Shown piece after piece: positions 1 through 64,000 of a stretch of DNA of 64,000 nt. Where the stretch lies: NCBI RefSeq assembly GCF_900110875.1, contig NZ_FOFM01000008.1, positions 1 to 64,000 on the forward strand, in the 5' to 3' direction. A model generated the notes under the pieces. That model made no database searches and had not been told where the DNA came from. It saw only the letters and a list, made by a program, of their open reading frames with translations. How positions within the stretch are numbered: position 1 is the first letter of the stretch; the number at the start of each line of letters is the position of its first letter. Position numbers and translations under genes: made by a program. Source of the stretch: Pseudovibrio axinellae. Its GTDB lineage: Bacteria > Pseudomonadota > Alphaproteobacteria > Rhizobiales > Stappiaceae.

Positions 1-680
1 GGAATTTGAACAGCTAAAGCAGCAGGCTAAATCTGAGCCGGTTCACCTTGTGGTCGACAGCACCGGATTGAAAGTATTCGGAGCCGGAGAGTGGCGGGAA
101 AACAAGCATGGAACGGCAGTCAAGCGCCTATCCTCGCGTAAGCTACATCTTGGGAGGAATCTGGACACCGGCGAGATTGTTTGTTCTGAACTGACTGAGG
201 AGAGGGTTGGAGACCCGACGCTCTTGCCCGATTTACTGGACCAGATTGAAGGACCGGTTTCCCGGTTGGGGCTATGACGGAGAGCCTGTCAGCAATGAAT
301 TGCAGCGACGCTTTGAAGGTGTCGAAGTCATTACTCCACCGCCTAAAACGCTGTCGTCAGCCTCGGGGCTGAGACCAACCCCACACAGCGGGACCGGCAT
401 ATTGCTATCATCCAGAGCGAAGGACGGATGGCATGGCAGAAGCAAACCGGGTATACTCAGCGCAGCCGGATTGAAACTCAGATGGGCCGCTTTAAGCAGG
501 TGATTGGCAACAAACTGAAAGCGCGTAACATCAAAAATCAGAGGGCAGAGATAAAAGCTGGCGTCAATGCTCTCAATAAGATGACGATCCTCGGGCGCCC
601 GGCGTTTGAGCGCGTTTTGTGACCCAGACTTAGAGGCGGCGGGGGAACTTTATCTCAGTGCTGACCCGTGCAACACGGCC
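1..680 (+). mobile_element. IS5-family (IS903-group) insertion sequence, right part, inserted in tnsA
   Basis: The element enters from the left edge and ends at 680. Read inward from 680 on the minus strand its terminus starts GGCCGTGTTGCAC, like the GGCTTTGTTGCA-type ends of the IS903 group. The transposase reading frame points toward this end and stops at 622. The tnsA protein homology runs up to base 681 and breaks exactly there, so 680/681 is the insertion junction. The left terminus and target duplication are outside the window. Confidence 0.8.
2..622 (+). pseudogene. IS5-family DDE transposase, partial and frameshifted
   Basis: Translation starts open at base 2 with VVDSTGLKVFGAGEW, which carries a catalytic Asp of the DDE core. 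It continues through KLHLG and SELTEERVGDPTLLPDLLDQ and stops at 277. Homology then moves to frame 3 (GYDGEPVSNELQRRFEGVEV, about 275-350) and returns to frame 2 near 365 (ETNPTQRDRHIAIIQ, then RMAWQKQTGYTQRSRIETQM with the final conserved Glu), ending at 622 with LGRPAFERVL. Two frameshifts therefore break the gene, and the N-terminus lies outside the window. The order of blocks matches IS903-group transposases. It is inactive unless frameshifting is used; two opposite shifts about 100 bases apart argue for decay. Confidence 0.85.
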
Positions 681-1021
681 TCGGAAGACATATATTGGTC
701 AACGCCAGCTAGACTAGGATGTTTGATCCCAGCTTCGAGCGCAAGCCTACGGGTATCATCTCTTTCAAGGGGGAACTGCTCACGGATTTGAATAACTTCA
801 CTATGCCATTCCAGCAGCAGGAACACTGAAAGTTCAAGGTCAGATAGTAGATGATGGGTTCTCTTCGATTTATGGCCGAAGACACGGTGTACTCTCCCAA
901 GAGACGGCAAGTCCCGAACAGTCAGTCAGGGCTTATATTCAGAATACTCACCACTGCCCCGTCCCTCTTTAATCATCTTTGCAAACTTGGCGTCAGAAAA
1001 CGCTTTACTCTTACCTGCCAT
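681..1021 (-). pseudogene. tnsA: TnsA-like endonuclease of a Tn7-like transposon, N-terminal part, inactivated
   Basis: TnsA cuts the 5' ends of the transposon during cut-and-paste movement and works with TnsB. From an ATG at 1021-1019 the minus strand encodes MAGKSKAFSDAKFAKMIKEG, then an internal TGA at 928-926 where the family has Trp (KPWLT). It resumes with SLGRVHRVFGHKSKRTHHLL, SDLELSVFLLLEWHS (SDLE holds the first catalytic acid), IREQFPL, EAGIKHP and QYMSS. The similarity to TnsA is strong and collinear. The frame is cut at 681 by the right end of an IS5-family element, so the rest of the catalytic domain and the C-terminal domain are missing. The TGG-to-TGA change alone would abolish it. 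No clear ribosome binding site precedes the ATG. Confidence 0.85.
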
Positions 1022-1022
1022 G

Positions 1023-1068
1023 AAAAAACCGCCGGTCATTGCTCGCAAAACAAGCATAATACCGGCGG
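1023..1068 (-). terminator. GC-rich hairpin with T-run just before tnsA
   Basis: Inverted arms CCGCCGGT (1029-1036) and ACCGGCGG (1061-1068) enclose a 24-nt loop and are followed on the minus strand by six T residues (1028-1023), directly before the tnsA ATG. It has the form of a Rho-independent terminator. It could end glmS read-through or attenuate tnsA; Tn7 has a comparable hairpin at the same place. Confidence 0.6.
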
Positions 1069-1070
1069 CT

Positions 1071-1119
1071 TCAGTATGTAACTTTATTACTCAGTATGAT
1101 ACTTTATTACTCTCCCACA
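1071..1119 (-). repeat. Tn7-like right-end: terminus and two TnsB-type binding repeats
   Basis: Minus strand, from 1119 inward: TGTGGGAGA, then two head-to-tail 20-bp units, 1110-1091 and 1090-1071. Each begins GTAATAAAGT and ends CATACTGA; they differ only in the middle. Tn7 right-end TnsB sites contain the same AATAAAGT core and end in ACTGA. Four overlapping sites are usual in Tn7; only two are visible here. Confidence 0.75.
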
Positions 1120-1143
1120 AAAAAACATAAGTTTTTTGAGTAC

Positions 1144-2970
1144 TTATTCAACCGTAACCGATTTCGCCAGATTACGTGGCTGATCCACGTCTGTGCCCAT
1201 AAAGACAGCGGTGTGGTAGGACAGCATTTGCAGTGGCAGAGCGTAGATGAGTGGTGCAACGATTTCAGGAAGCTCTGGCAGAATGATCATCTGGTCAGCA
1301 GCAACACCTGCTGCCTCAGCGCCTTTTTCATCTGTGAACAGAGCAATCTCACCGCCACGAGCTGCCACTTCCTGCATGTTGGAAACAGTCTTCTCATAAA
1401 CACCATCGAATGGCGCGACAACCAGAACCGGCATATTCTCATCAATCAGCGCAATCGGGCCATGCTTCAGCTCACCTGCTGCATAGCCTTCTGCATGAAT
1501 GTAAGAAAGCTCCTTCAGCTTCAGTGCACCTTCTAGTGCCAATGGGAAGCTTGTACCGCGGCCAAGGAACAACGCATGATGCTTCTTCGACATCCACGGT
1601 GCCAGCTTCTCAATCTCTGGCTCTAGTTTCAAAGCCTGCATCGCATGTGCTGGCAATTCAGAAAGAGCGCCAACCAGCTCTTTCTCCTGCTCTTCACTCA
1701 AGTTTCCTCGCTGACGACCTGCAAGCACGGCAAGGCTGGCAAGCACAGCCAGCTGGCACGTGAAGGCTTTCGTAGATGCAACACCAATTTCCGGGCCTGC
1801 AAAGATCGGGAATACCAGATCAGATTCACGTGCAATCGTGCTCTCTGGCACGTTCACCACCGCACCGATGGTCATGCCCTGCTCTTTACAATAGCGCAGA
1901 GATGCCAGCGTATCTGCCGTTTCACCGGACTGGGAAATGAACAGAGCCAGATCGCCTTCTCCCAGAGGCATCTCGCGGTAGCGAAACTCTGAAGCAATAT
2001 CGATATCTACCGGAAGGCGAGCGTATTTCTCGAACCAGTACTTTGCAGTCAGGCCAGCATAATAGGCCGTACCGCACGCAGAAATCACAAGTCGATTGAT
2101 CTTGGAGAAGTCAAAGTCATTGCCCTCAGGCAATGCAACTTTACCTTCATTAAACTTCAAGTACTGCGAAATAGCATGGCCCAGAACCTCTGGCTGCTCA
2201 TGAATTTCTTTGGCCATGAAGTGACGGTAGTTGCCCTTGTCCATCATGGTTGAGCTGACGCTGGACGTTTGAACCAAACGCTCAACAGCAGTGTTGTTCT
2301 CGTCAAAGATCTGCGCCCCAGCGCGTGCCAAAACAACCCAATCACCCTCTTCAAGATAGCTGATACGGTCAGTAAAAGGAGACAGCGCAATCGCGTCAGA
2401 ACCGAGGAACATCTCACCCTCACCATATCCAACAGCAAGTGGCGAGCCGCGACGTGCGCCAATCATCAGATCATCCTGATCGGCAAACAAAATCGCAAGA
2501 GAAAAGGCACCTTTCAGGCGACCAAGAACGGCAGCAACAGCATCCTGCGGAGCTTTACCGCTTTTAACTTCGAGCGAAATCAGGTGTGCAACAACTTCAG
2601 AATCCGTTTCAGTGGAAAGTTTCACACCTGCACTGCGCACCTCTTCGCGCAGTTCAAGGAAATTCTCGATAATACCGTTGTGGACCACCATGACTCCATC
2701 AGAGGCATGTGGATGGGCGTTTTCAACCGTCGGGGCGCCATGCGTGGCCCAACGGGTATGACCAATGCCGCTCATGCCACCAAGAGGGTTATCTTCCAGC
2801 ACGGCTTCCAGATTACGCAATTTACCTTTTGCACGGCGGCGAACCAGCTTGCCATCTTGGACAGTTGCAATACCAGCAGAGTCATATCCGCGATACTCAA
2901 GCCGTTTCAGCGCATCTACCAATAAAGGTGCAACAGGTTTTTGCCCTAAAATACCGACAATACCGCACAT
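1144..2970 (-). CDS. glmS: Glutamine-fructose-6-phosphate aminotransferase (isomerizing)
   Basis: Converts fructose 6-phosphate and glutamine to glucosamine 6-phosphate, the first step toward UDP-GlcNAc for peptidoglycan and LPS; cytoplasmic. The 608 residues match the usual length of about 600. The N-terminal glutaminase domain starts MCGIVGILGQ, so Cys2 (Cys1 after Met removal) is the nucleophile, with the HTRWATHG motif following. Two SIS sugar-isomerase domains fill the second half (ISACGTAYYAG, SQSGETADTL, STKAFTCQ, ELKHGPIALI). The protein ends KSVTVE, the conserved tail whose codons are the TnsD recognition sequence in Tn7 targeting. An AAGGAG precedes the ATG by about 7 bp. It lies 170 bp after glmU on the same strand and is probably co-transcribed. 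Its downstream flank is the attTn7 site, which is occupied. Confidence 0.97.
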   Translation of the reverse strand: MCGIVGILGQKPVAPLLVDALKRLEYRGYDSAGIATVQDGKLVRRRAKGKLRNLEAVLEDNPLGGMSGIGHTRWATHGAPTVENAHPHASDGVMVVHNGIIENFLELREEVRSAGVKLSTETDSEVVAHLISLEVKSGKAPQDAVAAVLGRLKGAFSLAILFADQDDLMIGARRGSPLAVGYGEGEMFLGSDAIALSPFTDRISYLEEGDWVVLARAGAQIFDENNTAVERLVQTSSVSSTMMDKGNYRHFMAKEIHEQPEVLGHAISQYLKFNEGKVALPEGNDFDFSKINRLVISACGTAYYAGLTAKYWFEKYARLPVDIDIASEFRYREMPLGEGDLALFISQSGETADTLASLRYCKEQGMTIGAVVNVPESTIARESDLVFPIFAGPEIGVASTKAFTCQLAVLASLAVLAGRQRGNLSEEQEKELVGALSELPAHAMQALKLEPEIEKLAPWMSKKHHALFLGRGTSFPLALEGALKLKELSYIHAEGYAAGELKHGPIALIDENMPVLVVAPFDGVYEKTVSNMQEVAARGGEIALFTDEKGAEAAGVAADQMIILPELPEIVAPLIYALPLQMLSYHTAVFMGTDVDQPRNLAKSVTVE

Positions 2971-3140
2971 AAGTTATCTCCTTGAAATCCCACCTCGCAA
3001 CCCATGCGAGCATCAAACCTGGGCTCAGTCTTTAGCCGCTGATACCTTGCGAGGGAAATCAATCCGTGTTTCGTTTCATTACAGCTTGAGGAAAATTAGA
3101 GATACACACCGTCAACCCAGACAGTGTGCAACAATATTAC

Positions 3141-4499
3141 CTAACCCTTTTTTGCAGCTTTCGCGGCGGCGAGAGTTTCACGCATCGAGCTTGCGCGATT
3201 TTCCTTAGTGATCTGCTTCCCGCGGCCAATTGCAAACGCGTTTTCTGGCACGTCAGAAGTTATCACTGATCCTGCTGCCACAAACGAGCCTTTACCAAGT
3301 GTAACCGGCGCGACCAACACGCTGTCGGAGCCAACAAAGCTGTCAGCCCCAATATCGGTATGATGTTTCAGGTAGCCGTCATAGTTACAAGTAATCGTGC
3401 CTGCACCGATGTTCGATTTGGACCCAATCCGAGCATCGCCGATATAGGAAAGGTGATTTACCTTAGCGCCAGTCTCGATTTTTGCGTTCTTAATTTCAAC
3501 GAAGTTGCCGATGTGGGCCTCTTCGCCAATCTGGGCACCTGGGCGCAGCCGCGCATATGGACCAATAACCGCACCCGTACTCACATGAGCGCTCTCTAAG
3601 TGTGAAAACGCGCGAATCCGAGCACCACTCTCAACCTGGACACCAGGAGCAAACACAACATTAGGTTCCACGACAACGTCTGCCTCGATCTGCGTGTCGT
3701 AAGAAAAATATACAGTATCAGGCGCCTGCAAAGTCACGCCGTTTTCCATGAAGGTATCGCGTTGAACCTGCTGGAACACCGTTTCGCAGGCAGCCAATTG
3801 AGACCGGTTATTGATGCCTTGCACTTCTTTCTCATCGGCAAGCTCGGAGACAACACGCATGCCTTTTGTTCGGGCAACCTCAACGGCATCGGTCAGATAA
3901 TACTCGCCCTTAACATTGTCGTTGCGTATCTCTGAAATCAAACTCGGCAGCACTGTGCCCTTAAAGGCCATGATGCCTGCATTACATAAGGAGACGCTGC
4001 GCTCTTCATCAGTTGCATCCTTTTCCTCGCGGATCGCAGTGAGCTCCCCGCCACTCTCCAGCAAACGGCCATACCCAAAGGGATTTTCTGCTTCAAAACC
4101 AAGCACAACAACATCTGCCCCTTGAGCAAGCCGGCTGCGCAGTCGGTCAAGTGTTTTTGCGGTGACCAACGGCGTATCGCCAAACAATACAAGAACATGT
4201 TCGCAGGTTTCTGAATAGGCAGTCTCTGCCGCTTTCACCGCATGTGCAGTGCCCAAACGCTCATGTTGAATATGGCAGGTCGCATGAGGGACGCGAATGG
4301 CGACATGCTCCTCTAATTCAGGCATTTGCGGGCCGACGACAACAGCGACCTTGTCCGCTCCTGCCTGTACAACGGAATTGAGAACATGACCCACAAGCGG
4401 CAAACCACCTACCTCATGCATAACCTTAGGCAAGGCGGAACGCATTCGCGTTCCTAATCCAGCAGCCAAAACAATCGCCAAACAAGAACTATTGGACAT
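3141..4499 (-). CDS. glmU: Bifunctional glucosamine-1-phosphate acetyltransferase / GlcNAc-1-P uridylyltransferase
   Basis: Makes UDP-GlcNAc from glucosamine 1-phosphate in two steps. The 452 residues carry an N-terminal pyrophosphorylase domain with the signature IVLAAGLGTRMRSALPKVMH, a central linker, and a C-terminal left-handed beta-helix acetyltransferase with hexapeptide repeats (IGPYARLRPGAQIG, IGNFVEIKNAKI, NHLSYIGDA, GAGTITCNYDG). The start at 4499 (MSNSSCLAIVL) has AGAGG 7 bp upstream and fits the family. The frame is open to 4559, but that extension (MQLSCKLPVCMKF) has no support. Upstream of glmS, so both enzymes of the hexosamine branch are together; glmM is not in the window. 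Confidence 0.96.
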   Translation of the reverse strand: MSNSSCLAIVLAAGLGTRMRSALPKVMHEVGGLPLVGHVLNSVVQAGADKVAVVVGPQMPELEEHVAIRVPHATCHIQHERLGTAHAVKAAETAYSETCEHVLVLFGDTPLVTAKTLDRLRSRLAQGADVVVLGFEAENPFGYGRLLESGGELTAIREEKDATDEERSVSLCNAGIMAFKGTVLPSLISEIRNDNVKGEYYLTDAVEVARTKGMRVVSELADEKEVQGINNRSQLAACETVFQQVQRDTFMENGVTLQAPDTVYFSYDTQIEADVVVEPNVVFAPGVQVESGARIRAFSHLESAHVSTGAVIGPYARLRPGAQIGEEAHIGNFVEIKNAKIETGAKVNHLSYIGDARIGSKSNIGAGTITCNYDGYLKHHTDIGADSFVGSDSVLVAPVTLGKGSFVAAGSVITSDVPENAFAIGRGKQITKENRASSMRETLAAAKAAKKG

Positions 4500-4721
4500 G
4501 CAAACCTCTTGGGAACCCTTGAATTTCATACAGACTGGCAATTTGCACGAGAGCTGCAATTTTTCAAAGGAGATCCCTATGCTTTCACCAAGAAATTAAA
4601 CGTAACCATCAGAAAAGGCGTAATTTGGTTGTTGTATCCCCTCACAGTACGTTTACACCTTATTAACCATAACTAATCAATGTAGCCTAAGTAGATTCAA
4701 CTGGATTCGAGTGCGAGGCGA

Positions 4722-5729
4722 TTGGAAGCTTTGAAACTTCGCAAAAAAATCATAGAATTACGCGAAGATCCTCAAAAGATGCGTGAACAAATCACTGTCC
4801 TTGCATGGGGGCTTTTTGCAGTTTCGTTTGTCGCGCTTGCAGTGTCGGCTGTTCAATTGCCTGGCCAATTTGCCCAACAAAAAAGGCAGTTGCCCCAAGT
4901 ATCCTATGCTTTACCGGCTTCAGGGCCAGTCGAGACCACGGCGTCTATCGGCCAGAGCCTCTCTCCAAGACATATCCAAGTCTATAGTGGAGTGTTTAAT
5001 CAGCCTAAACCAGAGCAGTACGCGCGTGATAGCAAAGACTTAGCTGTCGTCCGCACTGAACTAGTCTCCCTGCGCCGTACTATGTTGCACCTTACAGAGC
5101 AAAATCGCAGGCTCGCTGTTAGGCTGAATTCTATTGATGTGGCATCGTCCAGCACACAAGATGAACCCAGTACTCAGCTCAAGCAAGCATCTGCCTCTCG
5201 TCGCGCTGTTGTGCCAACACCCAAAACCACATCACCTGTAGAAACCTTGCCCGCTCCTGAAACTGCAAATATTCAGGTATACGAAGCATCCGCCAAAGCC
5301 CTGCCTCTGAGAGTGTTTACAGCGCCTGTACAGATCAAGGAGGTTGTACTTCCAAAAGCAACTGCACTTCAAACCGTCGCCGCCATACCGACCACAGCGA
5401 TGCCAGATGAAGAGCTGGACTTTAAAAGAACACCAGAGGCTGGAACCTTTCACCAATCCGGCGCGCGCAAAATAACCCGCACCCGTTTTGCGGTGGATCT
5501 GGGGCGCTTTGACGATCAAAATGTTGCAAAAAACAGATGGAAGACACTGAAAGAAGATAACCTAAGCATACTCAGCAGTCTTCAAGAGCGCGTTACATCA
5601 ACGAATACTGATAGTGGAACCTATTATAGGCTGCTTGCTGGGCCGTTCTTTAATGCAGCAGACACAGCTGTGGTCTGCGCAAGACTGACACGAGAAAAAG
5701 TCAATTGCTTGCCGACCGTATTCCAATAG
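4722..5729 (+). CDS. Membrane-anchored protein with C-terminal SPOR-like domain
   Basis: 335 residues from a TTG start (MEALKLRKKIIELREDPQKM), with a second TTG three codons on as an alternative. A single membrane segment at about residues 24-47 follows a basic N-terminus, giving an N-in/C-out topology. A short coiled-coil-like stretch (VVRTELVSLRRTMLHLTEQN) and a Ser/Thr/Pro-rich linker come next. The last 80 residues (TRFAVDLGRFDDQNVAKNRW through YYRLLAGPFFNAADTAVVCA) have the beta-alpha-beta pattern of a SPOR peptidoglycan-binding domain. Known: SPOR proteins often localise to denuded septal glycan. A role in the envelope or division is inference. The gene is divergent from glmU and shares its 222-bp upstream region. 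Confidence 0.65.
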   Translation: MEALKLRKKIIELREDPQKMREQITVLAWGLFAVSFVALAVSAVQLPGQFAQQKRQLPQVSYALPASGPVETTASIGQSLSPRHIQVYSGVFNQPKPEQYARDSKDLAVVRTELVSLRRTMLHLTEQNRRLAVRLNSIDVASSSTQDEPSTQLKQASASRRAVVPTPKTTSPVETLPAPETANIQVYEASAKALPLRVFTAPVQIKEVVLPKATALQTVAAIPTTAMPDEELDFKRTPEAGTFHQSGARKITRTRFAVDLGRFDDQNVAKNRWKTLKEDNLSILSSLQERVTSTNTDSGTYYRLLAGPFFNAADTAVVCARLTREKVNCLPTVFQ

Positions 5730-5823
5730 GTTGACTTCATCTTCTTTCACCTGATTTCTGGTTGACTCATTTTCACGAGAGAAATTCCGATCAGATTTTG
5801 CAGGTCGTTTTGGAATAGTACAC

Positions 5824-6756
5824 GTGCCGACTTCATCTCCGAGTTCAAATTGGGCCACAACCTATGCCCTGTTGTTTCTTATGCCAGTGTTCATGAGTTC
5901 CAACATCATTATTGCCAAGCCTGCAATTGAAAGTACAGAGCCTTGGACCCTCGCGTTTTTCAGGTGGGGCCTTGCCTCCCTCCTCCTGCTGCCATTTACT
6001 TTTCGCGAATTAAAAGCCTGCCTGCCAGTTATTCTGAAGAATCTAAAACTGCTGAGCTTTATGGCATTTTTGGCAATGTGGGTTTGCGGTGCAATTGTCT
6101 ACCTAGCTTTAAAAGAAACATCGGCAACCAATGGCACTTTAATTTATTCTGCAGCCCCTGCCCTGATACTCACGCTTGAATGGCTCTTTCGAGGTCGCAA
6201 GGTTGCGTTTCGAGAGTTCATCGGCATCGGTCTTGCAATTACCGGCGTTTTCGTGATTGTGACCAAGGGCTCATTGAATAACCTGCTTAGCCTTCAATTG
6301 AACAAAGGTGACTTACTGTTTGCGCTGTGCACCCTAAGCTGGGCTATCTATTCCGTACTTATCAAGAAAAGCCAGTTACAAAGCATCTCAACCGTTCCTT
6401 TGTTCGCAGTCCTTTCAATCCTTGGAACCATTTTACTTGCTCCTTTTGCTTTGGGCGAAATGGCTATGACTGCTTCGATCCCCGCAACAAGTGAGGTTTG
6501 GCTTTCAATCGCAGGGGTCGCCCTCATCGCCTCAATTGCCTCCTTCCTTAGCTATCAGTACAGCATAAAGTTGGTGGGGCCTTCTATTGCAGGCATGTTT
6601 ATGTACTTGATGACCCCTTATGGTGTTGGGATGGCCGTTTTGTTTTTAGGTGAAAAATTACAGATGTTCCATTACCTTGGCTTCCTGCCAATTATGGCAG
6701 GCCTGTTGCTTGCTACCCTACCCTCAATGGTTTTCAAGAAAACGGCCAGAGCCTGA
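5824..6756 (+). CDS. EamA/DMT-superfamily permease
   Basis: An inner-membrane metabolite transporter or exporter of the drug/metabolite family; substrate unknown. 310 residues with about ten hydrophobic helices and the duplicated EamA organisation: NIIIAKPAIESTEPWTLAFF and the helix after it in the first half, ALCTLSWAIYSVLIKKS opening the second half, and a terminal LLLATLPSMVF helix. The frame begins at a GTG (5824); the first ATG is at 5881 (MPVFMSSN) but would remove most of helix 1, so the GTG or a nearby codon is preferred with moderate certainty. It lies 94 bp after the SPOR-like gene and ends before a strong bidirectional terminator. Confidence 0.85.
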   Translation: MPTSSPSSNWATTYALLFLMPVFMSSNIIIAKPAIESTEPWTLAFFRWGLASLLLLPFTFRELKACLPVILKNLKLLSFMAFLAMWVCGAIVYLALKETSATNGTLIYSAAPALILTLEWLFRGRKVAFREFIGIGLAITGVFVIVTKGSLNNLLSLQLNKGDLLFALCTLSWAIYSVLIKKSQLQSISTVPLFAVLSILGTILLAPFALGEMAMTASIPATSEVWLSIAGVALIASIASFLSYQYSIKLVGPSIAGMFMYLMTPYGVGMAVLFLGEKLQMFHYLGFLPIMAGLLLATLPSMVFKKTARA

Positions 6757-6780
6757 TATTTCCCTTAGTTTAAGGCACAA

Positions 6781-6811
6781 AAAAAGCAGGCTGACTGGCC
6801 TGCTTTTTCGT
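6781..6811. terminator. Bidirectional Rho-independent terminator
   Basis: Near-perfect hairpin with AAAAAGCAGGC and GCCTGCTTTTT arms around a 5-nt loop (6781-6807), flanked by A-run and T-run. It lies between the convergent EamA gene and ccdA and can serve both. Confidence 0.85.
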
Positions 6812-6829
6812 TTTAATTCTCGCCACATC

Positions 6830-7567
6830 TTATCCGATTTGTGAAAAGACCGGGAATGTCTCCAGTAACCAGAAAGAAAATGCCTGAATGTAACCGGTCA
6901 GGAAACCAACGCCTGTTAACACCAAAAACGCGCCCATGACCTTCTCCACAGTTCCCATGTGTTTTCTAAAGCGCGCCATAAAGCCCATAAACGGGCCCGC
7001 AAACATAGCCGCAATCAAAAATGGCACACCAATACCAAGCGAATAGGCCGCCAGCAGAATAACACCCTGATTAACAGAGCTTTGCGTCCCTGCGACCAGC
7101 AGGATGCTTGCCAGAACCGGGCCGATACATGGCGTCCAGCCAAACCCGAAAGCCAGCCCCATAAGGTAAGCACCGCCAAATCCACCTGGTTGACGGTCCA
7201 TCTGTACGCGCGCTTCACGGTACAAAAATGCGATTTTGAAAGCGCCAAGGAAGTGAAGACCCATGATGATGATCATGGCGCCAGCCAAGTACGCAAGAAA
7301 CTGCGAGTACTGCAGGACAAACTGCCCCAAGAAAGAAGCGCTTGCACCAAGCAGTATAAAGACCGTTGAAAAACCGGCCACAAAACACATGGCAGCAACC
7401 ATCACTCTGTTGCTCTGGGCGGCACTCTTATTTCGGCTCGTCACCTCTTCAATAGATAAGCCGGCGATGTATCCAAGGTATGGAGGCACAAGCGGTAAAA
7501 CGCAGGGTGAAACAAAAGACAATATGCCCGCGAAAAATGCCCCCCAAAGGGTAATGTCTTGCAACAT
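6830..7567 (-). CDS. ccdA: Cytochrome c biogenesis protein CcdA (thiol-disulfide transmembrane carrier)
   Basis: Carries reducing equivalents from cytoplasmic thioredoxin across the inner membrane for cytochrome c maturation and other periplasmic thiol reduction. 245 residues, about six transmembrane helices, DsbD-type transmembrane family. Both redox cysteines are visible: GILSFVSPCVLPLVPPYLGY near the N-terminus and FGWTPCIGPVLASI in the second half. An AGGATAA element precedes the ATG. It is downstream of the uspA/TRAP genes on the same strand but 230 bp away, so it is probably transcribed separately. Confidence 0.9.
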   Translation of the reverse strand: MLQDITLWGAFFAGILSFVSPCVLPLVPPYLGYIAGLSIEEVTSRNKSAAQSNRVMVAAMCFVAGFSTVFILLGASASFLGQFVLQYSQFLAYLAGAMIIIMGLHFLGAFKIAFLYREARVQMDRQPGGFGGAYLMGLAFGFGWTPCIGPVLASILLVAGTQSSVNQGVILLAAYSLGIGVPFLIAAMFAGPFMGFMARFRKHMGTVEKVMGAFLVLTGVGFLTGYIQAFSFWLLETFPVFSQIG

Positions 7568-7797
7568 GTATTTATCCTAATTCCGTTTGGAATACATCCA
7601 TTCAGATTTGTGTGCGCTCACGCGTTCATACGCATCAGCACACCGACCCTGAATTGGATCATCAACGTTTGTATATACAATTTTGTTGAGAGTTTGATGT
7701 GTTTCGTCAAACAGATGCAAAAAACCTGCGACACTTTTTGGTGAACGGAAACTAGGAGACCCTACTCACCGTTCACCAATCACACAAAATGTGACGC

Positions 7798-8232
7798 TTA
7801 GTTGTCACGAACAACCAGTACTGACTGGTTGGCATGGCGTACGACGCGGGCCGCATTCGGTCCGAGAAGGAAGTCTTTAAGCTCAGGGCGATGAGAGGAT
7901 AAAACGATCAGATCTGTACCCAGCTTATCTGCAGCACTGGTGATCTCCTCATAAATCGTCCCATGGGCGATATGCCCCTTCACATTAAGTTCTTCTTCAG
8001 GAAGCTGTGTATCGAGAAACTGCTCAAGAGCCTCACGTGTACGCTCCAACGCCTCAGTCTCAAACTCGCGAGCAAAGTATCCGCCAACGATTGACTTTCC
8101 AAAATCTGGCAGCACCGTCACCACATGCAGCTGGGCCTTGTAATGACGTGCCAAATCAATGGCCACGGGCAGCGCAGTTTTCCAGCTGCTTTCTTCATTC
8201 AAGTCCAATGGCAACAAGATATTGGAGTACAT
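7798..8232 (-). CDS. Universal stress protein UspA family, TRAP-associated
   Basis: 144 residues, one Usp domain: MYSNILLPLDLNEES at the N-terminus, HGTIYEEITSAADKLGTDLI, then SSHRPELKDFLLGPNAARVV and a VLVVRDN C-terminus. The G-2x-G-9x-S nucleotide motif is partly kept (GPNA for GxxG), so ATP binding is plausible but not certain. The start at 8232 has GAGGAG 7 bp upstream; the open frame extends five codons further without support. It lies 43 bp downstream of the TRAP permease gene. Known: TeaD, a Usp protein beside the TeaABC TRAP transporter of Halomonas, modulates that transporter. A similar role here is inference from position. Confidence 0.88.
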   Translation of the reverse strand: MYSNILLPLDLNEESSWKTALPVAIDLARHYKAQLHVVTVLPDFGKSIVGGYFAREFETEALERTREALEQFLDTQLPEEELNVKGHIAHGTIYEEITSAADKLGTDLIVLSSHRPELKDFLLGPNAARVVRHANQSVLVVRDN

Positions 8233-8275
8233 TTCCCAACTCCTCAATAGATAAAAACGTTATGGCACAGCCCGC

Positions 8276-10891
8276 TTAAAAAGCAGGCTGTATTTGGCGC
8301 CGGCGTTGAAGCCCGACAACCAGTAAGAGCAAGAGCAAAGCAGGTATATAGAACAGCTCTTTAGGCATGCGTTGTGCGTCAACCTGAGAATTCAAAATCA
8401 CTACTGGAACATCTCCGTAGAAATCAAAATCCTGCAGCTTTTCAGCAAACTGAGTGCCTGGGAACGGTTCTTCCAACGTCAGTTGGCCATCCATATCCAC
8501 GGTCACCAAACCTGACGCATTCAACCTTGCTTCAGCGCCTTGCTCGTCTCCAATGGTTAGCGGCAATGTGATTGTCTGGATTTTATCCATGTCATCAAAA
8601 TCCGGACCTGAGAGGTTTAGACGCACCATATCACCCGGTTGTGCATCTCCCACCATCTGCATGACAGCTGGACCTGTGACAGTTACGTACGGGTCTTGCA
8701 CCTGATCAAGCCAGAAGCCTGGACGGAACAGCGTGAACGCGATGAGAAGCAGTGCAACAGATTCCCACAAACGCGAACGTGCGAAGAAATACCCCTGCGT
8801 AGCGGCTGCAAATAACATCATCGCGACCACCGCCACAACGAAGACAAAGACCGCCTCAAGAGGTTCAACATCGATCAGGAGAAGATCTGTGTTGAAGATG
8901 AACAGGAATGGCAACGCTGCTGTACGCAACGAATAAATGAAGCCCTGAACACCCGTCTTGATTGGATCACCACGACTGATCGCAGCTGCGGCAAATGCCG
9001 CCAGCCCCACAGGTGGCGTGACGTCGGCCATGATACCGAAGTAGAAGACGAAGAAGTGAACCGCAATCAGAGGAACAATGAAACCGGTCTGTTCACCAAG
9101 ATCAACCACAACCAGTGCCATCAACGAGGACACAACAAGGTAGTTCGCAGTTGTTGGCAGACCCATGCCCAAGATAAGGCTCATCACAGCAACCAGCACC
9201 AGCATCAACAGCAAGTTGCCACCGGAAAGGAACTCCACCAAAGCAGCGATCATCTGATGCATGCCGGTTAGAGATACCGTGCCCACGATGATACCAGCAG
9301 CAGCTGTTGCTACTGCAATACCGATCATATTGCGCGCGCCGCCTGTCATGCCTTCTACAAAGTCCACAACACCCTGCCAGATATGGCTTGTTATAGATTC
9401 TTTACGGAAGAATGCTTTGAGTGGGTGCTGGGTAACCACAATAAAGATCATGGCCATTGTTGCATAAAACGCTGACAGAGACGGTGAGAACCGCTCAACA
9501 AGGATACACCAGATCAGGACAACAATCGGCAGAATAAAGTAGTAACCAGTCCGGCCAACATCGCCAGCTGCAGGCAGTTCTTTCACTGGCGCATTCGGAT
9601 CATCGACTTCTAGGTCTGGAACCTGCGCAGCAATATAAAGCAAGCCAACATACCCAACTGCAAACAAGGCCAGAACCACTGGGAATGTTAGTGATGGGAA
9701 GGCTGTTTTGGTCCATCCAAGGCCGTAATAAACCGCTGCACCAACAATTGTAATCCCGATAAAGCCGGTCAAAACGCCGATCAGACGCTGCAAGATGGTT
9801 ACGTGTACGGGCGGCTTTGGCAACCCTTTCAGGTTCATCTTCAAGGCTTCAAGGTGCACGATATACACCAGCGCAATGTAAGAGATGACGGCTGGAATGA
9901 ATGCGTGAATGACGACCTGATGATAGCTGGTACCAGTGAATTCAGCGATCAGGAATGCTGCTGCACCCATCACAGGTGGCATCAGCTGACCATTTACCGA
10001 AGACGCCACTTCAACAGCGCCTGCTTTTTCAGCAGGAAAGCCGGTGCGTTTCATCAAAGGAATGGTGAATGTACCTGTGGTCACAACGTTTGCAATGGAA
10101 GAGCCTGAGTAAAGACCACTCATTGCAGAAGCAAGAACGGCTGCTTTTGCAGGACCGCCGCGCAAATGCCCTAAAAGCGCAAATGCTGCTTTAATAAAGT
10201 AGTTGCCAGCTCCAGCTTTTTCAAGCAGCGAGCCAAACAAAACAAACAGGAAGATCATGGAGGCCGAAACGCCAATGGCGACGCCAAACACGCCTTCCTC
10301 TTGGATCCAGTAATGCCACATGGCTTTACCGTAGGACGCTCCGCGCCACTGAATAACTTCCGGCAGAATTGGAGAGTTACCAAACATCGCATAGGCAACG
10401 AAAACCGCTGCAACGATCACCAATGGCAAGCCAAGGCTACGATAAACCGCTATCGCGAGCACTGCCAGACCAGTTGAGGCAACGATCAGATCCATCTGCG
10501 TTGGAAGGCCAGCGCGATTTCCAAGATCACCGCGCATCACCACAAGGTAGAGACAAGCCGCGGCCCCTAAAAATGCAAGTATCCAATCATACCACGGGAT
10601 CGTGTTACGCGGACTGCTGGAAAACAGAGGGTAAGCAAACGCTGCAAGCACGAGGCCAAAGGCCAGGTGGATGTTACGCACAGCGGAATCGTTAAAAATG
10701 AGATAGACACCAAAGGTATCATTCAGCCAAAATGGAACGTTCGACGCCACGTAGAGCTGAAAAACGGACCAGAAAAAGGCAATGGCCGCAATCATGGTGC
10801 CTAAGTTGCCAGTAAGGCTCCGCGCACCGGTATCTGCCTGAGCGACCAATTCTTGCGCATCAACTTGCGCTTTGTGTCGTTCTGGACTCAT
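8276..10891 (-). CDS. TRAP transporter, fused 4TM/12TM permease with C-terminal DUF3394-type extension
   Basis: Secondary transporter driven by an ion gradient, using the neighbouring TAXI binding protein. 871 residues. Small (DctQ-like) helices in the first 200 residues are fused to the large DctM-like domain (VLASAMSGLYSGSSIANVVT, GTFTIPLMKRTGFPAEKAGA, VMSLILGMGLPTTANYLVVS). The last 200 residues are a soluble beta-rich segment (PYVTVTGPAVMQMVGDAQPG onwards) followed by one final helix, as in TRAP fusions with DUF3394. The start at 10891 (MSPERHKAQVD) follows GGGGGTG; an upstream in-frame TTG at 10903 overlaps that site. Substrate unknown; related systems take organic acids or glutamate. 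Confidence 0.93.
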   Translation of the reverse strand: MSPERHKAQVDAQELVAQADTGARSLTGNLGTMIAAIAFFWSVFQLYVASNVPFWLNDTFGVYLIFNDSAVRNIHLAFGLVLAAFAYPLFSSSPRNTIPWYDWILAFLGAAACLYLVVMRGDLGNRAGLPTQMDLIVASTGLAVLAIAVYRSLGLPLVIVAAVFVAYAMFGNSPILPEVIQWRGASYGKAMWHYWIQEEGVFGVAIGVSASMIFLFVLFGSLLEKAGAGNYFIKAAFALLGHLRGGPAKAAVLASAMSGLYSGSSIANVVTTGTFTIPLMKRTGFPAEKAGAVEVASSVNGQLMPPVMGAAAFLIAEFTGTSYHQVVIHAFIPAVISYIALVYIVHLEALKMNLKGLPKPPVHVTILQRLIGVLTGFIGITIVGAAVYYGLGWTKTAFPSLTFPVVLALFAVGYVGLLYIAAQVPDLEVDDPNAPVKELPAAGDVGRTGYYFILPIVVLIWCILVERFSPSLSAFYATMAMIFIVVTQHPLKAFFRKESITSHIWQGVVDFVEGMTGGARNMIGIAVATAAAGIIVGTVSLTGMHQMIAALVEFLSGGNLLLMLVLVAVMSLILGMGLPTTANYLVVSSLMALVVVDLGEQTGFIVPLIAVHFFVFYFGIMADVTPPVGLAAFAAAAISRGDPIKTGVQGFIYSLRTAALPFLFIFNTDLLLIDVEPLEAVFVFVVAVVAMMLFAAATQGYFFARSRLWESVALLLIAFTLFRPGFWLDQVQDPYVTVTGPAVMQMVGDAQPGDMVRLNLSGPDFDDMDKIQTITLPLTIGDEQGAEARLNASGLVTVDMDGQLTLEEPFPGTQFAEKLQDFDFYGDVPVVILNSQVDAQRMPKELFYIPALLLLLLVVGLQRRRQIQPAF

Positions 10892-11019
10892 TTGCACCCC
10901 CAAAAACAGTTACCCTTTGCCTTAGCTGGAAAGGCAGAGCAAGGAACCTGCGAAATCTAATAGAAAAACAAAAAAATGCGGGGCACAAAGCGCCCCACAT
11001 TATCGAAAACCGGGTTAAA

Positions 11020-11979
11020 TTACATCCAACCACGTTCTTTGTAGTACTTCACCGCGCCGTCATGCAGAGGAGCTGTCAAGGAATCCTTGATCATCTCTTC
11101 TTCTTTCAGGTTTTTGAACGCAGGGTGAAGCTTTTTGAAGTCATCGAAGTTTTCGAAGACTGCTTTAACGAGTGTGTAAACAACATCATCCGGCACAGCA
11201 GCAGAGGAAACGAAGGTCGCGCCAACACCGAAAGTGTTGATGTCTTCTGCGTTGTTGTACATGCCTGCTGGGATAGTGGCTTTACGGTAGAAGGAGTATT
11301 TGTCGACCAGGTCGTCAATTGCCTTGCCTTCAAAGTTCACCAAGCGCGCATCACAGGTGCTTACTGTTTCCTGGGTAGATGCAGATGGGTGGCCAACGAG
11401 CCAGTAGTACGCATCGATCTTGCCATCACACAAAGCAGAACCAGCTTCAGCGGACTTCAGCTCAGTTGCCAGAGCCAAATCACCAGTGTTGACGATGCCT
11501 TCTTTTTCAAGCAGCTGCCAAGTCGCGTACTGGCCGGAACCTGCGTTGCCGATGTTGACTTTCTTACCCTTCAGATCTGTGTAGTTGTTTACACCAGAAT
11601 CTTTGGAGGTCAGCATGGTCACAGGCTCAGGGTGTACTGAAAATACAGAACGCAGCTCACCAAATGGCTTGCCTTCCCACTGTGCGCGACCATCATATGC
11701 GTTCGCCTGAACGTCGGACTGTGCAACACCAAATTCCAATTCACCATTTTGGATGGTGTTGATGTTGTAAACAGAACCGCCTGTGGATTCTACAGAACAG
11801 CGAATGCCGTGTTCCTTGCGTGTCTTATTTACAAGACGACAAATCGCACCGCCTGTTGGGTAGTAAACACCGGTTACGCCGCCAGTACCAACAGATACGA
11901 AACGATTTTCGGCCGAAGCCCCGGTTGCTACACTCGCAACAATCAGCGCAGCTCCAACTGCAACATTGCTTAGTTTCAT
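11020..11979 (-). CDS. TAXI-family TRAP transporter solute-binding protein
   Basis: Periplasmic receptor for the fused TRAP permease. 319 residues with a signal peptide (MKLSNVAVGAALIVASVATG, predicted cut after ASA). The mature part opens ENRFVSVGTGGVTGVYYPTG, the hallmark start of the TAXI family (TRAP-associated extracytoplasmic immunogenic). It continues with CSVESTGGSVYNINTIQNGE and FGVAQSDVQANAYDG. ATG 11979 is 5 bp after GGAGG; a GTG four codons upstream overlaps that site and is rejected. First gene of a likely operon: binding protein, 128-bp gap, permease, uspA. Confidence 0.94.
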   Translation of the reverse strand: MKLSNVAVGAALIVASVATGASAENRFVSVGTGGVTGVYYPTGGAICRLVNKTRKEHGIRCSVESTGGSVYNINTIQNGELEFGVAQSDVQANAYDGRAQWEGKPFGELRSVFSVHPEPVTMLTSKDSGVNNYTDLKGKKVNIGNAGSGQYATWQLLEKEGIVNTGDLALATELKSAEAGSALCDGKIDAYYWLVGHPSASTQETVSTCDARLVNFEGKAIDDLVDKYSFYRKATIPAGMYNNAEDINTFGVGATFVSSAAVPDDVVYTLVKAVFENFDDFKKLHPAFKNLKEEEMIKDSLTAPLHDGAVKYYKERGWM

Positions 11980-12752
11980 ATGAACCTCCACTTAAGTTTT
12001 AATTGCGCAACACCGTAGCTCACGGTATCACGAAAAAGAATTCTCGGCATTTTAACCATCAGATACGCCTAATTCCCACTGGCATATAACGTAGGATGCC
12101 AAAAGCGGGGAACTACGTACACAGCAAATGGGCAGATTACCAGTGAGCTTTCAAAGCTCCTGAAAACAGCAGCGCCCTGCTGCTATTCATCTAACAATCT
12201 GATTCAAATGTAATTTTCACGATTTCAAGGCATTTCGCGCCAACGAAAGCCCCACAGATATTTCTCAAAAACAACGTAAAAACGATTAAATTTTGTATGA
12301 AAAATATAAAATTGTACACTAAAGTATTATATGTTTCATGAAGTATCACAAGTGAAATCTCACTCAAACCCTACGTTATTATACGTAGGGTACTCATACT
12401 AGCCTATCCCGTAGCAGCTCAGTTTTATGCACCAACTTCATAGAGCCAGAGCTCCCAGAAGCGCTCAAAACCACACCACATTCTATATAAGCTCCCTGCC
12501 CATCTCTCATGGCTGGATCTCTTTGTTTGATATCGCAGCTTATAACAACTCCTACAAACAACCGGCAAAGAAAGAGCATCAACGATGAAACCAATTCATC
12601 CTATGTCATTTAGGATAAGCGGTAGAACCCAAATTGAAGGCTCAGCAATGCAAAATACTGTCTGTGTGGAAAATGAAAAAAAGCACTTGCGCTAAGTCCC
12701 TGCGATCCTTAGAAGACCCCTCACAGGCAGCGACCACACCAGACGCTCCTAA
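11980..12752. other. Intergenic region upstream of the TAXI gene
   Basis: 773 bp without a gene I can support. It should hold the promoter of the TAXI-TRAP operon. The AT-rich part around 12280-12360 precedes a perfect inverted repeat (listed separately). A minus-strand reading frame at 12394-12594 has no recognisable family and no ribosome binding site I trust. Confidence 0.5.
12368..12391. promoter_or_regulatory. Perfect 9-bp dyad, possible operator
   Basis: ACCCTACGT and ACGTAGGGT arms around TATTAT. No T-run follows on either strand, so it is not a typical terminator. It lies about 390 bp upstream of the TAXI gene start. A regulator site is possible; the regulator is unknown. Confidence 0.35.
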
Positions 12753-12828
12753 GAGCCCGTAGCTCAGCTGGTAGAGCAACTGACTTTTAATCAGTAGGTC
12801 CACGGTTCGAACCCGTGCGGGCTCACCA
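12753..12828 (+). tRNA. tRNA-Lys (anticodon TTT)
   Basis: 76 nt with encoded CCA. Acceptor GAGCCCG pairs with CGGGCTC; D-arm GCTCAGCTGGTAGAGC; anticodon loop CTTTTAA with TTT; T-arm CACGGTTCGAACCCGTG; discriminator A. All stems are intact. Confidence 0.97.
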
Positions 12829-12860
12829 TTTAACCTCATGGTATACAAAGAGGTTTAGCA

Positions 12861-12884
12861 AAGCTCCCTTCCGGGAGCTTTTTT
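12861..12884 (+). terminator. Rho-independent terminator after tRNA-Lys
   Basis: AAGCTCCC, loop TTCC, GGGAGCTT followed by a T-run, 32 bp downstream of the tRNA. Confidence 0.85.
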
Positions 12885-14532
12885 GCATTTGCGCTCCGTG
12901 TCATCACTATGTAAGCAAATGAGAGCCTTTCAGAAACCGTATTTGCTCTGCTGAACCTCTCAATTCCTCCATTATTTTACCTTTGGATAAGTTGTGAATG
13001 CCGTCACTATCGGTCAGTAGCAAGGCTTTGCGTGAGGTTTGACACAATCCAAGCCGTCAGAACGTTGTCACCGCTTGTCACAGTCTTCACATGCTTCGCT
13101 GTCGTCCAAGTCAGATTGACTTATACTCCTCAACCAACTCAGCTTGTTACAGCTATTCATCTGGCAACGGTGAGTTGTCGCTTGATTCCCAACGCAACTG
13201 ACAGTGACAATCCAAATGCAGAAGGCGAAGCCCGATCAGGTCTAGAGGGGTTGGCCGTCATAAGAGCATTCCTTGAAACAGCGGCAGGAGTGACGGCGAT
13301 CCGGTTCACTAAAACGGGCAGCCAGTTTCTGACGCTATCCAGATCATGGAACATGACTATACATAGAAGCAACCTTCTCATGCTGGAATAAATCAGTCCA
13401 ATTTACTTACTTCATAAAGCAACCATAAATTGCATCAGTCAACAAGTGTTAATTGGTGGATGTGCTCCATCAGGAAAGTCACCAATGGCCGCATGGCACA
13501 GTTTCCCTCCAGAGATGAACCAAAGCACGCGAGCCAAGTTGAAAGCATTGCTCTAAAAACTTTATCCCCCTGTGCCCAAACACCCCTTACTCTTAGTTGC
13601 ATGCCCACGTAACGGGCTGCTGGCGGACCGTCCGTCAGTGTGGCGTGGGCTGGGTGGGGCTACTGGGGGAAGTAACGTATCTCTCCAGCAGGTCCGGTGG
13701 AACCGATTTTCAGAGGTGACCGCATGCTCTGGAAGGAAGGGCTCAAGGCTGAAGGGCATCACGCGGTGGCAGGCTCCATTGGGGTTTATCAGGGATGAAG
13801 GACCTGTTTGGGCAAGGAAACGCCCCCAAACAAGCCCTTATTCTTCCAGGAAACTGGCTATCGTGTCTTTCAGTATAAGAGCGATGTTGTCTATAAAAAA
13901 AATGCCCGGGCAAGGCGACAAGCCAATGCCGAAGAAACTAGTTTAATAAGTAGCGCAGGCATTGCCTGCTCGCCTTGCTCACCCCGTATCTGGGGATTTC
14001 AGCTTCACCACTGCATGGCCAGCCATGCGGTGCTATTGGCACATGGGGCAGCAGCTCATGATAGACCAGCGGTCGTTGTCGGCTCCTCACCTGCTCGCGG
14101 TTTGATGCAAAGGATATGAGAGCACATGAGGAGACCTCCCTGCCCCGAACAGCCCAAGCCCGATGCTGACAGTAAAACGAGCAACTGGCTCATCTCTGGC
14201 AAAAGCGGCGTGACAGGCTGCCGGTTTCATCAGTTAGTTTCATTGGTGCCAGGTATCAGGTCGCGACGTTGTTGACAGCACCTCCAAGAAAACTTCTCCT
14301 TGCCCTGTCAAGAGTCCAACAAGATTGAAGCCAACCAATGATGTTGAGTTTATAAAACACAAGGATCGCCTGACCCAACGTTTACCTCCGTAATGCCGTT
14401 ACAAAGGCACTCGCTAATTTCGCTCCGCTCCCATGCCTCAACTCGTCGGCTAGCCGTAATGCGCTCTAAGTCTTGGTCGATGAGAGAAATATGCCCAACC
14501 CTTTTGGCATCACCTTGCCCTTCTGAGTATTC
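12885..14532. other. Gene-poor region, no supported gene
   Basis: About 1.65 kb. Short reading frames occur on both strands (for example plus 13032-13391, 13572-13946 and 13808-14119; minus 13157-13381), but none has a recognisable family, a convincing ribosome binding site or consistent codon use, and they overlap each other. The composition is mixed, with GC-rich patches around 13590-13780. It could be decayed mobile DNA or hold an untyped RNA. I see no tRNA, rRNA or repeat array. Confidence 0.5.
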
Positions 14533-15471
14533 TCAAGAAACACCAAAATGCATACGGTTTTGTTCAAGCACACGATCCAGGCGGTCTGCGTATTTTTCGA
14601 ACCAAGGCTGATTTTTCAGGTCATCGTCATTGACGATAACACCAAGGATGGGTTCTTGCGTTTCAAGCCTTGCATCCAGCGCCGCTTTGATCAGCTGGAC
14701 AGCCGGACTGTCTGATGTGAAGTTTTCGCGCTCTTCATCACTCTCAGCAATCAGCAGATCATAAACATGCTCATCTCCAGCGCGTGAATAAGCCCACATC
14801 ACAGATGTTTTCTCGTCTGCACTTACCTGATCAAGAAACTGGATCGACAATTTGATCGCATCCAGGTGGTCATGATTATTAAGAAACTCAGATTTCAGGC
14901 TGATTGGGCCCCAGTAGTACCCCATGGCGAGCGCCTGTTGTTGCTGCATCAACCATCTTGCTTGTTCCTGCTCCGATTGAGTAAAAAGCCCACCTTCATT
15001 GCTGCTTACCGCAAACAGCGCGCGTCTGTCCAACTCGCCGAATGTGGCATTCCTATCCGCATGAGAATCCTGACCAAAGACACCACTGGCATGCATCTGC
15101 TCCAGTCTTGCATCCATGCTGGCACGGGCAGCTTCAGCCACGTCTGCCAGTGAACGATTTTGTGAAAAAACTTCAGACCCCGGGTCCTTAATGGCCGCGG
15201 CAAGATTAGTGATCGAAAGCCCTTCATAGCTTGGGTAAAATTGCTCATAATAACTATTAGAAGTTGTCGTCTGCTGGCTGACTTGCGCGACTGCGAAAAG
15301 GGCCTCCACTGAAAGGGAGGCAGCTGCTGCACCCGTTCCGGCGAGCGATTCAGAAGATTTACTTTGTTCTTGCTCAGCAGGAGTGTTTGCCGCAGCATCT
15401 TCAGTTCTGTTTTCTTCGAGTTTCAACTGGCCGTGATAGCTGCCAAATGCAGCAATTGAAGATACTGACAT
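14533..15471 (-). CDS. Hypothetical protein, Gln/Ala-rich, no family recognised
   Basis: 312 residues, ATG start (MSVSSIAAFGSYHGQLKLEE). I do not recognise a family. The first 90 residues are Ser/Ala/Glu-rich and probably disordered (NTPAEQEQSKSSESLAGTGA). A second part has helical, polar sequence with a Gln run (WLMQQQQALAMGYYWGPISL), and the C-terminus is acidic (ILGVIVNDDDLKNQPWFEKY). No signal peptide or membrane segment is evident. The N-terminal SSIAAFGSYHGQ followed by a low-complexity spacer is reminiscent of cytoplasmic flagellar or secreted substrates, which is only an impression. It stands alone between two gene-poor regions. The long open frame and coherent acidic/amphipathic composition support a real gene. 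Confidence 0.6.
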   Translation of the reverse strand: MSVSSIAAFGSYHGQLKLEENRTEDAAANTPAEQEQSKSSESLAGTGAAAASLSVEALFAVAQVSQQTTTSNSYYEQFYPSYEGLSITNLAAAIKDPGSEVFSQNRSLADVAEAARASMDARLEQMHASGVFGQDSHADRNATFGELDRRALFAVSSNEGGLFTQSEQEQARWLMQQQQALAMGYYWGPISLKSEFLNNHDHLDAIKLSIQFLDQVSADEKTSVMWAYSRAGDEHVYDLLIAESDEERENFTSDSPAVQLIKAALDARLETQEPILGVIVNDDDLKNQPWFEKYADRLDRVLEQNRMHFGVS

Positions 15472-16187
15472 CTAATTTAACCTATGTAGAATCGATATGA
15501 ACTGGTATAGTTACTTAAACTTGAGCGAAGCTTTCTGCGGAAGCTTGGATTTTTTATTATTAACTCACAGTAAACCCGATGCTTGACCGCAAACTCGTCT
15601 GTTTATTGATACTTACCGGCCAGGCTGGAATAATAGGATGCCTTAAAGCTAGATTTGGGATGAACCATAGATATTAAACCGAGACCTAACCACGCTCGAA
15701 TCAATCAGTGCGGAACTTGCTCTAGCGTGCAAGCATTCCATGTCAGCCAGCGCATCCCGAAAATATGAAGGTTGATATGCGGGTGTTTCTCTATCTCTTC
15801 AATCGATTCTACCATCTATTTAGGCAAGCGTTCGCTATTTGATACTGCTGCAAGCATCTGGCTCTCGAAGAAAACATACACAAAGCGCCAAGCCTGCTGG
15901 CAGGCGCACCTAGCGTAATCGGTACTTTTTGGAGAAAGCCACGTTGCGTTTACCTATTTCTGATCTTGTAGAGCTAACTGGCGCAACTTGAGCCTTGCAA
16001 GAAGATTTGAGCAGGAATGCTTATTGAGTTTCGAAGGCCGCTTTTCACTGGCGCAAATGATGTGTCAGGGCACTCAACGGTGCCGCGTTTTCCTGGTATC
16101 GGCCCGCTCTGACCACTCAGAATTCTCCGCAAAGCACAAAAGAAAGCTGCTCTGCTGAACCCACGCGTTGATCAAACCGGAGACCCC
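15472..16187. other. Intergenic region between the orphan gene and the acetolactate synthase-like gene
   Basis: 716 bp without a supported gene. A small hairpin with AAGCTT arms at 15529-15547 followed by a T-rich stretch resembles a weak terminator on the plus strand, with no gene in front of it. The promoter for 16188 should lie in the last 150 bp. Confidence 0.45.
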
Positions 16188-17849
16188 ATGCCTGACTCTC
16201 AAGCCCCAAGAAAAGCTTCCGATCTTCTTGTCGCCGCATTGGAGGCAGAAGGCGTCGAATACGTTTTTGCCGTTCCCGGCGAAGAAAACCTTGACGTGCT
16301 GGAAAGTCTGCGCACATCCACAATCGAGCTGGTGCTGAACCGACATGAACAAGGTGCAGCCTTTATGGCCGCCACGTATGGGCGCCTGACTGGTAAGGCT
16401 GGCGTGTGTATGGCAACCCTTGGCCCTGGCGCCACCAACTTTACCACCCCGGCGGCCTATGCCTATCTGGGCGGCATGCCGCTGATCATGATCACGGGCC
16501 AAAAACCAATCAAACAATCCAAGCAGGGGCAATTTCAGATTGTTGACATCGTTAATCTGTTTGAACCCATTTGCAAAATGTCCAAACAGATTGTGCATGG
16601 CAACACTATTCCTGCGGTGGTCCGCGAAGCTTTTCGCGTGGCTGAGGAAGAACGCCCCGGCTCCGTCCTGTTAGAACTTCCCGAAGATATCGCCATTGAA
16701 GAAACGAATGAATCTGTCCTGCAACCCCACCCCCGCTACTACGCTATTGCAGGTGATACAGTACTCAATGAAGCAGCGGAGATGATCCGCAACGCGAAAA
16801 TGCCATTGATGTTGCTGGGCGCAGGTGCCAACCGAAAGGACGCACATGCGATCTTAGGTGACTTTGCTGAAAAGACGCAGATTCCTTTTTTCAACACACA
16901 GATGGGCAAGGGTGTCATAGACGAACGCTCCCATCTTTTTCTGGGCACCGCGGCACTTTCTGATGGCGATTATGTGCACTGTGCTATTGCACGTGCCGAT
17001 CTGATCATCAATGTGGGTCATGACGTGGTTGAAAAGCCCCCCTTCTTGATGGAGGAAGGCGGCACCAAGGTTATCCATATGAATTATAAGGCAGCGCAGG
17101 TCGACCAGGTCTACTTTCCTCAGGTTGAGGTGGTGGGAGATCTGGCCCGTTCTGTTGAACGTCTTGGGGATATTTTGGGTGGCCCACTGGAGTTTGACCA
17201 CAGCTACTTCGAGCGCATCAAGCAAGAGGTAGATCTACATACCTCAGAAGGTAGCGAAGACCCCCGTTTCCCGGTGATCCCGCAGCGACTGGTCGCAGAC
17301 ACGCGCAAAGTCATGGGCGACTTCGATATCATTTCGCTCGACAACGGCATCTATAAGATTTGGTACGCTCGTAACTACAAGGCTCATCAACCCAACACAG
17401 TTCTCTTAGACAATGCGTTGGCAACAATGGGCGCAGGCCAAGCCTCTGCAATGATGGCAGCAAAGCTCAACCCAAACCGGCGTGTGATGGCAATTTGCGG
17501 CGACGGAGGCTTTATGATGAATTCTCAGGAGCTGGAAACCGCTGTTCGTCTAAAACTTAATTTGGTGATCACTGTGCTTAATGACAGCGCCTATGGCATG
17601 ATCCGTTGGAAACAGGCCCATGCCGGCTTTAAGGACTGGGGGCTTCAGTTCGGCAACCCGGATTTCGTAGAATATGCCAACAGCTTCGGTGCCACTGGTC
17701 ACAGGATTACCCGTACCGAGGATTTGGTCCCCACGTTTGATGAAGCCTTTGCAGAAGGTGGCGTACACCTCGTTGATGTCCCGGTTGATTACAGCGAAAA
17801 CAAACGGGTTCTGATTGATGAACTTGCAGCAAAGGTGTGCTTGTTATGA
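16188..17849 (+). CDS. Acetolactate synthase-like thiamine-diphosphate enzyme (large subunit type)
   Basis: 553 residues with the three-domain ThDP fold. The N-terminal Pyr domain has VEYVFAVPGEENLDVLESL and the catalytic Glu in LNRHEQGAAFMAATYGRLTG. The central domain has MPLMLLGAGANRKDA. The C-terminal ThDP-binding motif is ICGDGGFMMNSQELETAVRL through VLNDSAYG. It probably condenses pyruvate, or pyruvate with another keto acid or aldehyde. No small regulatory subunit gene (ilvN) follows; instead the stop codon overlaps the start of an aldehyde dehydrogenase gene, suggesting a catabolic or specialised role rather than branched-chain amino acid synthesis. The proposed role is inference. The ATG at 16188 has a weak CCGGAGA upstream. 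Confidence 0.85.
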   Translation: MPDSQAPRKASDLLVAALEAEGVEYVFAVPGEENLDVLESLRTSTIELVLNRHEQGAAFMAATYGRLTGKAGVCMATLGPGATNFTTPAAYAYLGGMPLIMITGQKPIKQSKQGQFQIVDIVNLFEPICKMSKQIVHGNTIPAVVREAFRVAEEERPGSVLLELPEDIAIEETNESVLQPHPRYYAIAGDTVLNEAAEMIRNAKMPLMLLGAGANRKDAHAILGDFAEKTQIPFFNTQMGKGVIDERSHLFLGTAALSDGDYVHCAIARADLIINVGHDVVEKPPFLMEEGGTKVIHMNYKAAQVDQVYFPQVEVVGDLARSVERLGDILGGPLEFDHSYFERIKQEVDLHTSEGSEDPRFPVIPQRLVADTRKVMGDFDIISLDNGIYKIWYARNYKAHQPNTVLLDNALATMGAGQASAMMAAKLNPNRRVMAICGDGGFMMNSQELETAVRLKLNLVITVLNDSAYGMIRWKQAHAGFKDWGLQFGNPDFVEYANSFGATGHRITRTEDLVPTFDEAFAEGGVHLVDVPVDYSENKRVLIDELAAKVCLL

Positions 17850-19234
17850 GCAAAACGCTGGAGGTCGTGAACCCCTACAGTTTGGCACCTGTCGGGCACG
17901 TCACAACGAGTGACTGGAAGGGGGTCAACGCACTGCTGGAAACAGCGCATACCCTCTTTCGCCAAAGTAACAGCAGGATTCCTGCCTATCAGCGGATCAC
18001 TATACTCAAGAAAGTTGCCCACCTCATGGAGGAGCGGTTTGAGGAACTGGCCTTGCAAATCGCCAGTGAGGGCGGCAAGCCACTGGTCGATGCCCGCGTT
18101 GAAGTCAAACGTGCCATAGACGGGGTGGAGCTTTGCGTGCACGAAATAGGTCAACTGACTGGCCGGGAAATTCCCATGGAGCTGACAGAGGCTGGCTCAG
18201 GGCGCATCGCCTTTACACAGCGTGAACCAATCGGCGTCGTCGTCGCTGCTAGCGCCTTCAACCACCCCTTGAACTTGATCGTGCATCAAGTAGCACCTGC
18301 AGTAGCAACCGGCTGCCCGGTCATTGTCAAGCCTGCCCCTGACACCCCTTTGAGCTGCCTTGCCTTCGTCAGTATGTTATATGAGGCGGGCTTGCCTCAA
18401 GATTGGTGCCGCGCGGTTATCTGCGACAACGCGGTAGCTGAACAAATGATCACCGACACAAGGGTCGGCTTCCTCTCCTTCATCGGGTCCGCACGCGTCG
18501 GCTGGATGCTGCGTTCAAAGTTAGCCCCTGGTACGCGCTGCGCGTTGGAACATGGCGGCGCCGCGCCAGTCATCGTTGCGCAAGATGCGGACATTAATGC
18601 AATGATCCCGCTGCTTGCTAAGGGTGGTTTCTATCATTCCGGTCAGGTGTGCGTTTCCGTCCAGCGCGTATTTGCGCCCAAAGCCAAGGCAAAAGAAATT
18701 GCACAAAAGCTGGCAGACGTTGCCACCGCACTAAAAGTTGGCGATGCAACTGACCCCACAACCGATTGCGGCCCGCTGATCCGCCCCGCCGAAGTCGATA
18801 GGGTTGAAGCTTGGGTCGATGAAGCAATAGCGGGAGGCGCAAAACTAATCGCCGGAGGTAAACGTTTGGGCGCAACCACTTACGCCCCAACCGTGTTGTT
18901 GGACCCACCATCTGACGCTCGCGTCTCGCAATCGGAAATCTTTGGTCCTGTAATCTGTGTTTACACGACTGATAGTACAGCGGAGGCAATTGAAACTGCA
19001 AACAGTTTGCCCTTCGCCTTTCAGGCCGCGGTCTTCACCAAAAGCCTTGAAACAGCAATGCAAGCCGTGCACGAACTAGATGCCACCGCCGTCATGGTCA
19101 ACGACCACACTGCCTTTCGTGTCGACTGGATGCCCTTCGCAGGCCGCCGCCACTCTGGCTACAACACCGGCGGAATTGGCTACACCATGCATGACATGAC
19201 ACAGGACAAGATGGCAGTAATCAAGTTGGTTTGA
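17846..19234 (+). CDS. NAD(P)-dependent aldehyde dehydrogenase family protein
   Basis: 462 residues of the ALDH superfamily. Cofactor region GVVVAASAFNHPLNLIVHQV and VIVKPAPDTPLSCLAF; glycine-rich FIGSARVGWMLRS; catalytic Glu in LEHGGAAPVIV (usually ELGG); catalytic Cys in YHSGQVCVSVQRVF; C-terminal SEIFGPVICVY. All key residues are present. The start ATG at 17846 overlaps the upstream TGA (ATGA), so translation is coupled to the acetolactate synthase-like gene. The two enzymes probably act in sequence on a keto acid or aldehyde; the substrate cannot be read from sequence. Three codons of open frame upstream (GTG LeuVal-like) are rejected in favour of the overlap start. Confidence 0.88.
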   Translation: MSKTLEVVNPYSLAPVGHVTTSDWKGVNALLETAHTLFRQSNSRIPAYQRITILKKVAHLMEERFEELALQIASEGGKPLVDARVEVKRAIDGVELCVHEIGQLTGREIPMELTEAGSGRIAFTQREPIGVVVAASAFNHPLNLIVHQVAPAVATGCPVIVKPAPDTPLSCLAFVSMLYEAGLPQDWCRAVICDNAVAEQMITDTRVGFLSFIGSARVGWMLRSKLAPGTRCALEHGGAAPVIVAQDADINAMIPLLAKGGFYHSGQVCVSVQRVFAPKAKAKEIAQKLADVATALKVGDATDPTTDCGPLIRPAEVDRVEAWVDEAIAGGAKLIAGGKRLGATTYAPTVLLDPPSDARVSQSEIFGPVICVYTTDSTAEAIETANSLPFAFQAAVFTKSLETAMQAVHELDATAVMVNDHTAFRVDWMPFAGRRHSGYNTGGIGYTMHDMTQDKMAVIKLV

Positions 19235-19641
19235 AGCCTACTTGAAAAATTAGATGACAACACCGTGTCAGACCATGCAAAGTTTTGGCATAACAAAACT
19301 GCCTAGAAATGAATTTAAGAAAAACGCGTAAGCCATTGAAATCAAAAGATTTACTTTTGCACATACCGATTGCTTACGTCATCACGAATTACTCATACGA
19401 AAGCCGGAGAAACCACTTCGAGCAACTAGTACATAGTCAAGGATAACAAGTAGAGGAAGTTAATAATATTTTGCTATATTGCACAATAAACACACCAACG
19501 CCCATTTAAAGTAATATAGAGAATACATTTCATTAAAAATAAAGAATACATATTTTTCGTGCGTCAATTACCATCACACTCAAAGCTCGACATCATCTGT
19601 AATTATTTCCAATACTAAGATTAACTGAGATAACTAGTGCC
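19235..19641. other. AT-rich upstream region of the radical SAM pair
   Basis: 407 bp, clearly more AT-rich than the preceding operon, especially 19440-19560. It marks the left boundary of the putative island. It contains a short candidate reading frame (19309-19446, listed separately) and presumably the promoter of the radical SAM gene. Confidence 0.5.
19309..19446 (+). CDS. Candidate small peptide upstream of the radical SAM gene
   Basis: A 45-residue frame from ATG: MNLRKTRKPLKSKDLLLHIP, then IAYVITNYSYESRRN, ending EQLVHSQG. It has a basic N-terminus and a Tyr/Asn-rich core. There is no clear ribosome binding site and no known family, and chance frames of this size are common in AT-rich DNA. 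It is listed because radical SAM/SPASM enzymes often modify a small peptide encoded just upstream. Treat it as a guess. Confidence 0.2.
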   Translation: MNLRKTRKPLKSKDLLLHIPIAYVITNYSYESRRNHFEQLVHSQG

Positions 19642-20544
19642 ATGAAAACCTGTAAGAAAGATACTCTTTTCCAAGCCGAGAAAAGCGGCAACGGTGTGCA
19701 ACCAAAAGGGACATACGAAGATAGCAAAACGGCGATGGCAGAATCTTTGAGACTTGATTTGCCTCCATCGCCAAAGCACATTGAGATAAACAACAGGCTA
19801 GTTGCTTGGGAAGCTTACCTGGGGATCGGAAAAGTATCCTCGTTTCCTACTATGTTACATATAGGTCTCAACGATGTCTGTAACGCACGCTGTGCTTTTT
19901 GTATGTATGACCCCGAGCGTTCAACATCAAACAGGGTGCAGGTTGAAGATATAAAGCGTGCAAAATGGTTGAAATATGTGCACACAATTCTACCAAACGC
20001 TGGGTTGAGTGACCCATTAACACATCCAGAAATTGCCAAGATTCTGGATGCCATACACAAAAACGCTCCTTACATTAAGATGCACCTTACGACAAATGCA
20101 TCGCTTCTGGACAATCAGTTGACTTCGATTTTAGCCGGATACCTTTCCTTAATAATTGTCTCTCTGAATGCGGCCAGAAAAGAGACCTATGAGTTCCTTA
20201 TACCTCCTCTCAAGTGGGAGAAAACGATAGGCAACTTACGTGATCTTCAAAAGGTAAAGGCAGAACGTCAGGCACACCTGCCAGAAATCCAGGCGGGCTA
20301 CGTTTTGAACAAACACAACTTTGAAGAATTACCTGAACTACCAGCAGTATTGGCTTCACTTGATATTAGATCCGCACGTATCATAGAAATGGCAGTACCG
20401 GGCACGATCAAAAGTCGGGCACTTCTAACTGTCGATGACGTTGTTCCCGATGACAAACAGAGGGTATCTAGTGTATTTCATGAATTTCGTAAGGAGTGTA
20501 TAAAATATAATATCAACTTAACTCAACCCATGCCTAAACTATAA
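19642..20544 (+). CDS. Radical SAM protein lacking a SPASM domain
   Basis: 300 residues. The cluster motif is C80-x3-C84-x2-C87 (LNDVCNARCAFCMYDPE), which binds the SAM-coordinating [4Fe-4S] cluster. The usual GGE-type segment reads LPNAGLSDPLTHPEI, so the conserved Glu is replaced. Later core elements are MHLTTNASLL and LSLIIVSLNAARKETYEFLI, typical of SPASM-containing radical SAM enzymes that act on peptides or sugars. It ends right after the core (ECIKYNINLTQPMPKL), where relatives continue into a SPASM domain; that domain is in the next gene, 48 bp downstream. The first 65 residues are unassigned. AT-rich codon use suggests acquisition by transfer. Substrate unknown. Confidence 0.8.
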   Translation: MKTCKKDTLFQAEKSGNGVQPKGTYEDSKTAMAESLRLDLPPSPKHIEINNRLVAWEAYLGIGKVSSFPTMLHIGLNDVCNARCAFCMYDPERSTSNRVQVEDIKRAKWLKYVHTILPNAGLSDPLTHPEIAKILDAIHKNAPYIKMHLTTNASLLDNQLTSILAGYLSLIIVSLNAARKETYEFLIPPLKWEKTIGNLRDLQKVKAERQAHLPEIQAGYVLNKHNFEELPELPAVLASLDIRSARIIEMAVPGTIKSRALLTVDDVVPDDKQRVSSVFHEFRKECIKYNINLTQPMPKL

Positions 20545-20592
20545 AATATCTATTCAGTCTCTAATTAATATGTTGATTCATTTATTTGGAGT

Positions 20593-22140
20593 ATGTCATT
20601 GAATAAATTATCAAATATTTTAAAGAACTGCGAAGAACTGTTCAACGTTAAAATATTAAAGCACGCCACACCTGATCACTCCATGAGCTCCAGCGTTACT
20701 ACTGCAACCAGTTCACAGACAAAAAGTAAGCGGCTAACACCTGACGAGAAACGTGAGATCTACCTTCACTATGGAAAAGAGGGGCTTAGTATCTCGAAAG
20801 AGTTTCTAAAACAAATTGCTTTGGGTGAAGCGCCATTTTGTACCTACCCATGGAAGCGCCTTGATATTGTATCAGGTGATAACCGGACCAAAGTTTGCTC
20901 TGATTTCCCAACTCGATTACCGGTTTTCAACTGGCCAACGACTGAGGACTTCCACAATGAGAACAACATGTGGAACCATCCATTTATGCAGTATATGAGA
21001 CAAAATATGGGCACCACCAGTGCTGTGCCTTATTGTGATCTTTGTGTTCGTGCGAATAAACGATCTCCAAAAAACTTTGATTGGAGAGACACAGCTCGAA
21101 GCGAAACGAAAAAAATATTCACCAAAATTGAAAGTGAACGCATTGCTAAGTCTTACCGAGGTTGTGTGAACAAAGAACTGGTTAATTCTTATAATGAACT
21201 TCTTTGGAAACAACGTTCAACGGTACCATTTCATCGCTCAATTGACGAGTACAGAAAGCAGATCTGGATTAATAACTTACATAATTCGGGCAGCTTGCTT
21301 CAAATTGGAGTGAAGAAACCTGCATATTCCATCTTTCTAGCGGAGGCAAATGAGAATCTGGACATTGCTGACTTTAGCAAGGATCGTTTGAAGTTAGCTG
21401 CCAACACTTTGGAACATTTCGGGCTCAGCACTTCACAACATCACCTCAATGGATCTGGTAAACTTCCGTTTGCAGATAGTTCATTTAATGCTGTTTGGAT
21501 AGATGGAGAAATTATATACTCAGCTAATCGTGAGTTTCTTTTTTCTGAACTTCGGCGCATTCTGAAACCAAATTCTCGATTGCACGTAAATCGTGCATTT
21601 AGTGTAGGTGAACTGCTTCGCAGATTTTTGAATGCCCCAACAAACTTATCCGGATGCGAGGTTACTGCCAACATGTCTGCTGATAATAACTGGGCTCGGC
21701 AGGGAGAAGACATTCTGCAATGGCAGGCAGATTGTGTTCGATCACCCCATTTTGATGAGCTCGAACTGCCTAGGGATGCTAACCAAAAAAATTCAGGAAG
21801 GCAGTTTGACGCGATAGCTGCGCGAAGTGCTTTAATCTGCGGACAACACTATTCTCAACCCGGAAATTTCTTTTACGCGGACAGTGTTCGACGAGTACTA
21901 CGGAAGCTAGGGGTTACACTTGATGTCATCAAAGGGATAAGCGTTAACCGTCTACCTACAAGCGCTCTAAGCAAGCTATCACTCGCTTTCCTTGCTAACG
22001 ACCACGAATTGACAGCAGCACTTAAGCAGTATGGTGAACAAAACCCCTACACTCATGCTAGCCTAGCTACTTATAGTGCTTTCATTTCATTTAATGCTAT
22101 CGTAAATAAGGAAACTCAGAAGAAGGTGCCATCAACTTAA
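20593..22140 (+). CDS. SPASM domain fused to a SAM-dependent methyltransferase-like domain
   Basis: 515 residues. After a polar N-terminus, a SPASM-like auxiliary cluster domain spans about 80-155 with C83 (APFCTYPWKRLDI), C102 (TKVCSDF), C148 and C151 (VPYCDLC). A class I methyltransferase-like domain follows at about 232-335 (SLLQIGVKKPAYSIFLAE, GKLPFADSSFNAVWI, SELRRILKPNSRLHV). Its motif I lacks the usual GxGxG, so SAM binding is uncertain. The C-terminal 150 residues are unassigned. The preceding gene supplies the radical SAM core, so the pair looks like one SPASM enzyme split in two with an added methyltransferase. GGAG lies very close to the ATG; Met31 is an alternative start. The end abuts an IS6 remnant, so the extreme C-terminus may be altered. 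Confidence 0.7.
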   Translation: MSLNKLSNILKNCEELFNVKILKHATPDHSMSSSVTTATSSQTKSKRLTPDEKREIYLHYGKEGLSISKEFLKQIALGEAPFCTYPWKRLDIVSGDNRTKVCSDFPTRLPVFNWPTTEDFHNENNMWNHPFMQYMRQNMGTTSAVPYCDLCVRANKRSPKNFDWRDTARSETKKIFTKIESERIAKSYRGCVNKELVNSYNELLWKQRSTVPFHRSIDEYRKQIWINNLHNSGSLLQIGVKKPAYSIFLAEANENLDIADFSKDRLKLAANTLEHFGLSTSQHHLNGSGKLPFADSSFNAVWIDGEIIYSANREFLFSELRRILKPNSRLHVNRAFSVGELLRRFLNAPTNLSGCEVTANMSADNNWARQGEDILQWQADCVRSPHFDELELPRDANQKNSGRQFDAIAARSALICGQHYSQPGNFFYADSVRRVLRKLGVTLDVIKGISVNRLPTSALSKLSLAFLANDHELTAALKQYGEQNPYTHASLATYSAFISFNAIVNKETQKKVPST

Positions 22141-22895
22141 CTTGAATTTGGCGGCAAGAGCTTTCACCATGCGGATTTCAAGCGCGAAGCATAGCTGCCT
22201 GTTTCCATTGTGAGAAAGCGTGATGCGATGAAGATGAATGTCGATTGCAGAACGTTGGTGGCGAGGTGGAACGAACAGATTACGTAAGCCTGCGAAGACT
22301 GCCAGAAATCTTTGTAGCTGGCCCCGCGACATGAACTTTTGCATGCCCCTTTCGCGTTTTCGCAAGGGCAAATGCGAGTTCTCTGCACGATTGTTTAAGC
22401 GCTTGTGGCTGCGGTGCTGGACAGCTGGCATCACTTTGCGTTTTGCCGCCCGATAGGAAGACAGTTTGTCGGTAATAATTCGTTTTGGAGTAACGCCCTG
22501 ACTTGATAACAAACGGTCAATAAACATTTGGCAGCCTTGGTATTGCGCCGTTTTTGAAGGATTTCGTCCAGAATGTAACCATCCTGATCAACGGCCCGCC
22601 ACAAGCAATATCGCTGACCCTATATCTTGATAATAACCTCATCAAGATACCAGATATCCGAGCTTTGTGCTCTTTTGCGGCGCAACCGACGACTGTAAGC
22701 TGGACCAAACTTGATCCCCCACTTGCGGATGGTTTCATAGGACAGGGTAATGCCGCGCTCCAGCAGCATTTCTTCCACCTCGCGCAGGCCGAGGGAGAAG
22801 CGGTGATAGAGCCAAACAACGTGAGCGATAATCTCGGGTGTAAAACGATGGCGCTTTAACTGATCGCAGCTGAGGTCATACGCCTCTGCTATCAT
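22132..22895 (-). pseudogene. IS6-family transposase, broken
   Basis: From ATG 22895 the minus strand reads LKRHRFTPEIIAHVVWLYHR, REVEEMLLERGITLSYETIR, RKWGIKFGPAYSRRL and DIWYLDEVIIKI, the N-terminal and first DDE part of an IS6 transposase. A TAG then interrupts it. The same frame continues with YCLWRAVDQDGYILDEILQK and RRNTKAAK. A frameshift near 22530 moves to the frame of MFIDRLLSSQGVTPKRIITD, followed by NNRAENSHLPLRKRERGMQK. One nonsense codon and one frameshift therefore inactivate it. No intact IS6 terminal repeats are evident; the 5' side runs straight into an integrase fragment and the 3' side into the SPASM-methyltransferase gene. Confidence 0.85.
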
Positions 22896-22930
22896 ATCAA
22901 TCTGGCCCGAAAGTTAACGTGACATCACCA

Positions 22931-23230
22931 TTGCGAGACATGCTGGACAAGCTAAAGCGAGACCAGATCAGCAACAACATGCTCTCAACTCATGTTTTGA
23001 CGAATACCAGGGGCAAACCCTAGACCACTGATGGGTTTCTAAGCTCGTGGGGAAAGGCAATCAAGAAAGTCGGGATTGAAGGATTACAATTTAATGATCT
23101 AAGGGGAACAGCCGTTACATCATGGGCGGAGGCAGAAGCAACCGTCCCAGAAATTGCAGCCCTATCCGGGCATAGTCTGAAGGATGTGAAAAAGTTCCAA
23201 AAGGCCAACAATCCGCACAAACTGTTGAAA
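22931..23230 (+). pseudogene. Phage-type tyrosine integrase, C-terminal fragment
   Basis: The plus frame from 22931 reads LRDMLDKLKRDQ, then a TAG where integrases have Trp (RGKP-stop-TTDGFLSSWGKA). It continues with GIEGLQFNDLRGTAVTSWAE and VPEIAALSGHSLKDVKKF. The box II pattern is partly changed: FNDLRGTA has Asn for the usual His of HxLR, and the second motif LSGHSLKDV keeps Gly-His. The catalytic Tyr region is replaced (KFQKANNPHKLLKS), so the C-terminus is also lost. It points toward the 3' end of tRNA-Arg about 150 bp away, as expected for an integrase next to its attachment site. It is a remnant of an integrated element. Confidence 0.8.
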
Positions 23231-23376
23231 TCCTTTTGTTCCTGCCCAATCCCACTTAATCCCGTAACTTTTCCATTACTCCCGTTCGTTCTTGCGCCTT
23301 ACACAAAAGTGTAAAACAGGCTGTAAAACATTCGCGTTGAGCGAAAATTAAAGCCTACTAACCAATTGAAAAATAA

Positions 23377-23453
23377 TGGCGACCCCTGCAGGATTCGAAC
23401 CTGCGACCGTCGGCTTAGAAGGCCGGTGCTCTATCCAGCTGAGCTAAGGGGCC
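23377..23453 (-). tRNA. tRNA-Arg (anticodon TCT)
   Basis: 77 nt with encoded CCA. Acceptor GGCCCCT pairs with AGGGGTC; anticodon loop CTTCTAA gives TCT; T-arm GCAGGTTCGAATCCTGC; discriminator G. It lies between an integrase remnant and the complex I gene and is a plausible integration site. Confidence 0.96.
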
Positions 23454-23533
23454 GCGTTGCCAAAGGGCAATCACATCGCCCTTCACATGAGTTGCTTAAT
23501 AAGGGTGTTGGAGAATAATCTCAATGCAGAAAC

Positions 23534-23839
23534 TCAATGTGTCCACGGAGATAATCTGTCAAAACGGAAATTATCTGAATATGACGCCCGACGGAGCTTT
23601 CGCTTGCTCTCTTCATCAACGCGAAATTCGATTTTATTGCGCATCGCATAGGCGATCGCCTCATCTTTTGTCGGAAACTTAAGCCGCACCTGCTGCTTCA
23701 TATCCGACGAAGATGTATAGCCCATCAAAGGGTCAATGGACTTTGGAGACTGCGGATCAAAATCCAGCACCCAACTGTTTGTTTTAGCTGTTCCTGACTG
23801 CATTGCAGTTTTTGCTGGATTATAAATGCGAGCTACCAT
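23534..23839 (-). CDS. Complex I accessory subunit, NDUFS4-like (ETC complex I subunit conserved region)
   Basis: 101 residues, the usual length of the alphaproteobacterial homologue of mitochondrial NDUFS4 (18 kDa subunit). MVARIYNPAKTAMQSGTAKT and WVLDFDPQSPKSIDPLMGYT are followed by VRLKFPTKDEAIAYAMRNKI and the C-terminal NFRFDRLSPWTH. It binds the hydrophilic arm of NADH:ubiquinone oxidoreductase. The start at 23839 has GGGAGG 5 bp upstream; the frame is open another 39 codons upstream but without similarity. The gene stands apart from any nuo operon. A second accessory subunit (NDUFA12-like) is at 42.6 kb. Confidence 0.92.
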   Translation of the reverse strand: MVARIYNPAKTAMQSGTAKTNSWVLDFDPQSPKSIDPLMGYTSSSDMKQQVRLKFPTKDEAIAYAMRNKIEFRVDEESKRKLRRASYSDNFRFDRLSPWTH

Positions 23840-24404
23840 GTAACCTCCCTCTTCCGCAATCGACTTGAAAACACGCTTTCCAGTGCGGTATACCAGTTTT
23901 TCTTTTTCTTCTCCAATTATGCCATTGGTGTCAATGCACTTGGTAAAGCTATACAAATTTCTCTTAGTAAATAACTATAGATGCACTTATTGCGGCATTA
24001 AGTGCAATATTTGCGGTTTTAGCATCAGTATTAATAGATTAAAAGATCATCTATATAGTATTAAGGACCCTACACTATTTCCTAATATTTCTCTGAGGTG
24101 TGACTTATTGGAAGTTTATGGGTATTTTTAACTTGAAATATACCGGAGACAAAACTAGTTTGCCCGCGAACTGAGTGTTCATTGGAAATAAAAGCGCTTG
24201 AAGGTAGCTTTAATACACAAAGTCCCTAAAAGCCTTTATGTCAAGTCACTCGTTTATTGGCATTGATGCCGCATTTAAAGACATGCACCCGCCCCTCCAA
24301 ATCGATTGATACGGGGTTAGGTGCAAAATCGCTGTTTGGCTTTTTGTCAAACGCTGGTGCATGAGAAACTACGCGAAGAAGACGCGGCGAAAAAAGTATA
24401 CAGC
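23840..24404. other. Intergenic region upstream of the PiT transporter
   Basis: 565 bp with no supported gene. An AT-rich stretch at 23950-24140 carries a plus-strand frame without recognisable content. No riboswitch or Pho-box consensus is clear to me. Confidence 0.45.
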
Positions 24405-25895
24405 ATGTCTAACCTTAGAAAAAAGCCGACTCTAGACAAAGACTTAGAAAAGTTCAGCAGACTAGAGCTGGCCGGCAATGCAATGGCGCGCCCATTGATT
24501 GCCCCTGCGGTCGCATTTGTTTTTCTTATGTTCGCTATGGCGATGGCTGGGTTTTATGTCTCAGACCATCCAAACGCTATAATTATTGTTGCAGCTGCAG
24601 GAATTGGTGCCTATCTGGCAATCAACATCGGCGCAAATGATGTAGCAAACAACGTCGGCCCTTCAGTGGGTTCCAAAGCCCTCACAATTGGCGGCGCACT
24701 CATACTTGCTGCCATCTTTGAAAGCGCGGGCGCATTGATTGCTGGGGGCGATGTTGTAAAGACGGTCTCAAAGGGCATTATCGATCCGACACAAGTTGGC
24801 GACTACACCAACTTTGTGAAGTTGATGCTTGCAGCATTGATTTCTGCGGCTGTCTGGTTGAATTTGGCAACATGGATCGGCGCGCCGGTTTCTACCACCC
24901 ACTCCATTGTTGGGGGTGTTATGGGCGGCGGCATCGCGGCGGCTGGCTTCGGCTCCGTTAGCTGGGATACCATGTCTGGGATCGCTGCCAGCTGGGTGAT
25001 CTCCCCCGTGCTTGGCGGCATCGTTGCTGCCCTGTTTCTAGCCTTCATCAAGACCTTCATCATCTACCAACACGATAAAATCGCAGCCGCGCGCAAATGG
25101 GTTCCCTTACTCATAGCTATTATGGCTGGTGCATTTGCATCTTATCTGGCGATGAAGGGCCTTAAGAAAATCGTGAAGGTAGAGATCGAAATCGCTCTTT
25201 TGCTTGGGGCCATCGCATTTTTCGTTGCTCTCGTTGTTTGTCGGCCACTTATCCGCAAACAATCTGAAGGCATGGAAAATCGCAACCAGTCCCTGCGTGT
25301 CCTGTTCCGCTGGCCTCTGATTTTTTCCGCAGCACTGCTTTCGTTCGCACACGGTGCCAACGATGTTGCAAACGCAATTGGCCCGCTCGCAGCAATCGTG
25401 CACACCATACAAGAAGGTGGCATCGCAAAGTCAGTTACAATTCCGATCTGGGTGATGTTGATTGGCGCATTTGGGATCTCTTTTGGACTCATGCTGTTCG
25501 GGCCAAAGCTGATCCGCATGGTCGGTGAAAAAATCACCAAGCTTAATCCAATGCGTGCGTACTGTGTTTCATTGTCTGCTGCGATCACCGTGATCTTCGC
25601 AAGCTGGTTAGGCCTTCCAGTGAGCTCAACTCACATTGCGGTCGGAGCAATATTTGGCGTTGGCTTCTTCCGTGAATGGTACACAATGAAGTCCAAACGC
25701 CGCATTGCTTTCGTCAAACAAACCACCGGCATGGATACCTACAAGCTCAACCATGCTAAGCAAGATGAGAAACGTCGACGCTTGGTTCGCCGCTCTCATT
25801 TCATGACTATTATTGCAGCGTGGATCATCACCGTACCACTGGCGGCAGTCTTATCCGCCGCGCTATACTACCTGCTGGATCTCTTCCTGCTATAA
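24405..25895 (+). CDS. Low-affinity inorganic phosphate transporter, PiT family
   Basis: Inner-membrane phosphate symporter. 496 residues, about ten to twelve helices, with the duplicated PiT signature: AINIGANDVANNVGPSVGSK in the first half and SFAHGANDVANAIGPLAAIV in the second. Other conserved blocks are WIGAPVSTTHSIVGGVMGGG and WLGLPVSSTHIAVGAIFGVG. An N-terminal polar extension of about 45 residues (NLRKKPTLDKDLEKFSRLE) is typical of alphaproteobacterial members. The start at 24405 (MSNLRKK) is chosen for fit to that extension; a GTG at 24321 would add 28 residues without homology. No phoU-like partner precedes it. A strong terminator follows. Confidence 0.93.
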   Translation: MSNLRKKPTLDKDLEKFSRLELAGNAMARPLIAPAVAFVFLMFAMAMAGFYVSDHPNAIIIVAAAGIGAYLAINIGANDVANNVGPSVGSKALTIGGALILAAIFESAGALIAGGDVVKTVSKGIIDPTQVGDYTNFVKLMLAALISAAVWLNLATWIGAPVSTTHSIVGGVMGGGIAAAGFGSVSWDTMSGIAASWVISPVLGGIVAALFLAFIKTFIIYQHDKIAAARKWVPLLIAIMAGAFASYLAMKGLKKIVKVEIEIALLLGAIAFFVALVVCRPLIRKQSEGMENRNQSLRVLFRWPLIFSAALLSFAHGANDVANAIGPLAAIVHTIQEGGIAKSVTIPIWVMLIGAFGISFGLMLFGPKLIRMVGEKITKLNPMRAYCVSLSAAITVIFASWLGLPVSSTHIAVGAIFGVGFFREWYTMKSKRRIAFVKQTTGMDTYKLNHAKQDEKRRRLVRRSHFMTIIAAWIITVPLAAVLSAALYYLLDLFLL

Positions 25896-25919
25896 AACGC
25901 AGTTAGAACCGAAATCGAC

Positions 25920-25952
25920 AAAGCCCGAAGGAGCACTCCTTTGGGCTTTTTT
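25920..25952 (+). terminator. Rho-independent terminator after the PiT gene
   Basis: Long hairpin, AAAGCCCGAAGGAG and CTCCTTTGGGCTTT arms with a short loop, followed by a T-run, 25 bp past the stop codon. Confidence 0.9.
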
Positions 25953-26218
25953 GTATGCATAGGCACTTTGAAAAAGCACCATCACACCAAACGCCAAGGA
26001 AAGAGCCATGGGATTGCTTTGCGAAACAAAGGAGCCATAAACCGCTTTAAAACGCACACAGAGCCGTAACTCCTTCGCCATACCTTAGCGTAGCAAGCCC
26101 ATAAAACGATCGCACACAGGCTTGGCTAAAACGAACGCAGACAGCGATCATGAAGCAGAAGAAAGAGCCTGAGCTCTGCTGCAATGAATTGTAATTTGGA
26201 AAAAAGGGTTTTTGAAGG

Positions 26219-26295
<77 letters not shown>

Positions 26296-26317
26296 AACAG
26301 ATCTTCGGCTCGATAGA

Positions 26318-26394
<77 letters not shown>

Positions 26395-26415
26395 ATCTAT
26401 CGCGATGTTGATGAA

Positions 26416-26492
<77 letters not shown>

Positions 26493-26864
26493 ATCTCATC
26501 AGCGTGACGCCCGCGGCGTCTTGTTGAGGCAGGTATATAGGCAGAGTTTTTGAGCTTGGCAATAGCGTTTTTCAGTTTTTCCCAAATCATACGAGAAAAA
26601 ATTGATTACATCGCCACACTGTTGAAAACACAGAAATTTCAGAGGCTTAAACAGCACAGACGGAGATCGCGAAAATTTTAACTTTTCCGCAAAATACCTG
26701 CAAAAAAAGGATAAGTATCGACACCCTCTTGAGGGTGACTAACTGCGCCAACAGTGCGGGCTTTAAAATAGGTTGAGAGCAAGGATGACCAAACTGAACG
26801 AACGGCAAACTCGCTAACCTGCCAAAAACAGGACACCAGAAACAATGATATAAAAAAAAACGGG
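26493..26864. other. Intergenic region between the tRNA-Pro array and the ExoR-like gene
   Basis: 372 bp, AT-rich in the middle, without a supported gene. It should hold the tRNA-Pro promoter on the minus strand. I see no clear hairpin terminator for the ExoR-like gene. Confidence 0.45.
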
Positions 26865-27755
26865 TTAGTTGGTAGAGGCAACCATGTGGCTACGCTTATT
26901 CAGCCATTCATTGGCCCATTTGGCTGATTTGCGGCGCTCTTGTTCAGATGCAAGAGAGAACGCCTTTTCGTGAAGGGAGACAATCCAGGATTCTTTATCG
27001 CCGCCAACAACCTGACGGCGCGCAAGCGTCATCCATTTCAAACCAGTCATGCGCGCTGTTGCAAGCTCCTGCGTAAAGTAGAGTAGCTCACCAAACTTGG
27101 CCTGCGCGCCCACATGCCCTTTAACCGCAGCAAGTTTCAACCAACGAGCAGCAAGTCGGCGGTCATGGTCTGGAACATTTTTATCCAGATACATAAGGCC
27201 TAGATTGTACTGCGCATCAGCATCACCAAAATAAGACGCAGCATAGGTAAAAACCTCGCGCGCCTTATGGCTGTTCTTTTTTACAGGAGAATCGCTGATA
27301 CCCGCCAGGAAATAGCGCCCCAACTCGACCAAGGCACTGGCCACAAACGGTGCGGAGCGAGCTTTAGGGCCATCAGAGGAATATTCCCGCACGACCTGAG
27401 AAAAGTATTGAAACGCTTGAAGGTCATCCTCAGGCACGCCATCTCCTTCAGCGTACATTCTACCGAGCTTCCAAGCGGCCATTGCCTGCCCGTTCTCTGC
27501 CGCATAGCGAAGTGGAGAAAGCGCCTTCCCCTTTTCACCCGAGTAATATGCACGAGCTCCGTCCTTCAGAGCCTGCTGCGGTGTAACGTTTGCCATTTGA
27601 TTGATTGCGTCAATCGCGTTCTTATTACCTTCAAGTGCCTGAGCACTTGCGACAACACAGAAAGAAAGCACTGAGGCGCAGCCCAAATTTGTTGCAAGAC
27701 GCGTCCACGCAGTGTGATGCGCTATCAATCCATCTTTAAACAAAGCTTTCTTCAA
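26865..27755 (-). CDS. Periplasmic Sel1-repeat protein, ExoR-like
   Basis: 296 residues with an N-terminal signal sequence (LGCASVLSFCVVASAQALEG) after a 23-residue polar leader. Sel1/TPR-type repeats follow: ALKDGARAYYSGEKGKALSP, AAWKLGRMYAEGDGVPEDDL, AQYNLGLMYLDKNV, and a C-terminal HEKAFSLASEQERRKSAKWA. The order and C-terminal motif match rhizobial ExoR. Known: ExoR is a periplasmic inhibitor of the ExoS-ChvI two-component system and controls exopolysaccharide and motility. No exoS or chvI lies nearby, so the role is assigned by resemblance only. A general Sel1 protein is the alternative. Confidence 0.75.
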   Translation of the reverse strand: MKKALFKDGLIAHHTAWTRLATNLGCASVLSFCVVASAQALEGNKNAIDAINQMANVTPQQALKDGARAYYSGEKGKALSPLRYAAENGQAMAAWKLGRMYAEGDGVPEDDLQAFQYFSQVVREYSSDGPKARSAPFVASALVELGRYFLAGISDSPVKKNSHKAREVFTYAASYFGDADAQYNLGLMYLDKNVPDHDRRLAARWLKLAAVKGHVGAQAKFGELLYFTQELATARMTGLKWMTLARRQVVGGDKESWIVSLHEKAFSLASEQERRKSAKWANEWLNKRSHMVASTN

Positions 27756-28347
27756 AGCGCCTCACTTGACCGTCGTGGAAAAAACTAACGGTTCTGACTT
27801 CTTATTCTATTCATGCCGTCCTGATGGAATCGGCTATGAAAGGAAAAAATGTCAATTTTGTTTCCAAGGGTGACATATCTTTAAATTGTCACAAATGATC
27901 TTACAAATGCCTAGCTTCCTGTCCGATCGACAAGAATACTACACAGTTCCCCCACCTCTCAAACGTGGACAACGCAAGCTATCTAATTTACGCGGAACGA
28001 ACCAGTGTCAGTTTCTACCATTTCCGTCAGCGTAATTAGTTGTTGCATGCTCGCAACAATTTGCAGCACATGACGTTACTGTAGCGTGTATGCGCAGTGT
28101 AAAGTTTTGCTCACAACCCCAAGCGTGACCAGAAATGCTATTTGTAATTTCCGCTTGAATGGCGCATACGGTTTCTAGCACCCATTTTTATGGGAACAGG
28201 CACTCTCATGTAGTGGAAAAGCGTATATCTGACGCTTACCCACAAGGAACAAGAGTAGAACTCCGGCAGATCTTTGCCCTTTTCACTCAGCCCTGTAAGA
28301 CTGCCGATTGATTCGAGAATTTTAAAGCGCAAGACCAAAGAGGTACA
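27756..28347. other. Intergenic region between divergent ExoR-like gene and parE
   Basis: 592 bp shared upstream region of two divergent genes. No gene, tRNA or strong hairpin is seen; promoters for both sides are expected here. Confidence 0.5.
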
Positions 28348-30438
28348 ATGAGCACGCGTGATGATCTGTTTGCAGGTGTTACCAAAAGCATGGATGACCT
28401 GACATCCAAGTCTGGTAGCCTTGAAAGAAAACAAACGCCTGCTTCAAGTGCACCGACCACCGCTGCCAAGCGTCCTGCTGCGAGCCGACAAGACCCTGTT
28501 GGGGGCGACGCAGAATACACGGCAGCGGATATTGAAGTGCTTGAAGGGCTGGAACCGGTTCGCCGCCGCCCAGGAATGTATATTGGTGGCACCGATGAAA
28601 AGGCGCTGCACCACCTGTTCGCAGAAGTGATCGACAACTCCATGGACGAGGCCGTTGCAGGCCACGCAAGCTGGATCGATGTCTCCTTGGGCGACGATGG
28701 CTACCTAACTATCACCGATAACGGGCGTGGCATCCCGGTTGATCCACACCCAAAATACAAAGACAAGTCGGCGCTGGAAGTCATCATGACAACGCTCCAC
28801 GCTGGCGGCAAGTTCGACAGTAAAGTTTACGAAACCTCTGGCGGACTGCATGGCGTAGGTATTTCAGTTGTAAACGCACTCTCCGAGGAGCTGGTGGTTG
28901 AGGTTGCTCGTAACCGCAAACTTTACCGTCAGATATTTCGCCGCGGCCTTGCAGATGGAAGCCTTGAACTGGTCGGTGATGTTCATAACCGCCGCGGCAC
29001 AATGGTTCGCTTTAAGCCAGACGAAGAAATTTTCGGCAAAGGGTGCAAATTCAAACCTGCCCGCCTAATGAAGATGGCGCGTTCCAAGGCTTACCTGTTT
29101 GGCGGTGTCGAGATCCGCTGGCGCTGCGCCAAATCTCTTGCAGATGAAGTAAACGATATTCCAGAGACGGCAACGTTTCACTTTCCAGGCGGACTAAAAG
29201 ACTACCTGGAAGAAGCTCTCGGCAAGGAGCGCCGTGTCACTGATGAGGTCTTTGCAGGGCGAACACAGGCGACAGGCAAACACGGGTCTGTAGAGTGGGC
29301 AGTTGCGTGGTTTGCAGGCGATGGCTTTGTAAATTCCTACTGTAATACCGTTCCAACACCTGAAGGCGGCACCCACGAAACGGGCCTGCGCTATGCGTTA
29401 CTGCGCGGCCTGAAGGCCTACGGTGAGCTGATCGGCAACAAGAAAGCCTCCATTATCACCGGCGATGATATTCTCACCTCCGCTGGTGCTATGCTATCTG
29501 TCTTTGTTCGCGAACCCGAATTCGTCGGCCAGACCAAGGATAAGCTTGCAACGAATGAAGCAACCCGTATTGCAGAAAGTGCTGTCCGTGATGCCTTCGA
29601 CCACTGGTTGACGGCATCTCCAAATCAAGCAAACAAACTGCTTGAATGGGTGGTAGACCGCGCTGAAGAGCGCTTAAAACGCCGGCAAGACAAAGACGTA
29701 GCCCGCAAAACAGCCGTTCGTCGTCTACGCCTTCCAGGTAAGCTCGCAGACTGCTCAACCAGTAAATCAGACGGCACAGAACTGTTTATTGTGGAGGGTG
29801 ACTCTGCTGGTGGCTCTGCAAAACAAGCACGTAACAGATCGAATCAAGCAGTACTCCCGTTGCGCGGTAAGATTCTCAACGTAGCAAACGCCGGCCGCGA
29901 TAAGCTTGTTGCCAATCAACTACTTGCCGACCTTATTCAAGCATTGGGCTGCGGTACGCGCTCCAATTACGACGACAAAGATCTTCGTTACGAACGTATT
30001 GTTATCATGACGGATGCGGATGTCGACGGGGCTCACATCGCAGCACTGCTCATAACCTTCTTTTATAAAGAGATGCCAGACTTGATCAATAACGGCCATC
30101 TCCACCTTGCCGTCCCTCCCCTTTACCGGATCAGTCAAGGTGGGAAGACGCTTTATGCAAGAGATGACGCACACCGCGAACAACTTCTCAAAAGCAGTTT
30201 CAAGAAAAACGGCAAGATTGAAATTGGTCGCTTTAAGGGGCTGGGTGAGATGCTCCCAGCACAGCTAAAAGAAACCACAATGGATCCGAAACGCCGTACC
30301 CTGCTGAAGGTTGTTGTTGGTGAAAATGAGATCTTAGAGACCAGCAGTGCAGTCGAGCAGCTGATGGGCAACAAGCCGGAAGCTAGGTTTAACTTTATTC
30401 AGGAACGTGCGGAGTTCGCAACCGATCTGGATATTTGA
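28348..30438 (+). CDS. parE: DNA topoisomerase IV subunit B
   Basis: ATPase subunit of the type IIA topoisomerase that decatenates daughter chromosomes. 696 residues. GHKL ATPase: VIDNSMDEAVAGHASWIDVS, ITDNGRGIPVDPHPKYKDKS and SGGLHGVGISVVNALSEELV. Transducer domain with the QTK loop (FVGQTKDKLATNEA). Toprim domain: VEGDSAGGSAKQARNRSNQA and MTDADVDGAHIAALLITFFY; the C-terminus is GLGEMLPAQLKETTMDPKRR. The length without the long GyrB insertion and the KQARNR sequence favour ParE over GyrB. A 60-residue polar N-terminal extension is common in alphaproteobacterial ParE. GAGG precedes the ATG. Confidence 0.95.
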   Translation: MSTRDDLFAGVTKSMDDLTSKSGSLERKQTPASSAPTTAAKRPAASRQDPVGGDAEYTAADIEVLEGLEPVRRRPGMYIGGTDEKALHHLFAEVIDNSMDEAVAGHASWIDVSLGDDGYLTITDNGRGIPVDPHPKYKDKSALEVIMTTLHAGGKFDSKVYETSGGLHGVGISVVNALSEELVVEVARNRKLYRQIFRRGLADGSLELVGDVHNRRGTMVRFKPDEEIFGKGCKFKPARLMKMARSKAYLFGGVEIRWRCAKSLADEVNDIPETATFHFPGGLKDYLEEALGKERRVTDEVFAGRTQATGKHGSVEWAVAWFAGDGFVNSYCNTVPTPEGGTHETGLRYALLRGLKAYGELIGNKKASIITGDDILTSAGAMLSVFVREPEFVGQTKDKLATNEATRIAESAVRDAFDHWLTASPNQANKLLEWVVDRAEERLKRRQDKDVARKTAVRRLRLPGKLADCSTSKSDGTELFIVEGDSAGGSAKQARNRSNQAVLPLRGKILNVANAGRDKLVANQLLADLIQALGCGTRSNYDDKDLRYERIVIMTDADVDGAHIAALLITFFYKEMPDLINNGHLHLAVPPLYRISQGGKTLYARDDAHREQLLKSSFKKNGKIEIGRFKGLGEMLPAQLKETTMDPKRRTLLKVVVGENEILETSSAVEQLMGNKPEARFNFIQERAEFATDLDI

Positions 30439-30647
30439 ATCAAGCTTAACCCTGTGATATTTGCTGTGTTTTTCGTAAGTTACAGCACAGCAAACTCGGT
30501 ATAACTTGAAGGAATATATCGCTTATGTCGCAGAATTTATTGACAACGCTGCTTAGAAATGTAGTGTTCCGCCAAACTGGTTGGAGAAACCTGTAAATCA
30601 CACGGTTTCCAGCTCTTCTCCTTAATAATCGTAAAGAAACATGCCAT

Positions 30648-32081
30648 ATGTCGTTTTCCACTCTCGGACTTAGCGAGAAAGTTCTCGCCGCTGTTGAGGC
30701 CTCCGGTTACACAGAACCAACTGCCATTCAGGCAGGAGCCATCCCTTACGTTCTAGAACGCAGGGACGTGCTCGGCATTGCTCAAACTGGAACCGGGAAA
30801 ACGGCAAGCTTCACTTTGCCGATGATTACTCTTCTGGAAAAAGGCCGTGCGCGCGCTCGAATGCCAAGAACACTTATTCTTGAGCCAACCCGCGAGCTTG
30901 CAGCGCAGGTGGAAGACAACTTCGAGCGTTATGGTATTAATCACAAACTTAACGTTGCTCTGCTTATCGGCGGTGTGTCCTTCTCCGAACAGGACCGCAA
31001 GCTCGAGCGTGGCGCCGATGTATTGATTGCGACACCAGGCCGGCTTCTGGACCACTTCGAACGTGGAAAGCTGCTGCTGCAAGGCGTTGATATTCTGGTC
31101 ATCGATGAAGCCGACCGCATGCTGGACATGGGCTTCATTCCAGACATCGAACGCATCTGCAAACTCATTCCATTTACACGTCAAACACTCTTTTTCTCCG
31201 CCACCATGCCGAGTGAAATTCAACGTTTGACTGATACATTTTTGCAAAATCCAGCAAAAGTAGAGGTCGCAAAACCCGCTACAACTGCTGAAACTGTTGA
31301 ACAACGGATTGTAGCATCGGACCCAGAAGACTACGAAAAGCGCGCTAAATTGCGTGAGCTGATTGAGCAAGCCGAAGAGTTACAAAACGCAATTGTCTTC
31401 TGCAATCGCAAACGCGATGTCGCAACAGTCTTCCGTTCTCTCGTTCGACACGAGTTTTCTGTTGGCTCGCTCCATGGTGATATGGATCAGCGCTCGCGCA
31501 TGACGATGCTTGATAATTTCAAAAAAGGAAACATCAAGGTCCTTGTTGCCAGTGATGTCGCTGCCCGCGGTCTCGATATTCCAACCGTGAGTCATGTATT
31601 TAACTACGACATGCCTATTCATGCGGAAGATTACGTCCACCGTATCGGCCGCACAGGCCGTGCAGGTCGTAAGGGAACAGCCATATCCATAGTTACGGTT
31701 AAGGAAGAAAAAGCTTTGCAAGCGATTAACGAGACCATCGGCAAGGAGCTCGAATGGACCGGAGAACCAGTAGATTTTTCCGCCTCAGCTGATGAGAAGA
31801 AGTCTCGCCGACGCTCCACACGCAACCAAAAGGACAAAGCTCGCCCGCGCAAAACTGCAAAGGCTGAAGCTCCCGAAGCAGTTGCACCAGCAGCCGAACC
31901 TGTTCCGGCCGGATTGGAAGAACAGCCTGTCGTTCCTATGCATACTGAACGCCGTGCACCACCACGCGCGCGCACTGTTCGACATGCAAACCCGCCAAAA
32001 GATGACGCTATTTTCCGCAATGCGAGCCATGTACCCGCGTTCTTGCTCAGAGAAACTCGTTCCAAAGCGCAAAGTAGGTAA
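30648..32081 (+). CDS. rhlE: DEAD-box ATP-dependent RNA helicase, RhlE-like
   Basis: Unwinds structured RNA in ribosome assembly and mRNA turnover. 477 residues. Motifs in order: Q-motif (TEPTAIQAGAIP), I (AQTGTGKTASF), Ia (PTRELAAQ), TPGRLLDHF, II (DEADRMLDMGF), III (FFSATMPSE), IV-V (VASDVAARGLDIPTVSHV) and VI (HRIGRTGRAGR). After about residue 385 comes a basic, Pro/Ala-rich tail (KKSRRRSTRNQKDKARPRKT) typical of RhlE accessory RNA-binding tails. It begins 209 bp after parE, on the same strand. Confidence 0.92.
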   Translation: MSFSTLGLSEKVLAAVEASGYTEPTAIQAGAIPYVLERRDVLGIAQTGTGKTASFTLPMITLLEKGRARARMPRTLILEPTRELAAQVEDNFERYGINHKLNVALLIGGVSFSEQDRKLERGADVLIATPGRLLDHFERGKLLLQGVDILVIDEADRMLDMGFIPDIERICKLIPFTRQTLFFSATMPSEIQRLTDTFLQNPAKVEVAKPATTAETVEQRIVASDPEDYEKRAKLRELIEQAEELQNAIVFCNRKRDVATVFRSLVRHEFSVGSLHGDMDQRSRMTMLDNFKKGNIKVLVASDVAARGLDIPTVSHVFNYDMPIHAEDYVHRIGRTGRAGRKGTAISIVTVKEEKALQAINETIGKELEWTGEPVDFSASADEKKSRRRSTRNQKDKARPRKTAKAEAPEAVAPAAEPVPAGLEEQPVVPMHTERRAPPRARTVRHANPPKDDAIFRNASHVPAFLLRETRSKAQSR

Positions 32082-32187
32082 CGCATTTTATGAAGTTAAC
32101 TACTGGTTAGGTATATCCCATTAAATAAGCTAATATTAAATTAGTATTTTGATATTTTAGCCCTATCCGTGACGCGGTGATGCAACC

Positions 32188-33246
32188 ATGAGTCAAGAAG
32201 ACGAGTTCAAGCGCACAGTTGTTTATGCAGACAGTGCGCTTGATTACATCAAGACGAATAAGCTTCCTGCGTTTCCGCGCAACTATGAGCTGTGGTATTC
32301 ATACGCCTCCGGTTTCAACAGGGCACTTAACCGAACCGTAAACAAGATACTTGCCAGAGATGGCAAGATATCACCTGAAGATACACAGAAAATCTACAAC
32401 CGCTTTTTATCACCCAATCGTTTGGGCGAACGAATTGATGAGGTTGGTGAGAAAATTTCTCAGGAAGTGCGCGATCTAATCTCCGCACTTGATTCTGGAA
32501 CAATTCAGGTCACCCACTATGGTGAAGAGCTCGCCCGGATTTTGAGCGCTCTTGACAATGTCAAAGACCGCACACAACTCTCGCTACTCATCGTCCAGCT
32601 CACCAAACTTACCACTCAAACTGCTGAGAGCAATCAGCAGCTCCGCGAGCAACTCGTTGATTCACGTGGCCAAATCGAAGTTCTGCAAGAAGGTTTAGAA
32701 GCGATCAGATATGAATCGCTGACCGATGAACTGACAACTTTAAACAACAGAAAGCACTTTGACCAAAGCCTGGTTAGGGCAATCAAAGAGGCCGAAGAAA
32801 GCCACGCTCCGCTTTCGTTGTTGATTTCAGATATAGATCACTTCAAACAGTTCAATGACAACTATGGTCACCAAACCGGTGATCAGGTACTCCGTCTTGT
32901 TGCGCTTGCGGTCAAGCAAAACGTCAAAAACAACGACATCGCGTGTCGCTATGGCGGCGAAGAGTTCGGAATTATCTTACCAAGAACATCAATCGAAGAT
33001 GCAAAAGTGGTTGCTGAGAAGGTTCGTAAGAATGTTGTAGCCAAAGAACTTGTGAAGCGTTCAACTGGTGAAAACCTTGGCCGAATCACAATCTCGATTG
33101 GCATTTCGACCTTCCGTCCCGGTGACAGCGCTGAGAGCATGGTGTCTCGCGCAGATCTCGCGTTATATGCAGCTAAGAAAGCTGGCCGCAATCTTGTTCG
33201 CTCTGAAGACGAAAAGAAGATTCCAAGCGTAACGCAAGTTGCCTAA
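32188..33246 (+). CDS. GGDEF-domain diguanylate cyclase
   Basis: Synthesises cyclic di-GMP. 352 residues. The N-terminal 150 residues are helical (YADSALDYIKTNKLPAFPRN, YELWYSYASGFNRALNRTVN), a region often placed before GGDEF in alphaproteobacteria, ending in a coiled-coil-like QLREQLVDSRGQIEVLQEGL. The GGDEF domain starts SLTDELTTLNNRKHFDQSL and has an intact active site CRYGGEEFGIILP. The upstream inhibitory-site position reads KNND instead of RxxD, so product feedback inhibition is probably lost. No membrane segment, so cytoplasmic. No partner EAL domain is fused. Confidence 0.92.
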   Translation: MSQEDEFKRTVVYADSALDYIKTNKLPAFPRNYELWYSYASGFNRALNRTVNKILARDGKISPEDTQKIYNRFLSPNRLGERIDEVGEKISQEVRDLISALDSGTIQVTHYGEELARILSALDNVKDRTQLSLLIVQLTKLTTQTAESNQQLREQLVDSRGQIEVLQEGLEAIRYESLTDELTTLNNRKHFDQSLVRAIKEAEESHAPLSLLISDIDHFKQFNDNYGHQTGDQVLRLVALAVKQNVKNNDIACRYGGEEFGIILPRTSIEDAKVVAEKVRKNVVAKELVKRSTGENLGRITISIGISTFRPGDSAESMVSRADLALYAAKKAGRNLVRSEDEKKIPSVTQVA

Positions 33247-33397
33247 CGAAATAAAATTCGGTTGCTCAAAGCAGTTAACCAAACTGCGACACCATCACCG
33301 CCTTAACTGACAAGCTCCCACCAATGAGAGAGCGCTGCTGCTGGGATTTCTTCTTGGTGGTCAGTATTTCGCGCTAGAATTCATATCAAAAGCAACA

Positions 33398-33736
33398 TTA
33401 GGCTATAGAGCTTCCCTGCCCTTCATCTAACACCAAGATCGTCCGCTCCATCCAACGAGCAAGTTGAGCTTCATCCTCGATGATGGTCAAGGGCACTGGA
33501 TAGAACTTAGTTGGGAAGAAATCTCCGAAACACTGATGGATGTATGGCAGCTGGCCAGACAACAGGAAATCAGCAACGTTTGCAGATCCCGCTTTCAAAT
33601 AGAGGGACTCTTCACGCACCAGAGCAAACACCTTGCCATTTGCATAGTATCCTCGCCCACCAAACATTGGGCGGCAGTGAACTCTCTTAAGAAAGGGCGG
33701 CTGACTTTCAGAAATAAAGAATGTAGACAGAGACAT
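33398..33736 (-). CDS. TfoX/Sxy N-terminal domain protein
   Basis: 112 residues, a single TfoX N-terminal domain: RVHCRPMFGGRGYYANGKVF, then LVREESLYLKAGSANVADFL and FYPVPLTIIEDEAQLARWME. There is no C-terminal TfoX domain. Known: full-length Sxy/TfoX activates competence genes with CRP in gammaproteobacteria; single-domain versions in alphaproteobacteria have unclear roles. ATG 33736 is 6 bp after GGTGA. It lies 112 bp downstream of tenA on the same strand. Confidence 0.8.
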   Translation of the reverse strand: MSLSTFFISESQPPFLKRVHCRPMFGGRGYYANGKVFALVREESLYLKAGSANVADFLLSGQLPYIHQCFGDFFPTKFYPVPLTIIEDEAQLARWMERTILVLDEGQGSSIA

Positions 33737-33848
33737 AAGCAATCACCAAAAATCATGGAAACTTCGAAATATCTGAATATAGGTCAAAGCTAGATAAGCT
33801 TAGCTCTCGCTTCATCAAGTCATCGAAATCCAATATATTTTTATATGA

Positions 33849-34508
33849 CTATACCTCGAGGCCCATCTGCCAGAAATTCGCCTCAAGTCTAGTTGCCTCG
33901 CGAAATATTCTAGACAATTTAGTGTATCGTGCCTCAGTGGAATACAGCGACCCCAACTCGTCAATTTCGCGAACAGCGTCAGCAGCCAGATCCTGATACT
34001 CATCACTTGAGTATTCACGAATCCACTCGGCATACGGGTTGCTTTCATCAAGTGCGCCTTCCTGCTTCGCAAGCGCTGCACCAATTTCTCCGTAACCAAT
34101 TGCACATGGCGCGAGTGCAATTTTGAGATCGAGCATATCACCCTTCATTGCCGTATCGAGTACGTAGCGCGTATAGGCAAGGTTAGCTGGTTCTTCCGGC
34201 GTTGCTACGATCTCATCTTCAGACAGGCCCCAAGATTCACAAAGCCGTATATGAAGTCCCATCTCTGTTTCAAGAATCCCCTTCGCAGAAGACAAGCACT
34301 TGCGCATTTGCACCAGATCAGTGGCTTTGTACATGCCAAGTGCATAAGCGCGAGCAAACTCAATGAGAAAGAGGTAATCTTGGACAAGGTATTTCTTGAA
34401 GGATGCAATGTGCAACTTTCCGTTACCAAGTCCTTGAACAAACTCATGCTTGGTATAGCTATGCCATGTCTCAAGATTATCGTTTTTAAGAGAATTAAAC
34501 AGAGACAT
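33849..34508 (-). CDS. tenA: Aminopyrimidine aminohydrolase / thiaminase II family
   Basis: Hydrolyses the aminopyrimidine from degraded thiamin to the hydroxymethyl form for salvage. 219 residues, all-helical TenA fold. FKKYLVQDYLFLIEFARAYA carries a conserved Asp; the region with the active-site Cys reads IALAPCAIGYGEIGAAL; a conserved acidic/aromatic stretch follows at NPYAEWIREYSSDEYQDLA. The start at 34508 (MSLFNSLKND) follows GGGTGGGT; nine more upstream codons are open without support. It is 43 bp downstream of sufA on the same strand. No TPP riboswitch is seen in that short gap. Confidence 0.9.
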   Translation of the reverse strand: MSLFNSLKNDNLETWHSYTKHEFVQGLGNGKLHIASFKKYLVQDYLFLIEFARAYALGMYKATDLVQMRKCLSSAKGILETEMGLHIRLCESWGLSEDEIVATPEEPANLAYTRYVLDTAMKGDMLDLKIALAPCAIGYGEIGAALAKQEGALDESNPYAEWIREYSSDEYQDLAADAVREIDELGSLYSTEARYTKLSRIFREATRLEANFWQMGLEV

Positions 34509-34551
34509 GACATACCCACCCATTGTCATACCCAAGCAAACTTGGGCTTAA

Positions 34552-34929
34552 TTAGTTCTTTTGTGCAAACTTAGAAAGATCAGCTGGTTGCAGCTCTACA
34601 GATTCACCGCATCCACAAGCAGACACTTCGTTTGGGTTTTTGAAGATAAAACCAGAACGGAACTTCGTGGTTTCAAAACCCATTTCTGTGCCAAGCAAGT
34701 AAAGAGTTGCTGCAGGATCAACAAAGACTTTCACACCTTTGTCTTCCACAACATCATCCGTCGCGTTCGCTTCTGAAACCAAACCCAGCTCATACTCCAT
34801 GCCAGCACAGCCACCTGTTTTAATGGCAACACGCACCCCCAAAGGGTGTTCATCATTGTTGTCCAGCAGGGTTCTTATATGCTGCGCTGCTTCATCTGTT
34901 ATCGACAAAACCTGAAATGCTGAGGTCAT
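34552..34929 (-). CDS. sufA: A-type Fe-S cluster carrier SufA (HesB/IscA family)
   Basis: Receives clusters from SufBCD and passes them to target proteins. 125 residues. The three family cysteines are present: one in VAIKTGGCAGMEYELGL and two in the CGCGESV tail. The N-terminus VLSITDEAAQHIRTLLDNN fits the family; a short extra C-terminus follows (ELQPADLSKFAQKN). GGAGG lies 7 bp before the ATG. Last SUF gene of the cluster, 67 bp after sufT. Confidence 0.93.
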   Translation of the reverse strand: MTSAFQVLSITDEAAQHIRTLLDNNDEHPLGVRVAIKTGGCAGMEYELGLVSEANATDDVVEDKGVKVFVDPAATLYLLGTEMGFETTKFRSGFIFKNPNEVSACGCGESVELQPADLSKFAQKN

Positions 34930-34996
34930 TTTGTGTCCTCCATGAGCACTCCAACAAACTTGAAGTGCTCTTTTTGTTTAAAGCATACTCTAAACC

Positions 34997-35392
34997 TTAG
35001 AAGAAATTCAACGCAACGCGAGCTTCATCTGACATACGGCTTGGATCCCAAGGAGGATCAAAGACCATATCCACCTGAACTGTCCCTACACCTGGCACTG
35101 AACTGACGGCGTTTTCTACCCAAATCGGCATTTCACCAGCAACCGGGCAGCCTGGAGCAGTCAACGTCATATCGATCTTAACTGTTCTGTCGTCTTCGAT
35201 ATCGACTTTGTAGATTAGACCTAACTCGTAGATATCGACCGGAATTTCCGGATCGAAAACAGTTTTCATCGCCGCGATAATATCACTCGTAAGAGTTTCC
35301 AGCTCTTCAGCTGGAATGGCCGAACTTTGCTTCATCTCAGGCGTCGTCAAAGGTCCGTCAGAGAACTCGCTTGTTTGTGTGTTGTCTGTCAT
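34997..35392 (-). CDS. sufT: SUF-system Fe-S assembly protein SufT (MIP18/DUF59 family)
   Basis: 131 residues. MIP18 core: AMKTVFDPEIPVDIYELGLI with the DPE motif, then the conserved Cys in MTLTAPGCPVAGEMP, VDMVFDPPWDPSRMSDEAR and the terminal ALNFF. Known: SufT helps Fe-S protein maturation. The first 30 residues are polar and variable. It begins 5 bp after sufS and is clearly in the same operon. Confidence 0.93.
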   Translation of the reverse strand: MTDNTQTSEFSDGPLTTPEMKQSSAIPAEELETLTSDIIAAMKTVFDPEIPVDIYELGLIYKVDIEDDRTVKIDMTLTAPGCPVAGEMPIWVENAVSSVPGVGTVQVDMVFDPPWDPSRMSDEARVALNFF

Positions 35393-35397
35393 AGGTC

Positions 35398-36645
35398 CTA
35401 ACCAAACATCATCTGCGCTTTACGCAAGGCTTCTACCATGCGATCGACTTCGTCATGGGTGTTGTAAAGGCCAAAACTTGCACGGCATGTACTGGTCACC
35501 CCAAATCGAGCCAGCAACGGCTGCGCACAATGCGTACCTGCCCGAACTGCAACGCCCTCTCTGTCAATCACCATTGAGATATCGTGAGCGTGAACTCCTT
35601 CAATCTCAAAGGAGAAAATCGACCCTTTATCCTTGGAATTACCAAAGATCTTCAAAGAATTGACTTCCTTCAAGCGTTGTTCTGCATAGTCACGTAAGGA
35701 CGCTTCATACACTGCGATATTTTCACGCCCTAGACTATCTATATAGTCAAGCGCGGCCCCTAATCCAATAGCCTGGACAATTGGCGGGGTCCCTGCCTCA
35801 AAGCGATGTGGTGCTTCAGCATAGGTGACGAGTGTTTCTGTCACGTCCTTGATCATCTCACCACCACCCTGGAATGGGCGCATCTTGTTGAGAATCTCTT
35901 TTTTACCGTAAAGCGCGCCAATACCGCTTGGACCGTAGAGTTTATGCCCGGTGATCGCATAGAAGTCGCAGCCGATATCCTGAACATCGACAGGCATATG
36001 CACAGCGCCTTGCGAGCCATCGATCAGGACTTTTGCCCCATACTCGTGTGCAAGACGCGTCACTTCCTTCACCGGAACAACCGTCCCGGTGACATTGGAC
36101 ATATGTGTCACTGCAACGATTTTGGTGCGATCTGACAGGAGTTTTTCAAACTCCTCCATCAAAAACGTCCCATCTTCTGCAATGGGCGCCCACTTGATAA
36201 CCGCACCCTTGCGTTCACGAAGGAAGTTCCAGGGCACAATATTGGAGTGATGCTCCAGAATAGAGATGATGATCTCATCACCTTCCTGGATCTCTTCTTC
36301 CAAACCGTAGGACACAAGATTGATTGCTTCTGTCGTTGATTTAGTGAAGATCACTTCATCAACACTTGGAGCATTCAAGAAGCGGCGCGTGATTTCGCGT
36401 GCTGCTTCAAAGTTTTCGGTCGCCGTATTCGACAGATAATGCAGTCCACGGTGCACATTGGCGTATTCTTGGGTGTAGGCTTTGGTGATTGCATCAATCA
36501 CCGCCATCGGCTTTTGCGCCGATGCACCATTATCCAGATAGACCAGTGGCTTACCATAGACTTCAGTTGAAAGGATCGGAAAATCTTTCCGAACCTTCTC
36601 AACGTCGTATGGAGCTGAAAAAGCCGTGTTGTCGACCTTGGTCAT
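35398..36645 (-). CDS. sufS: Cysteine desulfurase SufS (group II)
   Basis: PLP enzyme that releases sulfur from cysteine for the SufBCD scaffold. 415 residues. Substrate and PLP regions VYLDNGASAQKPMAVIDAIT and ILEHHSNIVPWNFL; PLP lysine in YAITGHKLYGPSGIGALYGK; active-site Cys in VAVRAGTHCAQPLLARFGV, the group II arrangement (RAGxHCAQP). The start ATG overlaps the sufD stop by 4 bp, so the two are translationally coupled. No sufE or sufU gene is seen in the window to accept the persulfide. Confidence 0.95.
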   Translation of the reverse strand: MTKVDNTAFSAPYDVEKVRKDFPILSTEVYGKPLVYLDNGASAQKPMAVIDAITKAYTQEYANVHRGLHYLSNTATENFEAAREITRRFLNAPSVDEVIFTKSTTEAINLVSYGLEEEIQEGDEIIISILEHHSNIVPWNFLRERKGAVIKWAPIAEDGTFLMEEFEKLLSDRTKIVAVTHMSNVTGTVVPVKEVTRLAHEYGAKVLIDGSQGAVHMPVDVQDIGCDFYAITGHKLYGPSGIGALYGKKEILNKMRPFQGGGEMIKDVTETLVTYAEAPHRFEAGTPPIVQAIGLGAALDYIDSLGRENIAVYEASLRDYAEQRLKEVNSLKIFGNSKDKGSIFSFEIEGVHAHDISMVIDREGVAVRAGTHCAQPLLARFGVTSTCRASFGLYNTHDEVDRMVEALRKAQMMFG

Positions 36646-37925
36646 TCGCTCACCATTTCATCTGCATGAAGCCACTTGCGTGTCATTGCTTCCAGTAATT
36701 CTACACAACGTTCCTCTTCAAATTCCTCAACAGCTTCGGAAAGGAATGCAAGAATCAAGATTTTACGCGCCTGTGCCTCTGGAATACCACGTGCCGTGAG
36801 GTAGAACAGCAGGTCCTCATCAATGTCACCGGTGGTTGAACCATGCGCACACTGGACATCGTCAGCGAAGATCTCCAGCTCCGGTTTCGCATTGATTTCA
36901 GCGGCATCGCTCAATAAGAGCGATTTAATCATCATCTGACCATCGGTTTTTTGAGCGGCCGGTTCGACAATGATCTTACCCTGAAACACTGCACGGGCTT
37001 TGTCATCAACTACAGTACGATAGTACTCGCGGCTTTCACACTCTGGGACTGCGTGGTTCACATAAAGAGTGATGTCAGCGTGTTGCTGGTCCTGGAGCAA
37101 AGAAATTCCGCGCAGACCTGCGTGGGTTCCCTCGCCTTTCAACTCAACAAAAAGCTGTGCGCGTGACAGTGATGAGCCTTCATTGTAGATGAAGTGCTGG
37201 AAATTCACCTTGGCACCCAGTTCAATACCAAGTGTTTCAATGTGTTGAGCTTTTTGCGACTCAACTTGAAGCTTCAGCCAGTGAACATCCGCCTCATCAC
37301 CAACTTTGATTTCGGTAAACGCATTGGACTGATAGTCCGCTCCATTTTCCCCTTCAAAGCTTTCGATGAACAAAACGTTTGCGCCTGCACCAATTTCAAC
37401 ACACGTGCTTGCGTAGGAGCTAACATCCGCTCCGTCGGTGTAACGAACAATCTCGATCGGCTTTTCGATCTTGGCATTAGCCGCCACTTCGATCGAAATA
37501 CCACCCTGAACCAACGCTTGATTCAGGCTGATCATCGCGTCTTTACTGGCAAGTTCGCTAGAAACAACACCATCCGTTGCTGTGACGGTTAGCCCATCAA
37601 GCTCTTGATTTGATGACAGTTCTGGCGCGAAGCGACCATTCACAATAGCGATGCGGTATGACTCCAGACCGCCAGCGCCCTGCAGAACGTCTGCTTTAGG
37701 TACACAGGTCGGAGCCAGAGCAAACGCATCACGCATCTTGGTGCGCAGATCAGTGTAATGCCACTCTTCAACGCGGCGATGCGGGATGCCTTTGGCTTTA
37801 AAAGCGTCCCATGCCTGTTTGCGTTGGTTTGCGTTGGTTTGCGTTTTTTCCGCAATTAGTGCGTTGAACTGAGCGTCTAAGCTCTGTTCTGCCTTCGTCT
37901 CTTGAATCTTTGCCGGAGCATTCAT
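36642..37925 (-). CDS. sufD: Fe-S cluster assembly scaffold subunit SufD
   Basis: 427 residues of the SufB/SufD beta-helix family. Conserved blocks: RRVEEWHYTDLRTKMRDAF, AHIETLGIELGAKVNF-like core, YRTVVDDKARAVFQGKIIVE, then NAKPELEIFADDVQCAHGST (conserved His) and the C-terminal FLSEAVEEFEEERC. It forms the SufBC2D complex. The N-terminal coding part contains three tandem copies of a 10-bp unit at 37817-37846; because 10 is not a multiple of three, slippage would shift frame. It starts 15 bp after sufC. Confidence 0.94.
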   Translation of the reverse strand: MNAPAKIQETKAEQSLDAQFNALIAEKTQTNANQRKQAWDAFKAKGIPHRRVEEWHYTDLRTKMRDAFALAPTCVPKADVLQGAGGLESYRIAIVNGRFAPELSSNQELDGLTVTATDGVVSSELASKDAMISLNQALVQGGISIEVAANAKIEKPIEIVRYTDGADVSSYASTCVEIGAGANVLFIESFEGENGADYQSNAFTEIKVGDEADVHWLKLQVESQKAQHIETLGIELGAKVNFQHFIYNEGSSLSRAQLFVELKGEGTHAGLRGISLLQDQQHADITLYVNHAVPECESREYYRTVVDDKARAVFQGKIIVEPAAQKTDGQMMIKSLLLSDAAEINAKPELEIFADDVQCAHGSTTGDIDEDLLFYLTARGIPEAQARKILILAFLSEAVEEFEEERCVELLEAMTRKWLHADEMVSE

Positions 37926-37940
37926 CGGTCACCCTCCAGC

Positions 37941-38693
37941 TCAAGCTGCTTCTTCGTCGACGTATTCAGCGTAACCGTTTTTCTCCAGCTCAAGAGCAAG
38001 CTCTTTACCGCCGGTTTTAACGATCTTGCCTTTAGACAGAACATGCACAACATCTGGTACAATGTGATCAAGCAGGCGTTGGTAGTGAGTGATCACGATC
38101 ATGGAGCGATCAGGGGAACGCAGTTGGTTCACGCCTTCTGAAACAACGCGCAGCGCATCGATGTCCAGACCGGAGTCGGTTTCATCCAAGACACACAGGG
38201 TTGGCTCCAACAAAGACATCTGCAAAATCTCAGCGCGTTTCTTTTCACCACCAGAAAAGCCAACGTTCAAAGGACGACGCAGCATTTCAGGAGTGACGTT
38301 CAGTGCCTTTGACTTTTCACGAACAAGCTTCATGAAATCAGGTGTAGAAATTTCATCTTCACCGCGCGCTTTACGTTGAGCGTTCAGCGCTGTTTTCAAG
38401 AATGTCATGGTCGCAACACCCGGAATTTCGATCGGGTACTGGAACGCAAGGAACATGCCGGCAGCTGCGCGCTCGTGTGCGCTCATCTCAGACCAATCAA
38501 CACCATTATAGGTGATGGTTCCCTCAGTGATCTCGTAGTCGTCTTTACCCGCCAAAACGTAGGACAAAGTGGACTTACCAGAGCCGTTTGGACCCATGAT
38601 CGCGTGAATTTCGCCTGGGCGAACAACCAGGTCGATGCCGCGAAGGATCTTGTTGCCATCAACTTCGGCGTGCAGGTTTTTAATCTCAAGCAT
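37941..38693 (-). CDS. sufC: Fe-S cluster assembly ATPase SufC
   Basis: ABC-type ATPase of the SufBC2D complex; soluble. 250 residues. Walker A GPNGSGKSTLSYVLAG; Q-loop region FLAFQYPIEIPGV; signature NVGFSGGEKKRAEILQM; Walker B LCVLDETDSGLDIDALRVV; switch His in MIVITHYQRLLDHI. All motifs are intact. It starts 58 bp after sufB. Confidence 0.96.
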   Translation of the reverse strand: MLEIKNLHAEVDGNKILRGIDLVVRPGEIHAIMGPNGSGKSTLSYVLAGKDDYEITEGTITYNGVDWSEMSAHERAAAGMFLAFQYPIEIPGVATMTFLKTALNAQRKARGEDEISTPDFMKLVREKSKALNVTPEMLRRPLNVGFSGGEKKRAEILQMSLLEPTLCVLDETDSGLDIDALRVVSEGVNQLRSPDRSMIVITHYQRLLDHIVPDVVHVLSKGKIVKTGGKELALELEKNGYAEYVDEEAA

Positions 38694-38751
38694 CTATCGT
38701 TCTCGTCTTTTCAATTCTTCAATAGGTACGAGGCAAGCGCAAATCTGCGCT

Positions 38752-40224
38752 TTAACCCACACTTCCTTCAAGGCTGATGGAAATCAGCTTTTGGGCTTCA
38801 ACTGCAAATTCCATTGGCAGCTGCTGAATAACGTCCCGCACAAAGCCGTTCACAATCAATGCAACAGCTTCTTCATCATCAAGGCCACGGGCCTGACAAT
38901 AAAACATCTGATCATCTGAGATTTTTGAGGTGGTTGCCTCATGCTCAAAGACCGCTGTTGAGTTCTTGCTCTCAATGTATGGAACAGTGTGGGCACCGCA
39001 CTTATCGCCAATGAGCAATGAGTCACATTGGGTGAAGTTACGTGCGTTAGATGCCTTGCGATGGGCCGAAACCTGACCGCGATAGGTGTTTTGAGAAACA
39101 CCTGCGGAAATGCCCTTGGAGATAATCCGGCTGGATGTATTCTTGCCCAAATGGATCATCTTGGTACCGCTGTCGATCTGCTGGTGACCGTTGGAGATCG
39201 CAATGGAGTAAAACTCACCCTGTGAGTTATCCCCGCGCAAAATACAGCTTGGGTATTTCCAAGTGATAGCAGAACCGGTTTCAACCTGTGTCCAGGAGAT
39301 CTTCGAGTTTTTCTCGCGGCAATCACCACGTTTCGTCACGAAGTTATAGATACCACCCTTGCCATCGGCATCGCCTGGGTACCAGTTCTGGACTGTTGAA
39401 TACTTGATCTGCGCATCTTCCAAAGCAACAAGCTCGACCACAGCAGCATGCAGCTGATTTTCATCGCGCTGCGGAGCCGTACACCCTTCTAGATAAGACA
39501 CATAGGAGCCTTTATCTGCAATAATGAGTGTGCGCTCAAACTGGCCGGTATTAGGTTCATTGATACGGAAGTATGTGGACAGCTCCATTGGGCAACGCAC
39601 GCCTGGTGGAATGTACACAAACGACCCATCAGAGAACACGGCTGAGTTCAATGTTGCGTAGAAGTTATCGGAGACTGGAACAACAGACCCAAGGTACTTT
39701 TGAACAAGCTCAGGATGCTCGCGAATTGCCTCAGAAATTGGGCAAAAAATCACGCCTGCCTTAGCCAGTTCTTCCTTAAAGGTCGTTGCAACCGAAACAC
39801 TATCGAAAACAGCATCAACTGCGACGCGGTTTTCTGGTGCAACACCTGCCAAGATTTCCTGCTCAGACAATGGGATGCCGAGCTTCTTGTAGGTATCCAG
39901 AATTTCTGGATCCACCTCGTCAAGAGACTTTGGTCCCTCGCGCTTTTTTGGTGCTGCATAATAATGAAGGTCTTCAAAGTCGATCTTCGGATAATCAACA
40001 CGCGCCCATGTTGGCTCTTCCATCGTCTTCCAACGACGAAACGCCTCTAAGCGCCAGTTGAGCATCCATTCTGGTTCGTCTTTTTTCGCCGAAATGTATG
40101 CAACAATATCTTCGTTGAGCCCCTTGGGAGCAAGCTCACTTTCGATATCGGTTACGAAGCCGTATTTATATTGATCAACGTCAATTGCCTTGACCTGATC
40201 AATCGTTTCTTGGACTGCTGCCAT
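38752..40224 (-). CDS. sufB: Fe-S cluster assembly scaffold subunit SufB
   Basis: 490 residues. Conserved SufB blocks: [100 protein letters not shown] with the conserved Cys, and [20 protein letters not shown]. It is the scaffold on which the cluster is built. The start at 40224 has a GGAGA upstream; the frame is open eight codons further without support. 145 bp separate it from the upstream desulfurase gene. Confidence 0.96.
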
Positions 40225-40369
40225 GCCTTGTCTCCATACGCGGTTCAAAGCCGCATTGGGTACACCCTTATTGGACCCTTTTGCCCTTATTTAACAGATG
40301 CGCTGTCGCAACACAGTGCATCCTTATTTATACTAGGGCGTTGTCCTCGTTTATTTTTAAGTTCGACGC

Positions 40370-41536
40370 TCACCCCTTCTGTGTGAGCTTCATTCGCTTA
40401 TAGATTTTCACCCAAGCACCCAAAAAGTGCTCGACGTCGTCTTTGGTCGTCGCCCAACCCAGACTCACCCGGATTGCACCACGCGCCAGTGATTCCGACA
40501 CTCCCATTGCAAGAAGCACATGGGATGCGCCGACTTTACCAGAGGAACAAGCTGATCCAGAGGAAACAGCTACTCCAAATAAATCAAAGTTGATAAGCGC
40601 TGTTTCAGCTGAAATTCCTTCAACTGCGAAACACGTCGTGTTGCCAAGACGCGAAACATTCTTACCGAAGATCACGGCATCAGGAGAGATTTCATAGAGC
40701 CTCTCCTCCAAGTGGTCTCGAAGACCACAAACTCTAGCACGCTCATCAGGATCAGTTGATTGCGCTGCCGCAACCGCAAAGCCTGCAATGCCTGCCGTAT
40801 TCTCTGTTCCTGCTCTTCTCCACGACTCCTGTCCGCCACCTGTTAGCAACGGAATAGGCCGGAAGTCTCCTTTTCCCAAAACCAGGACACCTACTCCCTG
40901 CGGGCCACCCATTTTATGGGAGGAAATCGACATGGAGTTGCACCCAATTTTGGCCATGGAGAGCGGTTCTTTACCCGCCATCTGCACGGCGTCTACATGG
41001 AGGATGTGTCCCATATCTTCAACTAGGACACCGATTTCCTGAAGGGGCTGCAAAACACCTGTTTCGCTGTTTGCGGCCATGACGGAAACCAAAACGGTTT
41101 CGTCCTCTCCAAGTTTTTCCAACATGCTTCGCAGTTCACTCACTACGACGCGACCATCTTCATCAACCGGAATACTTTGTACATTTTGAGCTGAAAAACG
41201 ACCGCCTGCATTCACGGAGGGGTGTTCAATTGAGCTCACAAAAACCTGAGTAAGAATATAGGGCTCGCCATTTTTAAGCCAAGTGGGAGACAATGCAGTC
41301 ACATTCGCCTCAGACGCGCCACTTGTAAAAATCACATTTGCCGGATTGCCTTCAATCAAATCTGCAATTTTGTGCCTTGCATCTTCGATGATGGCCCGTG
41401 CGCGCCGACCACTACTATGAATAGAGGACGCATTCCCAGCTGCCTTATAAGCTTCTTGCAGTGCAAAAAGAGATTCTTCCCTCAAAGGAGCACTGGCGTT
41501 ATAGTCTAAATATGTCAGTTCGCGGTTCGTTGTCAT
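40370..41536 (-). CDS. Cysteine desulfurase, IscS/NifS type (group I)
   Basis: 388 residues, PLP-dependent. YLDYNASAPLREESLFALQE at the N-terminus; PLP lysine in SMSISSHKMGGPQGVGVLVL; active-site loop AVSSGSACSSGKVGASHVLL, the group I pattern. It is the first gene of the suf operon and differs in class from SufS at the other end; the pairing is common in alphaproteobacteria. It is preceded by an Irr-box-like palindrome about 200 bp upstream and is divergent from the alpha/beta hydrolase gene. Its separate role (sulfur for tRNA or for Fe-S) is not known from sequence. Confidence 0.93.
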   Translation of the reverse strand: MTTNRELTYLDYNASAPLREESLFALQEAYKAAGNASSIHSSGRRARAIIEDARHKIADLIEGNPANVIFTSGASEANVTALSPTWLKNGEPYILTQVFVSSIEHPSVNAGGRFSAQNVQSIPVDEDGRVVVSELRSMLEKLGEDETVLVSVMAANSETGVLQPLQEIGVLVEDMGHILHVDAVQMAGKEPLSMAKIGCNSMSISSHKMGGPQGVGVLVLGKGDFRPIPLLTGGGQESWRRAGTENTAGIAGFAVAAAQSTDPDERARVCGLRDHLEERLYEISPDAVIFGKNVSRLGNTTCFAVEGISAETALINFDLFGVAVSSGSACSSGKVGASHVLLAMGVSESLARGAIRVSLGWATTKDDVEHFLGAWVKIYKRMKLTQKG

Positions 41537-41738
41537 AGTTTAACACAGAAAATGGGGTTCTTAAGTGCCCTAATTGGGTCGCTATGGGAATGGAAACCTT
41601 GAAATTTTCCACGGTGCTTACGATAAGGGTTAGTGAGTTCCCTTTGAATTCGATCAGGTCTATAACGTGAGTGCGCCGAGTTGGGTATACCTTTCTCCAG
41701 CAGAGGCCGATTTTCAGTGTAGTCCTTGAGATTCATCG

Positions 41739-41753
41739 TAGAATAATTCTAAA
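41739..41753. promoter_or_regulatory. Irr-box-like palindrome (ICE motif) between the suf operon and the divergent hydrolase
   Basis: TAGAATAATTCTAAA lies in the 329-bp region between the two divergent genes. The arms TAGAA/TTCTA with a 3-nt spacer match the core of the alphaproteobacterial iron-control element, TTTAGAAnnnTTCTAAA, bound by Irr. The outer bases match on one side only. Irr control of suf operons is known in rhizobia; its action here is inference. Confidence 0.6.
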
Positions 41754-41865
41754 CTGTTTCTAGTAAACTTGCGTTTCGCAGTCAAGTTTAATCGACAGCG
41801 ATCCGATGTACGAAAAAGTTGGCGACTCTTCGTTGCCAGACAAAACAAAAAGGACTTTGCAGTAT

Positions 41866-42525
41866 ATGCCAGAGGTGATCTTCAATGGCCCTGCAGGGCG
41901 GCTAGAAGGCCGTTTCCATCCAGCAAAAAAACGCAATGCTCCGATCGCGTTGGTCTTGCATCTGCATCCGCAGTTCGGCGGAACGATGAACAACCAGATC
42001 ATCTACCAGATGTATTACATGTTCGCGAGACGCGGTTTTGCCGTTCTGCGCTTCAACTTCCGCGGTGTCGGTCGTTCGCAAGGCCAGTTCGATCATGGAC
42101 AGGGTGAGTTATCTGATGCAGCTGCGGCGTTGGACTGGGTACAAACCATCCACCCAGATGCACGTGCCTGTTGGATTGCTGGCTTCTCATTTGGTGCATG
42201 GATTGGCATGCAGCTGCTGATGCGCCGTCCTGAGGTAGAGGGCTTTATCTCAATCGCCCCACCAGCAAACCTGCACGACTTCTCCTTCCTGGCACCCTGC
42301 CCGTCTTCAGGCCTGATCATTCATGGTGAAGAAGACAAAGTGGTTCCGCAAAAAGATGTTCAGGTACTGGTCGATAAGCTGAAGACTCAAAAAGGCATTA
42401 TCATTGACCACCAAGAAATGCCTGGCGCAAACCACTTCTTCGAGAATCACGTTGATGGTTTGATGCAGAACTGTGCCGGTTACCTCGATCGCCGCTTGGG
42501 CTTGATTGGCGAAGACGCCGGTTGA
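41866..42525 (+). CDS. Alpha/beta hydrolase (serine hydrolase) of the SUF-adjacent family
   Basis: 219 residues. LVLHLHPQFGGTMNNQIIYQ, FNFRGVGRSQGQFDHG, then the nucleophile elbow AGFSFGAWIGMQLL (GxSxG, Ser as nucleophile), a late Asp in IIHGEEDKVVP and the catalytic His in PGANHFF. A complete triad is visible. Substrate unknown. Start choice: the frame is open from 41806, but MPEVIFNGPAGRLEGRF at 41866 is where the family begins and AAGGAC precedes it. It is divergent from the suf operon and shares its regulatory region, a common arrangement in this class. Confidence 0.88.
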   Translation: MPEVIFNGPAGRLEGRFHPAKKRNAPIALVLHLHPQFGGTMNNQIIYQMYYMFARRGFAVLRFNFRGVGRSQGQFDHGQGELSDAAAALDWVQTIHPDARACWIAGFSFGAWIGMQLLMRRPEVEGFISIAPPANLHDFSFLAPCPSSGLIIHGEEDKVVPQKDVQVLVDKLKTQKGIIIDHQEMPGANHFFENHVDGLMQNCAGYLDRRLGLIGEDAG

Positions 42526-42549
42526 TTCTAACAAGAGATCTAGAACAAA

Positions 42550-42578
42550 AAAAAGCCCGGTCACTGACCGGGCTTTTT
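42550..42578. terminator. Bidirectional Rho-independent terminator
   Basis: 14-bp arms, AAAAAGCCCGGTCA and TGACCGGGCTTTTT, around a single C, between the convergent hydrolase and NDUFA12-like genes. Confidence 0.92.
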
Positions 42579-42596
42579 ATTAAACTAAACTCTGAC

Positions 42597-42983
42597 TTAT
42601 TCGCCTGGGGTCCAGGCATGATAATCGCCAGTTACTTCCGGGCGCTGCTCCGGCGTCAGAAGAGAGCCCTTCGGACGGTAGGCATTTGGCGTGCCCGTAA
42701 AGTTTGGTGAATGCGGCTTTTCCCACTCGCGCGTTACATAACCACTTTCGGTCGGCGGCGTGTCGGTACGGTAATGCATCCAGCCATGCCATCCGGCAGG
42801 GATCATCGAAGCTTCTGCAAGGTTTTTATAAATCACCCAACGACGTTTGCCGCCACGCTCTTTATAGTACTTGTTACCAAACTCATCGGTACCGACGAAC
42901 TCACCCTTTCTCCATGTGAAGAAACGAGTTCCCCACGTGTCACTGTTCCACCATGTGAAGAACGTAAGCAGAAGGTGTTTCAT
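42597..42983 (-). CDS. Complex I accessory subunit, NDUFA12-like (B17.2)
   Basis: 128 residues, the usual length. FFTWWNSDTWGTRFFTWRKG and EFVGTDEFGNKYYKERGG at the N-terminus; RRWVIYKNLAEASMIPAGWH; then HGWMHYRTDTPPTESGY and the C-terminal PHSPNFTGTPNAYRPKGSLL. Known: the mitochondrial homologue binds the peripheral arm of complex I; alphaproteobacteria carry it outside the nuo operon, as here. GAAAGG precedes the ATG. Confidence 0.94.
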   Translation of the reverse strand: MKHLLLTFFTWWNSDTWGTRFFTWRKGEFVGTDEFGNKYYKERGGKRRWVIYKNLAEASMIPAGWHGWMHYRTDTPPTESGYVTREWEKPHSPNFTGTPNAYRPKGSLLTPEQRPEVTGDYHAWTPGE

Positions 42984-43151
42984 GTGTCTGGCCTTTCCAG
43001 ATCGCTGGCGCTATGATTTTGCTGGAATATGACGAGTGTTTTCTTGCCTGTCCAGTCTTAGAGCACCGTAGTTTCAACTATTCACCGGAAGTCACTCAAA
43101 TTATCCTTGGGTCAGTTAGTATTTTCACAACCGCACCCACCATTTGTCCGC

Positions 43152-43841
43152 TTATTTCTTTACTCTGCGCCGCAGATACGGGTTTTCACCGAACTTGTCT
43201 GCAGGCGAAATGTTACCCACCTCCAAGTCCTTAAGAGACAAAGGTTCGCTTTCAGCTGACTCTGTACGCCTGCGCCGCGCTGGTGCCGGGTGAGAATCAA
43301 TGCGCCCGCCATTTTCTTCTTTTTGGTATTGGCGCGCTTTATTAAGCGCGGCAAACTTAGCCTCATTATGCTCGAGCCGCCGTTTTGCGCCATCAATAAT
43401 AAAAGCACCATCCTGCTTGCGCAAAAACTGACGGCGATCCTTACAAATCGTTTCCAAGGATCGTTTCAGGACTGAAGAAGATATGGGTGTCACAAGCAAA
43501 TGATGAGCCCCCGCCTCCAGCGCACGGGTCACCAACGCACGCGTGCCGTAAGCTGTAATAAAGACAAGAGGCACGTTAATCAGCTCAGGAACGCGACCTG
43601 AACGCATAAGCTTTAGCAACTGAAAGCCACTGACCGGTTTCATCTCCCAACCAGACAACACTATATCTGGTGGGTCTGAAATGAGCATCGGCAACGCATC
43701 CTTGGGGCCATCATATACGCGCACACGCTCCAATTTAAGGGTACTTAAAATACCCCGTAGGATTGCCTGTGTGGGTTTTGAGTGTTCCACAAGAACCACA
43801 TCTAACTGGGAAATGTCCTTGCCAAAGGCGGTATGATGCAT
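43152..43841 (-). CDS. Pseudo-receiver protein (CheY-like domain without phospho-acceptor)
   Basis: 229 residues. The first 130 have the receiver pattern: DVVLVEHSKPTQAILRGIL, PPDIVLSGWEMKPVSGFQLL, NVPLVFITAYGTRALVTRAL and GAHHLLVTPISS. Key residues are lost: Gly64 stands where the phosphorylated Asp should be, Glu19-His20 where the acidic pair should be, and Thr118 replaces the conserved Lys, while the following Pro119 is kept. It therefore cannot be phosphorylated in the normal way. The C-terminal 90 residues are polar and basic (PAPARRRRTESAESEPLSLK) with no recognisable output domain. It stands alone upstream of nrdJ on the opposite strand. Confidence 0.8.
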   Translation of the reverse strand: MHHTAFGKDISQLDVVLVEHSKPTQAILRGILSTLKLERVRVYDGPKDALPMLISDPPDIVLSGWEMKPVSGFQLLKLMRSGRVPELINVPLVFITAYGTRALVTRALEAGAHHLLVTPISSSVLKRSLETICKDRRQFLRKQDGAFIIDGAKRRLEHNEAKFAALNKARQYQKEENGGRIDSHPAPARRRRTESAESEPLSLKDLEVGNISPADKFGENPYLRRRVKK

Positions 43842-44326
43842 ATTTGCTCGCTAAATGAACCTAATCAGATGCTGAAGGTAACAAAGAAACTATAGAGGAA
43901 CTCACCATACAACTACTGCGTAAAAATACGCGTGTTGCACAGACTTTTCTCAACGAGAATTTTTGTGATCCACTGAATAATTTTTCCTAAAATACTCCCC
44001 AAAAAAAATGAGGGAGATTTCTCTTTTTCGCTTGGTTTTACGGAAATGGCGGGGTTCTGCGAACTGCGCACCCCTTCAAACATTGTTTATGGTCCCCGCA
44101 ATCCACACAGATTACAATATTTGGTGTCCCATTCCCTCTTATACACACCAGCAGTGGACAGAACGAGCTTGACGATGCTTTCCGATTCAATCTAATTTGA
44201 GGACGAAATCAAGACGTGTTCAGGATAGTGCGGCCTCGGCCGGGAGTTCACCACATTTAAGTAGCTTCGAGTGCGAGAAGTTGGATTAGTTTTCACTTCA
44301 AGCGGTCGCTTTTTTTTGCCAATTGC
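43842..44326. other. Divergent intergenic region before nrdJ (promoter-distal part)
   Basis: About 485 bp without a supported gene, AT-rich in places. It should hold the promoter of the pseudo-receiver gene on its left. I see no cobalamin riboswitch core here, although nrdJ is B12-dependent. Confidence 0.5.
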
Positions 44327-44342
44327 AAGCTAAATATTGTGT
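44327..44342 (+). promoter_or_regulatory. NrdR-box-like site 1 upstream of nrdJ
   Basis: AAGCTAAATATTGTGT matches the NrdR consensus acaCwAtATaTwGtgt at the core C, A, AT, T and GtGT positions. Its start is exactly 31 bp from that of the second site. Confidence 0.65.
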
Positions 44343-44357
44343 TAATATATTATAGGC

Positions 44358-44373
44358 ACACTATATGTTGTGA
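44358..44373 (+). promoter_or_regulatory. NrdR-box-like site 2 upstream of nrdJ
   Basis: ACACTATATGTTGTGA fits the NrdR consensus at 14 of 16 positions. The pair spacing of 31 bp, three helical turns, is the usual one for NrdR box pairs. Both lie about 165-210 bp before the nrdJ ATG. Confidence 0.7.
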
Positions 44374-44536
44374 TAGTATAAGATTGCGCACCACTTTACC
44401 GGCGTTGAATAAGACACATGAAAAGTAGCGGATTGATCAGAACCGGCGGCGGATTTTTGATTGAAATCTTAGCTACTTAATCTCTAAAACCGAATGTATC
44501 GCGGTGGTTTCCACCGGGTACGGCAAGGGGCTAAAT

Positions 44537-47500
44537 ATGAGAATTGAGCGGCGATATACTGCGTCTGGTAAATCCCCATACGCAGATATTGAATTCTGTA
44601 ACGCAACGAGCGAGATCCGTAACCCAGATGGATCCGTTGTGTTTCGCTTGGAGAACATTCAGGTTCCCAAGCAATTCTCTCAGGTTGCCTCTGATATTCT
44701 GGCACAAAAGTACTTCCGCAAGGCTGGCGTTCCTGCCAAACTGAAAGCGGTTGAAGAAAACACCGTACCTTCCTGGCTGTGGCGCCAAACTGCAGACAAT
44801 AAAGCGCTGTCCAAGATGCCAAAGGACAAGCGTTACGGTTCTGAAATTGATGGTCGTCAGGTTTTTGACCGCCTGGCAGGCACATGGACCTACTGGGGTT
44901 GGAAAGGCGGCTACTTCGACAGTGAAGCTGATGCGCAAGCGTTTTACGACGAGCTGCGGTACATGCTTGCCACTCAAAAAGTAGCACCAAACTCCCCGCA
45001 GTGGTTCAACACCGGCCTGCACTGGGCATACGGAATCGATGGGCCAAGCCAGGGTCACCATTACGTTGACTTCGAAACAGGCAAGCTGACCCGCTCTGCG
45101 ACCGCCTACGAGCACCCGCAGCCACATGCGTGCTTCATTCAGTCCGTTGATGATGACCTGGTGAACGAAAACGGCATCATGGACCTGTGGGTTCGTGAGG
45201 CGCGCCTGTTCAAATACGGCTCTGGTACTGGCACCAACTTCTCTTCATTGCGTGCAAGCGGTGAAAAGCTGGCCGGTGGCGGCAAATCATCAGGCCTGAT
45301 GAGCTTCTTAAAGATCGGCGACCGTGCAGCGGGCGCAATCAAGTCTGGCGGCACCACACGACGCGCAGCAAAGATGGTTGTGGTTGATATCGACCACCCA
45401 GACATTGAAGAGTTCGTCAACTGGAAGGTTCACGAGGAGCAGAAAGTTGCTGCGATCGTAACCGGTTCCAAAATCTGTCAAAAGCATCTGCAAGCTGTGA
45501 TGAAGGCTTGCGTCAACTGCGAAGGCAGCGGCGACGATTGTTTTGACCCGAAAAAGAACCCTGCCCTCAAGCGCGAAATGCGCTCTGCGAAAAAGGCAAT
45601 GGTTCCTGATAACTACATCCAGCGTGTGGTTCAGTTTGCGCGTCAAGGCTACAAGTCTATCGAATTCCCAACCTACAACACAGACTGGGATTCTGAAGCT
45701 TACCTGACAGTTTCCGGCCAGAACTCTAACAACTCTGTTCGCGTCACTGATGGTTTCTTGAAAGCTGTCACTGATGATGGTGAATGGGACCTGACTGCCC
45801 GCATCACAGGTAAAGCGCACAAAACCATTAAAGCGACCGAGCTGTGGGAACAGATCGGATATGCAGCATGGGCTTCTGCTGATCCAGGCCTGCAATACCA
45901 CACCACAATCAACGACTGGCACACCTGCCCACAAGGTGGCGAGATCCGCGCGTCCAACCCATGTTCTGAATACATGTTCCTGGACGATACCGCGTGTAAC
46001 CTTGCATCCTTGAACCTGTTGCAGTTCCGCCTTGATGACGGTCAGTTTGACGCTGAGAACTTCGAGCACGCAACCCGCCTCTGGCAGATCGTGCTTGAGA
46101 TTTCTGTTCTGATGGCTCAGTTCCCATCCAAACAGATTGCTCAGCTTTCCTATGAGTACCGCACAACCGGCTTGGGCTACGCCAATATTGGTGGTTTGCT
46201 CATGACCTCCGGTATCTCCTACGATAGCGACGAAGGCCGTGCTCTGTGTGGCGCGATCTCGGCAATCATGACTGGTGTATGTTACGCAACATCTGCTGAA
46301 ATGGCTGGTGAGCTTGGCTCATTCCCGCGTTATGAAGAAAACGCAAAAGACATGCTGCGCGTTATCCGTAACCACCGCCGTGCAGCTCACAGTGAAGCAG
46401 GTGGATATGAGAAGCTGAGCACGCTTCCAGTACCCCTTGACGCAGCCTCCTGCCCTCAGCCCAATCTGGTAGAGCGTGCAAAGACGGCTTGGGACCTTGC
46501 GCTTTCTCTTGGCGAAAAACACGGTTACCGCAATGCGCAGACCACTGTTATTGCGCCAACAGGCACAATCGGTCTGGTTATGGATTGTGACACCACCGGA
46601 ATTGAGCCTGACTTTGCACTGGTAAAGTTCAAAAAGCTCGCAGGTGGCGGCTACTTCAAAATCATCAACCGCGCTGTACCAGAAGCTCTTCGTACGCTTG
46701 GGTATAGTGAAGCTGAAATCGGCGAGATGGAAGCACATGCTGTTGGTCACGGCTCAATTGCTCAAGCTCCAGGCATCAACACCACTTCGTTGCGTGCCAA
46801 AGGCTTTGACGATGCGGCCCTTGAAAAGCTCAGCGGCGCTCTGGGCTCAGCATTTGATATCAAGTTCGTATTCAACCGCTGGACCCTTGGTGACGATTTG
46901 CTCACTGGCAAGCTCGGTGTTTCTGCCCAGCAGCTGGACGATATGGAGTTTGACCTCCTCTCGTATATGGGCTTCAGCAAAGCTGAAATTGAAGCTGCCA
47001 ACACACACGTATGTGGTGCAATGACACTGGAAGGTGCACCGCACCTGAAGGAAGAGCATTACTCAGTGTTTGATTGTGCGAACCCATGTGGCCGCACTGG
47101 CAAGCGCTACCTTTCAGTAGACAGCCACATCAAGATGATGGCAGCAGCTCAGCCATTCATTTCAGGTGCAATTTCCAAGACAATCAACATGCCAAACACG
47201 GCAAGTGTTGAAGATTGTAAAGACGCTTACATGCTTTCTTGGAAGCTTGGCCTGAAGGCAAACGCGCTTTACCGCGATGGGTCAAAACTGTCTCAGCCCC
47301 TCAACTCCCAGCTTCTGGAAGATGAAGAGGACGATGCAGAAGACACCATTGAGGACATCCTTGCTCAGCCACAAGCTGCCCGTGCAGAAGCTGTTGCAGA
47401 ACGCATTGTTGAGCGTATTGTAGAGCGTGCTGTTCGCAATCGTGAAAAACTGCCAAACCGCCGTAAGGGTTACACCCAAAAAGCATCCGTTGGTGGTCAC

Positions 47501-48214
47501 AAGGTTTACCTGACAACAGGTGAATACGAGGATGGCCGCATCGGCGAAATCTTCATCGACATGCACAAAGAAGGCGCGGCTTTCCGCTCACTGATGAACA
47601 ACTTCGCCATCGCGATCTCTCTCGGCCTTCAGTATGGCGTTCCGCTTGAAGAGTACGTGGATGCCTTCACATTCACCCGCTTTGAGCCTGCTGGCATGGT
47701 GATGGGCAATGATGCCATCAAGAATGCAACATCCATTCTTGATTACATCTTCCGTGAACTGGCTGTGTCCTACCTTGGCCGCAACGATCTGGCACACGTT
47801 CCGCCAGAAGCTCTAGGTAGCGTAACCTCCACCGCAAATGCATCTGCAGAAGGAGCGCAAAGCGAAGAGAGCGGCCCTGCGATCGTCTCACACGGCCTTG
47901 TGCGCGGTCAGACAGAAAAGTTCCGTCTGGTACCAGGTGGTGACCCTGCTGTTCAGCTGGCTGGTGCGATTTCCGCTCAGTCTGATGCAATTGCAACAGC
48001 CTTCCAACGTGGCGGTGAAGCCGCAGCTGCTGCCCCTGTTTCAGTGGGAACAGCTGCTCCAGCTGCAAAGCAAACAGTAGCAAGCCAAGTCGCTCAGGCC
48101 CGCATGAAGGGTTATGAAGGCGAAAGCTGCGCAGAATGCGGAAACTTCACCATGGTCCGAAACGGCACCTGCCTAAAATGCGACACATGCGGCTCCACAA
48201 GCGGCTGCAGCTAA
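44537..48214 (+). CDS. nrdJ: Vitamin B12-dependent (class II) ribonucleotide reductase
   Basis: Reduces ribonucleotides to deoxyribonucleotides with adenosylcobalamin as radical source, so it works with or without oxygen. 1225 residues, the long alphaproteobacterial form. [20 protein letters not shown] near residue 230; active-site region [41 protein letters not shown]-terminal zinc-finger-like cysteines in [20 protein letters not shown] and CGSTSGCS, which probably shuttle electrons from thioredoxin. The start at 44537 (MRIERRYT) has AAGGGG about 6 bp upstream; eleven upstream codons are rejected. NrdR-like box pair lies upstream, terminator downstream. Monocistronic. Confidence 0.96.
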
Positions 48215-49522
48215 GTAAAAAGCAAGTACGTTCCGACTGCAGCAGACCTCCTGCCGCTCTCAGCACATAACTGCCAAACCAAACAAAATGGCCCCAAGAT
48301 CACTTGGGGCCATTTCTCATAGATACCACACACTTCGTATTGCAAAACCGGGCGGATTGATCTCAGCATTTTGATAGCGCACGAGGCAAACTACGCCTGC
48401 TTGCAGCGGATGGCTTCCAGTCAACCTCGCGCGAACCAAATACGCCCAGACCCTCCTTGGCTCGAACGCCTTCCACATACCTCCAGCATGATGCGCGGCA
48501 CGCAATTAGCGTTCACCGGTTGTTAAGAGCGCCGTTTCTCAAGTCTCTACCCCCTAGCGCACGTAGCAAGGCAAAACTGCGAGCCCTGATCAGCTGCCAA
48601 GTGACACACACTTGCTCTATCAGTGAGGCGGTTGAGTTCTCTACGCATACCAAGTCAGGCTGATACAACAATGTATTCGTCAAGATATTCTGCGCTGACC
48701 TCAAATACGAGCAGATCAACCTCAAGCCCGTAACGAACTGCCAACAAAAGGACCGGAGATAACACAGAGATGAAGCCCCGACCTAATCGTTGAAAGGGCC
48801 TACTATAAGATAAGCTAATCTCAGAAGATTTCATTACAAGACCATGAATTTAAAGAGGAATACTTCATCTACAGCAGAAAATGCACCTAAGCAGCGTGCC
48901 TATATCATGGCTTCGAACCACAAGAGTTTTCCAGCCATTTCGACTGGCCGGTCTTGTTAAATCACGACCTTTCCGATTGCTCAAATACATCAACTGATCA
49001 GGAGGAGAGTTGGATTGAAATTTTAAACCCTCACAGAGCATCTAAAAACAATCGGTCTTCTAAGACTGAGATAATTAATAGTGATGGCCTCGGGATTGAC
49101 GGAATCTGCTGCGGCAGCAATGACAAGTTTCGACTGACCCAAACCAATAATTTTACACTTTGACCATTGCGGTAGAGGGGTATTCGGGGGTCGTCCCAGC
49201 CGAACAAACACATTATGCGACAGCTATGTATCGCGCTTCAGCTCACAAGGCTATGAGGTCGCATCGATCATTGTGTAAGTATTAAAAGTTGCAACGAATG
49301 GCAGGAAACAAACTTACTCGAACTAAAAGCCGTACTAAACGGTGCTCCATGGTAAATTGACCCCCTTGCTATAATTGGGGGCAAGCAGTTCTAGAAGGTC
49401 GATAGCCTACGCTTCAACGCTACCGGGCTCTGCAGTTCTCAACCGTCAAATTAAGAGTTGAGGTTCAATATCGTTGCCAAGAAAAGCTGCCATGCAATGC
49501 GCTTTATTGGTACCAAGCCACC
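48215..49522. other. Gene-poor region after nrdJ
   Basis: About 1.3 kb. Apart from the nrdJ terminator I see no supported gene. Short frames on both strands (for example plus 48457-48663 and 48954-49163, and a 38-codon plus frame from 48844) have no recognisable family. A CCCCC/GGGGG inverted repeat lies near 49351-49371. It may be decayed DNA. Confidence 0.5.
48286..48315 (+). terminator. Rho-independent terminator of nrdJ
   Basis: AAATGGCCCCAAG and CTTGGGGCCATTT arms around ATCA, 71 bp past the nrdJ stop. The tail is only moderately T-rich. Confidence 0.85.
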
Positions 49523-49930
49523 TCAATACATAGCCTTATAAAGTGTTATGTCGGTGGCGGTATTGGCCTTAAGCATTGCGCTGCCTCGTGCAAGTAGCCA
49601 GCCGTCTGCGCGTTCTAAGCGTGCAACGATTAGTACCACTGAGGCATCTGTGAGTGTGGTTGGCTTTGAAAAGGAAAAGGTAATCGCCTTTGACTTGCCG
49701 GAGCTCTTGAGCTGAACTTCACGCGTAAGTTCTTGCGTGCTTTTCTGACTGGCATGAGTTTCCAAAAAGATTTTGATATGGCCTTTGGGGACAACCGCGT
49801 TGTCTGCAAATGTGACCGTACCGCTGATATCGGCAGCTTGAGCAGTACCTATCCCTGAGGCTGTTGCTATACCAGCAACGATCAAACCAGCGGCCAAGAT
49901 AATTCTCCCAGGATTGATAAGAGGTCTCAT
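49523..49930 (-). CDS. Secreted YbaY/YscW-like small protein, partner of the RTX protease gene
   Basis: 135 residues with a signal peptide (INPGRIILAAGLIVAGIATA, predicted cut after AQA). The mature part begins ADISGTVTFADNAVVPKGHI and has a small beta-sandwich pattern (KAITFSFSKPTTLTD, SVVLIVARLERADGWLLARG) like the YbaY/YscW lipoprotein domain, but there is no lipobox cysteine at the cleavage site. It is 106 bp downstream of the serralysin-like gene on the same strand. Known: serralysin genes are often followed by a small periplasmic inhibitor of about 130 residues (Inh/AprI). This protein is in the right place and size but does not resemble Inh in sequence. A role as inhibitor or chaperone is inference. 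Confidence 0.65.
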   Translation of the reverse strand: MRPLINPGRIILAAGLIVAGIATASGIGTAQAADISGTVTFADNAVVPKGHIKIFLETHASQKSTQELTREVQLKSSGKSKAITFSFSKPTTLTDASVVLIVARLERADGWLLARGSAMLKANTATDITLYKAMY

Positions 49931-50036
49931 TCTCTTCCCCTTCAGGTGGCGCCGCGCTGGCGCTTGTTAAGATCTGCTCGGGAACCAACACAACGAAAAA
50001 AGTGGGGAGCCGATAAGCTCCCCACCCATAATTGCA

Positions 50037-53000
50037 TCAGATGACAATAAAATCATCTGCAGAAAGTGACAAGCCTGTCTTCAACTGCGCGAACTGAATC
50101 GCACCGATGTCACCAGTTCCGTCTGCATCATACAACAGCGCTCCACTGTCAGTGTCGTAAATGATGCGGTCGTTTGCATCTTGGCTGACACCAGCAGCAC
50201 TCATGTGGAATGCACCCAAAGCCAGGGGCCCATTACCGCCGAGTTCGGTGAAGATTTCGCTGTCCAGAAGGATCAAGTCGTCGTCGACATTAAAGTCCTT
50301 GATCCGATCGATATTGTCATTCCCAAGTTCTGTAGAGAAGCGGAAAGAATCCTCTCCTGAACCACCAACCAGAAGGTCAGCACCAAGACCGCCATCCAGC
50401 ATATCACTGCCTTGACCGCCATAGAGCTTGTCGTTGCCAGATTCACCCGGCATGATTGGCTCAGGCGGGAAGTCAATGGACACGTTGAGTGTGTAGGTTG
50501 AACCTTCCGGCACAGCTTCTAACCAACCACCATCCGGTGCATCCGGAGACCAAGCACCCTCCAGAATGTAGTAGGTTCCGGTTTCTTCGACAGCAAAGAC
50601 CATGCTGGAATCTCGACCGTGTACGGAACCTGGATCTCCGGCACCATCATCGTTCTGAGCAACGATATTGCCTTCGCTATCTAGCAGCAGGACCCAACTG
50701 TCGTGAACGTCTGGATCTGCAATACCATCAATGTCGATGGTGATAGTTGATCCAGCCTGCAGCTCAATCTTGTAGTAACCGCCCAGACCATTACCTGTCG
50801 CATCAACAGTGGTATGAAGAACCGTTGTTGAGTCAAAGATATTTGGATCTTCGGTCAACGAGAAGTTATCGGAGATATCGAACGCGGCCGCAATCGAGTT
50901 GTTGGTCGCATCCGCTCCAAGCGTGGCGTAGCCAGTGCCCATACCTGGGCGTGGGATCGGGGGAGCTACATCACCGAAGTCGCCGAGCAAGATGTCATCA
51001 CCACGACCACCGCGTAGCACATCGTTGCCACCCTGACCTGTCAGCGTATTGGCAGCGTTATCTCCTCTGATACGGTCATTGTGGCCTGAGCCAGCAAGGT
51101 TTTCGATGGAGATGTAGGTGTCACCTTCAGAGCCGTTACCATTCAGCTTGAGGTTGACGCCACTGGTTGCATCCGCATAGTCCGCAGTGTCACTGCCTGC
51201 GCCACCATTGAGAACATCAGCACCGCCGCCACCTGTCAGCGTATCATTGCCTGATCCACCGGAGAGTTCGTTGGTCTCGTCGTTGCCGATCAGATGATCG
51301 TCGTGGAAGGAGCCGACAACATTTTCAACATCAACAATGATGTCGTGTCTTAGGACTGTGCCGCGACCGACGATCTGTACCGGTCCGTCAGCGTCACCAC
51401 CACGTGCAGTTCCATTGGCAAGATCAACCATGACGCCTTCGGAGCTTCCGGAGTAAACAACGGTGTCAATGCCTTCGCCGCCATCCAGATAGTCCTGACC
51501 AGAACCACCAATGAGGATGTCATTTCCTTCGTCGCCATACAGGAGGTCCCCGTCATTGCCGCCGTCGAGAATGTCGTCACCGCCGCCGCCATTGAAGACG
51601 TCGCCGCCGCCTCGGCCCCAGAAATGGTTGTCTGAATCTGTACCGATAAAGCGATCGATACGGTCATCAGAACCAATCAGGTTTTCAACGCTGTAGAAGG
51701 TGTCGCCAGAGGCAGTACCACCGCTGGCCACGTTCGTTTCCAGGTTGACGAGCAACTGGAATGGGCTTTCGTGGCTGTAGTCAACCGTGTCAACGCCGTC
51801 ACCGCCGATGAAGACGTCAACGCCGTCCTGACCCATCATTGTGTCGTCGCCGTCACCGCCGTCCAGGATGTCGTCACCAGCACCACCGAAGATGGTATCG
51901 TTGCCAGCACCGCCGTAGAGCACGTCGTCGCCGTCATCGCTCTCGGTCTGGTCCTCAAGATCCTCTATCGCAATGGTGTTGTTGATATCACGGCTTGCCA
52001 GAGAATCCCGGCCACCAATGATGAGATCATCACCATCCATGCCGAAGATTGTGTCGCCGCCGGCTCCACCCTCTAGCGTGTCATTTCCATCACCACCAAT
52101 GATGATGCTGGTTGGTGTGCTACCGGGGGTTGGTGGTGTGTCGTCATCATCTTCAACGACGGGATCCACAGGCGTTCCGCCCACGTAGATGATGTTTTCG
52201 ACATTTTCGACGTCACCCAGATCCAGATCACTGTTCAGAACATAGATTGTGTCGTTGCCGCCATCAGCTTCTTCACGAACGATATCGTCAGCAGAATCAA
52301 CGAAGTAAACATCATCGCCGTTGCCGCCTGCCATGCGGTCAGCACCACCGCGACCGTCAATTACGTTGTCGCCGTCGTTGCCGATTATGATGTCATCGTA
52401 GTTACTGCCGATGCCGTTTTCGATGTAGTACTCGGTCTGATCGGTATTGTGTCCGGCAAAGATCGATACATTGTTGCTATGGCCGTTCACACTGGAGAAC
52501 TGGCCGGCACGCAGATCAAGAATTGTGCCTGCAGTTGATCCGGAGAAGTCAACGGTATCATTGCCACCGGTGTCATGAATCACGAAGCCAATGTCGTGCT
52601 GCATGCCTGAGGAGGTGAGCTCGTAGCCGTATTCAGTGCTGTTAAAGCCGTAGGTGTTGTTGCCGGTGTTGAGGTCAATTTCCTGATAGACCCACTCCCC
52701 GTTCTCATCGACTTCTGCAAAGAAGCGGCGGATGGTTGCTTCGATGTCTGCCATCAGCGGTGTTGAGGCCGACCAACGGGTTGTTTCCCCTACATCGATC
52801 CCATCAAAATACGACATGACGCTGTATTGCTGGCGATCATAAATCCAGGTCGCATTGTTCAGATAGTTGATCTGAACACCGCCAGGCCCGCTGTAATTGT
52901 ATAGGCCGGGATGGTTCAATCCAAACTCATGCCCAAATTCATGAATAAAGCTGTCAAACACATAGCCGCCAATGTCTGTCTTGTTTGGCTCTGTATCGTG

Positions 53001-53378
53001 GAAGCGTTGGCCGATGCTGACATAACGGTTGCTTGAATAAGCGCTGCCGTCGTCGGCTTCGCCGATTTCTGGGCTAACGACTTCCATCCACTGCGTATCA
53101 GGGTCAAATGGAACGTCATCTACGATCACGAACTCAAACGGAGTAACAGCCGCCCACATATTCAAGGCACCGATCGCAGCGGCCTTGTATTCTGGATGGT
53201 CGTTGAGATCGGACACATTGATCACCAATGGCCCTGCTGCGATCTCTGGTGTGAGGCTGCGAGGCAATGCGCCAAGGTAATCAAGATAGGCTTCGTAATC
53301 ATCACTTTTGCCAAACGGGTTATCCGGCGTTTGGTCGTTAACCCACCATTCGTCGTTAGACTGGTTCGTCTCTGACAT
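50037..53378 (-). CDS. Serralysin-like zinc metalloprotease with RTX repeats and a PPC domain
   Basis: 1113 residues, no N-terminal signal peptide, so type I secretion is expected. Metzincin site HEFGHEFGLNH at 146-156 (His146, Glu147, His150, His156) and Met-turn YSVMSY around 188. From about residue 330, many glycine/aspartate RTX nonapeptides bind calcium (GGDGNDTLEGGAGGDTIFGM style), in blocks separated by beta segments (VDYSHESPFQLLVNLETNVA). At about 850-985 a bacterial pre-peptidase C-terminal domain is inserted (IELQAGSTITIDIDGIADPD, GTYYILEGAW). Final RTX block and a C-terminal secretion signal region end ADDFIVI. No type I exporter gene is in the window. Probably an extracellular protease for nutrition or host interaction. 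Confidence 0.93.
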   Translation of the reverse strand: MSETNQSNDEWWVNDQTPDNPFGKSDDYEAYLDYLGALPRSLTPEIAAGPLVINVSDLNDHPEYKAAAIGALNMWAAVTPFEFVIVDDVPFDPDTQWMEVVSPEIGEADDGSAYSSNRYVSIGQRFHDTEPNKTDIGGYVFDSFIHEFGHEFGLNHPGLYNYSGPGGVQINYLNNATWIYDRQQYSVMSYFDGIDVGETTRWSASTPLMADIEATIRRFFAEVDENGEWVYQEIDLNTGNNTYGFNSTEYGYELTSSGMQHDIGFVIHDTGGNDTVDFSGSTAGTILDLRAGQFSSVNGHSNNVSIFAGHNTDQTEYYIENGIGSNYDDIIIGNDGDNVIDGRGGADRMAGGNGDDVYFVDSADDIVREEADGGNDTIYVLNSDLDLGDVENVENIIYVGGTPVDPVVEDDDDTPPTPGSTPTSIIIGGDGNDTLEGGAGGDTIFGMDGDDLIIGGRDSLASRDINNTIAIEDLEDQTESDDGDDVLYGGAGNDTIFGGAGDDILDGGDGDDTMMGQDGVDVFIGGDGVDTVDYSHESPFQLLVNLETNVASGGTASGDTFYSVENLIGSDDRIDRFIGTDSDNHFWGRGGGDVFNGGGGDDILDGGNDGDLLYGDEGNDILIGGSGQDYLDGGEGIDTVVYSGSSEGVMVDLANGTARGGDADGPVQIVGRGTVLRHDIIVDVENVVGSFHDDHLIGNDETNELSGGSGNDTLTGGGGADVLNGGAGSDTADYADATSGVNLKLNGNGSEGDTYISIENLAGSGHNDRIRGDNAANTLTGQGGNDVLRGGRGDDILLGDFGDVAPPIPRPGMGTGYATLGADATNNSIAAAFDISDNFSLTEDPNIFDSTTVLHTTVDATGNGLGGYYKIELQAGSTITIDIDGIADPDVHDSWVLLLDSEGNIVAQNDDGAGDPGSVHGRDSSMVFAVEETGTYYILEGAWSPDAPDGGWLEAVPEGSTYTLNVSIDFPPEPIMPGESGNDKLYGGQGSDMLDGGLGADLLVGGSGEDSFRFSTELGNDNIDRIKDFNVDDDLILLDSEIFTELGGNGPLALGAFHMSAAGVSQDANDRIIYDTDSGALLYDADGTGDIGAIQFAQLKTGLSLSADDFIVI

Positions 53379-54708
53379 CTTTATTTCTCCCTCTACAACT
53401 AAGCTTGGATGGTTATGGCAGCCTGAATTGGGTGTGCCTGCCTAAAGTTTGGCATCACAAAAAATGTCGTCCTTACAAATATTGAAGGACGATTTAGGAA
53501 AATAAATTTTTGGAAAGCGTGAATTCTGTTTCGCCGGGAGTGCCCTCAACGAAATTATGAGAGGATTCCGGCTCGAAGTGGAAAGCAGACGACCTGCGCT
53601 AAATGTCGCTATGAACGAAGTGCGTGAACGCCTATCGCTACATTCAAATAAGCAGTCCACATAGCCATCAGACATTTCGGCAGCCCCACGTTCATATCTA
53701 GCGCACCACAGTCTAAAAAAACGACAGTTTCAGAGTATTCTGCCGTTTCATTACTCTGCACATATTACCAACTAAGTAATGATTATATAACGACAAATTC
53801 TTTGGCAATTTTAGCTAGGAGTCAACGCCATTTACGATGATATTTTCTAACTAACTCGACGTAATTTATATAAGCATGATGAATGTATGTGTTAGATTTT
53901 TTCATCCTTCCCCGAAGTCCGCACGTCTAGCCTCGTTGGTGGCAGGGATTTGGCAGTAGGCACGAACCTCAATAGATAATAGATGAAAGAACAACTCAGC
54001 GTACCCACACAAACCGATCAGTTCATGGGGCCTTCAAACTGATCGAATGCTATTAGTAAATTTAACTAAATCTATGACAATTAGTATCATTCAGTGTTCC
54101 TGCAAGGTATCAAAGAGGACTATGTAACCACCGGCTTAGGCTAGGCTTCGCACTCACAAGTTTGGACGGCAAACTCACTAGCAAGCATATACTGCATTCT
54201 ACCAAGCTCACTAAGCCTAGCTTCGACCGCACAATTTACTGGGACTCTCGGCACTAACCTGAGCTGATGTCACCTTTCCGCTTGTAAAGATAATCTTTCA
54301 AAAAACAGGTTCTAATCATCAATACTTGATCGGGAAGCTTTTTGTCAGCCGCATATGAACATGGCAAACACCGAGACTTAGTTGGATCTCTAAGGCGCCA
54401 CGTTACGGAGCTGATACCGCGAGAGCTAGTGACCTCACGCAAGTTGGTAATCTAGGGATATCTTCAGTCGGAACTAAAGGTGCAGAGCCTAACAAATACA
54501 CTAAGCGCCTTCTCATCGCAGGTTGGAGAAGACGCTATTTCCGTTTTGAAAGCGAAGCGACCATTCTAAGATAATATGTGTTAGTTGTGATCTCTGTTGG
54601 AGCGCCACCCCGGTATCCAGCAGCACATCCACTCACGCAACTCATACGTCCATCCCCCCATGCAATTGCTGCTTTGCTAGTTCATGACTGCAACACCTAG
54701 GCTCGTTG
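53379..54708. other. Gene-poor region between the protease and the purine cluster
   Basis: About 1.3 kb, AT-rich around 53700-53900. No supported gene. Minus-strand frames at 53442-53675 and 54254-54442 have no family. A hairpin with one mismatch (54504-54514 with 54526-54536) lies about 170 bp past the last purine gene on the minus strand and could terminate it. The promoter of the protease gene should be in 53379-53700. Confidence 0.5.
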
Positions 54709-55920
54709 TTATCTTAGAAGGATTTTCAGGGCATCGGCGATGATGATCGTGGCGTGCTTGAGGTCCGCAAGTTGCAGGTGTTCGTCTGCTCCGTGGGCGT
54801 TTGCCTCTAAAATGGAGCGTGGGCCAGCACCGTAAAGCACCGTCGGTATCCCGGCCTCAGAGTAATGGCGAGCATCCGTGAAGAGCGGCGCACCGGTGGC
54901 TTTAAGGTCGATACCAAGCACCTCTTTAGCAGGCCACTTCAACGCTTCCAGCAGCTTCTTAGCGCCGGGCAACTCGCGCAAAGGCTCCGCAATCATGATG
55001 CGTCGACATTCTACTTCAACGCCGCAACCCTGCGGAACAGCAGAATTGATCAACCCGATCAGCTGTTCCTCCACCAACTCACCATTTTCCTCCGGTATTA
55101 AGCGTCGGTCTATGCGCAGGGACACCCGTTCCGGCACCACATTGGTATTAACGCCGCCAGAGATAAGCCCCACCGTAATCTGAGGAGACCCTATACCGTC
55201 CTGCGAACTCTGGATTGCCCGCAAACGCTCTTTTTCCTGATACAGCGCGCTCAGCACAGGCGTTGCCACCTGCAAAGCATCTGCGCCAGTGTCAGGCATC
55301 GCCGCGTGAGCTTGTTTTCCGCGGAAGATAACTTCCATATGCAAGCAACCGTTGTGGGCCGTTGTGGCAGCATAAGAAAAGCCAGTGGTGATTGCGTAAT
55401 CAGGTTTGGTCAGTTCTTGCTCTAAAAGCCATTTAGGCCCAACGAAGCCGCCCGTTTCCTCATCATAAGTCAGGTGAAGCTCAACAGTGCCATCCAGCTC
55501 TTCAGCATGCTCACGCAGTGCCAAAAGCGCAAAGGCGTAGGTTGCAAAATCTCCCTTAGAAACCGCAGCGCCGCGCCCGTACAGCGCACCATCGTGAATG
55601 GTTGCGCCATACGGCTCTTGCGTCCAACCCTCGCCAGCAGGCACAACATCCCCATGAGCATTGAGCGCAATCACCGGGCCTTCGCCGTAACCAAATTTCT
55701 CGCGGATAATCAAGTTGGTGACAGAGACCATGCCATACTGGCGTACGAACGGTTCAGGCACAGGGTGTTTTTCGACCTCAAAGCCAAGCTTTTCAAGCAG
55801 CTCAGCGGTCCGCAAGGCGTGTTGTGCTGTATCGCCTGGCGGATTGTCGCTTGGCAGTTTCACCAGTTCAACCAGAAATCCAACCTGCTCCGAAAACCGG
55901 TTCTCGATCGCGGCCCTCAT
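54709..55920 (-). CDS. M20-family metallohydrolase (ArgE/DapE type)
   Basis: 403 residues, two-zinc amidohydrolase/peptidase. Metal ligands: VIALNAHGDVVPAGEGW (His-Gly-Asp), GRGAAVSKGDFATYAFALL, TYDEETGGFVG (Glu-Glu), and a late His in LEANAHGADEHL. The dimerisation domain contains the conserved KQAHAAMPDTGADALQ. Starts MRAAIENRFSEQVGFLVELV. It is the last gene of the purine cluster, 157 bp after uraD. An allantoate or ureidoglycolate amidohydrolase role is suggested by position only; the sequence looks closer to ArgE/DapE-type deacylases than to AllC. Confidence 0.85.
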   Translation of the reverse strand: MRAAIENRFSEQVGFLVELVKLPSDNPPGDTAQHALRTAELLEKLGFEVEKHPVPEPFVRQYGMVSVTNLIIREKFGYGEGPVIALNAHGDVVPAGEGWTQEPYGATIHDGALYGRGAAVSKGDFATYAFALLALREHAEELDGTVELHLTYDEETGGFVGPKWLLEQELTKPDYAITTGFSYAATTAHNGCLHMEVIFRGKQAHAAMPDTGADALQVATPVLSALYQEKERLRAIQSSQDGIGSPQITVGLISGGVNTNVVPERVSLRIDRRLIPEENGELVEEQLIGLINSAVPQGCGVEVECRRIMIAEPLRELPGAKKLLEALKWPAKEVLGIDLKATGAPLFTDARHYSEAGIPTVLYGAGPRSILEANAHGADEHLQLADLKHATIIIADALKILLR

Positions 55921-56077
55921 GAATGCTCCCCTTGAATGTCACAGTGACCTATATCCAATCGATTACACAGTTGGTTGCAAGTCTCTTATGCCAAACGCCC
56001 TCATGTTCCAGTGGATGAGTTTTTATGGGGCCACAGGACAACGAAGTTTCTAAAGCAGGTCGAGGACAAAACCACGC

Positions 56078-56596
56078 TTAGCTCTCACGTGTCAGGTCTT
56101 CCAAACGAAACCGGAAAATCCGGCAAATCTGGCGCACCGCCTCTTGAAATTCTTCTTGCGCAGAGTTTTTAAGGCGTACCTGAAAAGCATCCAGTATCTG
56201 GTGCTTTGTTGCCCCCTTCACCGCAAAGATGAAGGGGAAACCATAGGCAGATTTATAGGTATCGTTAAGCTGGGTAAACTGCTCGTATTCCGCATCAGTA
56301 AGCTGATCAAGACCGGCTCCGGCTTGTTCATTCACCGAGGATGCGGCCATTTTACCAACACGAGCAGCTTTGCCTGCTAAATCAGGATGTGCCCGGATAA
56401 GAGCCAGTTGCGCCGGTTCATCAGCGCTTTGCAAGGCACTGGAAAATGCATCAACCAGTGCCTGCCTCGTCTCAAACGGGGCCGAACGCTGTGCAACCAC
56501 TGCAACCCAAGGCGAGTGTTCGGCAACATCACCAAACACCTCAACAAAGGTGTCCAGCGAAAACGAATTAACGTCTTTAAGCGCGTAGGTACCCAT
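56078..56596 (-). CDS. uraD: OHCU decarboxylase (2-oxo-4-hydroxy-4-carboxy-5-ureidoimidazoline decarboxylase)
   Basis: Last step from urate to S-allantoin. 172 residues, all-helical. Conserved DVNSFSLDTFVEVFGDVAEH, the active-site region LALIRAHPDLAGKAARVG (His, Pro, Asp) and SAYGFPFIFAVKGATKHQIL. The start is one of two adjacent ATG codons (56599 or 56596) preceded by GAGGGG, which itself sits at the puuD stop codon; the second ATG has the better spacing. It starts 8 bp after puuD and is translationally linked to it. Confidence 0.93.
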   Translation of the reverse strand: MGTYALKDVNSFSLDTFVEVFGDVAEHSPWVAVVAQRSAPFETRQALVDAFSSALQSADEPAQLALIRAHPDLAGKAARVGKMAASSVNEQAGAGLDQLTDAEYEQFTQLNDTYKSAYGFPFIFAVKGATKHQILDAFQVRLKNSAQEEFQEAVRQICRIFRFRLEDLTRES

Positions 56597-56604
56597 CATT
56601 CCCC

Positions 56605-57786
56605 TCAGTGCTGTTCCAGCCAAACGCCCAAAAGCTCGCGTTCCTGCTGGGTCATCCCCGTCTCATTGCCCAGTGGCATGGCATCGGAGCGCACAGCCTG
56701 TGCAAGGATTAGGCTGCTATACTTGCGCAAATCAGCAATGCTATCTAAGTCGATATTTTTCGGTGCTTCAGTAAAGGCTTCGTTGCTTGGAGTGGCACTG
56801 TGACAAGCTGTGCAATGGGTGCGAGCAATTGCGAGCGCCTGTCCGTCAGATGCCAGTGTTAAGCCCGTTCCAAGTTTTGCAGGCTGTGTCACGATCAAAG
56901 CAACAAACAAGCTGACAGCAGCACATGGCAGCGCCCACCAGAAGTTAGCAAAATTGTCGTGTGCATCATGACGATTGATGAAATGACGAACCATCCCGCC
57001 CATAACAAGGATCAGCGCCACGACCAGAACCGGCTGGCTATGACCTGTGAGCAATGGATAGTGATTTGACACCATCATCAACAATACAGGAAGCGTCAGG
57101 TAGTTGTTGTGAACCGAACGCTGCTTGCCAATTTTGCCAAGTTCAGCGTCTGGCTCACGCCCTGCCAGCAATGCGGCTGTTATTTTCTTCTGGTTAGGAA
57201 TGATCACCACGAACACGTTGAATGCCATAAACGTGCCAATCAGCGCTCCAACATGAATAAGCACACCGCGCCCGGAAAAGACCTGAGAGTAACCATAGGT
57301 CGCGCCCAAAATAATCACCAGAAGGCATGCTGCCAATAAGGGGGTATTTTGCCCAATCGCGGACCGGCAAAGGCGATCATAAACGAGCCACCCTGCGCCT
57401 AGCGAAACAATCGAGATCGTGACGGCCTCAGATGGCAAAAGCTTCATCACCGCAGGATCAATCAGATAAACACTAGCGTTGAAATAGTACTGTACTGTCA
57501 GCAGAGCAAAGCCTGAGACCCATGTAAGGTAAGCATCCCACTTGTACCAAATCAAGTCCTTGGGCAGTTCTTTAGGAGCCACCATGTATTTTTCTACATG
57601 ATAAAAGCCGCCGCCATGGACTTCCCATGCACTGCCGAAAATACCTGCACCCTGCCCCTCACGTTTGCGTAAGGAAAGGTCAAGAGCGATAAAATAAAAC
57701 GAGGTCCCAATCCAGCCCACGCCCACAATCAAGTGAAACCAGCGGAAAAGCAGATTGAGCCATTCACTAAGGAAGGTGGCTGTCAT
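56605..57786 (-). CDS. puuD: Urate hydroxylase PuuD, membrane-bound with C-terminal cytochrome c
   Basis: Oxidises urate to 5-hydroxyisourate and passes electrons to the respiratory chain. 393 residues with about eight membrane helices (FRWFHLIVGVGWIGTSFYFI, VSGFALLTVQYYFNASVYLI, IVSLGAGWLVYDRLC) and conserved WEVHGGGFYHVEKYMVAPKE. The C-terminal domain holds a c-type heme site TACHSATP (CxxCH in THCTACH) with later Met residues as possible axial ligands (SDAMPLGNETGMTQQ). Unlike cofactor-free uricase it needs no hydrogen peroxide disposal. It lies 115 bp after the BMP gene. Confidence 0.95.
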   Translation of the reverse strand: MTATFLSEWLNLLFRWFHLIVGVGWIGTSFYFIALDLSLRKREGQGAGIFGSAWEVHGGGFYHVEKYMVAPKELPKDLIWYKWDAYLTWVSGFALLTVQYYFNASVYLIDPAVMKLLPSEAVTISIVSLGAGWLVYDRLCRSAIGQNTPLLAACLLVIILGATYGYSQVFSGRGVLIHVGALIGTFMAFNVFVVIIPNQKKITAALLAGREPDAELGKIGKQRSVHNNYLTLPVLLMMVSNHYPLLTGHSQPVLVVALILVMGGMVRHFINRHDAHDNFANFWWALPCAAVSLFVALIVTQPAKLGTGLTLASDGQALAIARTHCTACHSATPSNEAFTEAPKNIDLDSIADLRKYSSLILAQAVRSDAMPLGNETGMTQQERELLGVWLEQH

Positions 57787-57901
57787 TGTCTTGTTCTTTT
57801 AAGTTTAACTGAAATAAGCAAGCAGTGGAGCCCTCCCTCACTGCCAAAATTCTGGGAGAGCACCATAAAACGCGGCGCTCTCCGTAAACTAAGCCCGAGG
57901 C

Positions 57902-58975
57902 TTATTCTGGTAATTTATCGTCGATGCCTTTGACGTAGAAATTCATAGACAGCAGCACGCCATCTTCAGCGCTTTCGCCTTCTTTCAAGAAGACAGACCC
58001 GTCTTGTTTGGTGATTGGACCGGTGAATGGCTTCAGGTCACCAGCTTTGATCGCAGCAAGTGTCTGTGCAGCTTCATCGGCAACATCCTGCGGAATGTTT
58101 GTGAACGGTGCCATGTGGACCATGTCAACATCAAGGCCACCCCAGGTATCGCCACCCTTCCAGGTGCCGTCCATTACAGCCTGCACGCGGGAGATGTAGT
58201 AGGAAGACCAGTCATCAACAATCGCGGTCGCCTGGGTTTTTGGTGCAAACTTGATCATGTCAGATGCCTGACCAAAACCGATGATGCCACGCTCTTCAGC
58301 GACCTGCAAAGGCGCAGGTGAATCGGTGTGCTGCACCATAATGTCAACACCCTGGTCAACGAGGGCTTTTGCTGCATCAGCTTCACGGCCCGGATCGTAC
58401 CAGGAGTTCACCCAGATTGTCTTGACTTTGAAGTCTGGGTTAACGGACTGGGCACCCAGCATGAAGGAGTTGATGCCGCGCACAACTTCAGGAATTGGGA
58501 ATGAGCCAATGTAACCGGCAGTGCCGGACTTGGAGACCTTGGCTGCAATTTGACCAAGAACATAACGGCCCTGGTAAAAACGTGCACCGTAAGAGGAGAC
58601 GTTTTTCGTCTGCTTATAACCTGTCGCATGCTCAAACTTCACTTTCGGAAATTTGCGCGCAACTTTCAAGGTCGGGTTCATGTAACCAAACGAAGTTGTA
58701 AAGATCAGCTCGTGACCGGAGCGAGCAAGCCGTTCGATGGCGCGTTCTGCATCAGCGCCCTCTGGCACGCTCTCAATGTAAGTGGTTTCAATTTTCTCGC
58801 CAAAATGCTTTTCAATCGCCTGACGACCCTGGTCATGCTGGTAGGACCAGCCATGATCAGACACTGGACCAACGTAGATAAAACCGACTTTTAGCGGTTC
58901 AGCAGCAGCAGATGCACCAGCTGTAAGGCCAAGAGCAACAGCAGCAGTTGCTGCTAGTTTGAAGATAGTGCGCAT
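57902..58975 (-). CDS. BMP-family ABC transporter substrate-binding protein
   Basis: Periplasmic receptor of the adjacent ABC importer. 357 residues with a signal peptide (MRTIFKLAATAAVALGLTAG, cut near ASA-AAE). BMP/PnrA family blocks: KVGFIYVGPVSDHGWSYQHD, ELIFTTSFGYMNPTLKVARK, GRYVLGQIAAKVSKSGTAGY, NSWYDPGREADAAKALVDQG and VQHTDSPAPLQVAEERGIIG. Known members bind purine nucleosides or related ligands. Position between xdhC/ABC genes and puuD supports a purine or nucleoside ligand. It follows a hairpin that separates it from the permease genes. Confidence 0.93.
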   Translation of the reverse strand: MRTIFKLAATAAVALGLTAGASAAAEPLKVGFIYVGPVSDHGWSYQHDQGRQAIEKHFGEKIETTYIESVPEGADAERAIERLARSGHELIFTTSFGYMNPTLKVARKFPKVKFEHATGYKQTKNVSSYGARFYQGRYVLGQIAAKVSKSGTAGYIGSFPIPEVVRGINSFMLGAQSVNPDFKVKTIWVNSWYDPGREADAAKALVDQGVDIMVQHTDSPAPLQVAEERGIIGFGQASDMIKFAPKTQATAIVDDWSSYYISRVQAVMDGTWKGGDTWGGLDVDMVHMAPFTNIPQDVADEAAQTLAAIKAGDLKPFTGPITKQDGSVFLKEGESAEDGVLLSMNFYVKGIDDKLPE

Positions 58976-59349
58976 TGTGCGCTCCCCTTTATAGGTTCGT
59001 TCGTAGCCTGCTGCACAACACCCTAATCAGCACCGCAGGCCACACCTTTGACAACCAAACGAAATGAAAGTGCCAAGCAAATGCGAATAGAACAGAGTTG
59101 TAGTCTGCTCAGCGCATCTGTGCGCTCTCAAGTTGTTTTCCTGCATTGTTTTCGCTCGTATAAAATACGATCTTTTATTCGTGCGCGGGCAGGTTTCCGC
59201 AAGTCGTGCATTGGTGAACTGAATTATCTTCACCCAAAGATCTAAGTCTTTGTTATCTACTATCTCGCCTTCTCATGTATACGAAGGTCGAGTAATTAAC
59301 AATTTGATCAATGTCTACAAAGAGCACATTGGTCAAATCATGAGTATTC
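58976..59349. other. Intergenic region between permease and binding-protein genes
   Basis: 374 bp inside the purine cluster, with no supported gene. It holds a hairpin near the permease end (59303-59337) and probably a separate promoter for the abundant binding protein. Confidence 0.5.
59303..59337 (-). terminator. 12-bp hairpin right after the second permease gene
   Basis: TTTGATCAATGT (59303-59314) and ACATTGGTCAAA (59326-59337) pair over 12 bp with one G-T. It begins 12 bp past the permease stop on the minus strand and has only a weak T-rich tail. It could be a partial terminator or an mRNA-stabilising stem. Confidence 0.5.
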
Positions 59350-60279
59350 TTAGCGGTCAGGCACAAACGGCTTACCAAGACATGCAGGTGTATTCACCTT
59401 TGCAAGTGTCTTATTGCGCGAAATCATGATCAGGACGATGATCGTCGCAAGGTATGGCAGGGCTGACATGAACTGTGTCGGAAGCGCGATACCAGCAGCT
59501 TGGGCATGGAACTGCAAAATGGAAACGGCACCAAAAAGGTACGCCCCAATAAGCACACGCGCCGGACGCCAAGAGGCAAACACCACCAAGGCCAAAGCAA
59601 TCCAGCCACGGCCAGCCGTCATCCCCTCAACCCACTGCGGGGTGTAGATGAGCGAAAGGTAGGCACCAGCAAGACCGGAACAGGCCCCGCCAAACATCAC
59701 TGCCAGATAGCGCACCTTGATGACCGAGTAGCCCAGAGAGTGCGCCGAAGCATGGTTGTCTCCAACTGCGCGAATAATCAGCCCTGTTCGTGATTTGAAC
59801 AAGACAAGATAAACCGCAAGCACGAGGCCGTAGCTGGTGTAAACCAGCAGATCTTGGTTAAACAGCAGCGGACCAATGAACGGAATAGAAGACAGTACCG
59901 GAATCGCAATCGGTTCAAGGCTGATACCGGGCTGACCAATAAAGGCTTCACCAATCATACCAGAAAGCCCAAGCCCCAAAATAGTCAGTGCCAGGCCTGT
60001 CGCCACCTGATTGGCCATCAAGTTGAGCGTGAGAAAGCCAAACAGCAAACTCATGGCAATGCCAGCAGCCAAAGCGGCAATGATACCAAACGTTGGCGAG
60101 CCGGTAGCCTGCGTTGCAGCAAAGCCAATCACAGCGCCCACAATCATCATTCCCTCAACACCAAGGTTGAGAACACCAGATCGCTCCACCACAAGCTCAC
60201 CAATCGCGGCAAGTAAAAGTGGGGTTGATGCCGTGATGATGGTCAAAAGAACAGCTTCAATCATAGACAAATCAAACAT
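59350..60279 (-). CDS. ABC transporter permease, nucleoside/purine type (second permease)
   Basis: 309 residues, about eight to nine helices, branched-chain/ribose-type permease family. AAIGELVVERSGVLNLGVEGMM is the classic motif of BMP-associated permeases; GEAFIGQPGISLEPIAIPVL and RAVGDNHASAHSLGYSVIKV (EAA-like loop contacting the ATPase) follow. Its start overlaps the end of the first permease by 8 bp. Confidence 0.93.
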   Translation of the reverse strand: MFDLSMIEAVLLTIITASTPLLLAAIGELVVERSGVLNLGVEGMMIVGAVIGFAATQATGSPTFGIIAALAAGIAMSLLFGFLTLNLMANQVATGLALTILGLGLSGMIGEAFIGQPGISLEPIAIPVLSSIPFIGPLLFNQDLLVYTSYGLVLAVYLVLFKSRTGLIIRAVGDNHASAHSLGYSVIKVRYLAVMFGGACSGLAGAYLSLIYTPQWVEGMTAGRGWIALALVVFASWRPARVLIGAYLFGAVSILQFHAQAAGIALPTQFMSALPYLATIIVLIMISRNKTLAKVNTPACLGKPFVPDR

Positions 60280-61360
60280 GAGCTGTCTCCTTCAACCGCT
60301 TGGCACTGGAAACGAACTTGAACTTGTAAAGAATGAGCGTGTCACACGCGAGCACGAAGAACAGCAACATGCCCTGAAAAACGCGAGTGATTTTATCAGT
60401 CAGGCCCAAACTCACCTGCGCTGATTCACCGCCAATGTACGAAAGCCCGAGCAACAAACCGGCAAACAAGATGCCGATTGGGTTTAGCCGGCCAAGAAAC
60501 GCAACAATGATCGCTGTAAAGCCATAACCAGGAGAGATAATCGGCGTCAGCTGCTCAATGGAACCCGAAACCTCTGCCATGCCAGCAAGTCCGGCAAGAC
60601 CGCCCGAAACGAGGAAGCCAAACCAGACCACCCCATTACTGGAAAACCCGGCAAAGCGACCGGCACGCGGCGTCTCGCCCATCACTTTAATCTCAAAACC
60701 CTTGAGCGTGCGCGTAAGCATCCACCAGACCACGACCACAGCTATCACGGCAAAGATCATACCGATATGCAAACGCCCCTCACCGATCTTCGGAAGCACG
60801 TGTGCTGCATCAAAAATCCGACTTTCAGGGAAATTGAAACCGTCAGGATCGCGCCAAGGGCCGCGAACAAGAAAATCAAGGATGTATTGCGCAACGTAGA
60901 CCAGCATCAAGCTCGTCAGGATTTCGTTGGTTCCAAAGCGTACCTTGAGAAAAGCAGGTATAGCGCCCCACGCCATACCGCCCAAAATACCCATCAAGAC
61001 CATCAGGGGCAGCGCCATTGCGCCTGTATACTCGTGAAAAAGCACAGGGATCATGGAGCCGGCAAGAGCGCCCATGGTGAACTGACCTTCCGCACCAATG
61101 TTCCAGGAGTTTGAAAGAAAACAGACAGACAAGCCCACTGCAATCAAGACCAAAGGTCCAGCCTTCACCAACAGCTCTTCAATGGACCAGCTCGTGGTCA
61201 AAGGCTCAATGAAGTACGCATAAAGCGCATCAAGCGGGTTATAGCCCATGGTGGCAAACAACACCGAGCCACACACCAATGTCAGGCCAATCGCAACCAG
61301 CGGCGAAAGGAATGTCATGAGCTGAGAATGTTCAGCGCGCTTCTCAAGTTCAATGCGCAT
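60272..61360 (-). CDS. ABC transporter permease, nucleoside/purine type (first permease)
   Basis: 362 residues, about nine helices. [20 protein letters not shown] and [14 protein letters not shown] match the first permease of BMP-type importers; [20 protein letters not shown] follows, and the cytoplasmic loop is [20 protein letters not shown]. The start at 61360 ([13 protein letters not shown]) has GGGAG 6 bp upstream and overlaps the ATPase gene end by 11 bp; the frame is open 15 more codons upstream but lies inside the ATPase gene. Confidence 0.92.
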
Positions 61361-62942
61361 GGAGTTCTCCCACCTTAACATCTGATGAGGCCGCTTTGCC
61401 TTCACCCATACCCGCCATCAAGAGCCCGATCCTCTCACGGTTCATTTCAGCAGCTGGCTCAGCTGGAGAAAGCTCCCCGCGCGAAATGACGGCAATTCTA
61501 TCAGCCAATTCGTAGATTTCATCCAGATCCTGCGAGATCACAAGAACAGCAGAACCACTGCGCGCCAGATCGATAATCGCTTGTCGGATGAGAGCGGCAG
61601 CCCCTGCATCCACGCCCCAGGTCGGTTGGTTGATCACCAACACCTTGGGTGCACGGTCCAACTCGCGGCCAACGACAAACTTTTGCAGGTTGCCACCAGA
61701 AAGAGAGCGTGCCTCAGGATTGTCGTGGGACATGCGCACATCATAGGAAACCTTGATGCGCTTTTCCATTTCACCTGCAAGCTTCTGATTAAGCATTCCA
61801 TGGCGAATAAGGTCAGGGTCAGATTTATACCGAGTCAGCAAGATATTGTCGGACAACACAAACCCGGGAACAGCTCCGTGTCCCAAACGCTCTTCGGGCA
61901 CGAAAGCACTTCCCAGAAGGCGTCGGTCATTGACTTTGCGCTTACCAACAGGGACACCGCACAGCTCGACAGCATAAGCGTCTTTGACCTGTGTTTCACC
62001 GGAGATCGCATCAAACAATTCACTCTGGCCATTTGCAGCAATGCCTGCCACAGCGACAATTTCGCCACCGCGCAAATCCAGGTTGATATTCTTCAATTCA
62101 ATGCCAAATGCACCATCTGAAGGAAGCGACAGGTTGCGCAATTTCAGCATGACATCGCCCGGCGTAGCTTGCGCCGCGCCAGCATTGATATCATGCACGT
62201 CCCCGCCCACCATCAAACGGGCAAGGCTTGCAGGTGTTTCCTGTGCAGGATCGCACCCACCAACGACACGTCCATGACGCATAATCGTAGCGTCGTGGCA
62301 GATCCGCTTGACCTCCTCGAGCCGGTGGGAAATATACAAAATAGCACAGCCCTCACGCGCCAGACGCTGCAAGGTTACAAACAGCTGGTCAGCTTCTTGC
62401 GGCGTTAAAACCGAAGTTGGCTCATCCATGATGATCAGGCTGGGGTTCTGCAAAAGGCAACGTACAATTTCAATGCGCTGACGGATACCGACCGGAAGAT
62501 CTGCAACAAGAGCTGTTGGATCCAGTGGCAGGCCATACTTTTGGGAAACCTCAGTGATGCGTCTGGAAAGGGCCTCGATTTTTTCGCCTTTAGGCAAGGC
62601 CAGTGCGATATTTTCAACCACACTTAAAGCTTCAAACAGCGAGAAATGCTGAAAAACCATACCCACGCCCAGTTTTCGGGCCGCAGCAGGGTTTGATATG
62701 GAAACGGGTTTCCCCTTCCACAAGATCACTCCTGCGCCCGGTTCCAGGGCGCCGTAGAGTATTTTGACGAGCGTAGATTTACCCGCTCCATTTTCGCCAA
62801 GCAATGCATGAATTTCGCCTTGCTTGATGACAAGATCGACATCGTCATTTGCGAGAATATCACCAAATTTCTTGGTAATACCCTTCGCTTCTATGAGCGC
62901 CTCGCCCCCTGTCACCGAGCCGGGCCTCTGCTCATTTTCCAT
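61350..62942 (-). CDS. ABC transporter ATP-binding protein, double-domain sugar/nucleoside type
   Basis: 530 residues, two ABC domains. First: Walker [19 protein letters not shown], signature-like [14 protein letters not shown], Walker [16 protein letters not shown], switch [11 protein letters not shown]. Second: Walker A degenerate ([16 protein letters not shown], no GKS/T), signature [17 protein letters not shown], then [15 protein letters not shown]. The inactive second Walker A is normal for this family (RbsA/NupO-like). It powers the two permeases that follow. It starts 49 bp after xdhC. Confidence 0.94.
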
Positions 62943-62991
62943 CGTGTTATCCGTTCCCCAACAAACTCAGATCAAACGTTCTTTTTTGAAC

Positions 62992-63975
62992 TTAAGAAGC
63001 AAAACGAAACCCTCCTTTAGCAGCGCTCATTTGCTGATCTTTCACCACCAGAAGTTGAGCAGCAATAGAAATTGCAATATCAGACGGTTTTTTGCTTCTT
63101 ATCTCAGTAATTCCGACCGGACAAACAAGCTGTTTGCTATGCGCCTCCGACAAACCGGAGTCTTTGAACCGCTTAAGTGTTCGCGCACGCTTTGTTGCAC
63201 TGCCTATCAAACCAATATATGCCATATCGGTTCTGCGAACCGCCGCATCTACTATAGCATGATCACGTTTGTGATCATGGGTCATGACAAGGATATAGTT
63301 TCCCGGTTCGAGGTTCTTAACGATAACTTGCGGCTCATGTAGATGAATGCAGCGAATATTGGAAGGCACATATTCTGGAAATATCTCACGCCTTTCATCA
63401 ATCCAACTGACCTGAAAGCCCAAAGGTGCCAATACATGCACCAAAGCCTTCCCAACATGGCCTGCACCAAACAGATACAGATGAGGTCTGTCTTGCCCGA
63501 ACCTCTCAGTCAGTTTGCCTTGATTTAAAACAATTTCTGCTGAGTTTGGATCACACATTGCAGGTGATAACACCTGTCTTTCAAGTGACTTTGAGCTGCA
63601 AATATTTGCAATTGTTGAAAAATTTCCCAGCACTTCTTGCGCGGAAAAATCTTGTGCACGACCTCGATAATTAAGATCAAATTGTTCCAAAGCGACCTGA
63701 ACACGTCCACCACAACACTGCCCAAGGTCCGGTCCAAGCGCATAGGACTGGCTCACGAAAGCAGTTTGCCCACGCTTCATCATTGAAACAGCTTCATGCA
63801 GGAGGTCATATTCCAATCGCCCGCCGCCAATGGTTCCCTTAAAGGACATATCGGGACGAACGACCATGCGCGCGCCCGCTTCGCGCGGAGAGGATCCGGC
63901 AACATCTAAAATACTCACCAGAACGCATCGTCCGGCAGCATCCAGAGCAGACAAGACCTCGCTCCACACCAACAT
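62992..63975 (-). CDS. xdhC: Xanthine dehydrogenase accessory protein XdhC
   Basis: Binds and sulfurates molybdenum cofactor and hands it to the XdhB subunit. 327 residues. N-terminal XdhC/CoxI domain: LVSILDVAGSSPREAGARMV, GTIGGGRLEYDLLHEA and LGQCCGGRVQVALEQF. C-terminal Rossmann domain: LYLFGAGHVGKALVHVLAPL, VSWIDERREIFP, VMTHDHKRDHAIVDAAV and GLIGSATKRARTLKRF. The ATG overlaps the stop codon of the gene upstream, so the two are coupled. First complete gene of the purine cluster in this window. Confidence 0.95.
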   Translation of the reverse strand: MLVWSEVLSALDAAGRCVLVSILDVAGSSPREAGARMVVRPDMSFKGTIGGGRLEYDLLHEAVSMMKRGQTAFVSQSYALGPDLGQCCGGRVQVALEQFDLNYRGRAQDFSAQEVLGNFSTIANICSSKSLERQVLSPAMCDPNSAEIVLNQGKLTERFGQDRPHLYLFGAGHVGKALVHVLAPLGFQVSWIDERREIFPEYVPSNIRCIHLHEPQVIVKNLEPGNYILVMTHDHKRDHAIVDAAVRRTDMAYIGLIGSATKRARTLKRFKDSGLSEAHSKQLVCPVGITEIRSKKPSDIAISIAAQLLVVKDQQMSAAKGGFRFAS

Positions 63976-64000
63976 CAGTCCACCTCGCCGCGCTTGATCG
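63975..64000 (-). CDS. 3' end of an upstream gene, probably xdhB
   Basis: The minus strand from the window edge reads IKRGEVD followed by TGA at 63977-63975, overlapping the xdhC ATG by one base. Only seven codons are visible. By position directly before xdhC, the large molybdopterin subunit of xanthine dehydrogenase is the likely identity; the fragment itself is too short to prove it. Confidence 0.45.

Follow-up and report, generated by a model that had tools for sequence, protein, structure and literature searches.

BtrN, MoaA, anSME, PqqE, SkfB and SuiB combine a radical SAM core with a Twitch fold, and in such SPASM/Twitch enzymes the two parts lie in a single chain. Excerpts of PMC9012708 state that Twitch domains bind one auxiliary cluster, that the auxiliary cluster of BtrN is ligated by four cysteines and is the likely electron acceptor in a two-electron oxidation, and that direct evidence for the part that auxiliary clusters play in catalysis by SPASM/Twitch enzymes has long been elusive. 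The anatomy of the Twitch domain, and the inclusion of sactipeptide maturases among SPASM/Twitch enzymes, are set out in excerpts of PMC6231123. In a 64,000-nucleotide stretch of Pseudovibrio axinellae (contig NZ_FOFM01000008.1, positions 1 to 64,000; hereafter the window), the same core and Twitch fold are encoded by two adjacent genes, A and B, and in contrast to the single-chain enzymes the Twitch domain is carried by the second protein, where it is fused to a methyltransferase-like fold. None of the open-licence papers listed in literature searches described a Twitch/SPASM enzyme split in this way.

Gene A (19642..20544, plus strand) encodes a radical SAM core subunit of 300 residues and gene B (20593..22140, plus strand) a Twitch and methyltransferase-like protein of 515 residues, with a 48-bp gap between them (20545..20592, plus strand); both open reading frames, the gap and the cysteines named in an earlier sequence-only reading agreed with the sequence. 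To find relatives, genome contigs (one genome per species, 84,980 species) were scanned with a four-row alignment, which gave 239 matching stretches, 139 of them relatives. One of these, L123, a Rhodobacteraceae MAG, was 56% identical over A; for the rest of the best 80 of the 139 relatives, identity in the best segment did not exceed 31%. In L123, A and B are also separate genes broken at the equivalent place, A ending in LTQPLPAF and B beginning 16 bp later, and the same split was found in L207 (genome G1213, of the same genus as L123), with 13 bp between the genes. The sequence-only reading had allowed for homologues with both halves in one chain and only this strain split, but both close relatives are split too, and the single-chain form occurs only in distant relatives (at most 31% identity). 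The auxiliary domain is thus outside the core's chain, on a separate gene, in all three genomes. Since the same split pair is present in two other bacteria, the split is real, and A and B are almost certainly a conserved split pair, as seen in three genomes, two of them from one genus.

The same reading had noted that A halts where a SPASM domain should begin, and this was borne out by the distant relatives, which run on into SPASM/Twitch. Among the 79 distant relatives within the best 80 of 139, 76 continue for at least 257 residues beyond the CxxxCxxC motif, versus 212-213 in A; two of the remaining three are ended by contig ends, and the third (L199) stops early, 142 residues past the motif and with no contig end there, and may also be without SPASM. 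Pfam detected SPASM in the same chain in 40 of the 44 relatives of alignment A6 and in none of the two L123 rows. Alignment A6 holds 44 of the 79 relatives: L136, L192, L194 and L199 were left out as short or cut, and 31 of the 75 usable relatives were left out against redundancy.

The radical SAM core previously recognized in A was confirmed by its CxxxCxxC motif, its core fold and a Pfam Radical_SAM match at 2.8e-10. The motif itself (CNARCAFC, residues 80-87, 19879..19902, plus strand) contains C80, C84 and C87, which should ligate the radical SAM cluster and are invariant in all three copies of A. The only other cysteine invariant in the three copies is C286 (20497-20499), close to the C-terminus. 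The A orthologues in L123 and L207 were 54-59% identical to the window protein, or 55-61% over the core alone. An N-terminal extension (residues 1-70, 19642..19851, plus strand), helical in the model and conserved from about residue 16, shared 61% identity with each orthologue across 66 aligned positions. Block pLDDT was 82-92 over residues 21-70 and 83-98 over the blocks of residues 101-250. The best NCBIfam model for all three copies of A was TIGR04317, the tungsten cofactor oxidoreductase radical SAM maturase (73.7, 72.9 and 67.0 bits); these scores lie far below its equivalog cut-off of 380, and the match stops at position 184-215 of the 349 in the model.

In B, the Twitch region (residues 64-195, 20782..21177, plus strand) holds C83, C102, C148 and C151. 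No other cysteine of B is invariant across the three copies, and these four are placed as in a Twitch domain, in the order found in single-chain enzymes, with one before the hairpin, one after the hairpin and two after the helix. The region was also the most conserved part of B, with 65-67% identity between the window and the orthologues. The sequence-only reading had called these cysteines a SPASM-like set. The domain proved real, since the cysteines are conserved, the N-terminal Twitch positions of NF033640 match all three B (2.2e-7, 8.8e-7 and 5.8e-6), and two profiles built from the Twitch/SPASM domains of other proteins scored 24.6-30.6 bits on the three B and at most 11.1 bits on 1000 shuffles of the window B segment. 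The resemblance to SPASM was weaker, as none of the three B reached PF13186 (E up to 1); the four conserved cysteines make Twitch, which has one cluster, a better name for the domain than full SPASM.

NF033640, a family of N-terminal-Twitch radical SAM proteins, was the sole NCBIfam model listed over the Twitch of the three B (at E up to 1 for window B and up to 0.001 for the other two). Members of that family are single chains with the Twitch ahead of the radical SAM core, whereas B has the methyltransferase-like fold in the place of the core; both proteins score below the cut-off of 170 bits (B 25.6-30.3, A 30.6-39.3), and the two parts lie on two chains. The ancestry suggested for the Twitch of B depended on the rows compared. 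A profile search with L063-L065, L072 and L073 as its top rows favored N-terminal Twitch domains, those rows having been preselected by their likeness to B. When only loci fetched with the core were used (18 N-terminal and 33 C-terminal domains, non-redundant), HMMER gave a tie between N- and C-terminal domains (24.6-30.6 versus 26.2-30.5 bits) and hhalign placed C-terminal SPASM slightly ahead (50.2 versus 40.5). In L072 (G506:C19), NF033640 confirmed two N-terminal-Twitch radical SAM proteins within positions 4238-11149; in one of them, an ABC transporter ATPase with a Wzt C-terminal domain forms the front part of the chain. Two further adjoining frames share the motif layout, as judged by a weak profile match.

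The methyltransferase-like domain that had been proposed for B was supported by Pfam (Methyltransf_11 at 4e-6, Methyltransf_25 at 3.1e-6). It spans residues 220-345 (21250..21627, plus strand), has the Rossmann-like fold of a class I methyltransferase and was 31% identical between the window and the orthologues. Motif I, an acidic residue with a glycine-rich SAM loop, is absent from all three B, in which the site reads LQIGVKKP in the window and LQMGLRTP or LQIGLRNA in the others. Loss of this motif is not unique to B: the pattern is present in 24 of the 32 methyltransferase-like open reading frames of the fetched loci and absent in 8, among which are one truncated match and several with a shorter GCG. 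The domain retains D260 and passes two Pfam cut-offs, so SAM binding by B may persist. The remaining residues, 346-515 (21628..22137, plus strand), form an unassigned tail with pLDDT mostly below 50; it is the fastest evolving part of the protein (23-24% identity between the window and the orthologues). Between L123 and L207, pN/pS rose from 0.12 in the core to 0.18 in the Twitch, 0.31 in the methyltransferase-like part and 0.41 in the tail, values that are rough because synonymous sites are near saturation but that indicate purifying selection on the pair.

The pair is rare. It was present in 2 of 394 genomes of the family of L123, an even draw from a larger group, these two being the genome of L123 itself and G1213, and in 2 of the 12 genomes of their genus. 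Of 87 genomes searched from the window's family, just one, that of the window itself, had A, and a search of 297 genomes of the order returned the window's own match and five genomes at 23-27% identity. None of 61 relatives contained a full-length B besides that of the window, and 4 matched in the methyltransferase only. The N-terminal part of B matched only the window's own genome among 385 genomes of the class; among 398 genomes of the phylum it matched the window's own and two genomes with N-Twitch proteins. Viral contigs scanned with B and with alignments A5 and A4 yielded no relative, and those scanned with alignment A1 yielded 39 distant radical SAM loci. Separately, a phage origin was rejected, with no match to A or B among phage records, as was a plasmid origin, for which there were only distant, one-domain matches (6 records for B and 13 for A).

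As a full explanation of the locus, we consider it on balance likely that A and B act together as the subunits of a single radical SAM enzyme of the Twitch type. The idea of a two-protein enzyme had been raised from the window alone, and it gained support from the adjacency of the genes in three of three genomes, the conserved cysteines in both proteins and the co-conservation of core and Twitch. The invariant cysteines are those to be expected if A held a single radical SAM cluster and B a single auxiliary cluster with a full set of ligands. We are fairly confident that the two proteins form a working heteromer, and it is probable that the auxiliary cluster is supplied in trans by B. In the mechanism that we propose, A would bind a [4Fe-4S] cluster and SAM and generate the 5'-deoxyadenosyl radical, and the Twitch of B would hold one auxiliary cluster with four cysteine ligands and close the open side of A's partial barrel, like the fused Twitch of single-chain enzymes. 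This docking is predicted from homology and from a tethered AlphaFold2 model, in which the Twitch part had a block pLDDT of 49-85, the mean of the model was 61.9, and the dock is partly built in, because single-chain relatives are among the alignment rows; the methyltransferase-like part was folded separately.

By analogy with BtrN, the cluster of B may accept an electron from the substrate radical and so complete a two-electron oxidation, which would make oxidation (dehydrogenation or bond formation) the most likely chemistry, an assignment that we hold with a little less than even confidence. The methyltransferase-like fold and the fast-evolving tail may bind or present the substrate, with no methylation, since none of the three copies retains the glycine loop that binds SAM. 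That the enzyme is obligately two-subunit, with its cluster in trans and a degenerate methyltransferase fold turned into a substrate-binding module, is a proposal that we advance tentatively. If true, the electron-relay cluster could be supplied, withheld or mutated with no change to the radical-generating core: with the auxiliary-cluster domain as a separate, purifiable subunit, its role could be tested by adding or omitting that subunit while the core is left unmutated. Such a system would further demonstrate that evolution can take the core/Twitch unit apart and attach it to a different fold.

Where the substrate is concerned, the sequence-only reading had named a peptide, sugar or lipid as candidates for a two-protein maturase. 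The relatives found in polysaccharide loci, with the methyltransferase genes downstream of some relatives, made us lean towards glycans or sugar nucleotides, and a sugar or nucleotide-sugar substrate is possible, on the doubtful side of even. The corresponding history, in which a glycan- or nucleotide-sugar-modifying enzyme left a polysaccharide cluster where its ancestors were radical SAM-SPASM and methyltransferase proteins, concerns the substrate and can hold together with the two-subunit explanation; we rate it, too, as a real but rather uncertain prospect. A distant relative in Azospirillum sp. TSH100 lies beside wbaP, an O-antigen ligase gene and glycosyltransferase genes, and another lies on a Brachyspira plasmid with rfb genes. 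A single open frame of 1416 residues in G686 (L075:74-4321, G686:C52, minus strand) encodes radical SAM, SPASM and methyltransferase domains, as in the pair, but as one protein that also has two glycosyltransferase domains (GT2 and GT4), in the overall order GT2-GT4-SPASM-radical SAM-methyltransferase. The two highest VIA rows were DesII and BlsE, which are sugar-acting enzymes. DesII, BlsE and SkfB are single chains with 13-20% identity, and among the fold matches peptide-acting enzymes fitted as well as sugar-acting ones.

It is unlikely that A and B are instead two consecutive enzymes, with A acting alone as a Twitch-less, viperin-like protein and B being a separate Fe-S methyltransferase for the same substrate. 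Viperins, which are without a SPASM domain, were among the best Foldseek matches. Among the 79 distant relatives, at least three (L166, L196 and L202; a lower bound from an iterated profile) have a class I methyltransferase gene, as assigned by Pfam, immediately behind the radical SAM gene and in the same orientation, so pairings of such genes do occur. Against this arrangement, A halts at the point where its relatives continue into SPASM, the SAM loop is gone in every copy of B, and it is the Twitch, rather than the methyltransferase-like part, that B conserves most.

A maturase pair for a RiPP whose precursor peptide is encoded elsewhere appears less probable still. SuiB and SkfB were close fold matches, and sactipeptide maturases belong to the SPASM/Twitch group (PMC6231123, excerpt), but Pfam found no RRE in A or B of the three loci, and short open reading frames flanking the three pairs (153-407 bp upstream and 160-180 bp downstream) were similar at chance level only, with none conserved; the upstream gaps of L123 and L207 gave no alignment at E 1e-10. 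A broken single-chain gene or an assembly artefact is very improbable: in the window A and B share one frame with two TAA codons between them, in an island decayed on its right side, but in L123 and L207 the relative frames are different, so that one common stop codon cannot account for the split, and the split copies there are under apparent purifying selection.

The surroundings of the genes suggest how they reached this genome. The sequence-only reading had placed AT-rich genes in an island, a view supported by the low GC, the remnants described below, the tRNA-Arg gene and the lack of a match in the other 86 genomes of the family. The GC of the pair is 0.42-0.43, versus 0.495 across the window, and its GC3 is 0.38-0.42, versus 0.56-0.61 in the two genes upstream; given this deviation, together with the IS remnant, integrase-like remnant and tRNA-Arg on the right, the pair was probably horizontally acquired in the window. 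In L123 the GC of the pair (0.56-0.57) falls inside the range of the locus (0.56-0.65).

The IS remnant (22132..22922, outer ends approximate) contains an IS240-type DDE piece on the minus strand (PF13610, 1.2e-14) and a second piece that matched DDE_Tnp_IS66 at 2.1e-4, below the cut-off. It abuts the stop codon of B, and the final residues and stop of that protein may derive from the left end of the remnant; one weak candidate for its inverted ends was seen, a 12-bp pair with 2 mismatches at 22132 and 22911. It is followed at 22919..23316 (plus strand) by a remnant with one in-frame stop that adjoins the tRNA-Arg and that, from recognition of its translation, we take to be integrase-like. The piece past its stop had no Pfam match, and 170 bp of the remnant are found at 75% identity beside tRNA-Arg in L050. 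The tRNA-Arg (TCT; 23377..23453, minus strand) is a possible island target, and a search to the left of the pair for an attachment-site repeat of it gave none beyond 12-bp chance matches.

The neighbors of the pair were compared by Pfam, with 10 proteins taken from L123 and L207 together and 6 from the window. No family among these 16 proteins was common to the window and L123/L207, only the pair itself being shared. The assigned functions were ordinary: phosphorylase, sulfate permease, flavin reductase, acetyltransferase, EcsC and alpha/beta hydrolases in L123 and L207, and thiamine-diphosphate enzyme, aldehyde dehydrogenase, NDUS4, phosphate transporter and Sel1 in the window; 2 of the 16 had no Pfam match. 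A sulfate permease gene precedes the pair in both L123 and L207; it is one open reading frame in L207 versus two overlapping ones in L123 (5146-6809), possibly a frameshift or MAG error. In the window, an acetolactate synthase/aldehyde dehydrogenase block (16188-19234) lies to the left of the tRNA-Arg, and in G002 and G004 this block is on the opposite side, about 40 and 31 kb off, so the locus has been rearranged. In the ten matches listed, Leisingera plasmid genes shared 76-77% identity with the block. Three further radical SAM genes lie within 3.3 kb of each other on another contig of the window's genome (G000:C37:18852-22076).
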